From Gluconobacter cerinus (GTDB lineage: Bacteria > Pseudomonadota > Alphaproteobacteria > Acetobacterales > Acetobacteraceae): a DNA stretch of 64,000 bases. The first letter of the stretch is position 1. Each line of letters starts with the position of its first letter. Shown here piece after piece: positions 1 to 64,000 of this stretch. The DNA is taken from the NCBI RefSeq assembly GCF_002723935.1, contig NZ_BEWM01000003.1, positions 1-64,000 on the forward strand, written 5' to 3'. The notes beneath the pieces were generated by a model, which was given only the letters and a program-made list of their open reading frames with translations, was not told the DNA's origin and did not search any database. The position numbers and the translations under genes are program-made.

Positions 1-452
1 ATAACAAGAGACGAACCGTCAGCATCCAACAGAGCCGGACGACCGTCGTTACCCTTCAAAGATACAAAAGTTGAATAAACTTCAGCTTTGGCCGTTCCGT
101 CGCTGCCTGCAAAAATGTTGGGAAGATCCCCAGAGTCATTTTCTCCGGCATTGAGCAGCCCATGCGTGACTGGTTTTGTGGTGTGCACATGCGAGCCTGC
201 GCTGGTAAACGCAGGTGCGCTACAATTTCCTTTTTCATGAAAATGCATGCCATGCCAGCCAGGTGTCAGTCCACTGACTTCAATGTGGAGCACAACGCCT
301 CTTGGAGCCTCAGTAATCTGTGCAGTGCCAACCGTTTTTCCGTCAGTTCCTGTGAGGGATGCGGTAGCTGTCTCTGCTGAGAATGCTAGTGAAGGCGTAA
401 GAGCTATTGATCCCGCTACAAATGCGAGACGCTTTAAGCGTGCGAAAGTCAT
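1..452 (-). CDS. sodC: Periplasmic Cu/Zn superoxide dismutase (3' end outside window)
   Basis: Dismutates superoxide to peroxide and oxygen in the periplasm. About 150 codons are visible from the ATG at 452. The N-terminus MTFARLKRLAFVAGSIALTP followed by SLAFSA is a signal peptide. The metal-binding segment GMHFHEKGNCSAP and the further histidines in SAGSHVHTT and THGLLNAGENDSGDLPN match the Cu/Zn SOD fold, including the copper-ligand HxH and the GDLPN zinc-loop pattern. The gene runs off the left edge, so the C-terminal ligands and active-site Arg cannot be checked. It is divergent from the MFS gene at 815. The Shine-Dalgarno sequence is weak (GAAAGA). Confidence 0.9.
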   Translation of the reverse strand, partial: MTFARLKRLAFVAGSIALTPSLAFSAETATASLTGTDGKTVGTAQITEAPRGVVLHIEVSGLTPGWHGMHFHEKGNCSAPAFTSAGSHVHTTKPVTHGLLNAGENDSGDLPNIFAGSDGTAKAEVYSTFVSLKGNDGRPALLDADGSSLV

Positions 453-814
453 TGAAGTCTTTCTCCGGTCTGTAGATCGTTAGAACCATCTTATGACATG
501 ATTGGTTGGTAGTGGATTTTGTCGCAACTGCGACGCAATAGCAATAAGCGCATTTCATGCGCCCCGACATATCCGAGAGAACGCTAACCATTATCCCGCA
601 ATGCGACGTTCACATTGTCATGAGTTACAAAATTTCGGATGTGAGGCTGGTCGGCTACAGCCGATAAGTACTTTTATTATGTAACATAATGTTGGTAACG
701 AGAGAAAAAAGAACCTTAAGTGAACTTCATTTCTTTCGTTTTGTTTTGGAAGAAAGCATGGCAGAAGGCGCGCTTGCGTAACGCGATTAATGCTGCACTG
801 TATTCAGGGAAATT
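453..814. other. Divergent intergenic region, sodC / MFS exporter
   Basis: 362 bases without a convincing gene. It holds a perfect inverted repeat at 676-690 (listed separately), a short GCGCAT/ATGCGC hairpin near 547-562 and an imperfect TCGGC/GCCGA hairpin near 652-664. Both flanking genes are read outward, so their promoters should lie here. I could not assign -35/-10 boxes with confidence. Confidence 0.5.
676..690. promoter_or_regulatory. Perfect inverted repeat, possible operator
   Basis: ATTATGT-A-ACATAAT is a perfect 7-bp inverted repeat around one central base, 125 bp upstream of the MFS exporter start. Short AT-rich palindromes like this are typical binding sites for dimeric repressors such as MarR or TetR types. 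No such regulator gene is adjacent, so the bound protein is unknown. Confidence 0.4.
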
Positions 815-2017
815 ATGCTTTTCAAAACTCTCCCCAAGCAGACCATTATTGGTTTGTGCGCACTATTCGCGTGCACGTTCACGGCACTGACAAGTGAAGT
901 GGCACCTGTCGGTCTACTGATCGATATGGCGCAGGGTTTTAGCATTTCAGAAGGGCAGGCAGGACTGGCTGTAAGTGCTTTTGCTCTTATGGTTGCTTTG
1001 GGTGCAGTGCCTCTGACCATCCTGACGGCAAAGGTTGACCGTAAGAAACTCATGCTCCTTTCATTGGGAGGATATGTTCTTTCCAATTTGATTGCAGCGG
1101 TTGCTCCGACATTTCTCGTTTTATGTGCTGGGCGTGCTATCGGCGGAATCGCGCACGCCCTGCTAATGTCAATTGTTTCTGCCTATGCTGCCCGGCTTGT
1201 CCCGCCCAAGATGACGGGAAGAGCTATTTCGTTTGTATACGGTGGGACGTCTCTCGGCTCCATTTTAGGTGTGCCTGGGGCAGCGGCCATTGGCCATTTT
1301 GCAAGCTGGCGTATTGCCATGCTTGTGATGACTGGTATTGCCGTCCTGCTGACGGTTTGCATTGCTGTTTTCCTGCCGCCAGTCGTAACGTCTGGAGATG
1401 CCAGCACGAACCTGCCATCGGTGGGGTCACGCAAGGCTATGAAGATCTTTCTCATAGTTGTGGCCATTGATGCGATCTTTTTCGTAGCTCACAACATGCT
1501 TTATACTTATGTTACACCACTTCTTCTGGCGCATGGTCTGCCCAAAAGTGCTCTGAGTATCGCTCTCTTGTTGACAGGTGCCGTGAGTATTCTAGGGCTA
1601 TGGGGGGCGGGTCAGATTGTTGATCGTTGGCCAGCTGCGGGCATGTTGGCAGGCGGAATGGCCATGCTTATCGGAATGGGCCTCATGTATGGTCACATTC
1701 TGTCTGGCTGGGGTTCTGTTGCATCTGTTGCGCTTTGGTGTACCGGCTATTCAGCACTCATTCCATTTGTGATGTCCGGCGCAATTCGTGCGAGAGCGAC
1801 ACGCCCGGATGTGGCGGGAGCAGCGATCAACGGCGGGAGCAATCTTGGGATTTTGCTTGGATCGGCACTTGGTGGTCAGGTGCTAACCTGGAGTGGGTTC
1901 GGCGTTCTAACGCCAATTGCCATTGTCATTACGCTAACCGCTATCCTTCTGGCGATTTTTAATCCAGAGGCATTTCCAAGAATACTGAACTCTTCAGAAG
2001 AAGAAGCTGCTTCCTGA
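815..2017 (+). CDS. MFS drug/metabolite exporter, DHA1 type
   Basis: A 400-residue inner-membrane protein of about twelve hydrophobic segments. The N-terminal half has features of the 12-TM drug:H+ antiporter branch of the major facilitator superfamily (AraJ/YdhP-like): the TM1 segment LTSEVAPVGLL, TAKVDRKKLM in the loop after TM2 (the motif-A position), and GRAIGGIAHALLMSIV in TM4. It probably exports a sugar, purine or drug-like molecule; the substrate cannot be read from sequence. The ATG at 815 follows AGGGAAATT, a usable ribosome site. The gene is monocistronic, ends at a strong terminator (2028-2062), and has a palindromic candidate operator upstream at 676-690. Confidence 0.88.
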   Translation: MLFKTLPKQTIIGLCALFACTFTALTSEVAPVGLLIDMAQGFSISEGQAGLAVSAFALMVALGAVPLTILTAKVDRKKLMLLSLGGYVLSNLIAAVAPTFLVLCAGRAIGGIAHALLMSIVSAYAARLVPPKMTGRAISFVYGGTSLGSILGVPGAAAIGHFASWRIAMLVMTGIAVLLTVCIAVFLPPVVTSGDASTNLPSVGSRKAMKIFLIVVAIDAIFFVAHNMLYTYVTPLLLAHGLPKSALSIALLLTGAVSILGLWGAGQIVDRWPAAGMLAGGMAMLIGMGLMYGHILSGWGSVASVALWCTGYSALIPFVMSGAIRARATRPDVAGAAINGGSNLGILLGSALGGQVLTWSGFGVLTPIAIVITLTAILLAIFNPEAFPRILNSSEEEAAS

Positions 2018-2027
2018 CAATGAGAAA

Positions 2028-2062
2028 GGGCCCCCGGATAGACATCCGGGGGCCCTTTTTTT
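2028..2062 (+). terminator. Strong Rho-independent terminator
   Basis: A perfect 12-bp stem, GGGCCCCCGGAT (2028-2039) with ATCCGGGGGCCC (2044-2055), loop AGAC, followed by seven T residues. It ends the MFS transcript and lies between two convergent genes. Confidence 0.93.
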
Positions 2063-2092
2063 ATTTATCCAGTCTCGGTGTACCGAAGCTGA

Positions 2093-4567
2093 TCAGAATG
2101 ATGTGGACAGTGTGCCCATCATCGCGAATGGCGGCATGATATAATAGGTCGGTGCCGTGTCTGCGCCGATCTTGTGGCCATAGACACCCGTTGTCGCCCG
2201 GGCATTATTCGAGAAGTAATAGACGCCACCCAGCTTGTACTGGCTGGTTAGGTTGGTGAAGTTCAGCTTGAATGTCGGGGACTGTGCAATGAAGAACTTT
2301 GGCAGATGATAGCCAAGCGTCAGGGAGTCCGAGAAGTAAGACGGCATGTACTGATCGTTCATGAAGGATGATGCCTGCTTGGACGTGTAGTGCACGCTGG
2401 CATTCATGAAGAACGGGCCTTCATTATAGGTCAGGCCAACGCTGCCTGAGAACTTCGGAGACATGACGGCTGTCTTGCCCTTGGTCCGTAGATAGTCAAC
2501 GGAGCCATCGTCTGCCGTGGTCTGCAGGTTGTTGTCCATCGTTGTGTGCAGGTATTCGAATGCGAAATACGGGCTGAAACGATGGAACAGTGGACGGGTG
2601 GACAGCATGACATCCACGCCGCGGATTGTTTCACCACCTGCGTTGATGGTCTGGCTGACCTGAACGTCATTGCTGAACATGTTAACGGACAGCAGACGGT
2701 TAGAGACGTTCATGTTGAAGAAGCTGATATCAGCCAGGAACAGATCGTCGCTGTAACGATAGCCCAGTTCTTCCTTGATCGAGTACTGCGGCTTTGCCCC
2801 TGCACCTGATGTTGTCATTTTGCCCGTGCTGGTGCTGTAGCGCGAGATCATGTTGATCGGGGAGGGTGCACGGAAATCGCCTTCAGCATTGATGTAAAGC
2901 TGATGATGAGGGGCGAAATTGTACGACCAGGAAAAGCGCGGCGTCGGCGAGACATAGGTGTGATTGGTGTGGCTGGCCGTGCTGGGCAGGTAGTCCTGAC
3001 CTTCCAGCGTCATGGACGTCACCTTGATGCCGGCTGTGATGTTCATCTTGCGGTTCAGCAGGTGGACCGTGTCTTCCAGGAAGCCCGAGTTCAGGCTGTA
3101 AGACCCTAGGTAGTCAACGGAATTGTAAATGCTGCCGCTGGTTGTACGGTAATAGGACGACTTGTCCGTGTCAGACGGCTGCGCACCCGTTGTCTGGTTC
3201 ATCTTGGACATAGGCGTCTTCAGGGAATAACGATATTCCTCGTGCCAGTAGCCGATTTGACCGTCGTTATTCTCGGAGTGCCAACCCAGTGCAGCAACAA
3301 CGCCGCCCTGCTGGGTCACGGACATGGAGTTTGTGGAGACTGCGGCACGCGTTGCCGTGCTGATTTTGCCGTCGCCGTTCAGGTCAACCCGCTGAAGCGC
3401 TGATCCGGCATAAGTATAGCCTTCCTGCAAACGGGATGCACTGTTCAACGTAATGTCGGAGCGCTCGTAGTATGGTGAGATGTTCAGCGTGAAGGTGTTG
3501 TTCAGCGCAAACTTCATCGGCATGGAGATGTAGAACTGGTCCTTGTCCGTACCGTGCACGCCATAATAGCTGCTCGGAGACGTGGCGCTGAACTGGGCAT
3601 TGTAGCTCAGAGGCGTGGAGACCGGACGTCCATGCTTGTCGTTCTGGAAGTTGGCCAGTGTCGGATAGCGGTTCAGGTAGTAGTGTGAGTGGTTGTAACC
3701 GGCGAACAGATCAATGGAGCTCCGGTTGCCAATCAGCTTCTGGGCACGGAAATCCATATGCTTGCGATCGCTGTCGCCCGACCCGCGCCATGCATCGGAG
3801 TGGGTGTTGGAAAACGACGCGTAGCTTGTGATTCCGGTATGCCCGATTTCACCGGAGTCCACACGGATGAAGCCTCGTGTGCGGTTAAAGGACCCGTAGC
3901 TGCCGGACACCAGGCCGCCAAATTTCTTGGAGGGTGCGCGCGTGGTGATGCTCAGGGCGCCTGCGCCCGCTGAAGTCACCGGATCTTCCACGGAGATGGA
4001 GCCTGGGCTCATGCTCTCGGCAGAGATGTTGTTGCTGTCGATGTAGTTCTGGACGAAGTTTGAGGCCGATGACGTGCCGCCGTTTGCAATCGGCATGCCA
4101 TTCAGCATGATGCCGATATCGTTGTCATACAGACCGCGGCTCTGCATGGAGCCGCCTTCATTGCCGCTCGGGTCCGGCGTCGTGATGTTCACGCTCGGCA
4201 GATTGGCAATCAGGTCGAGCGGGCTGCTCGTCGGGCTCTGCATTTCGATATAGTTCTGCGTCACGGTCTGTACAGCGCGGGATGCTGTCTCGGCGCGCAT
4301 CATGCCTCCGCCAGGCTGATGATGTGTTCCTGTGACGCTGATGGACTCTTTGCCTGCTTCGACTTCTGTGCGTGCTGCGTGCGCACGGTGCTTCGTAGGC
4401 TCTGTTGTCGCAGATGTTGCGGCATAGGCCGTTGGAACAGTCACGGAAAGACCGCTCAGAAACGTAGCTGCCGCAAGAGCTTTCTTTCCCGGCCCGAAAA
4501 GAGCGTTAAGCGGAACGGACATTCCGGAACGGCTGGAGCGACTGGGAGAGAAAGTACAGGAAGACAT
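2093..4567 (-). CDS. TonB-dependent outer membrane receptor
   Basis: An 824-residue protein. A long N-terminal leader (hydrophobic LAAATFLSGLSVTVP, cleavage likely after AYA near residue 49) is followed by a plug domain (about 100-240: VTQNYIEMQSPTSSPLDLIANLPSVNI, QSRGLYDNDIGIMLNGMPI) and a beta-barrel ending in the typical C-terminal aromatic residue (LSTSF). The plug has the receptor hallmarks but there is no N-terminal STN domain, so surface signalling to a sigma/anti-sigma pair is unlikely. The ligand is unknown. It is monocistronic and convergent with the MFS gene. The ribosome site is weak, and an internal Met at residue 16 is an alternative start. Confidence 0.9.
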   Translation of the reverse strand: MSSCTFSPSRSSRSGMSVPLNALFGPGKKALAAATFLSGLSVTVPTAYAATSATTEPTKHRAHAARTEVEAGKESISVTGTHHQPGGGMMRAETASRAVQTVTQNYIEMQSPTSSPLDLIANLPSVNITTPDPSGNEGGSMQSRGLYDNDIGIMLNGMPIANGGTSSASNFVQNYIDSNNISAESMSPGSISVEDPVTSAGAGALSITTRAPSKKFGGLVSGSYGSFNRTRGFIRVDSGEIGHTGITSYASFSNTHSDAWRGSGDSDRKHMDFRAQKLIGNRSSIDLFAGYNHSHYYLNRYPTLANFQNDKHGRPVSTPLSYNAQFSATSPSSYYGVHGTDKDQFYISMPMKFALNNTFTLNISPYYERSDITLNSASRLQEGYTYAGSALQRVDLNGDGKISTATRAAVSTNSMSVTQQGGVVAALGWHSENNDGQIGYWHEEYRYSLKTPMSKMNQTTGAQPSDTDKSSYYRTTSGSIYNSVDYLGSYSLNSGFLEDTVHLLNRKMNITAGIKVTSMTLEGQDYLPSTASHTNHTYVSPTPRFSWSYNFAPHHQLYINAEGDFRAPSPINMISRYSTSTGKMTTSGAGAKPQYSIKEELGYRYSDDLFLADISFFNMNVSNRLLSVNMFSNDVQVSQTINAGGETIRGVDVMLSTRPLFHRFSPYFAFEYLHTTMDNNLQTTADDGSVDYLRTKGKTAVMSPKFSGSVGLTYNEGPFFMNASVHYTSKQASSFMNDQYMPSYFSDSLTLGYHLPKFFIAQSPTFKLNFTNLTSQYKLGGVYYFSNNARATTGVYGHKIGADTAPTYYIMPPFAMMGTLSTSF

Positions 4568-4704
4568 TTCTGGAACTCATTCTGCAGGAGACTAACGCTT
4601 CGATAGCGTTATGAATTTGGTAAACGAAGATAAAGGAGAGAATTATAAGAACATTCCAAAGAAAAAATTGATAGTTTCAATTTTTGTCTGAAGGGATGCC
4701 TGTG

Positions 4705-5976
4705 TCAGGAGCGGCGTGTCAGCAAAGGCTTAGCCAAAAGCACGCTCATGAAAGAAATAATGGCCGTCAGGATCATATAAAGTGCCGGAGCATGGCTCAT
4801 CCCGCTCCATGCAATCAGCGCGGCGTTGGTCATGGGGGCGAGGCCTCCGAACAGCACCACGCCGAATGAATACCCCATCGTGAGGCCGCGTCCTCGCCGT
4901 TCGCTGGGGAAGATCTGTCCGATGAAGCCATCGAGGGCTGCAAAATAGAAAAGCCCGCTGAGATTGAAGATTAGCGGCATGAGCAAAACTGTAGCCGGAG
5001 CAATGCGGATCAACTGAAATGCAGGCAATGGCAGAAGGATTAAAAAGGCGCAGGACAGAAGCATGGGACGGATGCTGTGTGTTCTGTCAAAGCGGTCTGC
5101 CAGCTTCCAGCGCAGGGGCGTGAAAAGCAGTTGTCCGCCATAGGTCAGGAGTGGCGCAAGGGACGTGCTGATGCTCGAGAGACTATATTGGCTGCGCGCA
5201 TAATGCGGCATGTAGAGGCCAAGATAGGTGATTCCGCTTCCGAGTGCGACAGACCCCATGATGAGCGCAGTCCGCAGGATCGTGTCAGACTGGAAAAAGG
5301 GTGCCACAACAGCAGGGGCGGGCTGACGTGTTGGCGGGTTCTGACGGTTCAGGATGAGGCGTAAAATCAACCCACCCGTGCCCACAGCCGCACCAAGTCC
5401 TGTGGCGATACGAAAGGCATAGTCGTTGAATGCTGCTGTCGGGAGGCATAGGTTCAGAGCAAGGACGACAGTGGCAGCGCAGAGAGAGGCCGTAATTTGC
5501 CCGATAGCCTGCCAGCTTGCAGCACGCGCTTCATGGTGAGGCGCATGCTCGATCAGAAAAGATGTTGCGCTGCCAAATTCGCCACCAAGCGAGAAGCCAT
5601 GAATAAGCCGAGCCACCACAATCAGAACAGGTGCCGCAATGCCGATGCTGGCGTAAGATGGCGTTACGGTGAGGAGTAGACTACCTGCCGCCATGAGAAG
5701 AATGCAGATCATCATGGTGGGGACGCGCCCCCGCCGATCTGCATAATTGCCCAGTACGATAGCTCCGAGCGGGCGAGCAAGAAGCGTCAGGCCGAACGTT
5801 GCAAGAGAAAGGCCAAGCTGCGACAGCGGAAGACCCGACGGAAAAAAGGTTCGGCCAATCGAAGCGGAAAAATACGCGTAAATGACGAAGTCGTAGTACT
5901 CAATGATATTGCCAATGATCGAAGCAATAACAGCCTGATCTGGCTTTTTTTGGAACAGGGTACCCGTCTTCGCCAT
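4705..5976 (-). CDS. MFS transporter, metabolite:H+ symporter (MHS/ProP-like) family
   Basis: A 423-residue inner-membrane protein. The N-terminus ASIIGNIIEYYDFVIYAYFS followed by ASIGRTFFP is characteristic of the metabolite:H+ symporter branch of MFS, which imports dicarboxylates, citrate, betaine, proline or shikimate. The conserved loop GNYADRRGRVPT and the TM4 motif ARLIHGFSLGGEFGSATSFLIE are present. The ATG at 5976 shares one base with the stop codon of the upstream LysR gene (TGATG), so the two are translationally coupled; a TTG one codon upstream (5979) is possible but less likely. The substrate is not predictable from sequence alone. Confidence 0.88.
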   Translation of the reverse strand: MAKTGTLFQKKPDQAVIASIIGNIIEYYDFVIYAYFSASIGRTFFPSGLPLSQLGLSLATFGLTLLARPLGAIVLGNYADRRGRVPTMMICILLMAAGSLLLTVTPSYASIGIAAPVLIVVARLIHGFSLGGEFGSATSFLIEHAPHHEARAASWQAIGQITASLCAATVVLALNLCLPTAAFNDYAFRIATGLGAAVGTGGLILRLILNRQNPPTRQPAPAVVAPFFQSDTILRTALIMGSVALGSGITYLGLYMPHYARSQYSLSSISTSLAPLLTYGGQLLFTPLRWKLADRFDRTHSIRPMLLSCAFLILLPLPAFQLIRIAPATVLLMPLIFNLSGLFYFAALDGFIGQIFPSERRGRGLTMGYSFGVVLFGGLAPMTNAALIAWSGMSHAPALYMILTAIISFMSVLLAKPLLTRRS

Positions 5977-6887
5977 CAACCCTGGATGCCCCCGAGTTTC
6001 TGGATCAGGAACTGAATGAACGAACGCAGTGTCGGCGCGGTGTAGCGCTCCTTGTGATACAGAAGATAAATAGGCCGAGACGGAAGCGTATAATCCGGAA
6101 GCAGGGCCTGGAGTTTTCCGTCCCGGATATCTTCGCGCACCAGATCTGAGGGCAGCATGGCAATTCCCATGCCCGATAGCGCGGCGCGGCGCATGGCCTG
6201 CGTGTTATTGAAAAGACCCTTGCGGTGCATTTCCACCGAGACATGACCTTGCGGCCCTTCAAAATGCCATTCCCGTCGAGCCCAGTGCCAAGGTGATGCG
6301 GGGGTATAGGAAAAGGCCAGAGCGTCATGTGTGGCCAGTTGCTGAGGCGTTAGAAGCTCTTCACGGCGTGAAAGATACGCGGGAGAGGCGCAAAGCGTCA
6401 TGGTGTAGTTGGAGAGCCGACGACAGATCAGGGAGGAAGGCTCCGGCACGCCCAGCCTGATGGCGATATCGAACTTCTCATGCGTTAGATCAACGCTGCG
6501 TTCCGTCAGAACAAGATCGATATCCACGGAAGGATGCTCGTTCAAGTAATCCGCAATGCAGGGCGTGATGCTTTGTGTGCCATACGTGACCGGAGCGGTA
6601 ATTCTCAGGGTGCCAGACGGCAGACTCTGGGCGGCTTCCGCCATGCGCTCCGTTTCGTCCAACATGCTGAGAATTTTCTGGCACTTGGCGAAGTAAACGG
6701 CCCCGAATGCGGTCAGGCTCTGTCGACGCGTTGTACGTCTCAGCAGACTGGTGCCCAGTCGCTCCTCCAGCAGGCGCACGTAATTGCCCACCATTGTGGG
6801 TGAGATGCCGCATCGCTCTGCGGCAGACGTCATGCTTCCTGTTTCAACGACCGCGATAAAGGTCGTCATGGCCTGAAAAACGTTCAT
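5976..6887 (-). CDS. LysR-family transcriptional regulator
   Basis: A 303-residue regulator. An N-terminal winged helix-turn-helix (about 1-60: MNVFQAMTTFIAVVETGSMT then SAAERCGISPTMVGNYVRLLE) is followed by a type-2 periplasmic-binding-like effector domain (about 90-300). The ATG at 6887 matches the usual LysR N-terminus; an in-frame extension to 7337 is non-coding by family length and overlaps the divergent gene. It overlaps the MHS symporter by one base, suggesting that it controls that transporter. The 105-bp gap to the divergent gamma-glutamyltransferase gene would hold its operator. Confidence 0.9.
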   Translation of the reverse strand: MNVFQAMTTFIAVVETGSMTSAAERCGISPTMVGNYVRLLEERLGTSLLRRTTRRQSLTAFGAVYFAKCQKILSMLDETERMAEAAQSLPSGTLRITAPVTYGTQSITPCIADYLNEHPSVDIDLVLTERSVDLTHEKFDIAIRLGVPEPSSLICRRLSNYTMTLCASPAYLSRREELLTPQQLATHDALAFSYTPASPWHWARREWHFEGPQGHVSVEMHRKGLFNNTQAMRRAALSGMGIAMLPSDLVREDIRDGKLQALLPDYTLPSRPIYLLYHKERYTAPTLRSFIQFLIQKLGGIQG

Positions 6888-6992
6888 TGCAAACCGCAGA
6901 TTAGTAATTATCGCACCATAACAGCATTTATCGAAGAGATCGAAGACCGTAACGGTTTGACGTAGATGCTCCCGATCAGGAACTGAAGGTTG

Positions 6993-8759
6993 ATGTTTTC
7001 CATGCGTATCAGAAGTGCGGCTCTCTCCCAAAGAAAGCTTTCTGCCAGAACCCCGGTTCTTGTCGGCCTGCTTGGAGCAACGGCCCTCGGACTGAGCGCC
7101 TGTGCACATCAGCTTCAACCTGTTCAGCCTGTCTCCCAGCCCACAGTGGCCCATGATTTTATGGCTGCCACAGCCAATCCCATGGCATCCCGTGCTGCTT
7201 CTGATGTTCTGCAGAAGGGTGGAAGTGCAGTCGATGCTGCCATTGCGGCCCAGATGGTTCTTGCCGTGGTGGAGCCCCAGGCTTCCGGTCTGGGGGGTGG
7301 TTCCACCATCCTCTACTGGGACAAAGCGGCTGATCATCTAAGCTTCTTTGACGGTCTGGCCAGTGCCCCAGCCGGCATGCATCGGGACTACATGCATGAT
7401 CGTAATGGCGTCCGGATTCCGGAAGTAACATTGCAGCGGACGGGCCGTGTGGTTGGTGTTCCTGGAACCTTGCGAACGCTGGCACTTCTGCATGAGCGCT
7501 ATGGCAAGCTGCCTTGGAGCGACCTTTTCCAGCCCGCAATTTCAGCTGCCAGAGACGGCTTTCCGCTTGCCGGATATCTGCATCTTGTCCTGACCGAACG
7601 TCCGGAACTCGCGAAAGAACCGCAGTTTTCGGCATATTTTGATGCCAGCGGTCAGCCTCTGCCTAAAGGTACGATCCTGCACAATGCCGACCTGGCAGGC
7701 ACCCTTGAACATGTAGCGCACGATGGGGCGGAATACTTCTATACGGGCGCTTTTGCGAAAAAGCTGTCCGCTGCGGTTACGAGTGGCGCTTATCCCGGGG
7801 CGCTGTCTCCTGCGGATTTGAAGAACTACAAGGTGCGTGAGCGGGCTCCTCTGTGTGTTACGGCCTTTAATCGTCGCATTTGCTCCGCGGCTCCCCCGGT
7901 TGCGGGCGGACTGTCCGTTCTGCAACAGCTTGCCATTCTGGATCGTCTGAACATTGGTCAGTACAAGCCGGGCAGTGTGGAAGCTGCCCATCTGCTGCTT
8001 GAAGCCTCCCGTCTGGCCGAGGCCGATCGCCGGAAATATGCTGCGGATCCGGATTATACGCGTGTGGATACGGCAGCTATGCTTGATCCAGCGTATCTCG
8101 ATCGCCGGGCAAAGCTTGTGTCAATGGGTGAAGCGGCCAGCCGCGTGGTGGCAGGGCAACTTGCCGGGAAGCTGGCGCTTTTGCCATCGTCCGACCCGAT
8201 GACTGTGCCTGCAACAACGCATCTGTCCATCCGTGATGCATCTGGCAATGCACTGTCTTTCACAACCACGATCAATCTGAATTTCGGATCGGATATTATT
8301 GTGGATGGTGTCGTCCTGAATAATGCCATCACGAATTTTGCGTCCCATCCTTTCGTGAATGGGCAGCCTGCGGCCAATATTGCAGCACCGGGGAAGCGTC
8401 CTATCACCACCATGTCTCCAACCATCGTCTTTGGGCAGAACGGGCAGCCTGAAGTCATCGTTGGTGCGGGCGGTGGTGCCCGGATTATTGATTCCGTCGT
8501 GCAGACGCTTGTGGGCTATCTGGCGTGGGGACAAAATATCCGCACGGCTATTGAGCAGCCTCGGATTGGTGCCCAGAATCATGCCGAGGAACTGGAGCAG
8601 GGCACATCTGCCGCTGGGCTTGCTTCCGCTTTGAGTGCCATGGGGCATCACCCGAAAATTGACGTCATGAATGCCGCCGTGCAGGGCATCACCATTCATC
8701 CGGACGGCCTTACGGGATGGGGTGACCCGCACCGTGACGGCGTCGCCGTCGGTCAGTAA
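6993..8759 (+). CDS. ggt: Gamma-glutamyltransferase, lipoprotein-type signal
   Basis: An N-terminal nucleophile hydrolase that cleaves gamma-glutamyl bonds of glutathione and related compounds in the periplasm. The leader ends in LGLSACAHQ, a lipobox, so membrane anchoring through Cys is likely. Family motifs: GGSAVDAAIAAQMVLAVVEP and SGLGGGSTILYWD near the N-terminus; TTHLSIRDASGNALSFTTTI, whose Thr is the predicted autocleavage nucleophile; and the C-terminal GAGGGARIIDSVVQ. Starts at TTG 6990, ATG 6993 and ATG 7002 are all possible; the GAAGG at 6985-6989 does not decide cleanly. It is followed 28 bp later by a secreted lipase, suggesting a secreted or periplasmic hydrolase operon. Confidence 0.92.
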   Translation: MFSMRIRSAALSQRKLSARTPVLVGLLGATALGLSACAHQLQPVQPVSQPTVAHDFMAATANPMASRAASDVLQKGGSAVDAAIAAQMVLAVVEPQASGLGGGSTILYWDKAADHLSFFDGLASAPAGMHRDYMHDRNGVRIPEVTLQRTGRVVGVPGTLRTLALLHERYGKLPWSDLFQPAISAARDGFPLAGYLHLVLTERPELAKEPQFSAYFDASGQPLPKGTILHNADLAGTLEHVAHDGAEYFYTGAFAKKLSAAVTSGAYPGALSPADLKNYKVRERAPLCVTAFNRRICSAAPPVAGGLSVLQQLAILDRLNIGQYKPGSVEAAHLLLEASRLAEADRRKYAADPDYTRVDTAAMLDPAYLDRRAKLVSMGEAASRVVAGQLAGKLALLPSSDPMTVPATTHLSIRDASGNALSFTTTINLNFGSDIIVDGVVLNNAITNFASHPFVNGQPAANIAAPGKRPITTMSPTIVFGQNGQPEVIVGAGGGARIIDSVVQTLVGYLAWGQNIRTAIEQPRIGAQNHAEELEQGTSAAGLASALSAMGHHPKIDVMNAAVQGITIHPDGLTGWGDPHRDGVAVGQ

Positions 8760-8787
8760 TATCTGCCTCGATCTGCTGGAGACCACA

Positions 8788-10095
8788 ATGAAGCTTTCTT
8801 TCCGCGCTGCCCTCAGCGCTGCCACACTCCTGTCTCTCGCGGCCTGCGCCGAACCTGCCCAGACTGCAAAGCCTGCAGGTGTGGCAGAGGTGGATCGTGC
8901 TCTAGGTGATGGTGGGGTCAGCGATTTTTACACACCGCCCGCTCAGGTGCCGGCAACGGTGGGTCAGATGATCCGCACGCAGCCTATTACCGATCGTCCG
9001 CTGCCGGAAAATGCAGGCCAGGCCGTGCGGACGCTTTACACGTCCATCAGTGGGGTGAATGCTCCTGATCCCGTCACGGTTTCCGGTCAGATCATCTTTC
9101 CCAAGGGTACGCCCCCTAAAGGTGGCTGGCCTGTTGTGGCATGGGAACACGGCACAACAGGGATTGCGGATATCTGCGCCCCGTCCTGGCGGGGATATCT
9201 CTCCCGGGATCGTGCCTATCTGGATCATTGGCTGAAGGCGGGCTTTGCCGTTGTGGCCAGTGATTATCAAGGACTGGGAACACCGGGCCCGCATCCGTAT
9301 CTGATGTACCGGCCGGAAGGTTACAGCGTTCTGAACGGGTTGCGCGCCGCTCTGGCTCAGTACAAGGGCACGCTTCAGAACCGTATCATTCTTGTTGGTC
9401 AGTCGCAGGGCGGTGGCGCTGCGTTGGGTACGGCCTGGCTTTCACCGCAATATGCACCGGATCTGCATGTCCTTGGAACGGTTGCAACAGGCGTCGTAAC
9501 GCAATTTAAGCTGCCGGATCATCCCAAGCATGAGCCGCTTCCACGCCTGAATGTCGAACCACCGCACATGGCTGCGGCTTTTGGTATCCTGACGATTGAG
9601 GGGGCGCGGAAGAGCCTGCATCCTGAGGTGGATGTCCGTGCGAACATGACGGATAAGGGCAAGGATCTGTCTCATCAGGCTCGTCAGACCTGCCTTGGCG
9701 ATCTGTTCCGGTACACGGAGGCGCATGACATCACCGAAGACAATGCGTACGCAGGTGATACATCCAGGCTTGAAGCTGACTTTCAGGACGCATTCACCAT
9801 CCCGGATGCGCACATGACGATGCCGGTTTTCGTGGGTACAGGCCTCGCCGATAATGAGGCTGGTGTGGCCCAGCAGTACAACGCTGTGGCGGCCATGTGT
9901 GACGCAGGCACGAACGTAACGTGGAAGACCTATTCCGGTCTGACTCACAACGGGGCAGTGAACGGCTCTGCGGCTGATTCTGTTCCGTTTGCGCTGGCGC
10001 TGCTGAAAGGCCATCATCCGAAAGGAAACTGTGCAACGATCAAGCCCGTTTCCGAAGTGGAGAAGGCATTGCCGGGAATTCGCTGGAACAACTGA
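8788..10095 (+). CDS. Secretory lipase-family alpha/beta hydrolase, lipoprotein
   Basis: A 435-residue protein. The leader MKLSFRAALSAATLLSLAAC is a lipoprotein signal with lipobox SLAAC. The core is an alpha/beta hydrolase resembling the secretory lipase (LIP) family: VVAWEHGTTGIADICAPS near the oxyanion region, nucleophile elbow GQSQGG (about residue 200), a likely acid in VFVGTGLADNEAG and a catalytic His in the C-terminal SGLTHNGAVN. It probably hydrolyses esters in the periplasm or at the surface. The ATG at 8788 has CTGGAG six bases upstream; the open frame reaching back into ggt lacks a leader and is rejected. cutC follows 44 bp downstream. Confidence 0.87.
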   Translation: MKLSFRAALSAATLLSLAACAEPAQTAKPAGVAEVDRALGDGGVSDFYTPPAQVPATVGQMIRTQPITDRPLPENAGQAVRTLYTSISGVNAPDPVTVSGQIIFPKGTPPKGGWPVVAWEHGTTGIADICAPSWRGYLSRDRAYLDHWLKAGFAVVASDYQGLGTPGPHPYLMYRPEGYSVLNGLRAALAQYKGTLQNRIILVGQSQGGGAALGTAWLSPQYAPDLHVLGTVATGVVTQFKLPDHPKHEPLPRLNVEPPHMAAAFGILTIEGARKSLHPEVDVRANMTDKGKDLSHQARQTCLGDLFRYTEAHDITEDNAYAGDTSRLEADFQDAFTIPDAHMTMPVFVGTGLADNEAGVAQQYNAVAAMCDAGTNVTWKTYSGLTHNGAVNGSAADSVPFALALLKGHHPKGNCATIKPVSEVEKALPGIRWNN

Positions 10096-10139
10096 GTTCT
10101 GTCGGCCTGTGCGTTCTCCTGTCTGGGAAAGGAACGTTT

Positions 10140-10874
10140 ATGCCGACGCTTGAAATCTGTGTTGAAGATGCCGTTGGGTTACAGACAGCCCAGCGGCCCG
10201 GCGTCTCGCGGATTGAACTGTGTTCTGCTCTGGCGCTAGGGGGCCTGACCCCTTCCGCAGGGCTGATGCACCTTGCTGCAAAATCGACGGTTCCAGTTTA
10301 CGCCATGATCCGCCCCCGAGAGGGCGGCTTTGTGTTTGCCGAAGCGGAAATTGATCAGATGCTGGCTGACATTGATGCCGCCCGTGCAGCAGGGCTGGCT
10401 GGTGTAGTTCTCGGAGCGTCTCTGGACGATCACACGCTTGATATCGCGACTCTGAAGCGTTTGTCTGAGGCCGCCGGGTCAATGGGGCGCACGCTTCATC
10501 GCGTCTTTGATCTCACGCCTAACCCACTCATGGCCGTGGATCAGGCGGTTGAGTTGGGTTTTGAAAGAATACTGACGTCCGGGCAGGCAATTAGCGCCCC
10601 CAAGGGACATTCTGTTCTGAAGAATATTGTGCATCATGCCGCCGGGCGTATCGAAATCATGGCGGGAAGTGGTGTGCGTGTCGGAAACGCGCGTGATCTT
10701 CTGCGCGACACAGGTGTCACCAGTCTTCATGCCTCCTGCCGGGGGCCATCTGTCGGGCAGGCCTGTCGCGTCTGGGACCTGGGATTTGGGCGACTGGCAT
10801 CTCGAACCAGTGGTCGGATTATCGACCAGATGCTGGCTATTTTGGCTGAAGAAACAGCATCGGCAGATGCTTGA
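10140..10874 (+). CDS. cutC: CutC-family copper homeostasis protein
   Basis: A 244-residue TIM-barrel cytoplasmic protein. The whole length matches CutC: EICVEDAVGLQTAQRPGVSR then IELCSALALGGLTPS, the VPVYAMIRPREGGF strand, FDLTPNPLMAVDQAVELGFERI, and IEIMAGSGVRVGNARDLL. CutC is linked to copper tolerance, though its biochemical role is unsettled. GAAAGG lies just upstream of the ATG, and the gene probably shares a transcript with the lipase gene. Its last 15 bases lie inside a 396-bp tandem duplication, so a second copy of the cutC tail lies at 11256-11270. Confidence 0.9.
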   Translation: MPTLEICVEDAVGLQTAQRPGVSRIELCSALALGGLTPSAGLMHLAAKSTVPVYAMIRPREGGFVFAEAEIDQMLADIDAARAAGLAGVVLGASLDDHTLDIATLKRLSEAAGSMGRTLHRVFDLTPNPLMAVDQAVELGFERILTSGQAISAPKGHSVLKNIVHHAAGRIEIMAGSGVRVGNARDLLRDTGVTSLHASCRGPSVGQACRVWDLGFGRLASRTSGRIIDQMLAILAEETASADA

Positions 10875-10923
10875 AGAAGAGTGATCCTAGACGTCACTCA
10901 GCGGTTCTCATGAAAACCGCAAT

Positions 10924-10956
10924 GACGCTAATGGATTATAGTAATCCGTTAGCGTC
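10924..10956. terminator. Hairpin between convergent genes (copy 1)
   Basis: GACGCTAATGGATTA / TAATCCGTTAGCGTC pairs over 15 positions with one G-U and a three-base TAG loop. It sits between cutC and the helicase 3' copy, where a bidirectional terminator is expected. No long T-run follows on either strand, so the terminator call is moderate. The same hairpin recurs at 11320-11352. Confidence 0.55.
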
Positions 10957-10982
10957 GAAGAAAACCGAAAGCCAAATTAGCT

Positions 10983-11254
10983 TCAGGCTCTCTTGGCGGC
11001 CTCACGTGCGGCAAGCTTTTCTTCTTCAGTCCAGACTTTTCGCTCTCGCTTGACTTGTGGTTTGACCTGCTTGACCGGGCCACCCCCTAAGACGGGAGCG
11101 CGCATGGTGGAGTGCCGTGCGGTTTCTGAGTGCCATGGATGGTCGGTGTGAACCGTCAATGTACGACCGATTTCTCGTTCCACATCGTGCAGCCACGCAC
11201 GTTGTTCGGCATCGCACAGGGTGATGGCGAAACCACTGCGCCCGGCGCGCCCGG
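10983..11254 (-). pseudogene. Duplicated 3' fragment of the RhlE-type helicase gene
   Basis: The second copy of the C-terminal ~90 codons of the helicase encoded at 11379-12665, created by the 396-bp tandem duplication. It includes CDAEQRAWLHDVEREIGRTL, the linker TDHPWHSETARHSTMRAPVL, and the basic tail ending KLAAREAAKRA. It has no helicase core and no start region of its own; an internal ATG could give at most 66 residues. It is a remnant, not a functional gene. Confidence 0.85.
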
Positions 11255-11255
11255 T

Positions 11256-11651
11256 TCGGCAGATGCTTGAAGAAGAGTGATCCTAGACGTCACTCAGCGG
11301 TTCTCATGAAAACCGCAATGACGCTAATGGATTATAGTAATCCGTTAGCGTCGAAGAAAACCGAAAGCCAAATTAGCTTCAGGCTCTCTTGGCGGCCTCA
11401 CGTGCGGCAAGCTTTTCTTCTTCAGTCCAGACTTTTCGCTCTCGCTTGACTTGTGGTTTGACCTGCTTGACCGGGCCACCCCCTAAGACGGGAGCGCGCA
11501 TGGTGGAGTGCCGTGCGGTTTCTGAGTGCCATGGATGGTCGGTGTGAACCGTCAATGTACGACCGATTTCTCGTTCCACATCGTGCAGCCACGCACGTTG
11601 TTCGGCATCGCACAGGGTGATGGCGAAACCACTGCGCCCGGCGCGCCCGGT
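11256..11651. repeat. Tandem duplication, copy 2 (396 bp)
   Basis: Identical by eye to 10860-11255. Here the helicase portion is continuous with the full-length gene, while the beginning carries an orphan copy of the 15-base cutC tail (11256-11270). Confidence 0.93.
11320..11352. terminator. Hairpin downstream of full-length helicase (copy 2)
   Basis: Second copy of the 15-bp near-perfect hairpin at 10924-10956. It lies 27 bp beyond the helicase stop codon and may terminate that transcript. Confidence 0.55.
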
Positions 11652-12665
11652 GCGGCCGATGCGATGGACATAGCTTTCAGGCAGACTTGGAAGATCGTGG
11701 TTGAAAACATGTGTGACGGTGTCAACGTCGATGCCACGGGCGGCGATATCCGTGGCAACGAGGACTTGTACGGTTCCGTCACGGAATGCGCTGAGTGCGC
11801 GTTCCCGCTGGCCCTGGGACCTGTTGCCGTGCAAGGCTTCTGCGGTGATCCCGGCCTCGGTCAGGAAAGCACAGACCTCATTGGCAATATTCTTTTGAAG
11901 TGTGAAAACGACGGCCTGACCGACATCCTGTGTTTCAAGCTGGGCTAGGAGAGCCGTTTTTTTGTGAGCTGCATCCATAAACATCACGGATTGCTCAATG
12001 CGGTCCACGGTGGTTGATGGAGGAGCAATTTCGACTTTTACCGGATCATTGAGAAGGCTCTCAACCAATGCCGCGATAGATTTCGGCATCGTGGCCGAAA
12101 ACAGAACGGTATGCCGATCTTTCGGTAGTGTTGCGACGATACGCTCAATCGGTTTTGCGAAGCCCATATCCAGCATCTGATCGGCCTCATCAAGTACAAG
12201 CGCTTCAAGCTGCGATAGATCGCATAAGCCTTGCTCGATAAGATCCAGAAGCCGCCCTGGGGCGGCGACAATAATGTCCACGCCATTCTCAAGTGCATTC
12301 ACCTGATGAAACTGGCTGACACCGCCGAAAATCGTCGTCACGCGAAGATTCAGATGACGACCAAAGCTCTCAAAGCCATCCGCAATCTGGGAGACAAGCT
12401 CGCGTGTCGGTGCGAGCACGAGGACGCGTGCGCCACCCTTTGGTGCTGTGCGAGGATCAGCCGCGAGGCGGTGCAACAGTGGAAGAGCGAAAGATGCTGT
12501 CTTCCCTGTACCAGTCTGCGCCATACCCAATAGGTCACGGCCCTCCAGCAGCATGGGAATTGACTGTGCCTGGATAGGGGTAGGTGTGACATATCCTTCT
12601 TCAGCCAGAGCGCTCAGAAGAGTGGGCGCCAAGCAAAGATCGGCGAAAGTCATGGACATGGACAC
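11379..12665 (-). CDS. DEAD-box RNA helicase, RhlE type
   Basis: A 428-residue ATP-dependent RNA helicase, cytoplasmic, likely in ribosome assembly or RNA turnover. All core motifs are visible: Q motif PTPIQ, Walker A AQTGTGKT, APTRELVSQIAD, DEAD (LVLDEADQMLD), SAT, and motif VI HRIGRTGRAGR. A short basic tail follows. The GTG at 12665 has GGAGG six bases upstream, a better fit than the ATGs at 12659 or 12653. It is a paralogue of the helicase at 19670-20986, sharing the post-core block around CDAEQRAWL, TDHP and STMR. Its 3' end has been tandemly duplicated downstream. Confidence 0.93.
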   Translation of the reverse strand: MSMSMTFADLCLAPTLLSALAEEGYVTPTPIQAQSIPMLLEGRDLLGMAQTGTGKTASFALPLLHRLAADPRTAPKGGARVLVLAPTRELVSQIADGFESFGRHLNLRVTTIFGGVSQFHQVNALENGVDIIVAAPGRLLDLIEQGLCDLSQLEALVLDEADQMLDMGFAKPIERIVATLPKDRHTVLFSATMPKSIAALVESLLNDPVKVEIAPPSTTVDRIEQSVMFMDAAHKKTALLAQLETQDVGQAVVFTLQKNIANEVCAFLTEAGITAEALHGNRSQGQRERALSAFRDGTVQVLVATDIAARGIDVDTVTHVFNHDLPSLPESYVHRIGRTGRAGRSGFAITLCDAEQRAWLHDVEREIGRTLTVHTDHPWHSETARHSTMRAPVLGGGPVKQVKPQVKRERKVWTEEEKLAAREAAKRA

Positions 12666-12838
12666 GCGGCGCCTCCGGCGCTCAATAATGCTGCGCCTGG
12701 TTGGGCTTCGCTGTTTCAGAACGCGGAGTTCTACGGGTGATGCCGGCCTGGGTCAACGCGCTACAGCGGCTCTTTTATCTCCGTGGAAGCATCGAATTTC
12801 CAGTCATCCTTACGACTGCATTCATCCATGATCATAAT

Positions 12839-13276
12839 TTATGATTTGGCGACATCACGCATCGCAACCACCAGGTTCATATGAGAGGCCAGAAGTCGCT
12901 GGGGAAGCGTGGGGAGATAAATGCGGATGGCTTCCAGTCTTTTGGACTCTGGTAGAGTAGCAAAAGGTGGACGCGAGCCTTCGCCATCGCTGCCCGCATC
13001 GTAGCTCTTAGCGATCGCATTAATGAGGGAGGCAGGCACGGAAGCCAGTAGTGTCCTTTGGGCAGGACTTAAAACTTTGTCCCGAAGAGGGCCAGATAGA
13101 GTTCGAATTTCAGAAACTTTTGGAGGTTCGTAAGGCTTCAACTGAGACAGTGGGAATTCAACTTCCACACCATTGCTTTGCATCACGTAGCCAGTGGAAC
13201 CTTCAATATCCACAAGCTTGCCATCATGGGCGCCTTTGAGGTCTGAAACATGATCGCCGATTGATAACTGTGCCAT
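12839..13276 (-). CDS. Conserved-looking hypothetical protein
   Basis: A 145-residue soluble protein that I do not recognise. The first ~50 residues (MAQLSIGDHVSDLKGAHDGK, then LVDIEGSTGYVMQSNGVEVE) are beta-rich and resemble a small SH3- or PRC-barrel-like module, which is only an impression. The rest is helical with a Leu/Arg-rich C-terminus (RLEAIRIYLPTLPQRLLASH). The ATG at 13276 is preceded by TGGGAA at good spacing, and the upstream ATG at 13303 has none. It lies upstream of, and co-oriented with, the helicase gene (173 bp gap). No signal peptide. Confidence 0.65.
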   Translation of the reverse strand: MAQLSIGDHVSDLKGAHDGKLVDIEGSTGYVMQSNGVEVEFPLSQLKPYEPPKVSEIRTLSGPLRDKVLSPAQRTLLASVPASLINAIAKSYDAGSDGEGSRPPFATLPESKRLEAIRIYLPTLPQRLLASHMNLVVAMRDVAKS

Positions 13277-13556
13277 GGTTAATTTCCCAGTAAGATGCGT
13301 CATAGGGGGCCATGAAATGCCTGACCGTCAAGCAGGCAACACCACCCGAGGCGCGTTTCTTCCTCTGGCATCGGGATCGATCTCTGTTAGTTTCTGAGTG
13401 CCTCCCTTAGGGGGATATTTCTGGCAGTCAGCAGTGCCGGTATGACACGCTCATTTCCCAAGGCCCATGCACTCGATATGTTTGTGATTCATAATTTATA
13501 AAAATAATAATCGTTTGTTCTTTAGTAATTAAAAAATGAGATTTTATACAAAACAA

Positions 13557-16500
13557 TTACAAGCCGAACTGCTGGAAGATTTTATGGCGATAGAGAGCTT
13601 GCTTCTCAAGCCGCTCTTGCGAAAAAGGTAATCGCTTTGCAAAAAGCTCATGCATAAAATTTATTTCTTCGAGATGAGTAGCCTGATTTAACATATGTGT
13701 CGAAGATGATTGATGTCGTCTATGGATGTTCATGGCATCGCTGACATAAACAACGCCAACGTCAGGGCTATCGAGCAACTCAAGATAGACTCTCCAGTCA
13801 CCAGCCACTTTCAAGGTTTTCAAATCTTTTTTGCACGTTTTGAGCGCCGCTTGCATGGCCGTTCGTTGGAAAATTGCGCCGCTGACATTGAGAACCAGAT
13901 TGCGCTCAGACAGGCATGTTTGCAGAAAATCCCGCCCGCTGAATTGGCCATCATGCTCAAGAAGATTTCCAGCCGCCTCTACACAGTATGGCTGATAGGA
14001 GGCGAAGAGAGGCGCGCCGCTCTCATCTATTGAGCGGCTATCGCAGAACGCCATGACCGCGTTCGGACACTGGTGCACAGCGTGAACAAGCTTTTCCAGA
14101 AAATGAGGATCGCAAAGGTCATCTGCTTCCGCAATCCAAACCCATTCGCCCTGTGCCTGCTTGAGTGCTTTCTGCCATTGAGCAAAGACGGACCCGGACG
14201 GCTGTCTTCCTTTGATAATACGAACGTCACGCCCCCATTCGGCGGCAGCGCCCATGGCGACTTCGATACTGTTATCCTCGGATGCATCATCAAGGACGAT
14301 AATTTCCAGGACTGGGAATGTCTGCGTGAAAATAGAGACGAGCCGGGCTTCTAAATAACGCGCATAATTATACGACGGTACCACGACGGAAATTGACGGA
14401 ATTTTTGGTGCGGCCAAGCGCAGGAGTTGCTGGGCATAGGGGCGGAAAAGAAACGATTTTCCAAGTTTGCGTGCGGCAGCCTGTCGGGTGTTTTGACCGC
14501 GAGCTTTTGACCACTCGGCAAGCTCCAGCGCCGCCAAACTCATGGCTCTCACATCTGCGAACGGAACGACCATATTGAAAGTCGTCGGATTGTTTTGAAG
14601 GCTTTTAAGTAACTCTGGAATGCCGCCATTATCGGCAAAAGATGTGCATGGCAGGCCTGATGCCAGAGCCTCAAGGACGACGGAAGGATAGGGGTCTTCG
14701 CGGGACGTCAAAGTAAAGACGTCCGAAGCAGACAGCCAGTCCGCAACGTTATGCACACGACCTGGCATATGGAAGGTGCCGCTTGCGCGGGCATGATCGA
14801 TTTCGGTTCTCAAACCATCCTGAAGAACCGGATCAATCGCGCCGACCCATACACAGTGTGCTTGCCCAGCGAGTTTCCGCCAGAGCTGGAGAAACAGGTC
14901 AAAGCCTTTCCGCATATCCGCGTAGCCAACGCCAATGACCAGCAGATCCTGAGCGTTAAGGCCCAACTGCGATCTGAGTGCTTCCCGGGAAGACCGGTTG
15001 AAGGTTGTCTGATCATACAGACCCTGCGGCAGGATCGTTGTGTGAGGGTGTTTCTCCAATCCCAGGCGTGCCGCACAGGAGTGTGCGGGGACGACAATTG
15101 ATTGTGCCGCCTCGCATGCGTCCCGCATGGCTTTCCGTAGATCTCGGCTTTGCAGGAGATGGGGGAGCTCATGAATGAGGAATGTGTAGGTGATTGCATT
15201 GTTATGCAGTGCAGGAGCAATGGCTGATGATGCCGCGCTGTTCAATATCGCACATTCAAAACCTTCTGCCCGCAACGTATTGAGGCGCGCCATCACGTCA
15301 CTGGAGGTGGGAGACAGGATTTCAACAGGAGCAACAGCCCTGTAGTCTTCCATCATTGCGCCGCCTTCGAGAAGCACGAAGCGGATATCAACACCGAAAG
15401 ATCGCCGGAATGTACGGCCTGTCTCCAGAAGGAGTTTTTGGGCTCCAGCCGGGAAGGCATCGTGGCCAATCAGCAGCAGGCGCACCTTATTTGAGGAGCT
15501 GTTAAAGCCGGTGCAGGCTCTGGCTGTTGCATTCAGATAGGCGCTGCCGAAGTGAACGTCAGGCTCCAGATAGGCACCTTCTGCCCATTCGTTCCATGCG
15601 TTAACGCAGACAATAGATTCCCCGAAAAAACGGTTTTTCTGCGCTGAATTGACGAGGCTATTGAGCCATTTCTCATAAAGCTCAGGAGTTGAGCCGTGCA
15701 TGACGAGACCGTTGCCCTGACGTCGTGCGTCATTATCCCATGAAGGTGCCGCTGTGCGGATAAGGGGAAAAGACGGACTTGGCTGTCGGAGCGCATTTTC
15801 TACAATATCGGCGTAATCGTAGATCTGCCCTCTGAAGTCTTCGTCAAGAATTTGAACGTTTTCATTGATGAGGCGGCAGTCGGAAACAACTTTGTGGGGA
15901 GGAAATTCGATAGCTCCTTCAACACCAAAGGAATGAGGGTCTTCATCTCCAAAGGCCTGCCCCATAATAAAGATAGGGTTAATGCCGTGCCTCTCCCGAA
16001 AGAGTTCACGCCAGCGCGCAAAGGCTTGGCGTGCATTAGGAATGGTTCCAGGGCGATACACCATGAGGAGAGGGCGATCCCCAATCCTGATATATCGGGG
16101 ATCGTGCATATGTCTGGAGAAGCAGTCTACGAGAGCGATGTCATCCGCATCTCTGTAATGCTGGGCAATCAGAATATCATCTTCTGACCCGTCCCAGCGG
16201 CGGCTCCAGTTCTCGTTGGCCCACATCAGGCAGAATGGAAGGTCAATCTGAGGGTTGGCCAGAAGCATTTCCAGCGGCCCATCAAGCAGACGCTTTTGAT
16301 TGAACCAGTAAAAATAGAAGACAAAACCTTCAATTCCGGCGGCCTTGGCCATTCTGGCCTGACGGTCGAGAAGGTCTGGAGAATTCAGAGTGTAATGACC
16401 CAGGTCACGTGGAATGCGGGGTTGATAATGGTCTGCGAAGCGAGGGAGCGCGCGCGATGTGTTGGTCCACTCTGTAAAACCCTTTCCCCACCATTCATCG

Positions 16501-17300
16501 TTTTCTGCTGTGGCATGATATTGGGGCAAGTAATACGCAAGGACACGGGCGCGTCTGATTGCGCTCTGGGGAAGTGGGTTGAAATCCTCAAATGAAGGGC
16601 CTGGCGCGCTACGCCGCCGAACTTCCCGAAAGACGGTGACTTCATTCGCCGGGCATGAGGAATGAATTCCCGAACGGTTCTTGTTCTCAAGGTAGTGAAG
16701 AAGCGGATTACTTTCTGGGGCATGCCGTAGATAATTCTTCCGGTAGTAAACCGGATCAAAGCCTTCGAACGGCTGCCTGGCCTCACGAAAGCCCTGGATC
16801 ATGTAATGTTCCAGCGGGTCGAGACCGGCGGCGGCTACATCGGGGTAGGTTTTCAAATAGAAGGCTGGATCAAACTCAGCAATAGGTTTCAGTTTCTGTG
16901 TATGGCGGTTGAGCAGATAATGAGCGAGCGCCAGCATCCCTTGCGGAATGGCGTAAGTCTGAGTGTACCAGCCAGGATCAAACCAACCGATTGGTCGGCG
17001 GCCTTCTTTCTCGCCTTTTGTGACGTAATGTAAAAGTGGGTCTCCCAGAACATCCCGATTTTGGGCGACATACCAGTGAGGATCAAAAAACGGATTGGGT
17101 TTACGACCCTCTCTCCAGCCATGCTGGTGATAATGCCGAAGGGCTGCTGTTCCGAGGTTGTGGAGGTCCGGATTGCTCTTCAGATAATATGTTGCGTCAA
17201 ATACTCCCGAATACCCAAGAATTTGGAGCGCACTTGGTGCGAAGGCATCCGAGGCTGCAGAAACGGCTGGGCTGGATGAATCCGGGAGGGCGTGAAGCAT
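13557..17300 (-). CDS. Large multidomain glycosyltransferase (WbsX-like, GT4 and GT2 domains)
   Basis: A 1247-residue cytoplasmic protein, probably acting in surface polysaccharide synthesis. Order of parts: about 30-215, four imperfect repeats of the type FDP.YY...NPDV....DPL.HY...G..EGR.P; about 245-600, a WbsX/GH99-like domain (RVLAYYLPQYHATAENDEWW, GKGFTEWTN, FVFYFYWFNQKRLLDGPLE, LMWANENWSRRWDG); about 640-960, a GT4-type domain (MRKGFDLFLQLWRKLAG, SREDPYPSVVLEALASGLPC); about 985-1240, a GT2 domain (ISVVVPSYNYARYLEARLVS, LDDASEDNS, WIAEADD). Three catalytic modules in one chain suggest assembly of an oligosaccharide in successive steps. The gene is alone, divergent from metX. Confidence 0.85.
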   Translation of the reverse strand: MLHALPDSSSPAVSAASDAFAPSALQILGYSGVFDATYYLKSNPDLHNLGTAALRHYHQHGWREGRKPNPFFDPHWYVAQNRDVLGDPLLHYVTKGEKEGRRPIGWFDPGWYTQTYAIPQGMLALAHYLLNRHTQKLKPIAEFDPAFYLKTYPDVAAAGLDPLEHYMIQGFREARQPFEGFDPVYYRKNYLRHAPESNPLLHYLENKNRSGIHSSCPANEVTVFREVRRRSAPGPSFEDFNPLPQSAIRRARVLAYYLPQYHATAENDEWWGKGFTEWTNTSRALPRFADHYQPRIPRDLGHYTLNSPDLLDRQARMAKAAGIEGFVFYFYWFNQKRLLDGPLEMLLANPQIDLPFCLMWANENWSRRWDGSEDDILIAQHYRDADDIALVDCFSRHMHDPRYIRIGDRPLLMVYRPGTIPNARQAFARWRELFRERHGINPIFIMGQAFGDEDPHSFGVEGAIEFPPHKVVSDCRLINENVQILDEDFRGQIYDYADIVENALRQPSPSFPLIRTAAPSWDNDARRQGNGLVMHGSTPELYEKWLNSLVNSAQKNRFFGESIVCVNAWNEWAEGAYLEPDVHFGSAYLNATARACTGFNSSSNKVRLLLIGHDAFPAGAQKLLLETGRTFRRSFGVDIRFVLLEGGAMMEDYRAVAPVEILSPTSSDVMARLNTLRAEGFECAILNSAASSAIAPALHNNAITYTFLIHELPHLLQSRDLRKAMRDACEAAQSIVVPAHSCAARLGLEKHPHTTILPQGLYDQTTFNRSSREALRSQLGLNAQDLLVIGVGYADMRKGFDLFLQLWRKLAGQAHCVWVGAIDPVLQDGLRTEIDHARASGTFHMPGRVHNVADWLSASDVFTLTSREDPYPSVVLEALASGLPCTSFADNGGIPELLKSLQNNPTTFNMVVPFADVRAMSLAALELAEWSKARGQNTRQAAARKLGKSFLFRPYAQQLLRLAAPKIPSISVVVPSYNYARYLEARLVSIFTQTFPVLEIIVLDDASEDNSIEVAMGAAAEWGRDVRIIKGRQPSGSVFAQWQKALKQAQGEWVWIAEADDLCDPHFLEKLVHAVHQCPNAVMAFCDSRSIDESGAPLFASYQPYCVEAAGNLLEHDGQFSGRDFLQTCLSERNLVLNVSGAIFQRTAMQAALKTCKKDLKTLKVAGDWRVYLELLDSPDVGVVYVSDAMNIHRRHQSSSTHMLNQATHLEEINFMHELFAKRLPFSQERLEKQALYRHKIFQQFGL

Positions 17301-17451
17301 GAAACGGTTTTTTACTGTTTCTTAATGAATTTCAAGTGCGTTAATTTATCGTCAATAAGAAGGGTGATTTGCCGTGGGGTGCGGAGAATGTCATACCGTC
17401 GGCCCCGAAGGGCATCGACGCCCTCCCGTCGGCATCGGAGGTGGAAGACTG

Positions 17452-18645
17452 ATGGACCGCAGTGTGTCTTCCTTTGAGGAAGATAGTCCCGTTTACACGC
17501 ATCAGACCATGTACCTGGAAGAGGGGATGGATCTGGAATGTGGCGTTCATCTTGCGCCGCTCGAAGTTGCTTACTGCACCTATGGCACCCTCGCGCCTGA
17601 TCGCGGTAACGCCATACTGGTCTGTCACGCTCTGACCGGAGACCAGTATTTAGCCGAGCCTAATCCATTGACTGGCAAGCCAGGCTGGTGGAACCGCATG
17701 GTTGGGCCTGGCCTTCCAATCGATACGGACAGATTTTTTGTTATCTGCCCCAATGTATTGGGCGGGTGCATGGGGTCTACCGGTCCGAAGTCCATTCGGG
17801 CAGAGACCGGGCGGCCTTGGGATAGTGAATTTCCTCCCATCACCATGCACGACATCGTCGCCTCTCAGGCATGTCTGTTGGACCATCTGGGCATCCAGCG
17901 TCTTTTCGCTGTCGTGGGCGGCTCCATGGGAGGTATGCAGGCACTGACGTGGATTGCCGATTATCCCGAGCGCGTTTTTGCGGCTTTGCCGATTGCAACG
18001 TCGCCGTTCCACTCAGCCCAGAATATTGCATTCAACGAAGTCAGCCGTCAGGCGATCTTTGCGGATCCTGACTGGCATGATGGCCATTACAGAGACTTCG
18101 GCGCCATTCCGGCGCGTGGCTTGGGGGTCGCGCGGATGATGGCCCACATTACTTATCTGTCTGAAGAGGCTCTGAGCCGGAAGTTTGGACGTAAAGTTCG
18201 AAGTGAAGCTCCAACGGCTGTGCCAGCTGCCAGCAGTCCTTCTCTGTTTGGTGAGATGTTCGAAGTTGAGAGTTATCTGCGGCATCAGGGCTCAACATTC
18301 GTGCGCCGGTTTGATGCAAATTCGTATCTGACGGTAACGCGGGCGATGGATTATTTTGATCTGGCCGCTGAGCATGATGGCGATCTTTCGGCACCGTTTC
18401 GCAAGTGCGAGACGCGTTTCTGCGTTGTGTCCTTTAGTTCAGACTGGCTTTTCCCCACGTCTCAGTCCCGTCTTCTGGTGCGGGCTTTGAACAAAGCCGG
18501 CGCAAACGTCTCTTTTGTGGAAATCGAGAGCGATCGTGGACATGACGCGTTCCTGCTGGACGAGCCTGATCTGGATCGAACGGTTCGGGGTTTCCTGAAT
18601 GGTGCAGCTGAGCACGCAGGTCTGACGAAAGTGGAGGGGGTCTGA
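17452..18645 (+). CDS. metX: Homoserine O-acetyltransferase
   Basis: A 397-residue alpha/beta hydrolase-fold enzyme that acetylates homoserine in methionine synthesis. It has the family sequence [20 protein letters not shown] and the nucleophile elbow [10 protein letters not shown] with the catalytic Ser, and the C-terminal [13 protein letters not shown] contains the catalytic His. The ATG at 17452 is preceded by GGAGGTGGAAG. The open frame reaches a GTG at 17374, but the extra residues are unlike the family. metW follows with a one-base overlap. The 5' leader has short direct and inverted repeats but no riboswitch I can confirm. Confidence 0.93.
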
Positions 18646-19244
18646 TGCGGCTGGATCAGCGTCTGATTGCGGAGATGATTCCAACCCGGGCCCGCGTTCT
18701 GGATGTCGGAAGTGGTGACGGTACGCTCATCGATTATCTTTACCGGACGCGAAACTGTGACGCCCGTGGCATTGAAATCGACATGCAGAGCGTGACGCAA
18801 TCCGTTGCCCATGGTCTGCCGGTTATGCACGGAGATGCAGATCACGATCTGTCCTACTATCCCGATGACTCGTTTGACTATGTTGTTCTGCAAAGAACAC
18901 TGCAGGCGGTTGAGCGTCCCCGGGAAGTGTTACGGCAAATGTTGCGGATAGGGCGTCATGCGATCATCTCCTTCCCGAATTTTGGTCATTGGAGATTGCG
19001 TTTACAGCTTCTGACCACCGGCCGCATGCCGATGACATCGGTATGGAGTACGCCTTGGTATTCCACGCCCAATATCCATCCATGCACCATTCGGGATTTC
19101 CTCGCGTTATGTGAAGAGGAGGGGTACATTGTGCAGCAGTGGCTCGCCATCGACGAGGATGGATTGAAGGCTCCATGGCGCCGCTCAATCCGCTTCGCAA
19201 ACCTTTTCGGTGAACAGGCGCTTTTTCTGCTGCGACGCGGGTAG
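18645..19244 (+). CDS. metW: Methionine biosynthesis protein MetW
   Basis: A 199-residue SAM-methyltransferase-fold protein that pairs with MetX in proteobacteria and is required for, or stimulates, its function. Motifs: VLDVGSGDGTLIDYL (SAM-binding motif I), ARGIEIDMQSV, YVVLQRTLQAVERP, and the diagnostic ISFPNFGHWRLRLQLLTTGR with TPWYSTPNIH. Its ATG shares one base with the metX stop (TGATG), giving tight translational coupling. The normal family length is preserved. Confidence 0.93.
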   Translation: MRLDQRLIAEMIPTRARVLDVGSGDGTLIDYLYRTRNCDARGIEIDMQSVTQSVAHGLPVMHGDADHDLSYYPDDSFDYVVLQRTLQAVERPREVLRQMLRIGRHAIISFPNFGHWRLRLQLLTTGRMPMTSVWSTPWYSTPNIHPCTIRDFLALCEEEGYIVQQWLAIDEDGLKAPWRRSIRFANLFGEQALFLLRRG

Positions 19245-19669
19245 AGGGTCAGTTCTTTTCTCTCTGTGCATCATTGATGCGCAGGAAGTTCGCGATTTTG
19301 CAAAACGCGTTAAATAATAATGATTTTTTAGAAATCGGACCTCTCAACTCCCTTGCAGGGCAAGGGAAGCTGCCTTACATCCGTTTGCAGATATCCTTGT
19401 GTGAAAGCAGGGAGATGCTGACGGTCTCTTCGTTATGCTGGTCGATTGAGCACACGGTGCTTTGCTTCTCTGACTTTGGTGGGGAAAGTGAAGTGGGCAA
19501 TGTGCAGGGCTTTTTGGGCTCTTGCACATGTCCAGCTGTGTGTCTGCGTCTCAGTTTGACGGTTCGTCTTTCATCAACTTTCTAGGCTCAAAGCAGGCAT
19601 TTTATTCGTGCATTCAAAAGTGCGAACTAGCTGTGCGAGCCAGGCCTTGTTATCCCTCAGGAGGGGTCC
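19245..19669. other. Long leader upstream of the second helicase gene
   Basis: 425 bases without a recognisable gene. It contains a perfect hairpin CCCTTGC-AGG-GCAAGGG near 19350-19367 and an AT-rich stretch near 19310-19330. Long untranslated leaders are common upstream of cold-inducible DEAD-box genes, so this may be a 5' UTR; that is inference. Confidence 0.4.
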
Positions 19670-20986
19670 ATGACCAGTTTCGCAGAGCTCAAACTTGCCG
19701 AGCCACTTCAGAAAGCACTTGCTGAAGAAGGTTACACCACGCCAACGCCGATTCAGGCTGGCTCTATTCCTTACTTGCTGGAAGGCCGTGACCTTCTTGG
19801 TCTGGCTCAGACTGGCACGGGTAAGACAGCTGCCTTCGCGCTGCCAATCTTGGACTACCTGCTGCGGCATCGCCGCCCGGCAGCTCTCAAGAGTGTCCGG
19901 GTGCTGGTTCTGGCGCCGACGCGTGAGCTGGCTTCCCAGATCGACGAGAGCTTTGCTGCATACGCACGCCACATGAAGCTGACTCATGCAGTCGTGTTCG
20001 GTGGGGTAGGGCAGGGACGCCAGGTCGAGGCAACGCGCCGTGGCGTGGATGTTCTCGTGGCTGCGCCGGGCCGTCTGCTGGATCTGGTTGGGCAGGGTCA
20101 CATCGACCTTTCTGCCCTGGAGGTTCTGGTGCTGGACGAAGCCGATCGTATGCTCGACATGGGCTTCGTTCGTGATATCCGCCGCATCATGGCTCTCTTG
20201 CCTGCGCGTCGTCAGACGGTTCTGTTCTCGGCAACGATGCCGCAGTCCATTAGCGATCTTGCGCATTCCCTGCTGAAGGACCCTGCTACTGTTCAGGTAA
20301 CGCCTGAGTCCAGCACGGTTGATCGCATCCGTCAGGCTGTGATGTTCGTGGAGACGGACAAGAAAAAGGATGCGACACTGATGCTCGTTGAGAGCTCAAA
20401 TGTCGTACGTGCAGTCGTGTTCACGCTGATGAAGCATGAAGCGAACAAGGTTGCGGAATTCCTGAACAAGAACGGCATTACGTCCGAAGCACTGCACGGG
20501 AACAAGTCTCAGGGTGCGCGTGAACGTGCCATGGCTGGCTTCCGCAACGGGACGATCAAGGTTCTGGTCGCAACGGATATTGCCGCACGTGGCATCGACG
20601 TTGATGATGTTTCTCACGTCTTCAATTACGATCTGCCAAATGTTCCTGAATCTTACGTTCATCGTATCGGTCGTACGGCGCGTGCAGGCCGTGATGGTTG
20701 GGCAGTATCACTCTGCGATGCGGAGCAGCGTGCATGGCTTCGGGATATCGAGAAAAAGATCGATAAGGCTATTCCTGTCGTAACTGATCATCCGTACCAC
20801 TCTGACGCTGCTCAGAATTCCACAATGCGTCCGCCAGTGCTTGGTGGTGGTCGTGGTGGTGGCGGTCAGCGAGGCGGTGGTGGAAATGGCGGCGGGCGCC
20901 GTCGTTCCGGTCCCCCTGCTGGTGGACGCAGTGGCGACGCCGCTCGCCGTGGCGGCGGTGGTGGCCGTCCGACGGGGCGTCGTTGA
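19670..20986 (+). CDS. DEAD-box RNA helicase with RGG-rich tail, RhlE type
   Basis: A 438-residue RNA helicase. The core motifs are complete: PTPIQ, AQTGTGKTAAF, APTRELASQID, LVLDEADRMLD, SATMP, ATDIAARGIDVDD, HRIGRTARAGR. The C-terminal 55 residues are a Gly/Arg tract (GGGRGGGGQRGGGGNGGG and further RGG-like repeats), which in such helicases binds RNA non-specifically and favours condensate formation. The start has a strong site, CAGGAGGGGTCC-ATG. It is a paralogue of the 11379-12665 helicase, which has a short basic tail instead. It ends at a clear terminator. Confidence 0.93.
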   Translation: MTSFAELKLAEPLQKALAEEGYTTPTPIQAGSIPYLLEGRDLLGLAQTGTGKTAAFALPILDYLLRHRRPAALKSVRVLVLAPTRELASQIDESFAAYARHMKLTHAVVFGGVGQGRQVEATRRGVDVLVAAPGRLLDLVGQGHIDLSALEVLVLDEADRMLDMGFVRDIRRIMALLPARRQTVLFSATMPQSISDLAHSLLKDPATVQVTPESSTVDRIRQAVMFVETDKKKDATLMLVESSNVVRAVVFTLMKHEANKVAEFLNKNGITSEALHGNKSQGARERAMAGFRNGTIKVLVATDIAARGIDVDDVSHVFNYDLPNVPESYVHRIGRTARAGRDGWAVSLCDAEQRAWLRDIEKKIDKAIPVVTDHPYHSDAAQNSTMRPPVLGGGRGGGGQRGGGGNGGGRRRSGPPAGGRSGDAARRGGGGGRPTGRR

Positions 20987-21035
20987 TCTGTTAAATATGA
21001 AGTGATTGCGCGCAATCCTTAGAAAATTTTCTACG

Positions 21036-21067
21036 TCTCCGCCCGGTTGTTCGGGCGGAGATTTTTT
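21036..21067 (+). terminator. Rho-independent terminator
   Basis: A 10-bp stem TCTCCGCCCG (21036-21045) with CGGGCGGAGA (21052-21061), loop GTTGTT, then six T residues. It lies 50 bp after the helicase stop codon. Confidence 0.93.
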
Positions 21068-21147
21068 ATATATGGCGCATGACATTCATGATTAATTTGA
21101 AATTAAGTAGTAATTTTATTTTCTAATCTAGGTAATATTTCTTATTT

Positions 21148-21498
21148 TTAAATAGCGCCTCTATTAACTTGGGGCCCCATCAGGTCTCGTACATGATTAG
21201 CCAGTGTATGCAGGCTACTCATGGAAGTGTCTGCTACCATACTAATTCCCAAACCGTCTTGCGCCCAAAGATAGCCTGGCAGATGACGCATCGGACGCAT
21301 AGGCGCTGTGACGTCCATGCCATACATCGGCCGCACGAACAGAGAAATTCTGGCACCGCTGTCATCCTTGTAGAAAAAAACGCAAGCTGGCCCATGATCC
21401 GTTGTGATCAGTTGTCCTCCCGTAAGGCGATAACCTGCTGCAGACAGGTCCGGTGGTCGTACAGGACGGCCTAATGTTCTTCCTCCCCATGCTGCCAA
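21148..21498 (-). pseudogene. Remnant of an anti-sigma-factor-like gene
   Basis: The frame encodes PPDLSAAGYRLTGGQLITTD, then ACVFFYKDDSGARISLFV and GYLWAQDGLGISMVADTSMS. This matches the conserved C-terminal region of membrane anti-sigma factors of the putative transmembrane transcriptional regulator type. The N-terminal zinc-binding and membrane parts are missing: there is an in-frame stop 11 codons upstream of the TTG at 21498, and translations further upstream in all three frames do not restore them. No partner sigma gene is adjacent. The family assignment is moderate. Confidence 0.5.
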
Positions 21499-21871
21499 TT
21501 GTGCAGAGAGTATCTCGCGGGGGATTACTCAGTGGCCGATATCGCTTGTATTGGCTGGATCGTGCCGCATGAGAAGCAGAGCCAGCATCTTGGAAATTTT
21601 TTCCCCGCTTGAAAATATGGTTCGATACCGTGATGGCAAGGCCCGCTGTGATACGCGGTATGGCAGTCGGACGCGAGCAACGGGAAAAAACCGACTTTGC
21701 GGCAATTTCCGGCGTCCGGGGGCATCATTCTCCCTGAGAACAAAACCTTTTACTCATTAGCCCCAGCCCGATACAGATACGGAATACGTAGAGAGGCTTC
21801 AAACGCCTATATGCCGGACATCTGGCGGTTGCATTATGCTTCCGAAGGCAGACTACGTAGATAGATATTCT
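21499..21871. other. Gene-poor stretch upstream of the anti-sigma remnant
   Basis: About 370 bases. Short open frames on the minus strand (one of 72 codons ending at 21525) contain no recognisable domain. It may be the decayed 5' part of the anti-sigma gene or unrelated filler. Confidence 0.35.
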
Positions 21872-22882
21872 TCAGTCGTCATTCGCTTTATGAGCGATGC
21901 AGTAGCTTTTGATCCAATCCGGAGCCTCCTGCTCTAAAGCTCCATTCACTTTAATCTGTCTTTCTCTTGCCCAGCGGTATCCCCATGCAGGACCATATTT
22001 CGTCGTCACTGCGGGTTCCAAGTTATAGACAGGATCAGACTGCGCTTGGGACAGAGTGACAAACCTGTAGTTGTTCTGTCGAAAAATCTTAAGAACCTCT
22101 TTTAGAACAACTGCATTCAACCTGCTCGCATGGAGAAGCATCACGGCAGGAGTATCCCGCCCCATAACGGTTTCATTCAGGTGTTGGTAGTACGGTACCT
22201 CAATACGAACATAATCAAGAAAGGCGCTTCTGATTTTTGTCATATCTTCATCATAGTGATGACTATATGCACAGTCGTAGGCCTGGGCGAATAGGTAGTC
22301 TTCAGTATCTATTGTTGTCGCAGCCAGAGAGTAGCCATGTTTCTTGAGAACGTCGGCAAGTGCAATCCTCTGTTCTTCAGTGTCTCCAGTATGATTGTAG
22401 GGAAAGCGGAAAAACTTTAGATCTCTACCAACGCTTTCTGCCAGAGGGCGAATATGCGTCTCACCTCTCACAATTTCCTGCTCAATATCGGAAACGCTCA
22501 GGTTATTACTATCAAAGTGATGATAACCATGATTGCCAAGCTCAAGTTCATTTTGGTTCCATTCCGTCAGAAGGTCGATACCTGTCTGGCCAAGAGCTTC
22601 TACTTTGTCTTCATTTACAAATCCCGTTGCAGGAATATGCTCCGTGCGAAGAGTTAAAAGGATATGCTTCTCTGTATCGAGAGCATCGCGCTGGTTGATC
22701 GAGGGCCTGTCATGGCCACCACTAACAAATGGAAGATCATCGAAGGTTATGGCCACTTGACGCTTTGCTTGTTTAGGAACGTCAGTTGCAAACGAGAAAC
22801 TGCTAACATATATCGGAGTCATTATACTTAAAGACAAAAGGGAACATATATAAACGATTTTTCTCATCACCATAAAATCCAT
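21872..22882 (-). CDS. Exported polysaccharide deacetylase (NodB-like)
   Basis: A 336-residue protein. An N-terminal hydrophobic segment (IVYICSLLSLSIMTPIYVSS) gives export. The NodB domain (about 40-280) shows motif 1 VAITFDDLPF, the metal-binding motif ELGNHGYHHFDSNN with paired His, motif 3 FFRFPYNHTGD and LLHASRLNAVVL near the end of the domain. It should remove N- or O-acetyl groups from a cell-wall or extracellular glycan. ATGs at 22882, 22873 and 22867 are all possible, with no clear ribosome site. The gene is noticeably more AT-rich than the core genes around it, suggesting acquisition. Confidence 0.82.
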   Translation of the reverse strand: MDFMVMRKIVYICSLLSLSIMTPIYVSSFSFATDVPKQAKRQVAITFDDLPFVSGGHDRPSINQRDALDTEKHILLTLRTEHIPATGFVNEDKVEALGQTGIDLLTEWNQNELELGNHGYHHFDSNNLSVSDIEQEIVRGETHIRPLAESVGRDLKFFRFPYNHTGDTEEQRIALADVLKKHGYSLAATTIDTEDYLFAQAYDCAYSHHYDEDMTKIRSAFLDYVRIEVPYYQHLNETVMGRDTPAVMLLHASRLNAVVLKEVLKIFRQNNYRFVTLSQAQSDPVYNLEPAVTTKYGPAWGYRWARERQIKVNGALEQEAPDWIKSYCIAHKANDD

Positions 22883-23001
22883 TATATTTTAATTATCAAT
22901 TCGTAAAACATGAAAATATCTACTTTATCCGTCAAAATTATGTCTTTGGTGAAACCATTTCCGCTTTTCGTGGTGGAAGCCCGAAAGCAGACGTTCCACT
23001 T

Positions 23002-23018
23002 CCCCCCCCCAAAAAAAA
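23002..23018. repeat. Adjacent homopolymers C9-A8
   Basis: Nine C residues (23002-23010) are followed directly by eight A residues (23011-23018). Such tracts are prone to slippage or to sequencing error. Confidence 0.85.
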
Positions 23019-23263
23019 GCTGCCGCGACAACCAGAATGGTTACAGACCTGCGTGGGTTAAAATGTCTCTCGCAAAGAGGGCCAGAGACGATCACGCTGT
23101 CTTTCCAGGAGTAAACTTTATCCTTGCATAAGCGTCCTTGGAACACGCTTCGAGAGACCCTCGCGGGTCCTATTTTTATGCTCCTTACCCTATGTCTAAT
23201 AATAAGAAAAAACCAAAATAGGCTATAAAGAATGAGTGATTGTTCAGAAAAAGGCGGAGGATT

Positions 23264-23279
23264 ACGCTTTTAAAAGCGT
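23264..23279. promoter_or_regulatory. Perfect 16-bp palindrome, possible operator
   Basis: ACGCTTTTAAAAGCGT is fully self-complementary, about 160 bp upstream of the P-loop protein gene. It could be an operator for a dimeric regulator; no regulator is adjacent. Confidence 0.35.
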
Positions 23280-23392
23280 TAGGGTGTCTTAATGTCAGGC
23301 TTGTAAGAATTTTGGAGCGAACGGCACATTGAGGTATTTCTACTGTACTCGCCAGTATTCGGCTTATTTTAAGGTGCGGTAGGAGAACATTA

Positions 23393-23406
23393 CTGCAGCG
23401 CTGCAG
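23393..23406. promoter_or_regulatory. Perfect 14-bp palindrome near a gene start
   Basis: CTGCAGCGCTGCAG is self-complementary and lies 35 bp upstream of the ATG at 23442, in the region where a promoter or operator is expected. Confidence 0.35.
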
Positions 23407-23441
23407 ATGATCAATACGAGCATTCTTCCCACGAGGCCAGC

Positions 23442-23987
23442 ATGAGAGCTTTTCCTGCACGACAGTTAGAAAACACCATCATCAATCCGGACGTTTTTTT
23501 GGAAACCGATACAGGCCGTATCTGGACGCCCGAACGAAATGTTCAAGCGTGGCAATGCGCCTTTGCTGCACTCCAGCGTCTTCTTTCCACAACTCCCGAT
23601 GCCACGGTGATCGTCGTCTGCGGTTTGCAAGGGGCAGGCAAATCAACATGGATTGCAACTCAGCTGCCTCAGCGTAAAAAAGTTTACTTCGACGCAGCTC
23701 TCCCAGGTGCTCGGCATCGCCAGCCGATCATCGACATTGCCCGCTCAGCCGACGCCGTGCTGGAAGCCGTTTGGATCAGGGTTTCTCTCGACACTGCGCT
23801 TGCGCAAAACGCGCTGCGGGCTCCCGACAAGCAGGTTCCGGAAAAATCCATACGCTCTGTTCATAACCTGTTTGAGCCGCCAACGATTAAGGAGGGCTTT
23901 GAAAGCGTTCGGATCATTGATGTTGCCAACCCATCAGACCACGGAATTAAATACCACGCGGGACGTGCTATGGCAGGCGGAATTTAG
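23442..23987 (+). CDS. Small P-loop NTPase / kinase-like protein
   Basis: A 181-residue protein with a clear Walker A motif, VVCGLQGAGKSTW (about residues 59-71), and an overall size like small nucleotide or polynucleotide kinases. The middle part has IIDIARSADAVLEAVWIRVS followed by an RAPDKQVPE segment that may form a lid. I cannot name a substrate. GAGG lies six bases before the ATG. The gene is isolated, with long non-coding stretches on both sides and palindromes upstream. Confidence 0.65.
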   Translation: MRAFPARQLENTIINPDVFLETDTGRIWTPERNVQAWQCAFAALQRLLSTTPDATVIVVCGLQGAGKSTWIATQLPQRKKVYFDAALPGARHRQPIIDIARSADAVLEAVWIRVSLDTALAQNALRAPDKQVPEKSIRSVHNLFEPPTIKEGFESVRIIDVANPSDHGIKYHAGRAMAGGI

Positions 23988-24489
23988 TCTATATCGGATT
24001 TCGCTGTTGGGTTGAAATGGAGCACGTGGGGCACTCTGATGAATGGAAGCCACATCGAACAATTCTCAGTCAGCTGCATGCAAATGCGCCGTATCCTGCC
24101 TCCGCACTGCTCATGAGCAATTTCTTTGTCGGCGCGACTGAGAAACCTTTTCGCAGCTCAGTCCGCGGCTCTTGCTGTGGCTATGTGCTCTAGCCTGAGA
24201 GCATGCTTGGAAAATCGGCCTGATGTGATTCAAGTGCTGGACGTGGATGCCAAAGCATAGGGGCCGGCTCGCTAGGATCACCCGTAAGGCGAAACGCTAC
24301 CCTTCGATTGCGGCATATTCTGCAGTGGGATGCGGCATCTCCCATAAACTAGAGTTATATACGTTATATAAATTTTTCATTTGGCGCTATGTTATATTTG
24401 TTGCTCTTCTAAAACGGACAGTTCTTCTGTGGGGTAGGAAATTCCTCTTCCACAGGAACATCTGTGTTCTCAAAGAGGGGCGGACGGAC
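23988..24489. other. Region upstream of the ABC/TldDE operon
   Basis: About 500 bases with no recognisable gene. A 105-codon open frame (24247-24564) crosses it, but its residues before 24490 look non-coding. AT-rich sequence at 24350-24395 (TTATATACGTTATATAA) is the most promoter-like segment before the operon. Parts of 24000-24340 look like decayed coding sequence, which I could not identify. Confidence 0.4.
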
Positions 24490-24564
24490 ATGCGGCATGA
24501 TAATCCATCCGAAAACCGGGCTTTCGGTTACGGGCTTCAGCGCCGCTACAGGGCTGCGCAATGA
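24490..24564 (+). CDS. Possible 24-residue peptide overlapping the ABC transporter start
   Basis: A short frame beginning MRHDNPSENR and ending QRRYRAAQ. Its stop overlaps the start of the ABC transporter gene in the ATGA arrangement typical of translational coupling. A purine-rich GAGGGG lies upstream of the ATG at 11-base spacing, acceptable but not ideal. It is rich in Arg, Asn and aromatic residues. It could be a leader peptide, a small modified-peptide precursor for the TldDE operon that follows, or chance. The only support is position. Confidence 0.35.
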   Translation: MRHDNPSENRAFGYGLQRRYRAAQ

Positions 24565-26351
24565 CGACGCCTGTGACCTCCTTTTCCGTGTCTGCATGGG
24601 AAACCCGAAGCCGCTCCTTCAGGAAAATCTATTTTCTAGGCAAGGTCGTCGGGGCTTTCTTCCTGTCGAAGGACTGGAAAAAAGCCTGGCCGCTCCTGCT
24701 ATTGTGCCTAGGCATCCAGTTCGGTGGCGTTTATCTTTTTGCCATTGAGACTGGCATCAACAAGGCGCTGTTCGATGCGCTTCAGTACAAAAACATTGCG
24801 GTCATCCCCCGCTATGCCATCGAGTTCGTGGCAGTCGGCTCACTCGTCTACAGCCTGACATATTTCGGGGTTTATCTTGAAAACGTTCTCGGGATGCTGT
24901 GGCGCAACAAGATCTCGGTGCTTGTGACGGAAGCATGGCTCAGCAATGACCGCTTTTACTTCATAGAGCGGGCTGAACGCGTTGAAAACGCGGATCAGCG
25001 TATTGCGGAAGACGTCCGGCTCGTTATCAGCGGCGTGTTCGGCATCTTCATGGGAAGCCTTCGGTCCCTGTATTCCATTGCGATTTTTACCGCGTTACTG
25101 GTTCGCAGATCGGCGCCTGTGACATTTCATCTCTTCGGACATGAGATCACAACGCGCTATGATATCGTCCTTGCGGCATATGTGACGTCCATTCTCGCGA
25201 CCGGGATCATTTTTCGGATCGGCCGCAAGCTGACGCGCCTGAACATGCGCCAGCAGCATTATGAAGGCGATCTGCGCTTCATTCTGGTCTCCGTCCGCAA
25301 ACACGCTGAGCAGATCGCCTTCATGGCCCGCAGCCGGATCGAGCATCTGCGGATCGTGACGGCTCTTTCCGCGGTGATGCACAACTATTTTGCGCAGCAG
25401 CGGATGAGCGTCGTCATTTCCTTCGTCATGCAGATTGTCAGCCATTTCCAGCGCGTTCTGCCACTGGTCCTGACCATTCCGCGTTACATGGCCGGTCGCA
25501 TGACCTATGGCGACATCATGCAGACGCAGTCGGCGTTCCAGACGCTGAGCTCTTCCCTGACCTGGCTGATGCAGATGTATCCGATGTATTCCGAGACGAA
25601 TGCATCCTTCGATCGACTGTTTGTCCTGTTTGACGCCATTCAGATGCCCGAGGAGACGGGGATTGCTCTGAGCCACACCGCCTCTGACGACGTTTCCGTC
25701 TCGGGTCTGGTGCTGTCTCTTCCCGGTAAGAGCGCTCCTTTGCTGAAGATCGGGCATTGGGAGATCGCGCCGGGCGACAAATGGGTCATCACGGGTGCTT
25801 CCGGAAGTGGGAAAAGCACTCTTCTGCGGGCCTTGGCGGGGCTGTGGCAGATCGGGGAGGGCGCGATCACCCTTCCGCAGGACGCCCGGATTACGTTTCT
25901 GCCGCAGCTGCCTTATCTGCCGCACGGGACCCTGCTGGAACTGATGCTTCAGACGCAGCCGCCGTCCAAAGAGGCCCGCGAACTTTGTGCGGATCTCCTG
26001 TGCCAGTTCCGCCTCTCTTGGCTCGTGGCCCAGCTGGACATTGGGGGAGACTGGAACCAGCGTCTCTCGCCCGGTGAGCAGCAGCGCTTCGCACTGGCGC
26101 GGGCTTTCGTGTCTCCCCCTGACATTCTCATTCTCGATGAGGCTACCTCCGGGCTGGACCAGAACACGGCAGACGCCCTCTACGCCAATCTTCTGGCACG
26201 CCCTGATCTGACACTCATCAGTGTGGCGCACACCCCCAATATCGTGCGGCTGCATGACAGGCGCCTGCATATCGCGAACGGGACCGCCACCCTTTCTGAA
26301 ACTGCGCCGACATCGCCAGTTTCTCTCCTCTCTTCAAACAGGAAGCTCTGA
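24561..26351 (+). CDS. ABC transporter, fused permease-ATPase of SbmA/BacA/YddA type
   Basis: A 596-residue inner-membrane protein. About 1-370 is the membrane part (DWKKAWPLLLLCLGIQFGGV, then ALFDALQYKN, YLENVLGMLWRNKISVLVTE, FYFIERAERVENADQRIAED), matching the SbmA/BacA-like ABC membrane family. About 390-580 is the ATPase: Walker A GASGSGKST, signature LSPGEQQR, Walker B ILILDEATSGLD, and the H-loop His in SVAHT. SbmA itself lacks an ATPase and imports peptides such as microcin B17; the fused YddA-type relatives are less well characterised. It starts the operon with tldE one base downstream. Confidence 0.88.
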   Translation: MTTPVTSFSVSAWETRSRSFRKIYFLGKVVGAFFLSKDWKKAWPLLLLCLGIQFGGVYLFAIETGINKALFDALQYKNIAVIPRYAIEFVAVGSLVYSLTYFGVYLENVLGMLWRNKISVLVTEAWLSNDRFYFIERAERVENADQRIAEDVRLVISGVFGIFMGSLRSLYSIAIFTALLVRRSAPVTFHLFGHEITTRYDIVLAAYVTSILATGIIFRIGRKLTRLNMRQQHYEGDLRFILVSVRKHAEQIAFMARSRIEHLRIVTALSAVMHNYFAQQRMSVVISFVMQIVSHFQRVLPLVLTIPRYMAGRMTYGDIMQTQSAFQTLSSSLTWLMQMYPMYSETNASFDRLFVLFDAIQMPEETGIALSHTASDDVSVSGLVLSLPGKSAPLLKIGHWEIAPGDKWVITGASGSGKSTLLRALAGLWQIGEGAITLPQDARITFLPQLPYLPHGTLLELMLQTQPPSKEARELCADLLCQFRLSWLVAQLDIGGDWNQRLSPGEQQRFALARAFVSPPDILILDEATSGLDQNTADALYANLLARPDLTLISVAHTPNIVRLHDRRLHIANGTATLSETAPTSPVSLLSSNRKL

Positions 26352-26352
26352 C

Positions 26353-27708
26353 ATGCTTCATCGCAGCGAGATCGTCCGTCTCCGGCAGGACTTTGAACAG
26401 ATCGCAGACCAGGCCTTCACCTTCGGGAAGATAGCGGGTGCCGATGATGTGCAGATTTCCCTGCAGGAAACCGAAAACTGGACCGTGGGCGCGCGCAACG
26501 GGCAGCCGCTTCAGCGGAACAACTCCATCCGGCGTAATGCGCTGATCAGCGTGATTTGCAAGGGCATCCGGGCTTCGGCCGCCACGACGGATTTTTCACC
26601 CGATGCCGTCAGGCGCGCTCTGGATGCTGCGATCGATATCGCCCGGTACGGTGAGCGTGACGATCTTGCAGCGTTTTCCGATGCGTCCGACTACTGCGCC
26701 GATGTCCGCGATCTGGACCTTTTTCATCCGTGGGACATCCGCTATCCGGACGCGCTGGCAATGGCGCTTGAAGCGGAGGAGAGTGCGCTCGCTGTCGATC
26801 CCTGCATCCAACAGACGGAAGGCGCGTCCCTGTGGAGCTCGACCGGACTGTCCTTTCTGGCATCGAGCAAGGGTTTCATGGGCGCCATTCCCTGGACCCA
26901 GCACGGGATTTCCTGCTCCCCCATCGCCATGCGCGATGGGGCACGTCAGGTCGAGGGCTGGTCCAGCAGCGAGCGGAGCGTAGAGCAGCTTGAGACGGCA
27001 GCGGATGTCGGCCGCATCGCGGGTGAACGTGCGCTCGGCGCAATCGGTGGCCAGCAGATCCCGACCGGCACATATCGCGTCCTAATCGATGCGCCCACGG
27101 TCACGGGGCTGCTCGGTGAGTTCATGCGCGCCGTTTCCGGTCCGCTGCTGCGTCAGGGAAACTCGTTCCTTGCCAACACGCTGGGCGAGGCGGTTTTCCC
27201 CGAACATGTCAGCATTTCCGAAGATCCTTTTCGTCTGAGAGGGCGCTCCAGCGCGCCTTATGATGCGGACGGGATCGCCGGGACGGTCCGTAACGTGGTG
27301 GATCGGGGGGTGCTGCGCGGATATTTTCTGGATCTGTATTCGGCCCGCTCGCTGAAGATGGCGCCGACCGGAAATGGCGGACAGACCTACAACATGGAGA
27401 TTGCCAGTGCGCTGACAGCCCCGTCCGATACCCTGCAAGAGATGCTCAGGAAGCTCGATACCGGCCTCCTAATCACCCATATGGCCGGTTCGTCAGACCT
27501 GACCACCGGAACATTTTCCCGCGCGGTACGGGGGGCCTGGGTGAAAGATGGAAAGATTGTGCATCCGGTTGCCGGGGTCACGGTCGCCTCGAACCTGCGG
27601 GAGATGTTCTCGGGTCTCGTCGCGGTCGGTGCGGATACGGTCGAGCGCGGGCCTTTCCGGACGGGATCGTGGCTCCTTGCCGATATGTCCGTCGGGGGGA
27701 GCGTCTGA
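26353..27708 (+). CDS. TldE/PmbA-type metalloprotease subunit
   Basis: A 451-residue cytoplasmic protein of the PmbA/TldD family. N-terminal part ADDVQISLQETENWTVGARN; the conserved C-terminal domain contains GTYRVLIDAPTVTGLLGEFM, MAPTGNGGQTYNMEIASA and a C-terminal FSRAVRGAWVKDGKIVHPVA. It has no HExxxH zinc site, as expected for the TldE partner, whose role is to form the heterodimer with zinc-bearing TldD. In E. coli the pair cleaves the microcin B17 leader and degrades unfolded peptides. It starts one base after the ABC stop, and TldD follows one base after its own stop. Confidence 0.9.
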   Translation: MLHRSEIVRLRQDFEQIADQAFTFGKIAGADDVQISLQETENWTVGARNGQPLQRNNSIRRNALISVICKGIRASAATTDFSPDAVRRALDAAIDIARYGERDDLAAFSDASDYCADVRDLDLFHPWDIRYPDALAMALEAEESALAVDPCIQQTEGASLWSSTGLSFLASSKGFMGAIPWTQHGISCSPIAMRDGARQVEGWSSSERSVEQLETAADVGRIAGERALGAIGGQQIPTGTYRVLIDAPTVTGLLGEFMRAVSGPLLRQGNSFLANTLGEAVFPEHVSISEDPFRLRGRSSAPYDADGIAGTVRNVVDRGVLRGYFLDLYSARSLKMAPTGNGGQTYNMEIASALTAPSDTLQEMLRKLDTGLLITHMAGSSDLTTGTFSRAVRGAWVKDGKIVHPVAGVTVASNLREMFSGLVAVGADTVERGPFRTGSWLLADMSVGGSV

Positions 27709-27709
27709 G

Positions 27710-29185
27710 ATGTCAGGTCTTGCGGAAAATAGCATGAAGAGCAGTCGTATTGCAGGCGCGCGTTCCGCCCTTGTGGAGCGCTACGGGCTGGATGAAGCCT
27801 TTCTGCGGAAGGTTTCTGAAAACGCGTTGGGGAAATGGGGAGATTTCGCGGATATCTACCTCCAGTCCCGTGCGTCCGAAAACTGGCGGATCGAGAACGG
27901 CAAAATCAAGGCGGGGACCTTCGGGATCGATCTCGGATATGGCATGCGCGCGATGCGGGATGCGGAGGTTTCTTTCGCCTCGTCCCAGCGGATTGATCGT
28001 GCCGCCATGGAGATGATGGCGCGCCAGTTGACCGAAGGATATGGCGACGCCACCCCGGTCGCGCCGACTGGTACCATGCAACAAAGCAGTTCCGAACGGG
28101 CGGATCTGTACGGGATTGCGGACCCGCTGCTGTCCTGGAATGCGGATCGCAAGATTGCGCTGCTGCGTTCGATCGACGAGCTCGCCCGTTCGCTGGATCC
28201 GCGGGTCGTGTCGGTCAATGCCAGCGTGCAGGCCTCGCACGAGACAGTTTGGGTCACGCGGCATGACGGGTTTTCGAGCGGCGATATCCGTCCGCTCGTC
28301 AAGCTGGCTGTTGTCGTGACGGTTCTGGCCGATGGTCGCCGTGAAATGTCCGGCTCCGGATTTGGCGGACGTGCCGGATATGAGGTGCTGACCCCTGATG
28401 CGGTCGAAATTCTTGTCCGGAAGGTTGTGTCTTCGGCATTGACGAAGCTGGAAGGCCGCCCCGCGCCCGCAGGCCCGATGACTGTAGTCATTGGCGCAGG
28501 CTGGAACGGCGTTCTTCTGCACGAGGCGGTGGGCCATGGGCTTGAAGGCGATTTCAACCAGCGTGGCAGTTCGGCCTTCTCAGGGCGGATCGGAGAGCGG
28601 ATCGCGGCACCGGGCGTTACGATCCTTGATGATGGCACGGTTCCCGGCGGCCGGGGATCCCTTAACATGGACGATGAGGGTGTCGGGAGCCATCGGACGG
28701 TTCTGGTCGAGGACGGTATCCTTCGGGGATACATGCACGATCTGCTGAGTGCGCGGCAGATGGGCTGTGCCTCGACCGGAAATGGCCGCCGCCAGTCCTA
28801 TGCGTCCCTGCCGCTGCCGCGCATGACGAATACCTACATGGAAGCCGGCACCATGGACCCCGCGGAAATCATCGCATCCGTCGGGCATGGACTTTATGTC
28901 GACAACCTTTCCGGCGGTCAGGTGGACGTCACAAGCGGTCGCTTCGTGTTCGAGGCGTCCGAGGCGTTCCTGATCGAAAACGGAAAACTCAGCGCCCCTG
29001 TTGTGGGTGCTACGATCCTCGGGAACGGTCCGGATACGCTGCGACAGATCAGCATGATCGGCAGCGACCGGATGCTCGATGGTGGCGTCGGCGTGTGCTC
29101 CAAATCCGGTCAGACCCTGCCGGTCGGGGTAGGGCAGCCAACATTGCGCGTGGACGACCTGATCGTGGGCGGGAAGGGATCATGA
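27710..29185 (+). CDS. tldD: TldD-type zinc metalloprotease
   Basis: A 491-residue catalytic partner of TldE. The zinc site HEAVGHGLEGDFNQRG is intact, and the surrounding sequence is close to E. coli TldD: RGSLNMDDEG, LRGYMHDLLSARQMG, STGNGRRQSYASLPLPRMTN, GGQVDVTSGRFVFEASEAFL, GVGVCSKSGQTLPVGVGQPT. TldD has been implicated in PQQ formation in Gluconobacter lacking PqqF (recalled from the literature), so this pair may be the chromosomal TldDE with that function rather than one dedicated to a new pathway. The start at 27710 is one base after the TldE stop. Confidence 0.93.
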   Translation: MSGLAENSMKSSRIAGARSALVERYGLDEAFLRKVSENALGKWGDFADIYLQSRASENWRIENGKIKAGTFGIDLGYGMRAMRDAEVSFASSQRIDRAAMEMMARQLTEGYGDATPVAPTGTMQQSSSERADLYGIADPLLSWNADRKIALLRSIDELARSLDPRVVSVNASVQASHETVWVTRHDGFSSGDIRPLVKLAVVVTVLADGRREMSGSGFGGRAGYEVLTPDAVEILVRKVVSSALTKLEGRPAPAGPMTVVIGAGWNGVLLHEAVGHGLEGDFNQRGSSAFSGRIGERIAAPGVTILDDGTVPGGRGSLNMDDEGVGSHRTVLVEDGILRGYMHDLLSARQMGCASTGNGRRQSYASLPLPRMTNTYMEAGTMDPAEIIASVGHGLYVDNLSGGQVDVTSGRFVFEASEAFLIENGKLSAPVVGATILGNGPDTLRQISMIGSDRMLDGGVGVCSKSGQTLPVGVGQPTLRVDDLIVGGKGS

Positions 29186-29242
29186 CTCCTCTTTTGCACC
29201 GATATCGTCCCGAAAAATCCAGATCCTGAGAAGAGAAGATCC

Positions 29243-29572
29243 ATGAGCACTATCATCACTGTTACACAAGAAAACTTTGACGATGTCGTCCTGAACTCGG
29301 AACTCCCCGTTGTTGTGGATTTCTGGGCGCCGTGGTGCGCGCCCTGCAAGCAGCTGATGCCCATTCTGGATGATGCAGCCGAGACGTATGCGGGGGAAGT
29401 GGTGGTGGCAAAAGTCAACGCCGATGAGAACCCGGAAATCGTCGGCAAATATCATGTTCGTGGCCTGCCCACCGTCGTCCTTTTTTTAGATGGCGAGGAG
29501 CGCGAGCGTTTTGCAGGTCTTCAGACCAAAAGCCGCATTGCTGCTTTCATTGACCGTAACCTCGGGTGCTGA
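29243..29572 (+). CDS. Thioredoxin
   Basis: A 109-residue cytoplasmic thioredoxin, a full-length single-domain protein with the active site VDFWAPWCAPCKQLMPILDD. The second Cys pair position is CAPC rather than the more common CGPC, which can shift redox potential. The cis-Pro loop is VRGLPTVVLFLDG. It lies 57 bp after tldD with GAGAAG before its ATG, and the next gene starts two bases after it. Its place in this operon suggests disulfide reduction for a peptide or protein made or imported here. Confidence 0.92.
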   Translation: MSTIITVTQENFDDVVLNSELPVVVDFWAPWCAPCKQLMPILDDAAETYAGEVVVAKVNADENPEIVGKYHVRGLPTVVLFLDGEERERFAGLQTKSRIAAFIDRNLGC

Positions 29573-29574
29573 CC

Positions 29575-30477
29575 ATGATGCAGTCTTTTCAGGATAATCC
29601 GGCACTCAAGTGCTCCATGCTGCAGAAAGCTCAAGCCTTCCAAGCATCGGGCGATTGGAACAGCCGTCCCGTCTACTGGGATGGGAAAGGTGGAAGTCTG
29701 GTCGGCGGTTTGCTGGGGAGCGATGACCTTGATCAGTGGGTTGAGGAGTCCGGCCTGCCGAAATGGATGGCCCTTTTGCTGGATATGGTCGCAGTGATAC
29801 TGCCTTCCGCTGAAGACGCCAAGGCAGCACAGATTTCTCTGCTGGAAGCGCTGCCGGTGGGTGCGGATCTGAATGCATGTGGCAATGTTGTTCTTGTCCA
29901 TTTCTTGAAAGAGACGGAGACAGATATCGCCTCTCTCTCGGAAAATCACCCTTTGCGCGCTGCCCTGACGGATGTGATGGCGTTGCATGACGCTGAACTG
30001 GCAGGAAAATCGCCTCAGCCTGCGGAATGGCGCAAGGCTCGGTCCGAGGCGATTGCTGCAACAGATCAGGCAGTCCCGGACAGTCCGGAAGCCAAGTTCG
30101 GGGCGGTGATTGAAGCGGCGGCCTGGAATCCGCGGACATCACGCTCTGTCGTGGCAGATACGTTCCGTTCCTGGATCAATGCGCGCCGGGACGCTGCGGT
30201 TCAGCAGAAAGTCGGTGAGCAGGGTCTGATCAGTTTCGAGGAAACCAAGAAGCTTCTCGACAGGATCCACACCGAAGAACGCAAGACAAGAAAAGATCCA
30301 AAAGAATTCATTCATGTTTTTGGAATTCTTGAAGAACGTTACCCCAAAGAACACAAGGATATGATGGATTTTCACCGGATCCAGCATGAAGAAGCCATCA
30401 GACAAAGACAGGCGGCGTTTCAGATTATTATTTCCACGCTCCAGAATTCACAGGATCAGGTCCGATGTACATGCTGA
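29575..30477 (+). CDS. Unrecognised protein in the TldDE operon
   Basis: A 300-residue protein with no domain I recognise. It has no signal peptide or membrane segment. The first half is mixed (ASGDWNSRPVYWDGKGGSLV, LDQWVEESGLPKWMALLLDM); the second half is strongly helical and charged (TKKLLDRIHTEERKTRKDPK, YPKEHKDMMDFHRIQHEEAI), with a C-terminal CTC. The ATG at 29575 follows the thioredoxin stop by two bases; a GTG at 29566 is possible. It could be a binding partner or substrate of the thioredoxin, or a peptide-modifying factor, but nothing in sequence shows which. Confidence 0.7.
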   Translation: MMQSFQDNPALKCSMLQKAQAFQASGDWNSRPVYWDGKGGSLVGGLLGSDDLDQWVEESGLPKWMALLLDMVAVILPSAEDAKAAQISLLEALPVGADLNACGNVVLVHFLKETETDIASLSENHPLRAALTDVMALHDAELAGKSPQPAEWRKARSEAIAATDQAVPDSPEAKFGAVIEAAAWNPRTSRSVVADTFRSWINARRDAAVQQKVGEQGLISFEETKKLLDRIHTEERKTRKDPKEFIHVFGILEERYPKEHKDMMDFHRIQHEEAIRQRQAAFQIIISTLQNSQDQVRCTC

Positions 30478-30530
30478 AGAGCACCAGCTCTTCAAATCGG
30501 CTTCTGGAATTTTTTAAATAAGGACTGAGA

Positions 30531-30555
30531 ATTGCGTGCAACAGGTCCACGCAAT
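30531..30555. promoter_or_regulatory. Inverted repeat just upstream of the TonB receptor ribosome site
   Basis: ATTGCGTG (30531-30538) and CACGCAAT (30548-30555) form an 8-bp inverted repeat with a nine-base spacer, ending 16 bp before the receptor ATG at 30571. It could be an operator or an RNA hairpin affecting access to the GGTGGGG ribosome site. Confidence 0.4.
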
Positions 30556-30570
30556 CATGGTGGGGTTAAT

Positions 30571-32892
30571 ATGAACACTTCGTTGCTAAAGCGAAACGTA
30601 TCACTGTATGTCACGGCAGGCCTCATGGGGGCTTATGCTCCTGCTTACGCAGCAGAGACGGGGGCTTTGCAGAGCAGCTTCAAGCAGGTTTCTGACACAA
30701 TCGTCGTGCTGCCCCGCCAGTCCCTGAAGAAAACTGTTACAGAGATTTCGCTCCGGATGCACGTTCCAGTGACTATTGGGCCGGATGTGCCTGACACGGT
30801 CTATGCGGCGCCGGTAAAGTCCCGGATAGCGGGCGAGGCGCTGGAACAGGCCCTCGTTGGAACGGATTATACCATTTATACGGACAAAGCGGGGGCGGTC
30901 TATATCCAGCCGGCCAACCGGGAAAGCATGAATGTCCGCGCCAAGCGGAACGAGGCCGAAACACAGTACAATGTGGACTCATCTGCGTCTTCGACGAGAA
31001 CTGGCGGCTCAATCCGGGATCTGCCCCAGTCGTCGCGTACGATCACCAGCGCCCTGATTGCAGACCAGCAGATCCAGACCATTGCGGATGCCATGCGAAA
31101 CGCCAGCGGCATGACCGTCAACCGCAGCAACCTTCAGGGCTCCAACAGTTATACGGTTCGTGGATGGACAGCGACCGGCATGACGAACGGCATGCTTGAC
31201 CCTACAGGAGCCATGCAGCCGACGGCGAATGTCGAACGTGTCGAGGTTCTCAAAGGCCCCGCTGCCCTGCTTTCGGGGGGAAACAACATGGGCGGATCCG
31301 TGAATGTGGTCACGAAGAAGCCTGTCGCGGAAAACCTTCTGAATGTTGAGGGAATGTATGGATCCTACAACGATCGGAAATTCACTGTAGACGGCTCCAC
31401 AGCACTGAACCGCGCCAAGACCTGGAGCGCGCGGATTGTTGGCGATTTTGCGGATCAGAAACTTAACTGGGCCGGATATAAAGGCAGAAAAGAATACTCG
31501 GTTGCGCCTTCGGTCAGATTTAAAAATCGTACAATTGACGTAACGGTCGGCGTGGAAAACTCGAAGGTCCGTCAGCCACAGACCGGCTATGCCGTTATTC
31601 CGGCCGTAGGGGCGGATCCCCAGATCGTGACTTACGGCAAAGAATACGGTCCAAATAATCAGGGAATTACGGCGTGGAACACGCGGTGGTTCTATGAAAC
31701 AACCTGGAACATCAATCGCTGGTTGACTTTTGTCAGTCGAAGCCACGTCTCCAATTCGACAACGCTCGTAAACATGTATGGTCCGGCGGCCAATGTCGGG
31801 AGCGGCAACTACCTGATCATGCAGTCCATCGACAAGCAGGTTTCAACACAATATGCCACTGATGACTATTTCAGGGCAAAAATTCATACTTTTATGCTGA
31901 AGCATACGATCTCTGTTGGATTGAATTATTCCGATTATACCGTATCGGATTATGCTCCGAAAGCATCTTTGCTGACGACGTTCACAGTGGCTCCTGTAAA
32001 CAAGTCACCAAATCTTGCGGGCTTTATTCCGGCTACGGATTTTCAGTACAGCCTCGGGTCTCGCCAGCTCGGTTTTTATGGCCAGGATCTGATAGAGTAT
32101 GGGCGTTTCCATTTCTTTGGTGCGGTCCGCAATACCAGCTATCGGTCGTGGGGAAATACATCAAACGCCAAAACCATCAGCAAGCTCTCCCCGATTGCCG
32201 GTCTCGTTGTCGATATCAATAAACAGATCTCCATCTATGCGAGCTGGACAAAGGGATTCACGCCGAACTTCTCGATCGGCACAGACAACAAACTCCTGCC
32301 ATCTCAGACAACCACCAACCTAGAAGCCGGTGTTAAGGGGCAATTTTTCAAGAAGAAGCTGGATGTTGTCGCGTCCGTATACCAGCTGGATCAGAGCAAC
32401 TACCCTATTCTGGCAGCAGGCTCGACCAATCGATATATTGTTCTCCCTGGCATGAGAACGCAGGGTGTGGATATTGATGTCAGTGGTACCATTCTGCCGG
32501 GCTGGCAGGTGTCGGGAAGCTTTACATACGCAGGGTTCCGCTTCCTTTCGAATAGCCTGAATAAGTATATTGTGGCTGCCCAGCCTAAGGTGAAATACAG
32601 CCTCTTTACCAGCTACACACTGCAAAGCGGTTTTCTTAAAAATGCCGGGGTGTCATTCGGGGTATATGGAAATGGCAGCAGTGCTGCGGTTTCATATTAT
32701 CCAAAATACATGATTGGAGCTCAGCATGAAATTGATATGAATTTTCTGTATTCGTACAAAAAGCTGAAATTCAATTTCGGGATCACGAATCTTGAAAACA
32801 GGAACATTTTCGGGGTTACCAGTACTCCGACTTATGTCTCCGTTAGTGGCCCCCGGATGTTCCGCGGTACGATATCCTATTCGTTCTTCTGA
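30571..32892 (+). CDS. TonB-dependent receptor with N-terminal STN domain
   Basis: A 773-residue outer-membrane receptor. Signal peptide (LYVTAGLMGAYAPAYAAE), then an STN-type domain (about 45-125: LKKTVTEISLRMHVPVTI, IAGEALEQALVGTDYTIYTD), a plug (about 150-280: IRDLPQSSRTITSALIADQQ, YTVRGW, VERVEVLKGPAALLSGGNNM), and a barrel ending in YSFF. Together this is the ferri-siderophore/FpvA-FecA layout. No FecI/FecR pair is nearby, so the signalling partner is missing or elsewhere. The ATG at 30571 has GGTGGGG upstream. It follows the TldDE operon by 93 bp on the same strand and may belong to it. Confidence 0.92.
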   Translation: MNTSLLKRNVSLYVTAGLMGAYAPAYAAETGALQSSFKQVSDTIVVLPRQSLKKTVTEISLRMHVPVTIGPDVPDTVYAAPVKSRIAGEALEQALVGTDYTIYTDKAGAVYIQPANRESMNVRAKRNEAETQYNVDSSASSTRTGGSIRDLPQSSRTITSALIADQQIQTIADAMRNASGMTVNRSNLQGSNSYTVRGWTATGMTNGMLDPTGAMQPTANVERVEVLKGPAALLSGGNNMGGSVNVVTKKPVAENLLNVEGMYGSYNDRKFTVDGSTALNRAKTWSARIVGDFADQKLNWAGYKGRKEYSVAPSVRFKNRTIDVTVGVENSKVRQPQTGYAVIPAVGADPQIVTYGKEYGPNNQGITAWNTRWFYETTWNINRWLTFVSRSHVSNSTTLVNMYGPAANVGSGNYLIMQSIDKQVSTQYATDDYFRAKIHTFMLKHTISVGLNYSDYTVSDYAPKASLLTTFTVAPVNKSPNLAGFIPATDFQYSLGSRQLGFYGQDLIEYGRFHFFGAVRNTSYRSWGNTSNAKTISKLSPIAGLVVDINKQISIYASWTKGFTPNFSIGTDNKLLPSQTTTNLEAGVKGQFFKKKLDVVASVYQLDQSNYPILAAGSTNRYIVLPGMRTQGVDIDVSGTILPGWQVSGSFTYAGFRFLSNSLNKYIVAAQPKVKYSLFTSYTLQSGFLKNAGVSFGVYGNGSSAAVSYYPKYMIGAQHEIDMNFLYSYKKLKFNFGITNLENRNIFGVTSTPTYVSVSGPRMFRGTISYSFF

Positions 32893-33096
32893 TCGAAAGC
32901 GGCGGTATATCTTTTCCAAGCGCTTTTGGAGACTTTGTCATGAAGCTTGCAAAAGCGCCTGATCACGGGAACAGCGAGAGCCGGTTCCTTCAGGTTTGCA
33001 GCGATCTTTTCTTCGTTTCCGATGCTCTTGATGAGCAGATGTTGCGTTATAGAATGAGAGATCAGTCCGTCGCCACAAGTACAGGAGCCTGAATTC

Positions 33097-34044
33097 ATGA
33101 TGTCTAAAGATGAGCCGGACCGCATGTCTCTCAGGCGCCTGAACCTGAATATGCTTTATACGCTGGATGCCATATTGAATACGTCGTCGCTGACAGAGGC
33201 CGCCCAGTTAACCCATGTCAGTCAGCCTGCAATCAGTGTTGCTCTGAAAAAGCTGAAAGGTCAGTTGAATGACGATCTCATTATTTATTTAAACGGGAAA
33301 AGGGTTCTTACGCCGCTAGCGCAGGGATTGCGAGCCCGGGTCCGAAAGCTCTTGATCGAGGTCGATGAGACCTTGAATTTTCAGGTTACATTTGATCCGC
33401 AAACGAGCCGGAAAACGTTTAGGCTGGCAGCTTCCGAAAGTCTGGCCACAATGCTGCTTGGGCGTGTTGTTCCCAAAATGCTGTCTGAAGCGCGTGATAT
33501 CAGTGTTGTGGTCTCTACGTTAAACAGGACAACACATGCGGACCTGTTTGAAACAGGAGTAGATCTGATAATTTCACCTGAAGCTCTGGTAGATCACAAG
33601 TTTCCATCAACGGAACTCATGAAAGATCGCCTGTCGTGCATGGTTTGGGATGAGCATCCTTCCATAAAATCCACGATCAGCATGGAGCAGTATCTTGATG
33701 CGCGTCATGCAGCAGTCTCTGAAACATCCAACTTCAATGTCGTGCCGCAGGAAATTTTTTCCAAAATGCGCGTCTCGGCCACTACAGGGCGCTATGGAAC
33801 GCTTGCTGAACTCATTATCGGAACTGATCTGGTGGCCACAGGAAGTAGCTGGGTTCTACAATATTACGCCTCCAGATTCCCAGTAAAGGTTTTGAAATTG
33901 CCATTTGCAACAATGGAAACCCCAATTTATGTGCAATGGCCTTCTCATTTGACTAATGATCCAGCTCATATGTGGCTCATGAGATACCTCAATGATTTCG
34001 CAGAGCCTCACCGAATTGCGCATGCAACGTTCATGAAGAAATAG
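33097..34044 (+). CDS. LysR-family regulator, NodD/SyrM-like branch
   Basis: A 315-residue regulator. HTH about 10-70 (LRRLNLNMLYTLDAILNTSS, LTEAAQLTHVSQPAISVALK), followed by an effector-binding domain (RKTFRLAASESLATMLLGRV). The opening LRRLNLNMLYTLDAIL and the LKKLKGQLNDDLIIY continuation look like the NodD/SyrM group. Two adjacent ATGs start at 33097, with CAGGAG upstream. It lies between the TonB receptor and the PNGase A gene and probably controls one or both. The sequence is more AT-rich than the core genes. Confidence 0.87.
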   Translation: MMSKDEPDRMSLRRLNLNMLYTLDAILNTSSLTEAAQLTHVSQPAISVALKKLKGQLNDDLIIYLNGKRVLTPLAQGLRARVRKLLIEVDETLNFQVTFDPQTSRKTFRLAASESLATMLLGRVVPKMLSEARDISVVVSTLNRTTHADLFETGVDLIISPEALVDHKFPSTELMKDRLSCMVWDEHPSIKSTISMEQYLDARHAAVSETSNFNVVPQEIFSKMRVSATTGRYGTLAELIIGTDLVATGSSWVLQYYASRFPVKVLKLPFATMETPIYVQWPSHLTNDPAHMWLMRYLNDFAEPHRIAHATFMKK

Positions 34045-34049
34045 AAATC

Positions 34050-34071
34050 TAATATTTATCAAGAAATATTA
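34050..34071. promoter_or_regulatory. Inverted repeat between lysR and the PNGase A gene
   Basis: TAATATTT-ATCAAG-AAATATTA is a perfect 8-bp inverted repeat with a six-base spacer, five bases after the lysR stop and just before the AAGGA ribosome site of the next gene. It could be an operator or a processing/stability hairpin in a shared transcript. Confidence 0.4.
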
Positions 34072-34085
34072 AGGAATTTCATATA

Positions 34086-35795
34086 ATGAATAACGGAATT
34101 GTTAAATTATTTCGTATGGCTTTCGCTTGTGCGGGGTTCGCAAGTATTTCGACTGCGTCCCCAGCCATGGCGTGTCAGCCTGGATCACCTGTCGTAATGG
34201 CGTCCAGTCCTGAAATTGGCACACATGCGGTAGCAACGTCTGATTTTCTGGTGCCCAGACCGAATACGACGCCCTGTGAGGTAGAACTGTTTTCCAATAT
34301 TGCCTTTGAAGGCAGCCTTCCAAAGCCGATTGATTACATGCCGCCCCCAAATTGTCCCACGCCATGGGGAAAGATCGTTTTCGAAGCTGATTTTCATATC
34401 AGCACCGGTCAACAATATGATCGTACGGCCCGTGTCAGTCTCGGTGGTGTTAATCTCTTTACGGGAACCACAGCTGAGCCTGGTGCGTCCTTTGCACCGC
34501 TATGGCATGTGGAGCGGGACATAACCGATTATGCGTCCTTACTGCACAAGCCTGTTTCTGGTGAGGCTGAGCTCGTCAATGGTATCGCCGGAGCCAACAA
34601 GGCACGAATAGTCGCTTCCGCCCGACTGGTTTTTTATCCCTTAGAAAGCGGCCAGAAAGCTCCTGATGGACCCAATCTGGTTTTCGCACTGCATCAGCAA
34701 CCTGTTGCTCTGAATGCCAAGGCACCCATTTTCGACAGCACTCAGAGCTTTCCGCGAAACATGACCCGCCTTGCGCTTGATGTTCTGGCTATGCCGCAAC
34801 AGGTGGACGAATTCTGGTACATGTGCATGCCAATGCGGGAAAACGCTGCCGCTGTGACGCCTGATGACAACACCTGCGGTTACCCTTACCGGGAAACCGA
34901 GGTCCGTATTGATGGGAAGCTCGCTGGCGTAGCTCCTGTCTTTCCCTGGATTTATACGGGTGGCCTCAATTCCGTTTTATGGAAGCAGATCCCGGGGATC
35001 GAGACCCTCAATCTCTCGTCTTATCGCATCAATCTGACGCCTTTTGCAGGAACTCTGAATGATGGGAAGCCGCATCATGTCGCTCTCAGTGTCGTTGGGG
35101 TCCGGCGGAGTGAGGTGGTCACGGCGACAGTGCTGGCCTGGCGCGATCCGGTAAGGGAGATCGTCTCCGGACGCCTCATTCGAGGTGATGTCGAACCTGT
35201 CATCATCTCGATAAACAGGAAGTTGCCGTCAAAACCGGATTTTTCTGGGAGGTCTCTCACCGAAGCACACCGGAATATTTCTCTTGAGGGTTTTGTAGAG
35301 ACTTCTAAAGGGCGCGTACAAACAAAAATCACTCAGGAGATATCATTCAATAATACATATTTGACGTCTTATACAGGAAGTAAAATCGACCAGAGTACAA
35401 ACATAGAAACGCATTTTTCTCAATCCGGAGTGGGCTCTCGCGCGAACTACGATACCATCGAGCGTTTTCCCCTTGTCATTCTCCAAGGGAGATCGGGTGC
35501 GGGGAACGACCAGAAGTATAGCTACGATGTTCACCAGGGGCTGGTACGAAACATCAACACGGATTTCCCGTCTTTCAGGAGCAGGGAAATGCAAACATCC
35601 GTAGATGCAAAAGCGGAAATTCCACTTGTTAAAGACGGGACCAGAGCGCTGCCCAGTCTCAGCTCATCAAGGGCAGAATCCAGAATAAACGACAGTGTTG
35701 CAGGCTGCTATGACCGGACGCTCTTCAGTCAAAATCTAACCCTTGTATCGGTTACTGATGGCTGTGCTGCATCAGGTCCATCAGTTCAGCATTAG
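34086..35795 (+). CDS. Exported PNGase A-like protein (peptide N-glycosidase A family)
   Basis: A 569-residue protein. Signal peptide (IVKLFRMAFACAGFASISTA then SPAMAC). The N-terminal 190 residues resemble peptide-N4-(N-acetyl-beta-glucosaminyl)asparagine amidase A, a family typical of plants and fungi: RPNTTPCEVELFSNIAFEGS, PPPNCPTPWGKIVFEADFHI, QQYDRTARVSLGGVNLFTGT, VERDITDYASLLHKP. The middle part contains PWIYTGGLNSVLWKQIPGIE. The enzyme would strip N-glycans from glycoproteins in the periplasm or outside. It sits with a TonB receptor and a family-18 glycosidase-like gene, suggesting use of host or yeast glycoprotein, which is inference. Confidence 0.82.
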   Translation: MNNGIVKLFRMAFACAGFASISTASPAMACQPGSPVVMASSPEIGTHAVATSDFLVPRPNTTPCEVELFSNIAFEGSLPKPIDYMPPPNCPTPWGKIVFEADFHISTGQQYDRTARVSLGGVNLFTGTTAEPGASFAPLWHVERDITDYASLLHKPVSGEAELVNGIAGANKARIVASARLVFYPLESGQKAPDGPNLVFALHQQPVALNAKAPIFDSTQSFPRNMTRLALDVLAMPQQVDEFWYMCMPMRENAAAVTPDDNTCGYPYRETEVRIDGKLAGVAPVFPWIYTGGLNSVLWKQIPGIETLNLSSYRINLTPFAGTLNDGKPHHVALSVVGVRRSEVVTATVLAWRDPVREIVSGRLIRGDVEPVIISINRKLPSKPDFSGRSLTEAHRNISLEGFVETSKGRVQTKITQEISFNNTYLTSYTGSKIDQSTNIETHFSQSGVGSRANYDTIERFPLVILQGRSGAGNDQKYSYDVHQGLVRNINTDFPSFRSREMQTSVDAKAEIPLVKDGTRALPSLSSSRAESRINDSVAGCYDRTLFSQNLTLVSVTDGCAASGPSVQH

Positions 35796-35866
35796 CTTGC
35801 AATATGGCCCGGTAAAATAACTCTGAATGCGTGCTCCAGAGTCTGTAACAATGCGGAATTTTCCTG

Positions 35867-37093
35867 ATGCTGCTTGATTGCTCACTTCTCGACGAGCTGC
35901 CACCCATCGAAAATTCGTCATTTGCGACGCATTTTGATCGTTTTTCGGATGCGAAGCTGCTGCTTCTGGGGGATGCGAGCCATGGGACCGGCGATTTCTA
36001 TACGGCGCGTGCGGCGATTACGAAGCGCTTCATCAGCGAATACGGTCATAAAATTCTGGCAATCGAGGCAGACCCTTGTGACGTGATGGTGCTTGATCGC
36101 TTTGTCCGGCTCGCACTTGGAGAGGTGGACTGGGATAAAGCGTTCCCCCATGCCAATAACTGGGTCTGGAAAAACGAGGAATTCCGCGCCTTGATTTCAT
36201 GGATCAGTGAGTGGAACAGACATTTACCGCTCAAAGAGCGTGTTGCGATCTTTGGTCTGGATTGTCTTAAAACGGCTTCGTCCATGAACGAATTGGTTGG
36301 GTATCTGGAGGGAAGCAACTCCCCTTTGGTTGAACAGGCCCGTCATCTTCGGTCTGGGATGCTGAATTTCAAAGATGATCCTGCCGCATATGCATCGCTG
36401 GCTTCCGATCCATTCCGGATTGAAGCTGCTCAATTGATTTCAGAACTGCTGTCGTCGTTTCGGCATACAGAACCGAAAGCTCCCGGGCCAGAGCGCGAAC
36501 TTTGGTTCAATGCCCTTTTGTGTGGAGTGTCAGTCGTCAATAGCGAGCGCTTCGAACGCTCCGAAGCAAAAGATTTCGTGACAAAGTGGAATGTGCGTGA
36601 CACGCATATGTTCTTAGTTGTTCACGAAATACTGGAAAAATTCGGCTCTGATGCCAGAATTATTATCTGGGCGCATAATAACCATGTTGGTCATGCGGCT
36701 TTCAGCGAAATTGGCTATCGGCGGCACCAGACCAGTCTTGGCGAGCTGCTGAAAAATCAATTCGGAGATGAAGCCTGCCTGATCGGTTTTGGCACTGGCC
36801 AAGGATCGATTTTCGCATCAAGAGGGCGTGGCCATGCTCCTGAAGCTATGAGGATTGGAATACCTATTCCTGAAAGCTGGGAAAATCTCTGTCACAATGT
36901 GTCTTTTCCTCGTTTCCTGATGGACACCACACAGAGGCGTGCCAGACCTTCCGAGTTACGCCCTGGACGCACATTTGGGACTTTCTATCATCCTGAGCGG
37001 GAACGTGACGAATGTTATCTGGAAGCTGACCTTTTCAGGCAGTTTGACGCATGGGTGTGGATTGATGCGACGTCGGCTCTAAATTCGGTATGA
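35867..37093 (+). CDS. Erythromycin esterase-like protein
   Basis: A 408-residue cytoplasmic protein of the erythromycin esterase family (EreA/EreB fold). The N-terminal motif LLLGDASHGTGDFYTARAAI contains the catalytic-type GxxSHGT; AIEADPCDVMVLDRFVRLAL and IIIWAHNNHVGHAAFS supply the usual acid and His regions. Many chromosomal members do not act on macrolides, so the substrate is unknown. It follows the PNGase A gene by 71 bp on the same strand. The ribosome site is weak. Confidence 0.82.
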   Translation: MLLDCSLLDELPPIENSSFATHFDRFSDAKLLLLGDASHGTGDFYTARAAITKRFISEYGHKILAIEADPCDVMVLDRFVRLALGEVDWDKAFPHANNWVWKNEEFRALISWISEWNRHLPLKERVAIFGLDCLKTASSMNELVGYLEGSNSPLVEQARHLRSGMLNFKDDPAAYASLASDPFRIEAAQLISELLSSFRHTEPKAPGPERELWFNALLCGVSVVNSERFERSEAKDFVTKWNVRDTHMFLVVHEILEKFGSDARIIIWAHNNHVGHAAFSEIGYRRHQTSLGELLKNQFGDEACLIGFGTGQGSIFASRGRGHAPEAMRIGIPIPESWENLCHNVSFPRFLMDTTQRRARPSELRPGRTFGTFYHPERERDECYLEADLFRQFDAWVWIDATSALNSV

Positions 37094-37321
37094 GATGGTG
37101 ATCTCCGCTGTTCAGGCTTTTCGAGCCCGCCACTTAGGTGGCCAAAAATCTGGTCTGACGCTGGACGGCATAGCTATTTTGTTGATCTTCTAGTCGTCTG
37201 TTGCTAAGAGAATAGTATTCAGATCGATAAAAGTGCGTCGACCAAAGTACTATTCTGTCATTGACCAGTGCGTGAAATTGAGAAGGACTAGAGGGGGAGG
37301 TGGTTTCGAGCATTCTTCGCG
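37094..37321. other. Intergenic region with inverted repeats
   Basis: Contains a small hairpin GCCAC-TTAG-GTGGC (37129-37142), a possible weak terminator of the esterase-like gene, and a 9-bp inverted repeat AGAATAGTA / TACTATTCT (37209-37217 and 37248-37256). The expected start region of the downstream glycosidase gene lies here but has no usable ATG. Confidence 0.4.
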
Positions 37322-38354
37322 TTGGGGGCAACGTTGTTCTGGAAAGTGGCGTCGGCAGAAGCTAATGCACCTGAGAAGTTGTTTTATCTACTTAATAGCA
37401 CTCAATCCTTCGACTCATTCAGTAAGCATCTGGACAAGATCGATGTCGTGGCCCCCGCTTGGTATTCAGTGGGTGCCGATGGAGTGGTGACCGGCCATGT
37501 AGATAGGCGTGTGCTTGATCTCGCGGTTACTCATAATATAGATGTTGAACCGATTGTCGGTGCCAGTGAGCGGGGGGCGTTGCATGCGCTTTTGAACGAT
37601 CCAAAAGCGCATCGCCTGCTGATTGATCAGTTACTGAAGACGTGTCGAACGTATCATTTCGGTGGGTTTCAACTCGACTTTGAAAATATAGCCCTTACGG
37701 ATCGAAACGCGTTGAGTGCGATGGTGCGGGAAGTAGCTCAGGTCTTTCATACAAACCATCTTATCTTTTCTATCGCGGTGGTGCCGAGTGCTCCGGGCTA
37801 TCCGGGTGAAGGCAAGTTTTCTCGCTGGATGTGGGATTACTGGCGTGGTGCGTACGATATGAAGGCGCTTGGACAAGTAGTCGATTTTATTTCACTCATG
37901 ACCTATGACCAGAATATGCGATGGACGACGCCCGGTCCTGTGGGTGGGTGGGATTGGATGGTAAAAAACGTCAATTATACGATTAGGTTTGTCCCGGCAC
38001 ACAAAATATCATTGGGGATTCCCCTTTATGGTTATCACTGGTCGACGGGCAATCCCGTCCGTCCGGACAAAAGCGAGGCGCCGAATATTACTGTCGATTA
38101 TATCGATGCCGACGAATGGATTCCTTTGGCGAAACGTTCCGGGGCACTGATCCAGTGGGCTTCAAGTGCCCATGAGGCGTTCTTCTGGTTTGAGCGGGAT
38201 GATTTACGAGAATGGGTATTTGTGCCCAACGCACGGAGTACGAAAGAGCGCTATGATTTTGCTGTGGAACGTGGCTTACGTTGGTACATCTGCGTGGGCG
38301 CTTGGGGCCGAGGAGCCTAGTACCTGGGATATGCTACCAGCGGTGCGCCGGTGA
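37322..38354 (+). pseudogene. Frameshifted family-18 glycoside hydrolase-like gene
   Basis: The frame 37322-38320 encodes a GH18-type barrel: FGGFQLDFENIALTD holds the catalytic DxxE-type motif, followed by ISLMTYDQNMRW and SLGIPLYGYHWSTG. The last conserved element, expected as RGLRG.S.W.LG.EDPSTWD, is split. The main frame reads RGLRWYICVGAWGRGA-stop, while the +1 frame reads GTSAWALGAEEPSTWDMLPA to a stop at 38354. Removing one T near 38282 restores it. The N-terminus also lacks an ATG: the signal-like WFRAFFALGATLFWKVASAE begins after an in-frame TAG. It was probably a secreted chitinase- or YaaH-like enzyme. Confidence 0.8.
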
Positions 38355-38523
38355 TGGAAAACCAGTATATGACAGGGATTAGCCGTCTGGCACCTTTCTT
38401 CCTATATTGAGCGAGGTTGAGCCTGATTATGTTTGGTTCAATACTTTAGTATCGACAACCTAGGCTCAGGACCCATTGATTTGATTACGGAAATCTGATT
38501 CAGGCTCTGCGAGGAGACTGGAG

Positions 38524-38871
38524 ATGAGCGACTTGTTTTGGCTGACGGATGAACAGATGGATCGTCTGCGGCCCTTTTTCCCGAAGAGCTATGGCAAACC
38601 TCGCGTTGATGACCGTCGAGTGTTGAGCGGGATCATTTTCGTGAACCGTAATGGCTTATGCTGGCGTGATGCGCCCCGGGAATACGGTCCACACAAGACA
38701 CTGTACAACCGCTGGAAGCGCTGGGGCGACATGGGCATTTTCATGCGGATGATGGATGGCCTGTCTGCTGCGAAAGCCGAGCCTCAGACGATCATGATTG
38801 ATGCGACGTATCTCAAAGCGCACCGTACGGCTTCAAGCCTGCGGCTAAAAAAGGGGATCCAGGTCGTCTGA
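38524..38871 (+). CDS. IS5-family transposase, first frame
   Basis: 115 residues: MSDLFWLTDEQMDRLRPFFP, then NRNGLCWRDAPREYGPHKTL and IMIDATYLKAHRTASS, which contains the first catalytic Asp. It ends soon after the A6G4 run at 38847-38856 (AAAAAAGGGG), the slippery site where -1 frameshifting normally fuses the two frames in this group. Confidence 0.88.
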   Translation: MSDLFWLTDEQMDRLRPFFPKSYGKPRVDDRRVLSGIIFVNRNGLCWRDAPREYGPHKTLYNRWKRWGDMGIFMRMMDGLSAAKAEPQTIMIDATYLKAHRTASSLRLKKGIQVV

Positions 38872-39282
38872 TCGGAAGGACAATAGGTGGCATGAATACG
38901 AAGCTGCATGCGATTATGGATCAGAACGGACGACTGCTGAGCTTCTTCATGACGGCGGGACAGGTCAGCCGATTATACCGGTGCCGCTGCTCTGCTGGAC
39001 AGTCTTCCTATGGCACAGTGGATGCTGGCGGACCGAGGTTATGACGCCGTCTGGTTCAGGGACGACCTGGAAGAGAAAGGGATCAGTCCCTGCATTCCGG
39101 GGCGAAGATCCCGAGAAAAACCAGTCAAATACGACAAGCGAAAATATAAACGTCGCAACCGCATCGAGATTATGTTCGGAAGGCTCCAGGACTGGCGGCG
39201 TGTTGCAACGCGCTACGACAGATGCCCCACCGTCTTCTTCTCCGCCATCTGCATTGCAGCAACCGTCATGTTCTGGCTATGA
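38853..39282 (+). pseudogene. IS5-family transposase, second frame, interrupted
   Basis: After the slip site the frame reads GRLIGRTIGGMNTKLHAIMD, then LLSFFMTAGQVS, and breaks. An extra C in the CC at 38969-38970 shifts the frame; the continuation YTGAAALLDSLPMAQWMLAD then RGYDAVWFRDDL (second catalytic Asp) and KRRNRIEIMFGRLQDW (catalytic Glu) lies in the next frame to 39282. A sequencing error would give the same picture. Confidence 0.82.
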
Positions 39283-39296
39283 GTCCTGAGCCTAAC

Positions 39297-40109
39297 CTAA
39301 GCGGTGGAAGTCTCCAGCGGTAACGGCTTGGTTACCTCCATAATTCTCGCGACGAAATCTGCGAATTGACGGGCCTTGGCGGTCATCATCCGTCCTGCGG
39401 GAAAGACGGCCCAGAGATCGATTGTCGGCAGGGCCCACGCGTCAAGAACACGAATGACGGCGCCACTCTCCAGTTTTGGCGCAAACATCCAGTCGGGCGC
39501 GATGGTCAGGCCCATATCCGCCAGAACGGCGGCCCTGAGCCCCTCCGCAGCGCTGAGCTTGAGGCGCCCACTGACAGAGACCGACACCGCGGCACCTTCT
39601 CGCAGGAATGACCAGGCGCTTGGTAACTGGCTGTAAATGATCGCCTCATGGTTCGCCAGATCCGCCGGAGAGCGGAGGGCGGGTGACCGTTTGAGATAGG
39701 CAGGCGTGGCGAGGACCGAGCGTCGTCCTGTTGCGATCTTCCGGGCGATGGCCGTGGAATCCGCGAGTGTCCCCATCCGCAGGGAAATATCGACGCCTTC
39801 CGCCACAAGATCGATCATCCGGTCATCAAGAATGATTTCGACGGTCAACTGAGGATGATCCGCAAGAAACTGCGATAATTCCGGGATGATATGCAGCCTT
39901 GCAAACGTCGTTGCCGCCGAGACCCGCAATCGGCCTGACAGACCTGCACCAGCTCCCTTTGCGGCAAGTTCCGCTTCATCAGCCTCCTGAATGGCGTTTC
40001 GGGCCCGCTCGTAGAAGTTCTGTCCCACCCCAAGTTGTCGTGTGGCGGCCGAGAACGATCCCGTGTCCACCACGCGTATGAACGTGGCCATTGCCTGATA
40101 ACGGTCCAT
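39297..40109 (-). CDS. LysR-family regulator lacking most of its DNA-binding domain
   Basis: A 270-residue protein. The start MDRYQAMATFIRVVDTGSFS then AATRQLGVGQ is a normal LysR N-terminus, but it jumps directly to NFYERARNAIQEADEAELAA, which in relatives comes about 40 residues later. The recognition helix and wing are therefore missing, while the effector domain (LRVSAATTFARLHIIPELSQ onward) is complete. GGAGG stands seven bases before the ATG at 40109. It is divergent from the GST/peroxiredoxin genes it would be expected to control. Without the HTH it cannot bind DNA normally, so those genes may be constitutively expressed or uninducible. Confidence 0.85.
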   Translation of the reverse strand: MDRYQAMATFIRVVDTGSFSAATRQLGVGQNFYERARNAIQEADEAELAAKGAGAGLSGRLRVSAATTFARLHIIPELSQFLADHPQLTVEIILDDRMIDLVAEGVDISLRMGTLADSTAIARKIATGRRSVLATPAYLKRSPALRSPADLANHEAIIYSQLPSAWSFLREGAAVSVSVSGRLKLSAAEGLRAAVLADMGLTIAPDWMFAPKLESGAVIRVLDAWALPTIDLWAVFPAGRMMTAKARQFADFVARIMEVTKPLPLETSTA

Positions 40110-40223
40110 GATATTCCTCCAGGGAATGAACCTTATCGCCTCAAGCGCTCTGCCCTGTCGAGTGCGGAAGAGGCATCTCTTAGGCATCAACCCGGACAGG
40201 CCGGGTTTCGAAGGAGCCCAGAG

Positions 40224-40385
40224 ATGTCCGGTTCATTCATACGCGCTACGTCTGCGCTGGTAGTCGCAGACAGTCTTCTGGCTTTCCATCTGACAGGCAG
40301 CCTATTGCACGCTGCATCTGCCCTTCTGGGGCATGTCATTTCCGGCCTGTCTTCTACAAGACAGGGAGAAACCGCCGATGCTTGA
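40224..40385 (+). CDS. Possible small hydrophobic protein ahead of the GST cassette
   Basis: 53 residues, MSGSFIRATSALVVADSLLA then FHLTGSLLHAASALLGHVIS, mostly hydrophobic with a polar end. AAGGAG is correctly spaced before the ATG, and its end overlaps the first eight bases of the following GST gene in another frame. It may be a small membrane protein or a leader ORF coupling translation. No family is recognised. Confidence 0.4.
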   Translation: MSGSFIRATSALVVADSLLAFHLTGSLLHAASALLGHVISGLSSTRQGETADA

Positions 40386-41004
40386 TGTCTACGCTTTCGC
40401 AACACCCAATAGCGTCAAGGTGACAATCGCACTGGAAGAGCTTGATCTTCCCTACACGCTTCACCGCGTGAACGTCCATAAAGGGGAGCAGAAGACCCCG
40501 AAATTTCTAGCCCTGAACCCTAATGGTAAGGTGCCGGTTCTTGTGGAGACGGAACAGGCATTTTCTCTAACAGAATCAGCCGCCATTCTCGTTTTCCTTG
40601 CAGAGAAAACAGGCCGGCTTCTTCCCGCTCAGGGCGAAGCCCGTGCCCATGTTTTTGAGCAGCTGTTCTTTCATGCCTCTGGCCTCAGCCCAGCCTTCGG
40701 ACAATCCGGCTTTTTCCAAAGGTTCGCAGCAACGCCCGAGCCGATTGCGCTAGAGCGTTTCGCCACCGAGGCAAACCGCACGCTGCATGTGCTCAATACG
40801 GTTCTGGCGAAAAACCGGTTCGTGGCTGGAGACGAGTTTACCATCGCCGATATCGCCCATTTCGGCTGGCTGTGGCGTCGCGGCTTTCCAAACATCACGC
40901 TCGACGACACGCCTTATGTCGCCCGCTGGTATGCGGACATCGAGAGCCGACCTGCCGTGCAACACGGCATCGCCCGTATCGAAGCCCTCGTTCCCCAAGA
41001 CTGA
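40378..41004 (+). CDS. Glutathione S-transferase-like protein
   Basis: A 208-residue cytoplasmic GST. Thioredoxin-fold N-terminal domain (MLDVYAFATPNSVKVTIALE, LALNPNGKVPVLVE, SLTESAAILVFLAEKTG) with the cis-Pro and the glutathione-binding ES pair, then an all-helical domain (FVAGDEFTIADIAHFGWLWR). It is the first of three GST-like genes in this cassette. The ATG at 40378 has GGGAG upstream; an in-frame ATG at 40333 adds residues unlike the family. Confidence 0.9.
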   Translation: MLDVYAFATPNSVKVTIALEELDLPYTLHRVNVHKGEQKTPKFLALNPNGKVPVLVETEQAFSLTESAAILVFLAEKTGRLLPAQGEARAHVFEQLFFHASGLSPAFGQSGFFQRFAATPEPIALERFATEANRTLHVLNTVLAKNRFVAGDEFTIADIAHFGWLWRRGFPNITLDDTPYVARWYADIESRPAVQHGIARIEALVPQD

Positions 41005-41128
41005 GCGGGCCAAAATCTCTGAATGACAGCCATTCCGACATGGAATGATCAATAGTCCTCCATGCCATCATCCCTGAAAAACCAGCAGCCCTAACGTCAG
41101 GCATCGCCTCATTTCAAAGGAAACACCC

Positions 41129-41806
41129 ATGTCTCTTCAGACAAAACTCGACGCTTTCAAGGCTGATTTCGAAGCGGGTAAGCCGCCTTATAATGTTCCG
41201 GCTTCGGTGATTGAGGTCATGCACCGTGCAACCGCTGAACTGGTTGCTTCGGGTGCAGCGGAAAACACGCTCAAAGCAGGGGACCAGGCTCCTTCCTTCA
41301 TTCTGAACGACCCGGAGGGCAATCCGGTGTCCTCCGCAGATCTGTTGTCAAAAGGCCCACTGGTCATCAGTTTTTATCGCGGTGTGTGGTGCCCCTACTG
41401 CAACATGGAGCTTCAAGCTCTTGAGGCTGCACTTCCGTCTTTCCGTGAAGTCGGCGCAAGCCTGATTGCCATCTCACCGCAGACGGCCGTGAACAGCCGT
41501 AAGTCGGTCCGTCAGAACCATCTCGACTTCCCCATCCTGTCAGATCCGCATAACGACGTTGCAGCAGCGTTCGGTCTGCGGTTTGTCCTGCCGGACTATC
41601 TCGTAGACCTCTACACCAACCTGAAAAACGATCTTCCGTCTTTCAATGGCGATGACAGCTGGACGCTGCCGATGCCTGGCCGTTTCGTCATCGGGCAGGA
41701 CGGCGTAATCCTCTATGCCGAGGTCAATCCGGACTATACCCGACGCCCGGAGCCGGAAGACATGCTGCCAGCACTTCGAAAAGCAACACAGACTTCGGCA
41801 AACTGA
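41129..41806 (+). CDS. AhpC/TSA-type peroxiredoxin-like protein
   Basis: A 225-residue cytoplasmic thiol peroxidase-like protein. N-terminal helices, then the thioredoxin-fold domain: LKAGDQAPSFILNDPEGNPV, and SFYRGVWCPYCNMELQALEA, where the redox-active CPYC motif sits in the position of the peroxidatic Cys. Later VIGQDGVILYAEVNPDYTRR is typical of this AhpC/TSA-like branch. It probably reduces peroxides using the glutathione or thioredoxin system of its neighbours. Confidence 0.87.
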   Translation: MSLQTKLDAFKADFEAGKPPYNVPASVIEVMHRATAELVASGAAENTLKAGDQAPSFILNDPEGNPVSSADLLSKGPLVISFYRGVWCPYCNMELQALEAALPSFREVGASLIAISPQTAVNSRKSVRQNHLDFPILSDPHNDVAAAFGLRFVLPDYLVDLYTNLKNDLPSFNGDDSWTLPMPGRFVIGQDGVILYAEVNPDYTRRPEPEDMLPALRKATQTSAN

Positions 41807-41913
41807 TTATCAGCCTTTTGGCGTCTGGATATGGCCCTATCAGCTCCTAGTAGGGCCATCCCAGTCGCCATCAGACAAAAACTTTTCCTGCACTGAACCC
41901 AAGGGAGTGGCTC

Positions 41914-42633
41914 ATGATTCACTTCTACTATGGCCCCGGTCCAAATCCGGCAAAAATTGCGCTGTTTCTGGCTGAAACAGGCATGGCTTTCGAAGCCATC
42001 CCGGTCGATACCTATCGTGGTGCCCAGCATGATCCCTCATTTCGGGCTATCAATCCCAATAGCAAGGTTCCTGCTCTCGTAGACACGGATGGTCCGCAGG
42101 GCAGTCCCGCAATCCTGTTCGATTCCACGGCTATCCTTCTCTATCTGGCTGAGAAAACGGGACAGTTCCTCGGAACGGCGCAGGATCGCCCCCAGCTTCT
42201 GTCCTGGCTGATGTTTGTTGCAACGGGTCTTGGTCCCTTCTCAGGACAGGCGGTGCATTTCCAGCATGCAGCGCCGGAAGGCCTGGACTATGCGGTCCAT
42301 CGATACCGTCGTGAAGCGGAGCGGCATTATCAGATCCTGAACGATCATCTGGAAGGACGATCTTTCATTGTCGGCGATCATTATACGATTGTGGACATGT
42401 CGGCCTGGGGCTGGCTGGACCGGGCAGTGCGGGTCATGAAAGGTGAAGACAGGCCGTTGGAACGCTGGCCCAATCTGAGCCGTTTCATAGACATAATGAA
42501 CGCTCGTCCTGCAGTCGATCGTGCCCATGCCATCATGAACGGGCACGCATTCAAGACTGTCATGGATCAAGACGCGCGTCAGGCCATGTACCCGACCAGT
42601 TTCTCCTCAGCGTCAAAAGGAACAGCGTCATGA
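41914..42633 (+). CDS. Glutathione S-transferase-like protein
   Basis: A 239-residue GST with MIHFYYGPGPNPAKIALFLA, INPNSKVPALVDTD, LFDSTAILLYLAEKTGQFLG and helical-domain FIVGDHYTIVDMSAWGWLDR. It contains the SNAIL/TRAIL-type acid of the N-terminal domain (DST). The gene overlaps the next GST by four bases (ATGA), so the two are co-translated. Confidence 0.9.
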   Translation: MIHFYYGPGPNPAKIALFLAETGMAFEAIPVDTYRGAQHDPSFRAINPNSKVPALVDTDGPQGSPAILFDSTAILLYLAEKTGQFLGTAQDRPQLLSWLMFVATGLGPFSGQAVHFQHAAPEGLDYAVHRYRREAERHYQILNDHLEGRSFIVGDHYTIVDMSAWGWLDRAVRVMKGEDRPLERWPNLSRFIDIMNARPAVDRAHAIMNGHAFKTVMDQDARQAMYPTSFSSASKGTAS

Positions 42634-43508
42634 GCGGCCCCTCCGATTATACACCCCCCAAAGTCTGGACATGGACGGCACCAAGTGGCGGCAAATTCGC
42701 GAGTACGAACCGCCCGACTGCCGGGGCCACCCATGAGCAGACACTTCCGATTGGCCAGCACCCGCTTCAGCTCTATTCCCTTGGCACCCCCAATGGCGTC
42801 AAAGTCACGATCCTACTTGAGGAACTGCTTGGTGCGGGTCATACGCAGGCCGAATATGATGCTTGGCTTATTCGCATTGGCGAAGGGGAGCAGTTCGGCT
42901 CCGGCTTCACGGAGATCAATCCGAATTCCAAGATTCCAGCCCTTGTCGATCACAGCGGCGATCAGCCTCTGGCCGTTTTTGAGTCCGGGTCAATCCTGTT
43001 GTATCTGGCCGAAAAATTCGGTGCCTTCATCCCCCGGGATATCGCTCATCGGACGGCATGCCTGAACTGGCTATTCTGGCAGGTAGGCAGTGCACCTTAT
43101 ATTGGTGGCGGTTTTGGACACTTTTATGCTTACGCGCCAGAGAAAATCGAATACGCGATCAATCGGTTTGCCATGGAAGCCAAGCGTCAACTGGATGTGC
43201 TTGATCGGCGTCTTGCGGAAAGCCCCTTCATAGCTGGCGAAGAATATACAATTGCCGATATGGCCATTTTCCCGTGGTACGGTGGCCTGGTAGAGGGTTT
43301 GCTCTACAATGATGCGGCCACGTTCCTGAGCGTTCAGGGCTATTCCCATCTCAGAGCATGGGCAGACCGACTTCTAGAACGGCCTGCCGTTCAGCGCGGC
43401 CGTATGGTCAACCGGACATCCGGAGACCTCTCCAGCCAACTTCATGAACGTCACGACGCTTCCGATTTTGAAACGAAGATGCAGGATCGCCTCGGCAGCA
43501 AGGCATAA
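42630..43508 (+). CDS. yghU: YghU-type glutathione S-transferase (disulfide-bond oxidoreductase)
   Basis: A 292-residue protein, longer than ordinary GSTs because of the N-terminal extension typical of YghU (DYTPPKVWTWTAPSGGKFAS, NRPTAGATHEQTLPIGQHPL). Then the GST fold: LYSLGTPNGVKVTILLEELL, INPNSKIPALVD, VFESGSILLYLAEKFG, and IAGEEYTIADMAIFPWYGGL. YghU of E. coli binds two glutathiones and reduces disulfides and organic peroxides. Last gene of the GST/peroxiredoxin cassette; ATGA overlap with the upstream gene. Confidence 0.9.
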   Translation: MSGPSDYTPPKVWTWTAPSGGKFASTNRPTAGATHEQTLPIGQHPLQLYSLGTPNGVKVTILLEELLGAGHTQAEYDAWLIRIGEGEQFGSGFTEINPNSKIPALVDHSGDQPLAVFESGSILLYLAEKFGAFIPRDIAHRTACLNWLFWQVGSAPYIGGGFGHFYAYAPEKIEYAINRFAMEAKRQLDVLDRRLAESPFIAGEEYTIADMAIFPWYGGLVEGLLYNDAATFLSVQGYSHLRAWADRLLERPAVQRGRMVNRTSGDLSSQLHERHDASDFETKMQDRLGSKA

Positions 43509-43722
43509 ATCATCGACGTCCGGTTTTTTCACGCACGTCCGAAACCGGACACTCTGCTCTCCCTCCTAATTCTCCTGTATGTTTAAGAAAATCAGAACAG
43601 AGCGGCGGCAGTCGCCTTTATGCAGACACACGCCCCACTCTCAACAAGGCTCGCTGACCGTCGCGGGTTTCTGTCGCAAGAGATCGATCGTATCAAGCGG
43701 CAAGAATGTCCGACAAAGGTAA

Positions 43723-43755
43723 CCTACCGAGGCGCGGAGAACGCGCCCCGGTAGG
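43723..43755 (-). terminator. Strong hairpin after the RecA/DnaB-like gene
   Basis: CCTACCG (43723-43729) and CGGTAGG (43749-43755) continue, past an A-C mismatch, into GGCGCG/CGCGCC (43731-43736 and 43742-43747). The loop is GAGAA. It lies 9 bp beyond the stop codon of the minus-strand gene. There is no T-run, so the terminator call is moderate. Confidence 0.6.
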
Positions 43756-43763
43756 CGAACACA

Positions 43764-44477
43764 TCAGGCAATAGCTAGAAACTGCGCCTTACCGTCATGT
43801 AGGAAGCAGGCTTTTGAGAAAAGTCCTACATCTACTGTGTTAGGCAACCGTATGTCCTGCATATCCGGCAGGGGTTTCACCTCTGGATCGTATCCACGGT
43901 CGATCTGGGAGACGAAGGCTAGAATATTACCGGTCTTTCGTGCGAAATTTTGAAGGGAAGTTATTTGCTCCGAAAGCTCGGGCTTATTTCTCCGCTGATC
44001 GAGAATTTGCAGGTAGTCGATAACGGCGACTGTGCCTGGGGAAGCATCGGCAAGGTAGCGCATGATATATTCAGCGCAAATCTCGTCAGAGGTCACGATT
44101 TCCAGAGCGGTGCCGAGGCCTGATGACCCGCCTTCCAGCGACCGGATGCGGGCATGGGTTTCCTGCTCGGTATATTCGAGGGTGAAGAAGACACCTCGCC
44201 GACCGTCACGGATGGCATCGAGCAAGAGCTGAAGCCCGAGCAGGGTTTTGCCATGACCGGGCCGCGCTCCCATCAAGAGCATATCGCCATCAGAAAGTCG
44301 GGACAGCATTTCACTCGCCGTCGCAGCCGTTGCAACTCGAGCAGAAAGCAGACCCCACCTTGCAAATCCTTCATCGCGTGCCACACGGTCTAACGCCGTA
44401 TGAAGGGGAACATTTTCATTGCGAGCCAGCAGTTTGGCTCGACGCTTCAGTTGATAGATTGGGGCAGACAGCTTCAT
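43764..44477 (-). CDS. DnaB/RecA-like P-loop ATPase
   Basis: A 237-residue protein. After a helical N-terminus (KRRAKLLARNENVPLHTALD), a RecA-fold ATPase starts with DGDMLLMGARPGHGKTLLGL (Walker A about residues 70-80), then GVFFTLEYTEQETHARI, and VAVIDYLQILDQRRN as Walker B, followed by ILAFVSQIDRGYD as the sensor segment. This matches the C-terminal core of replicative helicase DnaB and KaiC-like ATPases, without the DnaB N-terminal domain. GGAGG lies seven bases before the ATG at 44477. It is next to the integrase remnant, so probably part of the same integrated element. Confidence 0.75.
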   Translation of the reverse strand: MKLSAPIYQLKRRAKLLARNENVPLHTALDRVARDEGFARWGLLSARVATAATASEMLSRLSDGDMLLMGARPGHGKTLLGLQLLLDAIRDGRRGVFFTLEYTEQETHARIRSLEGGSSGLGTALEIVTSDEICAEYIMRYLADASPGTVAVIDYLQILDQRRNKPELSEQITSLQNFARKTGNILAFVSQIDRGYDPEVKPLPDMQDIRLPNTVDVGLFSKACFLHDGKAQFLAIA

Positions 44478-44844
44478 CAAGGAACCTCCATTGCGAGCAG
44501 TAAACGCAACCCCTCCTTATGCGGTGCTCGAACAGATGGTTCGATGATCTCAATACCCCGTATGAACGATACTGCCCCGATGGGAGGGAGGAGGCGCGGG
44601 CCAAGCCTGTTCACTTGCTATAGCCGAATGTGGGTGCCGAGAAAATCCCCCAACCTGTGGCGGAACAGGTTGGGGGATTTACGCCACAGTCTCAGCCACG
44701 GCATAGGTCTGCTTTACCAACCGGGACGCTCCTAAGCGGAAAGGCAGCAATCCCCCACTAAGAAGATATTATGCTCCCGTTAAGAGCTGACCTCATCAAG
44801 CTCTCTGATCTGGTATTGCTTTCTACTGAAAGATGGGGGGCTGT
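44478..44844. other. Region between the ATPase gene and the integrase remnant
   Basis: About 370 bases with no supported gene. Its main feature is a perfect 16-bp hairpin at 44643-44680 (listed separately). The integrase is read toward this region, so the hairpin could end its transcript. Confidence 0.4.
44643..44680. terminator. Perfect 16-bp inverted repeat hairpin
   Basis: AAATCCCCCAACCTGT (44643-44658) pairs fully with ACAGGTTGGGGGATTT (44665-44680), loop GGCGGA. Downstream of the integrase remnant on the minus strand the stem ends in TTTT, so it can act as a terminator there. Its perfection also fits a mobile-element terminal hairpin or a protein-binding site. Confidence 0.55.
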
Positions 44845-46028
44845 CTATCGCTTTTGGTGATCGAGCAAACCAGTTGGAGGTGAAGCGTTCTCCATAAGAA
44901 GATCGGCCCAGATCTGAGCAAGTTCTTTTCGTCGCTCACGATGAAGAGCACGATTATAGGCTGCTTCCACCCGATTCTTGTTCTGATGCGCCAGCATGAG
45001 GTCGATGATGGCCCTGTCGGACGGGTAGCGTTCGTTCATGATTGACGAGAATGACGCCCGGAATATCCTGCCCGCTGAAGAAGATAACTGAGCGCGTTCT
45101 CACTCATCGGGCGATGCGCCCATCGGTTGTTTGGGAAAACGAGCGGCCCTTTGCCTGTCAGCAGGAAAACTGCCTCGAGAATCTCCCGCGCCTGTCGGGA
45201 AAGGGGGACTTCATGTTCCCGACGCATCTTCATGCGCTCTGCCGGAATCAGCCAGGCGGATCGATCCTCTGAAAGTTCGTGCCATCCCATGGCATGGGCC
45301 TCGCCAGAACGTACAGATGTCAGGGCCAGAAAGCGGAGCGCCAGTAACGTCACAGGGTGAGCCGGGATGGCTTCAACCTGACGGAACAGATCGCGCAGTT
45401 CCCCCAGATCGGTGATGGCGGGCTGACGACCTTTTTTCAGCGGGACGAGTGCCCCCTTGACGATCGCTGCGGGATCCTGCGTGCCCAGACCATGGGCGAT
45501 TCCGAACAGGAAAATCGCGCTCAGTCTCTGGCGTATCCGGCGTGCCGTTTCCCTGGCTCTTCCGGCTTCAATCTTTCTGATGGTCGCGAGCACCATTGGC
45601 GGAGTGATATCGTTAAGATTGAGAGAGCCCAGATCAGGCCAGACGAACCGCTCCAGACTCGTTTCGACGTCTTTCCGGTGGCGCGGAGTCCAGCGCGAAG
45701 CCTGTGAAGCAATCCAGATTTCTCCAACGTTTCTGAGTTGGCGATCTGTCTGGCGGGCTTCTGCCTGACGCTGTTTGCGGGTCAATGAAGGATCCCGACC
45801 GGCACGGAGTTCGCTACGCGCCTGATCCCGGGCGTCTCTGGCTTTTGCGAGCGTCACTTCAGGATAAGTGCCAAATGCAAGGAGCTTCTCCTTGCCACCA
45901 AAGCGATACTTCATACGCCAGAGGCGCGATCCGTTCGGCTGGACGAGAATAAAAAGACCACCTGCGTCTGCAAGCTTGTAAGCCTTGTCTTTCGGGGCAA
46001 GGCGCCGGAGCTGGACATCTGTCAGCAT
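44845..46028 (-). pseudogene. Tyrosine-recombinase integrase (DUF4102/P4 type), frameshifted
   Basis: The N-terminal part (MLTDVQLRRLAPKDKAYKLA, DAGGLFILVQPNGSRLWRMK, YRFGGKEKLLAFGTYPEVTL) is the DUF4102 arm-binding domain; the catalytic core follows with the first Arg in LTSVRSGEAHAMGWHEL. The frame ends after GYSGRHSRQS. The C-terminus (SIMNERYPSDRAIIDLMLAH, VEAAYNRALHRERRKELAQI with the nucleophile Tyr) continues in another frame at 44845-45039. Relatives have HGWR at the break, so the box-II H-x-x-R is lost. The protein is inactive. It reads away from tRNA-Ser, its likely integration site. ATG at 46028 chosen from the family N-terminus. Confidence 0.88.
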
Positions 46029-46030
46029 CG

Positions 46031-46070
46031 ATACCCCCAAGACCAGTCTGATACCCCCATAACTACCCCC
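46031..46070. repeat. Three direct TACCCCC repeats upstream of the integrase
   Basis: ATACCCCC at 46031-46038 and 46051-46058, and CTACCCCC at 46063-46070, all in the same orientation just before the integrase start. Clusters like this often serve as arm-type binding sites for P4-like integrases and their excisionases. Confidence 0.55.
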
Positions 46071-46182
46071 GCATTGCATGCGCTTCAAGGATTGCCACAG
46101 TACGCTCTGGATCGTTAAAATCGTCGGTAACCCGCCGAATTCAAGACCGGATGCGCATTATGGAATGTCATGGAATATATCT

Positions 46183-46274
<92 letters not shown>

Positions 46275-46500
46275 AGACCCCAACCGTAGAATCGGGAGTC
46301 GTGTCCTGCGTGCAGGACGTGGGCGGCTACATGCGATGAGATGGCGCTCACGTCAAGCCTCCTTCTTTGTTACATACCTTGGAGGGGTTTACTCTTCGAA
46401 ACAGGACATGGGGCGTTTTGTAACGAAAAAACTGTCATCTTGAAGGGAATGGGGCGGGAACGCTTTTTCGCCTCTCATCACCATCAAGGATATAGCATCC

Positions 46501-47022
46501 ATGACGGCATTTCGTCTTTCTGTTCTCTTTCCGGCTCTAGCTTCCGTTGGGCTGTTGGCTGGTTCCGCACTGGCGCACGCCCATCCGGGTGCGCCTGGAC
46601 CGCAGCCTGATGGCATGCATGGCAGGCCGGGCCCCGGGGGCATGCTTCCGCCGTTCCCGCCGGGAATAACTCTGACTGAGGCCCAGAAGGCTCAGGTCCA
46701 TAAGATTTTCAGCCAAAGCCATGAAGAGATGAAGGCTCGGCATGAGAAACTGAAGGCTCTTCGAGACAAGATCCGCACGGCTCTTTCTGTAGAGGGTGAT
46801 CTGGATCGTACGCTTCTCGCTGATCTGACCAAGCAGGAATCCGATCTGCATGTGCAGGAAGCGCAGGCTCGACTGGAGACGCAGGAGAAGCTTCATGATA
46901 TCCTGACGCCTGAGCAGCGCCGCCAGGCGAACGCGACCATGGAGAAAATTCGTTCGCTCCATGATCAGTTGGACGCCATTATGGGCCATCCGCCCGAAGA
47001 CGGGCCGCCGCCTGCACCCTGA
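46501..47022 (+). CDS. Spy/CpxP-like periplasmic protein
   Basis: A 173-residue exported protein with a signal peptide (LFPALASVGLLAGSALAHAH), a Pro/Gly/His-rich stretch (HPGAPGPQPDGMHGRPGPGG) and a helical domain with the LTxxQ-type repeat LTEAQKAQVHKIFSQSHEEM and a second LTPEQRRQANATMEKIRSLH. This fits the Spy/CpxP/CnrX group of periplasmic chaperones and stress sensors. The His-rich N-terminus could bind metal, which is inference. It is monocistronic with a double hairpin downstream. Confidence 0.82.
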   Translation: MTAFRLSVLFPALASVGLLAGSALAHAHPGAPGPQPDGMHGRPGPGGMLPPFPPGITLTEAQKAQVHKIFSQSHEEMKARHEKLKALRDKIRTALSVEGDLDRTLLADLTKQESDLHVQEAQARLETQEKLHDILTPEQRRQANATMEKIRSLHDQLDAIMGHPPEDGPPPAP

Positions 47023-47037
47023 TTTCTAAGGTTGAGG

Positions 47038-47078
47038 CGCTCTATTGCTTGACGTCCGCGTCACGAAGCGATAGAGCG
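47038..47078 (+). terminator. Extended hairpin downstream of the Spy-like gene
   Basis: CGCTCTATTGCTT (47038-47050) pairs with AAGCGATAGAGCG (47066-47078) with one G-U, and the interior GACG/CGTC extends the stem. No T-run follows directly, but a second hairpin with Ts lies 15 bases on. Confidence 0.6.
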
Positions 47079-47092
47079 AACCTGTTTCCGGA

Positions 47093-47130
47093 CACGCCAC
47101 ATCGCGAAGGCTCGCGCAGTGGCGTGTTTC
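47093..47130 (+). terminator. Second hairpin before ffh
   Basis: CACGCCAC (47093-47100) pairs with GTGGCGTG (47119-47126), with an inner TCGCGA/CTCGCG helix, then TTTC. It may be the terminator of the Spy-like transcript, or a structured ffh leader, since ffh starts 22 bases later. Confidence 0.55.
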
Positions 47131-47151
47131 TGCTTGCTATAAGGTGGCCCG

Positions 47152-48567
47152 TTGTTCGATCAACTCTCAGGTAAGATGTCCGGTGTCCTCGAAGGGCTTT
47201 CCAAGAATGGAAAGCTCTCGGAGGCTGATGTCACCGAGGCCATGCGTGAAGTTCGTCTCGCGATGCTGGAGGCGGACGTCGCGCTGCCTGTCGTGCGGGA
47301 CTTCGTCAATAAGGTGCGTGAGCGTGCAGTTGGTCATGAAGTGCTGGAAAGCGTTTCTCCTGGCCAGGCTGTCGCCAAAATCGTTAACGATGCCCTGATT
47401 GACGCGCTCGGCGGCGCCGGTGTTGCTCCTCTGAATCTCTCAGCCGTGCCGCCAGTTCCATTGCTGATGGTTGGTCTGCAGGGTTCGGGAAAGACCACGA
47501 CGTCGGGTAAGATCGCCCTGCGTCTCTCTTCCCGTGAGCGCAAGAAGATTCTTCTGGCGAGCTTGGACGTGCAGCGTCCAGCAGCGCAGCTCCAGCTTCA
47601 GCAGCTTGCTGAGCGCGTCAACGCGATTACAGGGCTGGTAAAGTCTCTGCCAATCGTGGCGGGGCAGTCGCCGGTAGGTATCGCGAAGCGTGCGCTGGAA
47701 ACAGCCCGTCGCGAAGGCTACGATATCGTCATTCTCGATACCGCTGGCCGACTGTCTATCGACGAAGCTCTGATGGACGAGGTTCGCGAGATCCGTTCTG
47801 TTACGAACCCGGCAGAAACGCTGTTGGTCGTGGACGCGATGACGGGGCAGGACGCGGTCAATACAGCCAAGTCCTTCAATGAAGCAGTCGGTATTACCGG
47901 CGTTGTCATGAGCCGTATGGATGGTGACGCCCGTGGCGGTGCTGCACTGTCCATGAAGGCCATTACGGGCGCACCGATCAAGCTGACGGGTTCTGGCGAA
48001 AAGCTGGAAGCGCTCGAAGAATTCCATCCGGAACGTGTGGCTGGTCGTATTCTGGGGCTGGGTGACGTTGCTGGCCTTGTGGAACGCGCAGCGGAAACGC
48101 TCGACCACGAAGAAGGCGAGCGCGTAGCCAAAAAGATGCTCGCCGGTAAGTTTGATCTGGATGACTACGTGTCCCAGATCAACCAGATCAACCGTATGGG
48201 GTCGATCTCGGGCATTCTCGGCATGCTTCCTGGTATGGGCAAGATCAAGGATATGCTGGGTGACAAGGAGATCGACACATCGATTTTCAAACGTCACAAG
48301 GCCATCATTTCTTCGATGACCAAGCAGGAGCGCAAAACGCCGGGAATCATCAAGGCATCCCGTAAAAAGCGGATCGCCTCCGGTTCTGGAACGACGGTTC
48401 AGGAAGTGAACCGTTTGCTCAAGCAGTTTGACGACATGTCCACAATGATGAAGCGCATCAGTAAAATGGGCCTTGGTGGCCTGATGCGCGGAATGGGTGG
48501 GGCAGGTGGTCTGGCCGACATGATGAAGGGGATGGGCAAGCCCGGTGGGCGCCCGCCTTTCGTCTGA
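47152..48567 (+). CDS. ffh: Signal recognition particle GTPase Ffh (SRP54)
   Basis: A 471-residue GTPase that targets nascent membrane and exported proteins to the translocon. N domain about 1-90 ([20 protein letters not shown]); G domain with P-loop [49 protein letters not shown]-terminal Met-rich M domain ([17 protein letters not shown] and [11 protein letters not shown]). The start is TTG at 47152, which gives the usual MFDxLS opening and has AAGGTGG at suitable spacing; the next ATG is eight codons in. It heads the rpsP-rimM-trmD-rplS cluster. Confidence 0.95.
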
Positions 48568-48607
48568 TCAGCATCAAGTTTTCAAGTTTGTCTTTCAGGA
48601 GTTTTTC

Positions 48608-48958
48608 ATGAGCCTCAAGATTCGTCTTTCACGCGCTGGTGCCAAGAAGCGTCCGTACTACCACATCGTCGTTGCAGACAGCCGCAGCCCGCGCGATGGC
48701 CGTTTCATCGAAAAGGTTGGCGCATACAACCCGATGCTGCCGTCCGACCATGCTGATCGTATCCGCCTCGATGGCGAGCGCATCCAGCATTGGCTGTCCA
48801 ACGGCGCGCAGGCAACCGACCGCGTTGCACGTTTCCTCGGTAACGCTGGTCTGGCTCCGAAGCCTGCTTACAGCGAGCAGCCGAAGAAGTCCGCTCCGAA
48901 GGCCAAGGCTCAGGCTCGCGCTGCAGAAGCAGCCGCTGCTGCAGCTGCCGCAGCCTGA
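48608..48958 (+). CDS. rpsP: 30S ribosomal protein S16
   Basis: 116 residues, opening [20 protein letters not shown] then [20 protein letters not shown]. It ends in a long alanine-rich tail ([14 protein letters not shown]), a low-complexity C-terminal extension beyond the usual family length. CAGGAG is five bases upstream of the ATG at 48608, and the open frame back to 48545 is rejected. Next in the ffh cluster. Confidence 0.96.
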
Positions 48959-48989
48959 TCTACTGCTGACGTTTCAGGACGCTTGATCC

Positions 48990-49532
48990 GTGCCACCCTT
49001 TAAACCTGACAGTGATGTCCTGATCGCGACCATCGGTCGTCCGCATGGCGTACGCGGTCTGGTTCATCTTCATGCAGCTACTGATGATCCGGCTTCTGTC
49101 GAGATGTTCGGTGCGCTGCATGATGAGCGTGGGGTTGTATGGACAGCAAGCTGGGTTTCTCCGGGAGTGGCTGCTCTGACAGACGCTCAGGGGAACACTC
49201 TGCCAGACCGCACAGCTGCCGAACGACTGGTTAACCGTCGTTTGTATGTTGCGCGTGAGCTTCTGCCGGCCGTCGAGGAAGACGAGTTCTATCATGCCGA
49301 CCTGATCGGCATGACTGCAGTTTCCGAAGATGGCGAAGTGCTTGGAACCGTCTCCATAGTTCATGACTATGGTGCGGGTGTCAGCATCGAGATTGATCGA
49401 GGTCTGATCGTTCCATTCACGCTGGCCTGTGTGCCGCATGTCGATCTCGCGCACCGTCGCGTGACCGTCGTGCCGCCAGTTGAAGTCGAGGTCGCAGGTG
49501 ATCTCGATGGAGAGGTACAGGTTCGGGTATGA
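48990..49532 (+). CDS. rimM: 16S rRNA processing protein RimM
   Basis: A 180-residue 30S maturation factor. RimM N-domain [20 protein letters not shown], and PRC-barrel-type C-domain [40 protein letters not shown]. The start is GTG at 48990. trmD overlaps its end by four bases (ATGA). Confidence 0.94.
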
Positions 49533-50233
49533 GTTGGCGCGCTGACATCCTGACCCTGTTTCCGGACATGTTTCCGGGGCCGCTTGGATTTTCCCTAGCG
49601 GGCAGGGCGCTCGAACGTGGCATCTGGTCCTGTGAAGCGCATGACCTGCGTGCTCACGGACAGGGCCGCCATCGTGCGGTGGATGATACGCCATTTGGTG
49701 GTGGAGCTGGCATGGTGATGCGGGCGGATGTCTTGGATACGGCTCTCTCGGCGCTTCCCGCGCTGGATGGTCGACCCGTCATCTACCCAACACCCCGCGG
49801 ACGTCGTCTCTCGCATGAAGATGCGGAGCGGTTTGTGGCTGGGCCCGGTGTTGTCGTCCTCTGCGGGCGTTTTGAAGGGGTAGACGAGCGCGTACTGGAA
49901 AAGCACGACATCGAACAGTTCAGTATGGGCGATGTCGTACTGTCAGGCGGAGAAATTCCTGCTCTGACTCTTCTGGATGCGTGTGTACGGCTGCTTCCCG
50001 GAGTTATGGGGTCTGAGATCAGCGGACAGGACGAGAGTTTTGCCGAAGGTCTGCTAGAATACCCGCAATATACCAAGCCGGCAGTCTGGGATGGGCGCGA
50101 AGTGCCTGAAATCCTTCTGTCCGGCCATCACGGCGCCATTGCCCGCTGGCGTCATGAACAGTCAATCGCAGTCACGAAGGCGCGTCGCCCCGATCTCTGG
50201 GATGCGTACCTGGCGCGACAGCAGGTTCATTGA
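49529..50233 (+). CDS. trmD: tRNA (guanine-N1)-methyltransferase TrmD
   Basis: A 234-residue SPOUT enzyme that methylates G37 of tRNAs. It carries [56 protein letters not shown], and the knot-type [20 protein letters not shown] with the [20 protein letters not shown] segment. Translationally coupled to rimM by an ATGA overlap. Confidence 0.96.
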
Positions 50234-50257
50234 ATTTTTGTTTCCAGGAGTTTGGTC

Positions 50258-50650
50258 ATGAACATTATCCAGCAGTACGAGGCGCGCGAAATCGAGCGTC
50301 TTTCCGCGGCTCGCGCCGTTCCGGAATTCATCGCAGGTGACACGGTTCGCGTTGGCGTCCGCGTTGTTGAAGGTACGCGTGAGCGCGTGCAGAACTTCGA
50401 AGGCGTTGTCATTGCCCGTTCCAACAAGGGCCTGAACAGCAACTTCACGGTTCGCAAGATTTCCAACGGTGAAGGCGTGGAGCGTGTATTCCCGCTGTAC
50501 GCTCCGTCCCTCGCCAGCATCGAAGTGGTGCGTCGTGGTAAAGTGCGTCGCGCAAAGCTGTACTACCTGCGTGGCCGTTCGGGTAAGTCTGCACGTATTG
50601 CAGAGCGCCCGCGCGATCTGCCGAAGGCTGGCGAAAAAGCCGCTTCCTAA
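50258..50650 (+). CDS. rplS: 50S ribosomal protein L19
   Basis: 130 residues: [100 protein letters not shown], all L19. CAGGAG lies upstream of the ATG at 50258. Last of the translation cluster; leuC starts 20 bp later. Confidence 0.96.
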
Positions 50651-50670
50651 GTCAAGGTTGGAGTATAAGG

Positions 50671-52098
50671 ATGCCCGTTTCTTCTTCGCCCAGAACCCTG
50701 TTTGACAAGATCTGGGCCGATCACGTTGTTGACCGCCTCGAAGACGGGACGTGCATCCTATACATCGACCGTCACCTCGTTCACGAGGTGACAAGCCCGC
50801 AGGCTTTTGAAGGTCTGCGGATGGCCGGACGTCGCCTTCGCCGTCCGGACGCAACAGTCGCCGTGGTGGACCACAACGTCCCCACGTCCGACCGTTCCCA
50901 GCCGATTGAAGAGCCGGAAAGCCGCCTCCAGATCGAAACGCTGGAGAAGAATGTCGCTGAGTTCGGCGTTCCCTATTTCCCGCTGCGTTCCGCGTCTCAG
51001 GGCATCGTTCACGTTGTCGGGCCAGAGCAGGGCATTTCCCTGCCAGGCATGACGATCGTTTGCGGTGACAGTCATACCTCGACGCACGGCGCACTCGGCG
51101 CCCTTGCATTTGGTATTGGCACGTCTGAAGTCGAACACGTCATGGCGACCCAGACGCTGCTCCAGAAGCCCGCAAAGAACATGCGTGTTTCTGTTGAGGG
51201 TAAAGTGGGTCCGGGCGTGACAGCCAAGGACATCATGCTGGCCATTATCGGTAAGATCGGTACGGCAGGTGGCACTGGCCATGTAATCGAATTTGCCGGC
51301 TCTGCAATCCGCGATCTGGACATGGCAGGGCGTATGACGCTCTGCAACATGTCCATCGAGGGCGGTGCAAAGGCTGGTCTGGTTGCTCCCGACGAAACGA
51401 CCTTCGCATACGTGAAGGGGCGTCCGTTCGCTCCGAAGGGTGAAGCGTTCGAGCAGGCCTGTGCTTACTGGCGTACGCTGGCATCGGATGAAGGCGCTCA
51501 TTTCGACACGGAAGTGACGTTGAAGGCCGAGGACATTGTGCCTTCCGTCACTTGGGGTAACAGCCCGCAGGACGTGCTGCCGATTGATGGCATCGTGCCG
51601 TCCCCGTCTGATTTCAAGGATCCGGCTCAGGCTGCGCAGGTTCAGCGCGCTCTGGATTACATGGGTTTGACGGCTGGCCAGAAGATTGCCGGAACGCCCG
51701 TCGATGTGGTCTTCATCGGCTCCTGCACCAACAGCCGTCTGGAAGATCTGCGTGCTGCTGCTGAAGTCGTGCGCGGTCGTCATGTTGCAGCAACGGTTCG
51801 TGCCATGATCGTTCCAGGCTCAGGCCTTGTGAAGGCTGCTGCCGAAGCCGAAGGGTTGGACAAGATTTTTCTTGATGCCGGTTTTGAATGGCGCGAGGCA
51901 GGCTGCTCGATGTGTCTGGGGATGAACCCGGATCGTCTGACGCCGGGACAGCGTTGCGCTTCTACGTCCAATCGTAACTTTGAGGGTCGTCAGGGGCCGG
52001 GTGGCAGAACGCATCTGTGTTCACCATCCATGGCTGCCGCGGCGGCTGTCACGGGCACGCTATGTGATGTGCGTGAGCTGATGAAGGAAACCGTCTGA
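50671..52098 (+). CDS. leuC: 3-isopropylmalate dehydratase large subunit
   Basis: A 475-residue [4Fe-4S] isomerase subunit converting 2- to 3-isopropylmalate in leucine synthesis. Markers: [40 protein letters not shown], and the cluster Cys residues in [13 protein letters not shown] and [13 protein letters not shown]. The stop shares one base with the leuD start. Confidence 0.95.
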
Positions 52099-52724
52099 TG
52101 GACAAGTTCACGGAACTGACCGCCATTGCGGCTCCGATGCCAAATGAGAACATTGATACCGATCAGATCATTCCGGCGCGCTTCCTGAAGACCATCCAGC
52201 GCACGGGTCTTGGCAAGAACGCCTTTGCCGCGCAGCGCTACGACGAGAATGGTAACGAGAACCCGGACTTTGTTCTGAACAAAGAGCCGTATCGTCAGGC
52301 TGAAATCCTCATCACTTATGACAATCTCGGTTGTGGCTCCTCCCGTGAGCATGCTCCGTGGGCTCTTCTGGATTTCGGTATCCGCTGTGTCATCGCGCCC
52401 AGCTTTGCCGACATTTTTTTCAATAACTGTTTCAAGAACGGTATCCTGCCGATCCGTTTGCCACGGGAAATCTGTGACGAACTGATGGGTGATGCACGCC
52501 AGGGTTCGAATTCGCGTCTGACGATCGATCTGGAAAAGCAGATCATCATTCGCCCCGAAGGGAATGTTGTGCCGTTTGAAGTTGATCCTTTCCGCCGCCA
52601 TATGCTGCTCGAAGGTCTGGACGATATCGGCCAGACGCTGGCGCATGATGCGGAAATCAGCAGCTTTGAACATCAGGCCAGCCGTGCATGGGTGCCGTCA
52701 ATCAGCATGGGAACTGCAAAATGA
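52098..52724 (+). CDS. leuD: 3-isopropylmalate dehydratase small subunit
   Basis: A 208-residue partner of LeuC. Family sequence: [80 protein letters not shown]. The CGSSRE loop contributes to the active site. It overlaps leuB by four bases. Confidence 0.95.
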
Positions 52725-53830
52725 GTGAAGCCCACAAGCTTCTTGTTCTTGCCGGTGATGGTATCGGCCCGGAAGTCATGCGTGAAGTTGCACGAATTGT
52801 GCATTGGCTGGACGCAAACCGTGGCCTGAAGCTGGACATCACGGAAGAGCTCGTTGGCGCGGCTTCCCTTGCAGTCCATGGCGTTCCTATCCGTGATGAA
52901 GTTATCGACCTTGCCCGGAAGTCCGATGCGGTTCTGTTTGGCTCGGTTGGTGATCCGGCCTGGAGCCATGTCGGTTTCGACAAGCGCCCTGAAGTGGCTA
53001 TTCTGAAGCTGCGCAAGGAGCTTGAGCTTTTCGCAAACCTTCGTCCGGCCCAGCTTTTTGATGCGCTGATCGATGCATCTGCCCTGAAGCCGGAAGTGGT
53101 GCGTGGGTTGGATATCATGATCGTCCGTGAGACGGTTGGTGGTATCTATTTCGGTGAGCCGCGTGGCATTGAGACGCTTCCGGATGGTTCCCGTCGTGGA
53201 ATCAACACGGAAGTTTACACGACGTCCGAAATCGAGCGTGTTGCCCGCGTTGCTTTTGAGATGGCCCGTCAGCGCGGCAATCGCGTCTGTTCCGTCGAGA
53301 AGTGCAATGTGATGGAAAGCGGCCTCCTGTGGAAGGAAGTCGTCACTGATCTGCACAAGCGCGAATATCAGGATGTGGAATTGTCCCACATGCTGGCCGA
53401 TAACTGCGCCATGCAGCTCGTTCGTAACCCGAACCAGTTTGATGTAATCGTTACGGGCAACCTGTTCGGTGATATTCTGTCCGATCTGGCGTCGATGCTC
53501 ACGGGTTCTCTGGGTATGCTTCCGTCTGCAACGCTCGGCATTGTCCGTGAGGATGGCAAGCGCAATGCGCTTTACGAGCCAATCCATGGCAGTGCGCCAG
53601 ACATCGCCGGGAAGGGCATTGCTAACCCGCTGGCGCAGATCCTCTCCTTTGCGATGCTGCTACGTTACTCGCTCAACCGGGCTGAAGATGCGGAACTGAT
53701 TGAAAAGGCAGTGTCCAATGTGCTGGCAAGCGGCCTGCGCACCGCTGACATCATGTCTCCAGGCATGGCTCGCGTTGGTACGGATATGATGGGACAGGCC
53801 GTTCTGCGCGAAATGGAAAAGCTGGCCTGA
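52721..53830 (+). CDS. leuB: 3-isopropylmalate dehydrogenase
   Basis: A 369-residue NAD-dependent oxidative decarboxylase, third step of leucine synthesis. [77 protein letters not shown], with the metal-binding Asp residues; and [20 protein letters not shown]. The ATG at 52721 overlaps the leuD stop (ATGA); the longer frame to 52688 is rejected. It is followed by a terminator. Confidence 0.95.
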
Positions 53831-53858
53831 TTTTATCTTAAATTGTTTCTGCTTAAGG

Positions 53859-53896
53859 GCCGGGTAGTTCCATGAAGGAGCCGCCCGGCTTTTTTT
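53859..53896 (+). terminator. Terminator after leuB
   Basis: GCCGGG (53859-53864) pairs with CCCGGC (53884-53889), with further pairing inside, followed by seven T residues. It closes the ffh-leuB transcription unit. Confidence 0.88.
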
Positions 53897-53995
53897 GTGC
53901 ACAAAAAACGTGTCAGTCATGTGCCGATGGGCTGTGGTCAAATGAGGGCGGACGGCGCTAGGGTCTCTGCGCGATAAAGCCACCGGGAACCCATC

Positions 53996-55198
53996 ATGTC
54001 TCTCATTGCCGACCGTCTGAACCGTATTCTGCCGAGCCAGACGATTGCGATTACCCAGAAAGCCCGTGCCCTGAAGGCAGAGGGCCGCGATATTATCAGT
54101 CTTTCAGCTGGTGAGCCGGATTTTGATACGCCGGATTTCGTCAAGCAGGCCGCCATTCGGGCCATTCAGAATGGCGAGACGAAATATACGGATGTTGCAG
54201 GTACGATGCCGCTGCGTGAAGCAGTTGCGGCCCGACTGAACGCTGATTTCGATCTGGATTACCGCGCCGAGGAAATTTGCGTTTCGACGGGTGGCAAGCA
54301 GGTTATTTATAATGTGATGGTTGCTACTCTGAATGCGGGCGATGAAGTCATCATTCCGGCCCCGGCCTGGGTGTCTTACCCTGATATCGTCTCACTGGCA
54401 GACGGAACACCTGTCGTAATCCAGACAACGGCTGAGAATGGTTTCCGCCTGACGGCGGACCAGCTTCGCGCTGCCGTTACGCCGAAGACGAAATGGCTGA
54501 TGCTGAACTCGCCCTGCAATCCGACAGGTGCAGCTTATGACGAGCATCATCTCAAGGCGCTGACTGAGGTTCTGTTGGAGCATCCGCATGTATGGATCCT
54601 GACGGACGATATGTACGCCAAGCTGATGTATGAAGGCGCCGTGGCCAAGACGTTTGTGCAGGTTGAACCGCGTCTGCGGGACCGGACGGTGACGATGAAT
54701 GGCGTGTCCAAGGCCTATGCCATGACCGGTTGGCGAATTGGCTTTTCCGCAGCGCCTGTAGAGCTGACGCGCCAGCTGATCAAGCTGCAAGGACAGAGCA
54801 CGAGCAATCCATGCTCCATTGCTCAGGCTGCGGCCAAGGAGGCCGTTTCAGGCCCGCAGGATTTCATTGGGGAAATGGTGAGCGTTTATGAGCAGCGCCG
54901 CAATCTTGTGGTGTCCATGCTCAATGACGCACCTGGCCTGAGCTGTGCAAAGCCGGAAGGAGCGTTTTACGTCTTCCCATCGATTGAGGGAACGCTTGGA
55001 AAAACGAGTAAGGGTGGCCATCTGATCGACAGTGACGAGGCCTTTGTCACGGCTCTTCTGGATGAGACGGGCGTTGCCGCAGTTCATGGAAGTGCTTTCC
55101 TGACGCCCGGATATTTCCGGATTTCCTATGCCACCAGCACCGAGCTTCTGAAGGAAGCCTGCACCCGCATTCAGCAGTTCTGTCAGGGCCTGTCATGA
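53996..55198 (+). CDS. Aspartate-type aminotransferase, class I (paralogue 1)
   Basis: A 400-residue PLP-dependent aminotransferase of subgroup Ib (AspC/AspAT-like). ISLSAGEPDFDTPDFVKQAA, VSTGGKQVIYNVMVATLNAG, APAWVSYPDIVSLADG, LNSPCNPTGAAYD, and the PLP lysine in GVSKAYAMTGWRIGF. A second, clearly different paralogue starts before this one ends (four-base ATGA overlap). Confidence 0.92.
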   Translation: MSLIADRLNRILPSQTIAITQKARALKAEGRDIISLSAGEPDFDTPDFVKQAAIRAIQNGETKYTDVAGTMPLREAVAARLNADFDLDYRAEEICVSTGGKQVIYNVMVATLNAGDEVIIPAPAWVSYPDIVSLADGTPVVIQTTAENGFRLTADQLRAAVTPKTKWLMLNSPCNPTGAAYDEHHLKALTEVLLEHPHVWILTDDMYAKLMYEGAVAKTFVQVEPRLRDRTVTMNGVSKAYAMTGWRIGFSAAPVELTRQLIKLQGQSTSNPCSIAQAAAKEAVSGPQDFIGEMVSVYEQRRNLVVSMLNDAPGLSCAKPEGAFYVFPSIEGTLGKTSKGGHLIDSDEAFVTALLDETGVAAVHGSAFLTPGYFRISYATSTELLKEACTRIQQFCQGLS

Positions 55199-56406
55199 CG
55201 TTTCGCATCGCATCCCGTCTGGCAACACTCCCCAAGCCAGCCACTATTGCTATGGCAGCGCGGGCCCGCGAATTGCGGGCGGAGGGTGAAGACGTCATTT
55301 CACTTGCCCTTGGACAGCCGGATTTTCCATCACCGCCAGAAGCCATTGAAGCCGCTTATGCAGCCGGGTTGGCTGGTGATACGGGTTATCCTCCCATTCC
55401 GGGCCAAAAGGCGCTGATTGACGCCATTATTCATAAGTTCAAGCGGGATAATGATCTGACGGTCACATCTGACCGTATTATGGTGGCCAATGGTGGCAAG
55501 CAGGTCATCTATAATGCTTTTGCGGCAACGCTGGATGACGGGGACGAAGTTATCGTTCCTGCGCCTTATTGGGTCAGCTATCCACTGATTGCCCGGATGC
55601 TGGGTGGGACGGCTGTTGAAATTCCCTGCCCGGAAGAAAATGGTTTCCGGCCTGATGCAGCGACAATCAAGGCTGCGATTACGCCTAAAACCCGTTGGCT
55701 GGTTCTCAATTTTCCGAACAATCCCACCGGTGCCATCCTTGAACGTCATGACCTTGAAGCCATTGCCGATGTCTTGCGAGATGCGCCGCATGTTCTTGTC
55801 ATGTCTGATGAAATTTACGAGCACCTGACGTTTGATGGTCGCAGGCATCTGTCCATCTTGCAGGTGGCGCCTGATCTGGCAGAACGCATTCTGGTCATTA
55901 ACGGTATGGCCAAGGCTTATGCCATGACGGGCTGGCGCGTCGGTTTTGCATGTGGCCCGATGCCGCTCATCAAAGCGATGATTGCCGTGCAGGGGAACAC
56001 AACGTCCGGTGTCTGCACACTTGCTCAGGCAGGCTCTGCCGCAGCGTTGAAAGGTGGGCTGGATCGTATTGAGCAGATGCGCGAAACCTACCAGCGTCGT
56101 CGGGATACGATGGTTGAAGCGCTTCAGGCTATTCCAGGACTGACATGTGCCGTTCCGGAAGGCGCTTTCTACGTCTATCCAGGTGTTGGCGGACTGATTG
56201 GCGGCACTTCTGCCAGTGGGCGATTGCTGGATACGGATGTGGCGTTTGCAGAGGCCTTGCTTGAAGAGGCTCATGTTGCGACCGTTCCGGGAACTGCGTT
56301 TGGCTTTAGCCCTTATCTGCGCCTCTCATGTGCAGCGTCCGATGACCAGCTTGCGGAGGCATGCCGCCGCATTGAAGGGTTTGTAAAAGGTATCCGCAAA
56401 ACCTGA
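55195..56406 (+). CDS. Aspartate-type aminotransferase, class I (paralogue 2)
   Basis: A 403-residue PLP enzyme of the same subgroup as the preceding gene. ISLALGQPDFPSPPEAIEAA, VANGGKQVIYNAFAATLDDG, APYWVSYPLIARMLGG, LNFPNNPTGAILE and the lysine region GMAKAYAMTGWRVGF. The two share the overall motif layout but differ at many sites (SAGEPDF against ALGQPDF; CNPTGA against NNPTGA), so this is an old tandem duplication, probably with diverged substrates. The exact amino acid used is not readable from sequence. Confidence 0.9.
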   Translation: MTFRIASRLATLPKPATIAMAARARELRAEGEDVISLALGQPDFPSPPEAIEAAYAAGLAGDTGYPPIPGQKALIDAIIHKFKRDNDLTVTSDRIMVANGGKQVIYNAFAATLDDGDEVIVPAPYWVSYPLIARMLGGTAVEIPCPEENGFRPDAATIKAAITPKTRWLVLNFPNNPTGAILERHDLEAIADVLRDAPHVLVMSDEIYEHLTFDGRRHLSILQVAPDLAERILVINGMAKAYAMTGWRVGFACGPMPLIKAMIAVQGNTTSGVCTLAQAGSAAALKGGLDRIEQMRETYQRRRDTMVEALQAIPGLTCAVPEGAFYVYPGVGGLIGGTSASGRLLDTDVAFAEALLEEAHVATVPGTAFGFSPYLRLSCAASDDQLAEACRRIEGFVKGIRKT

Positions 56407-56447
56407 GAAGCATGGACGGAAACGGAGCGGAGTGTCAGAATTGGATC

Positions 56448-58136
56448 ATGACACAGACAATCCCTCCGTTCTCTGACCTGTCTTTCCCCCGTCCAGACGA
56501 AGCGTCTCTTAAGGCGCGCTACGCGGACATTTCGTCGCTGCTTGATCGCGGGCAGCGCGAAGAGGCTCTCAAGGCTTTTGATGCCGTTCGGCGAGAGTAT
56601 GAATCCTGGGCCTCCCACGTTCATCTCCAGTTTTCCCGCAATACACAAGACGAGACGGCGAAGACGGACCGTGACTACGCGGATCGCCTTTCGCCTGTTG
56701 CGACGGACCATGAAGTCATCATCAAGAAGCGTCTGCTGGCAGACCCTGATCGTGCCGGTCTGGAAGCGCTCCTGACGCCACATGTGGTTCATTTGTGGGA
56801 AGCAGACACCACGACGTTTGATCCTCGGATCAGCACGGATCTGGAAGAAGAAGCGCGCCTGACGGGTGAATACACGGCGCTTCTGGCCTCGGCGAAAATT
56901 GCTTTTGATGGCAAGGTTCTGAACCTGTCAGGGCTTGTGCCATATTTGCAAGGGGCGGATCGGGACGTCCGCCATGCCGCCGAACAAGCACGCTGGGCCT
57001 TTTTTGAAGAACACGGCGAAGAACTGGATACGCTTTACGGGCGTCTGGTTGAGCTGCGTGACCGGATGGCGAAAACGCTCGGGTTCGAGAACTATATCGG
57101 GCTGGGTTACCGCCGGATGCGCCGGACAGATTACGGTCCGGAGCAGGTAGCATCCTTCCGGGAAAAGGTTCTTAGTTCAGTTACCCCGTTGGTTCAGTCA
57201 CTGCTGGAACGTCGTCGCCTTAAAATGGGATGGGACAAGGTCTGGGCCTGGGACGAGGCACTGATCGATTTGCAGGGGAATCCGGAGCCAGCAGGAGATC
57301 ATGATCTGCTCGTGGCGCGGGCAGAAGGCATGTTCCGTGCGCTCGACCCCAAAGGCGAAATGGGTGATTTCTACGTTCAGATGCGGGATCTCGGATATCT
57401 TGATCTAAAAAACCGGGACAACAAGGCAGGCGGTGGCTTCTGCACCTCATTCCCGACCATTGGTAGCCCTTACATCTTTGCCAATTTCAATGGCACTCAT
57501 AACGATATCGGCGTGTTTACCCACGAGATGGGGCATGCCTTCCAGAACTGGAAAAGCCGCGATCAGGACTGGGTCGATCAGCTCTGGCCCACCATGGAAG
57601 CCGCCGAGATTCATTCCATGGGTCTGGAATTTCTGACCTGGCCGCAAATTGATACGCTGGTCGAAGACGGGGCCAGGGACCGGTATCGCCGGATGCATCT
57701 CATCGATGCGCTCTCATTTTTCCCATACGGTGTCTGTGTCGATCACTTCCAGCATGAAGTGTATGCCAATCCGCAGATGAAAGCGGCAGAACGGCACGAG
57801 ACCTGGGCACGCCTGGAGAAAATGTACATGCCCTGGCGGGACTGGGGCGATCTGGCTTATCCGGCAAAGGGTGGCCGCTGGCAGGCCCAACTCCATATCT
57901 ATCGCCTACCATTTTATTACATTGATTATGCTCTGGCTCAGTGCTGTGCACTGCAACTCTGGCTTCGTTCCCGTATGAACCGGGAAGCCACGTTCGAGAC
58001 ATATCGCAAGCTGTGCTCGGAAGGCGGCTCCAAGCCGTTCTCACAGCTTGTGGCTGATGCTGGTCTGGTATCCCCTTTTGAGGAGGATGCTTTGGCGGAA
58101 GTCGTTCATGAAGCCGAGCAGGAACTCGGAATCTGA
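56448..58136 (+). CDS. M3-family oligoendopeptidase
   Basis: A 562-residue cytoplasmic zinc metallopeptidase of family M3 (oligopeptidase F-like). Zinc site FTHEMGHAFQNWKSRD with the third ligand in AAEIHSMGLEFLTWP (the downstream Glu); the M3 C-terminal signature follows, including PFYYIDYALAQCCALQLWLR. Substrates are short peptides. Starts at 56412 and 56448 are both possible; 56448 (MTQTIPPFSDLSFPRPDEAS) is closer to family N-termini. It is separated from the minus-strand thioredoxin-like gene by a strong hairpin. Confidence 0.9.
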   Translation: MTQTIPPFSDLSFPRPDEASLKARYADISSLLDRGQREEALKAFDAVRREYESWASHVHLQFSRNTQDETAKTDRDYADRLSPVATDHEVIIKKRLLADPDRAGLEALLTPHVVHLWEADTTTFDPRISTDLEEEARLTGEYTALLASAKIAFDGKVLNLSGLVPYLQGADRDVRHAAEQARWAFFEEHGEELDTLYGRLVELRDRMAKTLGFENYIGLGYRRMRRTDYGPEQVASFREKVLSSVTPLVQSLLERRRLKMGWDKVWAWDEALIDLQGNPEPAGDHDLLVARAEGMFRALDPKGEMGDFYVQMRDLGYLDLKNRDNKAGGGFCTSFPTIGSPYIFANFNGTHNDIGVFTHEMGHAFQNWKSRDQDWVDQLWPTMEAAEIHSMGLEFLTWPQIDTLVEDGARDRYRRMHLIDALSFFPYGVCVDHFQHEVYANPQMKAAERHETWARLEKMYMPWRDWGDLAYPAKGGRWQAQLHIYRLPFYYIDYALAQCCALQLWLRSRMNREATFETYRKLCSEGGSKPFSQLVADAGLVSPFEEDALAEVVHEAEQELGI

Positions 58137-58144
58137 GGCAACGG

Positions 58145-58177
58145 TTCTGGCTCTGAAGGGTAACTTCAGAGCCAGAA
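58145..58177. terminator. Perfect 14-bp hairpin between convergent genes
   Basis: TTCTGGCTCTGAAG (58145-58158) pairs with CTTCAGAGCCAGAA (58164-58177), loop GGTAA. No long T-run on either side, but its position between the convergent peptidase and thioredoxin-like genes fits a bidirectional terminator. Confidence 0.65.
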
Positions 58178-58185
58178 TGAACGGT

Positions 58186-58710
58186 TTATCCCCGGCTGTT
58201 CCACTCGGAGATCAGGTCAAGAACGGCCTGTGGGGACATGCTGCGAGCATTCCCGAGAGCTTTGGAGCCGTCGCCGTTCAGGGCCTTTCCATCTGGCGTC
58301 ACAATAATGACGGTCGGAACAGCCTTGATCGTCACATCGTATTTCTGAGCCAGATCGAGATTGGTGTTAATGCGGCCAACATTCACCGGGACGATCACAA
58401 ACTGGCTGTCCAGCCATGCCTTGGCGTCGGGCAGGGCAAAAATGCCGGAGAGCATTTTGCAGTCCGGGCACCAGTTGCCGCCGAAATCGAGAAGCACCTT
58501 ACGGCCCGTTTTAGCAGCGAGCGCAAAGGCATCGCGCACCTGCTCCTGGGCGACGGACGTATCTGGATAAGGTGTTGCGACCGGCGGGGCTGATGTTTCC
58601 GTCAGTTTGGGCGCAGGCGTACTTGCAGCCTGTGCTGAAAAAGGTGCGGAAAGCGCCAGACCCAGTCCGGCGGCGGCAAGAAGGGAAACGCGCATAAAAA
58701 AGGCTTTCAT
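58186..58710 (-). CDS. Exported thioredoxin-fold protein
   Basis: A 174-residue protein with a signal peptide (MRVSLLAAAGLGLALSAPFS then AQA) and a thioredoxin fold: VLLDFGGNWCPDCKMLSGIF, with the active site CPDC, and cis-Pro in TIKAVPTVIIVTPDGKAL. It resembles thioredoxin-family periplasmic reductases (thioredoxin_7/DsbD-gamma-like). ATGs at 58710, 58728 and 58695 are candidates, without a decisive ribosome site; the longer frame to 58803 overlaps the divergent gene. Confidence 0.85.
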   Translation of the reverse strand: MKAFFMRVSLLAAAGLGLALSAPFSAQAASTPAPKLTETSAPPVATPYPDTSVAQEQVRDAFALAAKTGRKVLLDFGGNWCPDCKMLSGIFALPDAKAWLDSQFVIVPVNVGRINTNLDLAQKYDVTIKAVPTVIIVTPDGKALNGDGSKALGNARSMSPQAVLDLISEWNSRG

Positions 58711-58782
58711 TGATCGAGTGGTCTGCATCACATAACGCAGTGTCACAGCAAAACGATTAAAGCCTACTTCATTCGGAAGGTC

Positions 58783-59121
58783 ATGCTTTTGATAACGCAA
58801 CACGGTTCACCCTCATCGCCCTCCACTCAGCAGGGTGCAGAAGTCAGTATTCTGGAGACGCTCCTGAGGACTGTCGTCCTCGTTGGGCTTACTCTGGCGC
58901 TTGCCGCTATCTTTCGTTTCTGGGAACCTGCGGTAAAGCTTTCTCAGAAGACTGCGGCGACCCATGCCTGGCAGTCGCTTTACAGCGTGTTTCATATTGA
59001 AACGGCGCTCGGGCGGGAGCAGCTCATTCTTTTGGGTATTATTCTGTTCTGTTTTGCCGTGGCGCTGGTTGTTCAGGTGGCCGGGCTTTTTGTTCTTAAG
59101 ATGATCAGAAACAGATCCTGA
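58783..59121 (+). CDS. Small membrane protein with two hydrophobic segments
   Basis: A 112-residue protein, not recognised. Two membrane segments: TLLRTVVLVGLTLALAAIFR and EQLILLGIILFCFAVALVVQ. Between them a polar loop (WEPAVKLSQKTAATHAWQSL). It is convergent with the DUF423 gene, only four bases from its stop codon. GGAAGG lies close to the ATG. Confidence 0.65.
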   Translation: MLLITQHGSPSSPSTQQGAEVSILETLLRTVVLVGLTLALAAIFRFWEPAVKLSQKTAATHAWQSLYSVFHIETALGREQLILLGIILFCFAVALVVQVAGLFVLKMIRNRS

Positions 59122-59125
59122 AGTC

Positions 59126-59554
59126 TCAGGCTGAGCGCCGTCTTAGTCCAGACAGTGCTGCAAGAAGCCATGCTAAAATCAGCAAGGTACCGCCATAGGG
59201 GGCTATGCGGGCTACTGAGAGTGTCCCGAGTTTCAGATCAAAAAGCGCGAAAAGCGTGACGGAGACACAGAAGAGCAGCGTGCCTGCCAGCATTGTCAGA
59301 CATGCAAGACGCGCCAGGCGTGGCACCAGAAAGCGCGCTCCTAGTGAAAGCGCGCAGAGTGCGATGGCGTGCCACATGAGGATGTCCACCCCGGAGTGCA
59401 GAACAGAACGGCCATTGGGGATGGCAAACATATGGTCCGGGAGGTGAGAGGCAAGCGCCCCGAGAACCACTCCGGATGCGCCTTCGACAGCTCCTGCAAT
59501 GAAACAGAAGCGGAAGGCACCGGAAAAATCATGCGTGCTAGAATTTGCGGACAT
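59126..59554 (-). CDS. DUF423-family membrane protein
   Basis: A 142-residue protein of four hydrophobic segments resembling the DUF423/YgdD family of small membrane proteins: AGAVEGASGVVLGALASHLP, VDILMWHAIALCALSLGARF, LAGTLLFCVSVTLFALFDLK and RIAPYGGTLLILAWLLAALS. The function is unknown. Confidence 0.82.
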   Translation of the reverse strand: MSANSSTHDFSGAFRFCFIAGAVEGASGVVLGALASHLPDHMFAIPNGRSVLHSGVDILMWHAIALCALSLGARFLVPRLARLACLTMLAGTLLFCVSVTLFALFDLKLGTLSVARIAPYGGTLLILAWLLAALSGLRRRSA

Positions 59555-59670
59555 GGCCTGAATGTATCATGAGTGGTGCCGAACATGAATGGACCGCTTG
59601 AAGCCGGGACCATTCAGCCAGAGTGGCTGGGACATTGTCCTGGTCTCGCAGATGGAAGGAATGTCTCTTC

Positions 59671-60264
59671 ATGACAGTTACTGCACGCTTCGCAGCTCTT
59701 GCCTCGATTGCCATGCTGGCAGGCCTGAGCGCCTGTAATGCCCCGGATGCACCGCCAGCACCAGCGCTGCCGTCTGCTGCATCAACCTATACGCTTTCGA
59801 CGGCGGATGCCGCATTTCTTCAGCAGGTCGATGCCATGGATCTGACGCAGGTGAGCATTGCGACCCTGGCTGCAACGCATAGCAACAGCGATGTTGTGAA
59901 GGCTTTCGCTGCAACGGTGGTTAGTGATCACACGACCAATCGCAAGGCTGTTGCCAAGGTGGCGAGCGACGCCAACCTGACCGTCACTGACAAGCTGAAT
60001 GCTGGCGATGAGGCGCACGTTGCATCCTTCGGTCATCTGTATGGCGCTGCTTTTGATCGTGTTTTCCTGCGTGAAATCGTGAGCGTTCAGACGCCTGCTC
60101 TCAGCAGTGCTCTGACAACGGCATCGCAGTCTGGCGGAACGGCCGATATCAAGACGCTGGCATCAGACACCACGAAGATGCTCAAGGACCATACGACTCG
60201 TGCGCAGGACCTGAGCGGCGCGAAGACTGTTAAAGGTCATCATCATCACTTCGGTCGTCACTAA
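59671..60264 (+). CDS. DUF4142-family lipoprotein
   Basis: A 197-residue exported protein; the leader MTVTARFAALASIAMLAGLS ends in LSACN, a lipobox. The mature part is mostly helical (YTLSTADAAFLQQVDAMDLT, ATVVSDHTTNRKAVAKVASD, FDRVFLREIVSVQTPALSSA) and resembles DUF4142 (putative outer-envelope, ferritin-like) proteins. The C-terminus is HHHHFGRH, an unusual His run that could bind metal. The ATG at 59671 has GGAAGG eleven bases upstream. Confidence 0.78.
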   Translation: MTVTARFAALASIAMLAGLSACNAPDAPPAPALPSAASTYTLSTADAAFLQQVDAMDLTQVSIATLAATHSNSDVVKAFAATVVSDHTTNRKAVAKVASDANLTVTDKLNAGDEAHVASFGHLYGAAFDRVFLREIVSVQTPALSSALTTASQSGGTADIKTLASDTTKMLKDHTTRAQDLSGAKTVKGHHHHFGRH

Positions 60265-60280
60265 GCTTTAGAGGGCAATT

Positions 60281-60844
60281 ATGACGGGTGTTCGGCTTGA
60301 TCGTATTGTAACGCGTGGCGGCGATTCAGGGCAGACTTCACTGGGAGACGGAACCCGTGTCTCAAAAGCCTGTCCGAGAATTGAGGCCATGGGGACGGTC
60401 GATGAGCTGAACGCTCTTCTTGGTTTGCTCGATTGCTCTCTGAGATCAGAGGAAAGTATACGAGATCTTTCCTCTGATATTCGGAAGATACAGTCCTGCC
60501 TTTTTGATTTAGGGGCAGATTTATGTATTCCGGACAAAGAACGTCCTCAGAGTCTTACAGTAAAGGCTGTTAGTTGGCTGGAAGAACGCATTGAAGACAT
60601 GCGTCTTCAGCAGCCGGCGCTTAAAAGCTTTATTCTGCCTGGCGGTTCTCTTGTTTCTGCACATGCCCACATGGCCCGGACTGTTGCGCGGCGCGCGGAA
60701 CGGCGGATTGTGATTTTGGAGCATGGTCCACAGGAAGGGCTCAGGTTTCTAAACCGCCTTTCTGATTATTTCTTTGTTCTTGCACGTCATGCCAATGCTC
60801 ACGGAGCAGATGACATTCTCTGGCAACCGGGTCAGTGGCAGTAA
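60281..60844 (+). CDS. Cob(I)alamin adenosyltransferase, PduO type
   Basis: A 187-residue ATP:corrinoid adenosyltransferase. The N-terminus VTRGGDSGQTSLGDGTRVSK followed by PRIEAMGTVDELNALLGLLD and the C-terminal YFFVLARHANAHGADDILW match the PduO family; the ATP-binding TRGGDSGQTSLGDG loop and RRAERRIV are present. It makes adenosylcobalamin. GAGGGC precedes the ATG at 60281, 16 bases after the previous stop. Confidence 0.9.
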   Translation: MTGVRLDRIVTRGGDSGQTSLGDGTRVSKACPRIEAMGTVDELNALLGLLDCSLRSEESIRDLSSDIRKIQSCLFDLGADLCIPDKERPQSLTVKAVSWLEERIEDMRLQQPALKSFILPGGSLVSAHAHMARTVARRAERRIVILEHGPQEGLRFLNRLSDYFFVLARHANAHGADDILWQPGQWQ

Positions 60845-61080
60845 AAGAAAGATGAATACAGTCTTATTGTGTTGATGACAGGACATATAAGATCTGATAA
60901 AAGAATTCAGTCTGATACACCGGAATGAGTTAGAAACCCGGCAGTGTCGACTTTCATTTCCTTGTCAGGACATGCTTTTTTCTGATCGGCTTTACGCCTT
61001 TCAGAGCCTCCGTCATTCTAGGTGGGCATTCTGATCAGGTGACATAGAACAAATTTTATAATTGGTTGAAAAAACGAAGA

Positions 61081-61665
61081 ATGCAGGACGATCAGCAGGT
61101 TAGTGAAGACAAACTGCGAGAGGCGCTTGCTCGTCTGGGATCAGGATCTTCCCGTCCCCAGAAGGCGCGTCCCATCACGCCAACAACAGAACGTCGCCGT
61201 CGCTTTGTGCGAGATGGTCAGGTTGTTGTTGAGCATCAGGCCAGCCGTGGATTTGCACAGCGTAGCAATGCTCCGAGCCAGGACGACCAGGACGAAATTG
61301 AACGTCTTCGCCAGTCTGTAAAGCGTGAGCAGCGTCGCTGGGAAGAAGCAGAGCGTTATCTGGCTGAAGCCCGCACGCAACTCAAAACATATGAAACGCG
61401 CGAAGCTCACGCCAAAATCCAGATTACGGAACTCAACCGTCATCTGCGTGAGCATCAGGACCAAATTCAGTCTCTGAAAGCACAGCTTCACCAGTCCCGT
61501 GAGCAGGCTGCTGAAGCTGCCCGCCGTTCGCCGCGCCCTGTTGGACGTCCGCGTAAGGAAGTGCAGGACGAAACTGTGGTGAAAAAAGTCGAGAAGGCCG
61601 CTGTTGAGGCCCCGGCTGTTCTTCTTGATGAGCCGGAACCTGTTCAGTGGTGGGTAAAGGCCTGA
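61081..61665 (+). CDS. Coiled-coil protein with an AT-hook-like motif
   Basis: A 194-residue hydrophilic protein. N-terminal basic part (REALARLGSGSSRPQKARPI, ERRRRFVRDGQVVVEHQASR), then a long coiled coil (about 75-150: EIERLRQSVKREQRRWEEAE, RYLAEARTQLKTYETREAHA), followed by RSPRPVGRPRKEVQDE, where GRPRK is the core of an AT-hook DNA-binding motif. This suggests a nucleoid-associated or scaffolding role, by analogy only. The TTG at 61066 is a possible earlier start, but the ATG at 61081 gives the more natural N-terminus. Confidence 0.65.
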   Translation: MQDDQQVSEDKLREALARLGSGSSRPQKARPITPTTERRRRFVRDGQVVVEHQASRGFAQRSNAPSQDDQDEIERLRQSVKREQRRWEEAERYLAEARTQLKTYETREAHAKIQITELNRHLREHQDQIQSLKAQLHQSREQAAEAARRSPRPVGRPRKEVQDETVVKKVEKAAVEAPAVLLDEPEPVQWWVKA

Positions 61666-61668
61666 AGT

Positions 61669-63564
61669 TCAGGCTGTCGGGCGTCTTACAGAGCGCCCGA
61701 ACCATATCATGATGCCTAAAAACACAGCCCAGCCTAATCCTGACCGAACCATGTCCGGAATGGGCAGGGCCAGTGTTTCCGTGCTGCCTGTGGCACCTAC
61801 AAGGGCTGCCACGGCCACGCCAACCAGACTTTCTCCCACAATAAAGCCCGATGCGATCATTGTGCCCTGTTCTTTTGGGGACTTGCGCAGCAGCCAGCCG
61901 AGGCCTGCTCCGATCGCGATCGTCACGGACACGTTGGCCGGCAGGTAAATTCCCATACCAACGGCTAGAGGCGGCAGAGCGAGATTACGTCGCTTCAGAA
62001 GAATATCCGCAATAACCAGTACAATCCCGATCACCGCCCCGATTTCCAGCATCAGCCAGTCGAGGTTGTGTGAGAGAATACCTGTCGCGATGGCAGCCAT
62101 GAGCGCGGGTTGTGGCGCTGCGAGAGCTCGGGTCGGATCCATATCCGCGCGGGGCATCGCTCCAACAAATCCGTAGGCCTGATAAAGTGTCTGCAAGACC
62201 CATGGAATAACCACGGCACCCACAGCGCACCCTATGAGGAGAGCAACTTCCTGCTTCCATGGAGACGCTCCAACTAACTGTCCGGTCTTGAGGTCCTGCA
62301 GGTTATCATTTGATACGGCAGCAGACGCCGTGATGGCAGACAGTACGAATAGTCCGAATGCAATAACCGTCGGGCGTTGGTCGGGCGAAAGAACGCCGCC
62401 ACTTTCCAGTCCCCAGAGTGTGACGGAAATGGCAATGATCGCGATAATTCCGACGCCCGAAATCGGGGAAGAGGATGATCCGATTATGCCCGCCATATAA
62501 CCGCAGGCACTCGCAACCAGAAAGCCGAGACCGAAACAGGCGCCCAACCCCAGAACAACGAGCGTCACAAGGGATGCACCGTGTGGGATTGCGGGCCACA
62601 GGAACTGGGTAAACAGTCCAGAAAGAATGAGAGCCAGCCCGATGCTCAGGCCGATCAACGTGCGCGGCGCGAGATCCAGGTCGCTCTCATCCTGTGACGC
62701 GCGATGCTTAACGGACAGAGATTCTTTCAGTCCGATCGCAACAGGTTTGGCCAGTGCGAGCAGCGTCCAGATTGCGGCAACGGCAATTGTTCCGGCGCCG
62801 ATGAAGCGCACTTTATGAATCCATAAACCTGTCGCCGCGGCCATAGGGTCAGCGGCCGGGTTCAGATGCCCCAGAATGGGGACCATGACGCCCCAGCCCA
62901 TCAGAACACCCAACAGCATGGCAATGCCACCGCCGATGCCGACAAGATAACCCGTTCCCAGAAGTGCGAGGGAGAAGCTGATATCCAGACGAAACACGGA
63001 CGCGCCGAAGCTGGTAGCGGCCGAAACGCCGTCGGACAGTAGCCTGAGCCCTGATGTCGCCAAAGCAACGGCAGCAGAGATTAGGCTTCCTTTTGTCAGG
63101 GAACGCAGGCTCTCGGCATCGCCTTCCGGAGAAGAGGCTCTCAGGATTTCAGCGCAGGCTGTGCCTTCCGGATACGGGAGGTCAGAATTCTTCACCAATG
63201 CCCGACGCAGCGGGATCGTGAAGATGACGCCGGTCATGCCTCCTGCAAGTGTCAGCAGGAGTGAGACAAAATATGGAAATTCGTGCCAATACCCGACCAT
63301 GATAAGGCCAGGCAGCGCTGCGAAGACGCAGGAGAGTGTTCCTGCCGCAGAAGCCTGCGTCTGCACCATATTGTTTTCGAGCATCGTCCCGCCGCCCATC
63401 AGGCGGAGTACGGCCATTGAAATGATGGTCGCGGGAATAGAGGAGCCAAAGGTCAGGCCGATCTTCAATCCCAGATAGACATTTGCTGCCGTGAAGACGA
63501 CGGTAATCAGGGCACCCAGAATGATGCCCCGCAAGGTCAGTTCGCGGCTGTCCATAAGTTTCAT
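61669..63564 (-). CDS. OPT-family oligopeptide transporter
   Basis: A 631-residue inner-membrane protein with many hydrophobic segments. OPT family marks: ELTLRGIILGALITVVFTAA then NVYLGLKIGLTFGSSIPATI, YPEGTACAEILRA, VSNDNLQDLKTGQLVGASPW, and LPPLAVGMGIYLPANVSVTI. It imports peptides or peptide-metal chelates. The ATG at 63564 is chosen; the open frame further upstream to 63693 adds residues unlike the family. Confidence 0.92.
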   Translation of the reverse strand: MKLMDSRELTLRGIILGALITVVFTAANVYLGLKIGLTFGSSIPATIISMAVLRLMGGGTMLENNMVQTQASAAGTLSCVFAALPGLIMVGYWHEFPYFVSLLLTLAGGMTGVIFTIPLRRALVKNSDLPYPEGTACAEILRASSPEGDAESLRSLTKGSLISAAVALATSGLRLLSDGVSAATSFGASVFRLDISFSLALLGTGYLVGIGGGIAMLLGVLMGWGVMVPILGHLNPAADPMAAATGLWIHKVRFIGAGTIAVAAIWTLLALAKPVAIGLKESLSVKHRASQDESDLDLAPRTLIGLSIGLALILSGLFTQFLWPAIPHGASLVTLVVLGLGACFGLGFLVASACGYMAGIIGSSSSPISGVGIIAIIAISVTLWGLESGGVLSPDQRPTVIAFGLFVLSAITASAAVSNDNLQDLKTGQLVGASPWKQEVALLIGCAVGAVVIPWVLQTLYQAYGFVGAMPRADMDPTRALAAPQPALMAAIATGILSHNLDWLMLEIGAVIGIVLVIADILLKRRNLALPPLAVGMGIYLPANVSVTIAIGAGLGWLLRKSPKEQGTMIASGFIVGESLVGVAVAALVGATGSTETLALPIPDMVRSGLGWAVFLGIMIWFGRSVRRPTA

Positions 63565-63637
63565 GGTGGGGCGATCCTGTGATGTCGCGTTGTTTTTTCG
63601 GGCATTACGCTGCGGAGGCCCGCACCGCAACCATTCA

Positions 63638-64000
63638 TCAAAAAGCAAATGACAGGCTGGACTGATAATAGAGCCCGCTTTTTGCCCCGGCATTTTTCAG
63701 ATCATGCGATGCCGCAAACCACGCGACGACATGTGTCCAGTTCCAGTGTCGGGATACGGCCCATGTCAGCAGACCATTAGGGGCTACGCCTATGAAGTGG
63801 CTACGAAACCTGGGGAAATTATAAGCAGAACTGATTGAATAGACGGAAGACGCTGTGGTCTCCCTCCACAGAATCGGGACTTTGATCCGCAAAGACACCT
63901 TACCGTAGGACCCCACGACAATGGGGGACAGATTGATCAGGTTCGCTGCGCCAATATAGCCCGTGTAGTCCAGATACGGATTTTGAGGGGCAAACGGCGC
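63638..64000 (-). CDS. Alginate-export-type outer membrane protein (5' end outside window)
   Basis: Only the last ~120 codons are present. The translation (APFAPQNPYLDYTGYIGAAN, LINLSPIVVGSYGKVSLRIK, VPILWRETTASSVYSISSAY, and the end GLYYQSSLSFAF) fits the C-terminal beta-barrel of the alginate export (AlgE-like) family, with the terminal Phe usual for outer membrane proteins. The family is inferred from these segments only. Confidence 0.65.
   Translation of the reverse strand, partial: APFAPQNPYLDYTGYIGAANLINLSPIVVGSYGKVSLRIKVPILWRETTASSVYSISSAYNFPRFRSHFIGVAPNGLLTWAVSRHWNWTHVVAWFAASHDLKNAGAKSGLYYQSSLSFAF

What the first reader, a model, noticed from the sequence alone, without database searches (positions are those of the whole stretch)
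24490..32892. Operon with SbmA-type transporter, TldE, TldD, thioredoxin, an unknown protein and a TonB receptor
ABC, tldE and tldD are separated by one base each, thioredoxin and the 300-residue protein by two, and the TonB receptor follows on the same strand. TldD/TldE proteases process modified-peptide precursors in known systems, SbmA/BacA-type proteins carry peptides across the inner membrane, and the TonB receptor would serve the outer membrane. Together they could make, mature or import a peptide or peptide-metal chelate. Alternatively, TldDE here may be the pair required for PQQ synthesis in Gluconobacter and the rest coincidental. No known modification enzyme (radical SAM, YcaO) is visible.
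Basis: partly seen in the sequence, partly recalled or inferred. Interest (0 to 1): 0.7.

Follow-up and report, generated by a model that had tools for sequence, protein, structure and literature searches.

The report
Likely peptide import and digestion cassette
A run of genes in an acetic acid bacterium looks like a transferable kit that pulls a peptide through both cell membranes, probably reduces it and chops it up; versions of the kit with swapped digestive enzymes and one protein of unknown function recur in unrelated bacteria.

Summary
They are not a coincidence. Five places found only by an ORF300 profile were a fresh test: 5 of 5 hold this core. ORF300 is fused to thioredoxin in 7 of 19 and to an S9 peptidase in one. 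TldDE (9 of 19) is one exchangeable peptidase; M3, S9, M16, S8 and PepN also occur. ExbB/ExbD, thioredoxin reductase or cysteine-splitting enzymes join in some. The window's TldDE is a second pair: its nearest kin are Burkholderia-group cassette copies, not the genome's own pair, so the PQQ reading fails. The genome has no YcaO match and no precursor was seen. Best reading: uptake and reductive breakdown of a peptide, perhaps cysteine-containing; not synthesis. Substrate, direction, compartment and ORF300's role are unproven. New variant of a known kind.

The parts
24490..24564 (+). 24 codons from an ATG whose stop overlaps the ABC ATG; probably a shifted remnant of the ABC N-terminus or a translational-coupling leader, not a precursor peptide
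   Evidence: G. frateurii has the aligned ATG in frame with the ABC
24561..26351 (+). SbmA/BacA-type ABC importer with fused ATPase (BclA-like layout)
   Evidence: Walker A, signature and Walker B present; nearest solved chain 6tqe
26353..27708 (+). TldE (PmbA), cassette type
27710..29185 (+). TldD, cassette type; HExxxH and the C-terminal Cys kept
29243..29572 (+). thioredoxin, CAPC active site
29575..30477 (+). ORF300, family without a library match; fused to thioredoxin or an S9 peptidase elsewhere
30571..32892 (+). TonB-dependent receptor of the siderophore-receptor group
33097..34044 (+). LysR-type regulator, also beside the cassette in L009, G. frateurii, Sphingomonas and Novosphingobium
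34086..35795 (+). PNGase A-like gene, optional neighbour (also in L009, not beside the cassette in G. frateurii)
35867..37093 (+). erythromycin-esterase-like gene, optional neighbour (also in L009)

Best explanation
A horizontally spread peptide uptake-and-digestion system. The receptor takes a small peptide (perhaps metal-bound) through the outer membrane with TonB energy; the SbmA/BacA-type ABC carries it into the cytoplasm; thioredoxin, with ORF300 as a partner or docking protein, reduces its disulfide or thiol-metal bonds; TldD/TldE then hydrolyses the linearised chain, and other peptidases do or finish this job in relatives. In some relatives released cysteine is split by a Cds1-like or IscS-like enzyme. 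Shown here: family assignments, conserved linkage, two kinds of fusion, conserved catalytic motifs, the kinship of TldDE, and peptidase exchange. Inferred: direction of transport, compartment of each step, a peptide as substrate, its cysteine content, and ORF300's role.
For: Core of TBDR, SbmA-type ABC, thioredoxin and ORF300 in 17 of 19 places; fresh test 5 of 5 places in 4 genomes, though these genomes belong to two families picked because a member had a hit. Thioredoxin-ORF300 in one frame in 7 of 19, ORF300-S9 in 1 of 19. ExbB/ExbD in 8 of 19 (tonB matched in 6 of these and annotated in a seventh, L077), FecI and/or FecR in 7 of 19: both fit uptake. Peptidases of the kinds in my query set: TldDE 9, M3 4, S9 2, M16 1, S8 1, PepN 1 of 19. 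Thioredoxin reductase in 3 of 19; cysteine enzymes in 4 of 19: Cds1-like in L071 and L085 (542 and 517 bits, cut-off 600), IscS-like in L073 and L102. CxxC in 18 of 18 thioredoxins and HExxxH plus Cys in 9 of 9 TldD. BclA, of the same SbmA_BacA-plus-ATPase layout, imports cysteine-rich NCR peptides (PMC5567381, passages).
Against: No substrate is known and no transport was measured. Four places show none of the peptidase kinds searched (L075, L086, L101, L104). 15 of 19 places, the window among them, lack a recognised cysteine-splitting enzyme in the stretch held. L086 has ORF300 beside a distant TBDR but neither ABC nor thioredoxin. In L077 the ABC lies between ORF300 and thioredoxin. The nearest solved receptors take up siderophores, so a non-peptide ligand is possible; the nearest solved ABC (6tqe) is, as I recall, a mycobacterial carrier of several hydrophilic compounds. 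In Gluconobacter, other SbmA-type ABCs also sit beside a TBDR with no thioredoxin or ORF300 match within 1.5 kb (15 of 17 loci), so the ABC-TBDR pair alone is not specific to this system. A crude hydropathy run could not tell compartments apart: thioredoxin scored above the receptor at its N-terminus.
Confidence: 0.67

Rival explanations
1. Metal piracy: the substrate is a thiolate-metal or Fe-S peptide or small protein, imported for its metal; reduction and proteolysis free the metal. It would be a Fus-like protease-associated import system with other parts.
For: FecI and/or FecR in 7 of 19 places and siderophore-type receptors; an M16 peptidase in L078 with PqqL (labelled) and chains 6b03/6brs (FusC, recalled) among its solved relatives; the Fus system joins a TBDT, a TonB-like protein, an M16 protease and an ABC transporter to take iron from ferredoxin (PMC6793856 abstract and section 6; PMC7593965 passages). 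A second SbmA-type ABC/TBDR pair in this genome lies among copper genes.
Against: No chain labelled FusA or YddB among the 60 solved sequences matched by the receptor profile at E up to 1e-8, some of which have generic labels; better M16 matches than PqqL or 6b03 exist for L078; no FecI/FecR match beside the window cassette; the Fus protease is periplasmic (PMC6793856) whereas E. coli TldD/E and TrxA are cytoplasmic (recalled; not tested here).
Confidence: 0.3
2. Self-protection: the cassette imports and destroys a toxic cysteine-rich or modified peptide from plants or competitors.
For: BclA lowers sensitivity to NCR peptides by uptake (PMC5567381 passages); several records with a relative name a plant source (cabbage, mango, tomato, rice, Mimosa); often on plasmids.
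Against: A TonB-driven receptor would bring a toxin in; cysteine-splitting enzymes and FecI/FecR fit nutrition better; sources are given for only some records.
Confidence: 0.2
3. RiPP synthesis or maturation with TldDE as leader peptidase and the ABC and TBDR for export or re-uptake.
For: TldDE matures microcin B17 (quoted in PMC8602642 passages).
Against: No YcaO match in the genome; no RiPP-type gene recognised in the annotated plasmid cassettes; complete TldDE missing in 10 of 19 places (one, L009, holds part of a TldD) while the core stays in 8 of these; the 24 codons at 24490 are explained by a shifted ABC start.
Confidence: 0.05
4. TldDE here serves PQQ synthesis and its neighbours are incidental.
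For: tldD and tldE disruption lowers acid production and bioleaching in G. oxydans B58, and the authors speculate that both serve PQQ (PMC8602642 passages).
Against: Separate TldE/TldD on other contigs group with other Gluconobacter; PqqE lies on C2, not near the window; a close ABC orthologue is in 2 of 26 genomes of the genus.
Confidence: 0.02

Closest known systems
Fus / protease-associated import systems (FusABCD; YddB-PqqL)
   Same: TBDR, TonB-like energiser, peptidase and ABC protein clustered; sporadic distribution; other proteases noted beside some FusA homologues (PMC6793856 section 6)
   Different: receptor profile matches FoxA, FpvA and FhuA chains, none of 60 labelled FusA or YddB; thioredoxin and ORF300 added; peptidases include TldDE, M3 and S9; the word thioredoxin is absent from the main texts of PMC6793856, PMC7593965 and PMC6071955
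BclA / SbmA / BacA peptide importers
   Same: ABC has the SbmA_BacA region plus ATPase; BclA takes up cysteine-rich NCR peptides (PMC5567381 passages)
   Different: the bradyrhizobial bclA locus lacks further transporter parts such as a binding protein (same passages); here an outer-membrane receptor and a digestion module are linked
TldD/TldE protease
   Same: same two-gene family, active-site motifs kept
   Different: an additional pair in genomes that keep a usual pair; one exchangeable peptidase of a cassette
CnoX-type thioredoxin with a helper domain (recalled, not tested)
   Same: thioredoxin domain joined to a second domain
   Different: no sequence link tested; ORF300 matches no library family

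Membership tests
Fus-type protease-associated import system | receptor is a FusA/YddB homologue | tested here: not met
   profile of 14 cassette receptors: 60 solved sequences at E up to 1e-8, headed by FoxA, none labelled FusA or YddB; that both have PDB entries is recalled, and a few labels are generic
Fus-type protease-associated import system | M16 protease of the FusC type | tested here: not met
   no M16 match in the window cassette; M16 in 1 of 19 places, closer to other M16 chains than to PqqL or 6b03
Fus-type protease-associated import system | imports a protein or peptide and processes it | not testable with these tools
   gene content only
SbmA/BacA/BclA importer | SbmA_BacA transmembrane region fused to an ATPase | tested here: met
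   PF05992 4.5e-14, PF06472 3.3e-31, PF00005 5.3e-19
SbmA/BacA/BclA importer | peptide uptake | not testable with these tools
TldD/TldE | three PmbA_TldD domains, HExxxH in TldD | tested here: met
The genome's usual TldD/TldE (the type discussed for PQQ) | groups with other Gluconobacter copies | tested here: not met
   window pair, with G. frateurii's cassette pair, groups with Paraburkholderia and B. cenocepacia cassette copies: TldD 99/97, TldE 100/99
RiPP biosynthetic cluster | modification enzyme and precursor | tested here: inconclusive
   no YcaO match in the genome; radical SAM genes not searched beyond a PqqE query; no precursor seen near the ABC
TonB-dependent siderophore receptor | plug and barrel of the siderophore subfamily | tested here: inconclusive
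   Plug met; TIGR01783 183 bits against a cut-off of 223.5

The most novel reading that the evidence does not exclude
A distinct class of import system for disulfide or thiolate peptides, in which ORF300 is a new thioredoxin partner that receives peptides arriving from the SbmA-type carrier and hands them, reduced, to whichever peptidase the cassette carries; it spreads on plasmids and lets plant-associated bacteria feed on, or disarm, cysteine-rich peptides.
Probability: 0.35. Interest if true: 0.82.

Novelty: new variant of a known kind. Interest (0 to 1): 0.62.

Why it matters
It gives TldD/TldE a setting other than microcin and PQQ processing, ties thioredoxin to TonB-dependent uptake through gene fusions, and gives an uncharacterised protein family (ORF300) a testable place in a pathway. 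If the substrate is a cysteine-rich plant or microbial peptide, it would be a nutrition or defence route carried on plasmids among plant-associated bacteria.

Tried and rejected
PQQ role of the window pair: rejected. Precursor peptide at 24490: rejected, aligned with an in-frame ABC start in G. frateurii. RiPP cluster: no YcaO match. Weak ORF300 hits in G182 (E 5e-4, L008) and G503 (E 3e-4, L089) were dropped from the 19 as chance: no cassette gene matched in the 6 kb of L089, and the longest ORFs of L008 (3.3 kb) read by eye as sulfate-assimilation genes. G577 (L086) was kept as an exception. Rarity: 2 of 299 genomes in the family sample (own genome and G182), 1 of 289 in the class sample (own), 6 of 398 in the phylum sample (own and G503 included). 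The first tree run used wrongly read minus-strand rows and is discarded; redone. In the redone TldD tree the nine cassette rows are not one clade (2 changes; the Sphingomonadaceae and the G629/G739 rows fall with the usual copies, with a long-branch warning); in TldE they are one side of a branch with weak support (75/80). Promoter and terminator scans showed 11 and 14 consensus matches against shuffle means of 5.9 and 10.3 and were not used. PMC3751524 (passages) gave no link of cysteine desulfhydrase with a TBDR operon. PMC5209427 (passages) reports raised expression of microcin-B17-like peptidase genes in Burkholderia terrae near a fungus; whether these are cassette TldDE was not tested. 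Hydropathy as a compartment test did not discriminate. Structure of ORF300: not obtained.

Full report
What is there. The window lies in a genome whose relatives are Gluconobacter (G000, contig C3). Its genes are ABC 24561-26351, TldE 26353-27708, TldD 27710-29185, thioredoxin 29243-29572, ORF300 29575-30477, TBDR 30571-32892 and LysR 33097-34044, all on the + strand with gaps of 1, 1, 57, 2, 93 and 204 bases. The ABC has the SbmA_BacA and ABC_membrane_2 regions plus an ATPase with Walker A, signature and Walker B motifs. ORF300 has no match over cut-off in Pfam, NCBIfam or PADLOC and no PDB sequence better than E 0.32. The same order is found in G. frateurii NBRC 3264 (L010). In an uncultured Gluconobacter assembly (L009) the match starts inside TldD and 2.6 kb of other sequence precedes it up to the contig end. 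A close ABC orthologue (E 0, 84%) is in 1 other of the 26 Gluconobacter genomes searched, the own one counted, so the cassette is accessory.

Conservation outside the genus. Searching plasmids with ORF300 gave 4 records in Sphingomonas, Novosphingobium and Paraburkholderia; B. cenocepacia (L074) was reached through TldE, not ORF300. Searching with relatives of ORF300 gave 55 and 58 records, 53 and 52 of them Burkholderia; the full list of 58 shows the 52 as B. glumae. A seven-row profile found 6 of 398 genomes in the phylum sample; a 14-row profile found 1 of 289 in the class (the own genome), 4 of 150 in the family of G632 and 2 of 99 in the family of G629, centres counted. I examined 19 distinct places; a second B. 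glumae plasmid (L076) was not counted, and 51 of the 58 plasmid records were not fetched. TBDR, SbmA-type ABC, thioredoxin and ORF300 lie together in 17 of 19. The exceptions are L009 (no ABC before the broken TldD) and L086 in G577 (ORF300 beside a distant TBDR only). Novosphingobium's cassette runs across the record start (L072 with L140).

A fresh test. Five places in four genomes (L101-L105) were found only by the ORF300 profile, after the core had been named (note). All five have thioredoxin, an SbmA-type ABC and a TBDR beside ORF300 (5 of 5). The four genomes come from two families searched because a member already had a hit, so they are not a random draw. In L101 thioredoxin and ORF300 lie on the other strand from ABC and TBDR.

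Fusions. ORF300 is in one frame with thioredoxin in 7 of 19 places (L073, L074, L075, L087, L088, L104, L105), and runs in one open frame into an S9 peptidase in L085. In 7 unfused places measured, the gap from thioredoxin to ORF300 is -4 to 5 bases; L085, L102 and L103 were not measured, and in L077 the ABC lies between the two. CxxC is kept in 18 of 18 thioredoxins. This points to a physical partnership; the role of ORF300 is inferred.

The peptidase is exchangeable. TldE and TldD are complete in 9 of 19 places; M3 oligopeptidase occurs in 4 (L071, L072, L102, L103), S9 in 2 (L085, L102), M16 in 1 (L078), S8 in 1 (L077), PepN in 1 (L073). Only these kinds were searched with the query set; none was found in L075, L086, L101 or L104, and L009 has part of a TldD. 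All 9 cassette TldD keep HExxxH and the C-terminal cysteine.

Partners that hint at the job. ExbB/ExbD lie in 8 of 19 places and FecI and/or FecR in 7; MocR-type regulators in 5 (four confirmed by Pfam), the LysR type in 5 and Lrp/AsnC in 4. Thioredoxin reductase occurs in 3. Cysteine-splitting enzymes occur in 4: PALP enzymes of L071 and L085 match L-cysteine desulfhydrase Cds1 best (542 and 517 bits, cut-off 600), L073 an IscS-like enzyme (443 bits, cut-off 548), L102 an IscS/NifS-like domain followed in one frame by a lactamase-fold and a rhodanese domain. In B. glumae, sfnG and msuE (sulfur genes) lie near on the other strand. The cysteine theme rests on these few places and is the weakest inferred step.

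Origin of the window's TldDE. The genome carries four PmbA/TldD genes: the window pair and a separate pair on C1 and C2. In trees the window proteins, with G. frateurii's, group with Paraburkholderia and B. cenocepacia cassette copies (TldD 99/97, TldE 100/99) and then with the G1275 cassette (97/99 and 97/96). The other pair groups with other Gluconobacter: TldD with one (G303), TldE with three. The TldD tree does not unite all nine cassette rows. The five genomes searched whose cassette holds TldDE have four such genes each, and G632, whose cassette lacks TldDE, has two; but G1073 and G1108, whose cassettes also lack it, have four as well, the extra two being distant matches (62 to 94 bits) on other contigs. 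PqqE lies on C2. G. oxydans tldD and tldE mutants are affected in acid production and bioleaching (PMC8602642, passages); those genes are in another strain and were not compared here.

How it most likely works. Receptor and ABC bring a peptide in; BclA, of the same layout, imports cysteine-rich NCR peptides (PMC5567381, passages). Thioredoxin with ORF300 reduces it, TldDE or other peptidases digest it. The receptor profile is nearest to FoxA, FpvA and FhuA chains, with signalling domains of HasR and FecA matched at its N-terminus; Pfam finds STN in 8 of 14 receptors but not in the window's. A metal-bound or siderophore-like ligand stays open. Direction, compartment, ligand and ORF300's role are not shown; my hydropathy run did not separate compartments.

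Comparison and print. The nearest described idea is the Fus-type protease-associated import system (PMC6793856, abstract, section 6 and passages; PMC7593965, passages). It differs in receptor, peptidases and the thioredoxin-ORF300 pair. I found no paper describing this cassette in my searches (open-licence PMC only, listings and starts of abstracts seen). A caution: an SbmA-type ABC beside a TBDR is common in Gluconobacter with none of the other parts within 1.5 kb (15 of 17 loci), one such pair in this genome lying among copper genes. So the novelty lies in the reductive and digestive module, not in the ABC-receptor pair.

Changes made on checking: the hydropathy claim was withdrawn, the extra TldD-like genes of G1073 and G1108 and the TldE route to L074 were added, and the RiPP row was set to inconclusive; confidence in the best explanation went from 0.68 to 0.67 for the lost compartment argument.

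Noticed in passing
G000:C1:861600-865800 (L141:6605-10811): A second SbmA-type ABC with a TBDR beside a heavy-metal P-type ATPase, with a multicopper oxidase and CopB nearby; similar ABC-TBDR pairs in 15 of 17 Gluconobacter loci looked at. Possibly uptake of a copper-binding peptide.
   Followed up: partly
window 34086-38320: PNGase A-like, erythromycin-esterase-like and GH18 genes follow the LysR gene; the first two are also in L009 but not beside the cassette in G. frateurii. N-glycan-removing enzymes beside a peptide uptake system could be meaningful.
   Followed up: partly
L009:1-2600: In the uncultured Gluconobacter assembly the cassette match starts inside TldD and different sequence precedes it; real rearrangement or assembly fault not resolved.
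   Followed up: no
L076:11636-12816: In one fetched B. glumae plasmid the thioredoxin-ORF300 gene is annotated as two pieces, while in another (L075) it is whole.
   Followed up: no
L102:10835-13225: One 796-aa frame matches cysteine desulfurase, metallo-beta-lactamase fold and rhodanese families in turn, an unusual cysteine-sulfur fusion.
   Followed up: no
G1073:C79 and G1108:C46 (L127, L128, L134, L135): Distant TldD/PmbA-like gene pairs (62 to 94 bits) on other contigs of two genomes whose cassettes lack TldDE.
   Followed up: no
window 45036-46088: Phage-type integrase gene, downstream of the cassette.
   Followed up: no
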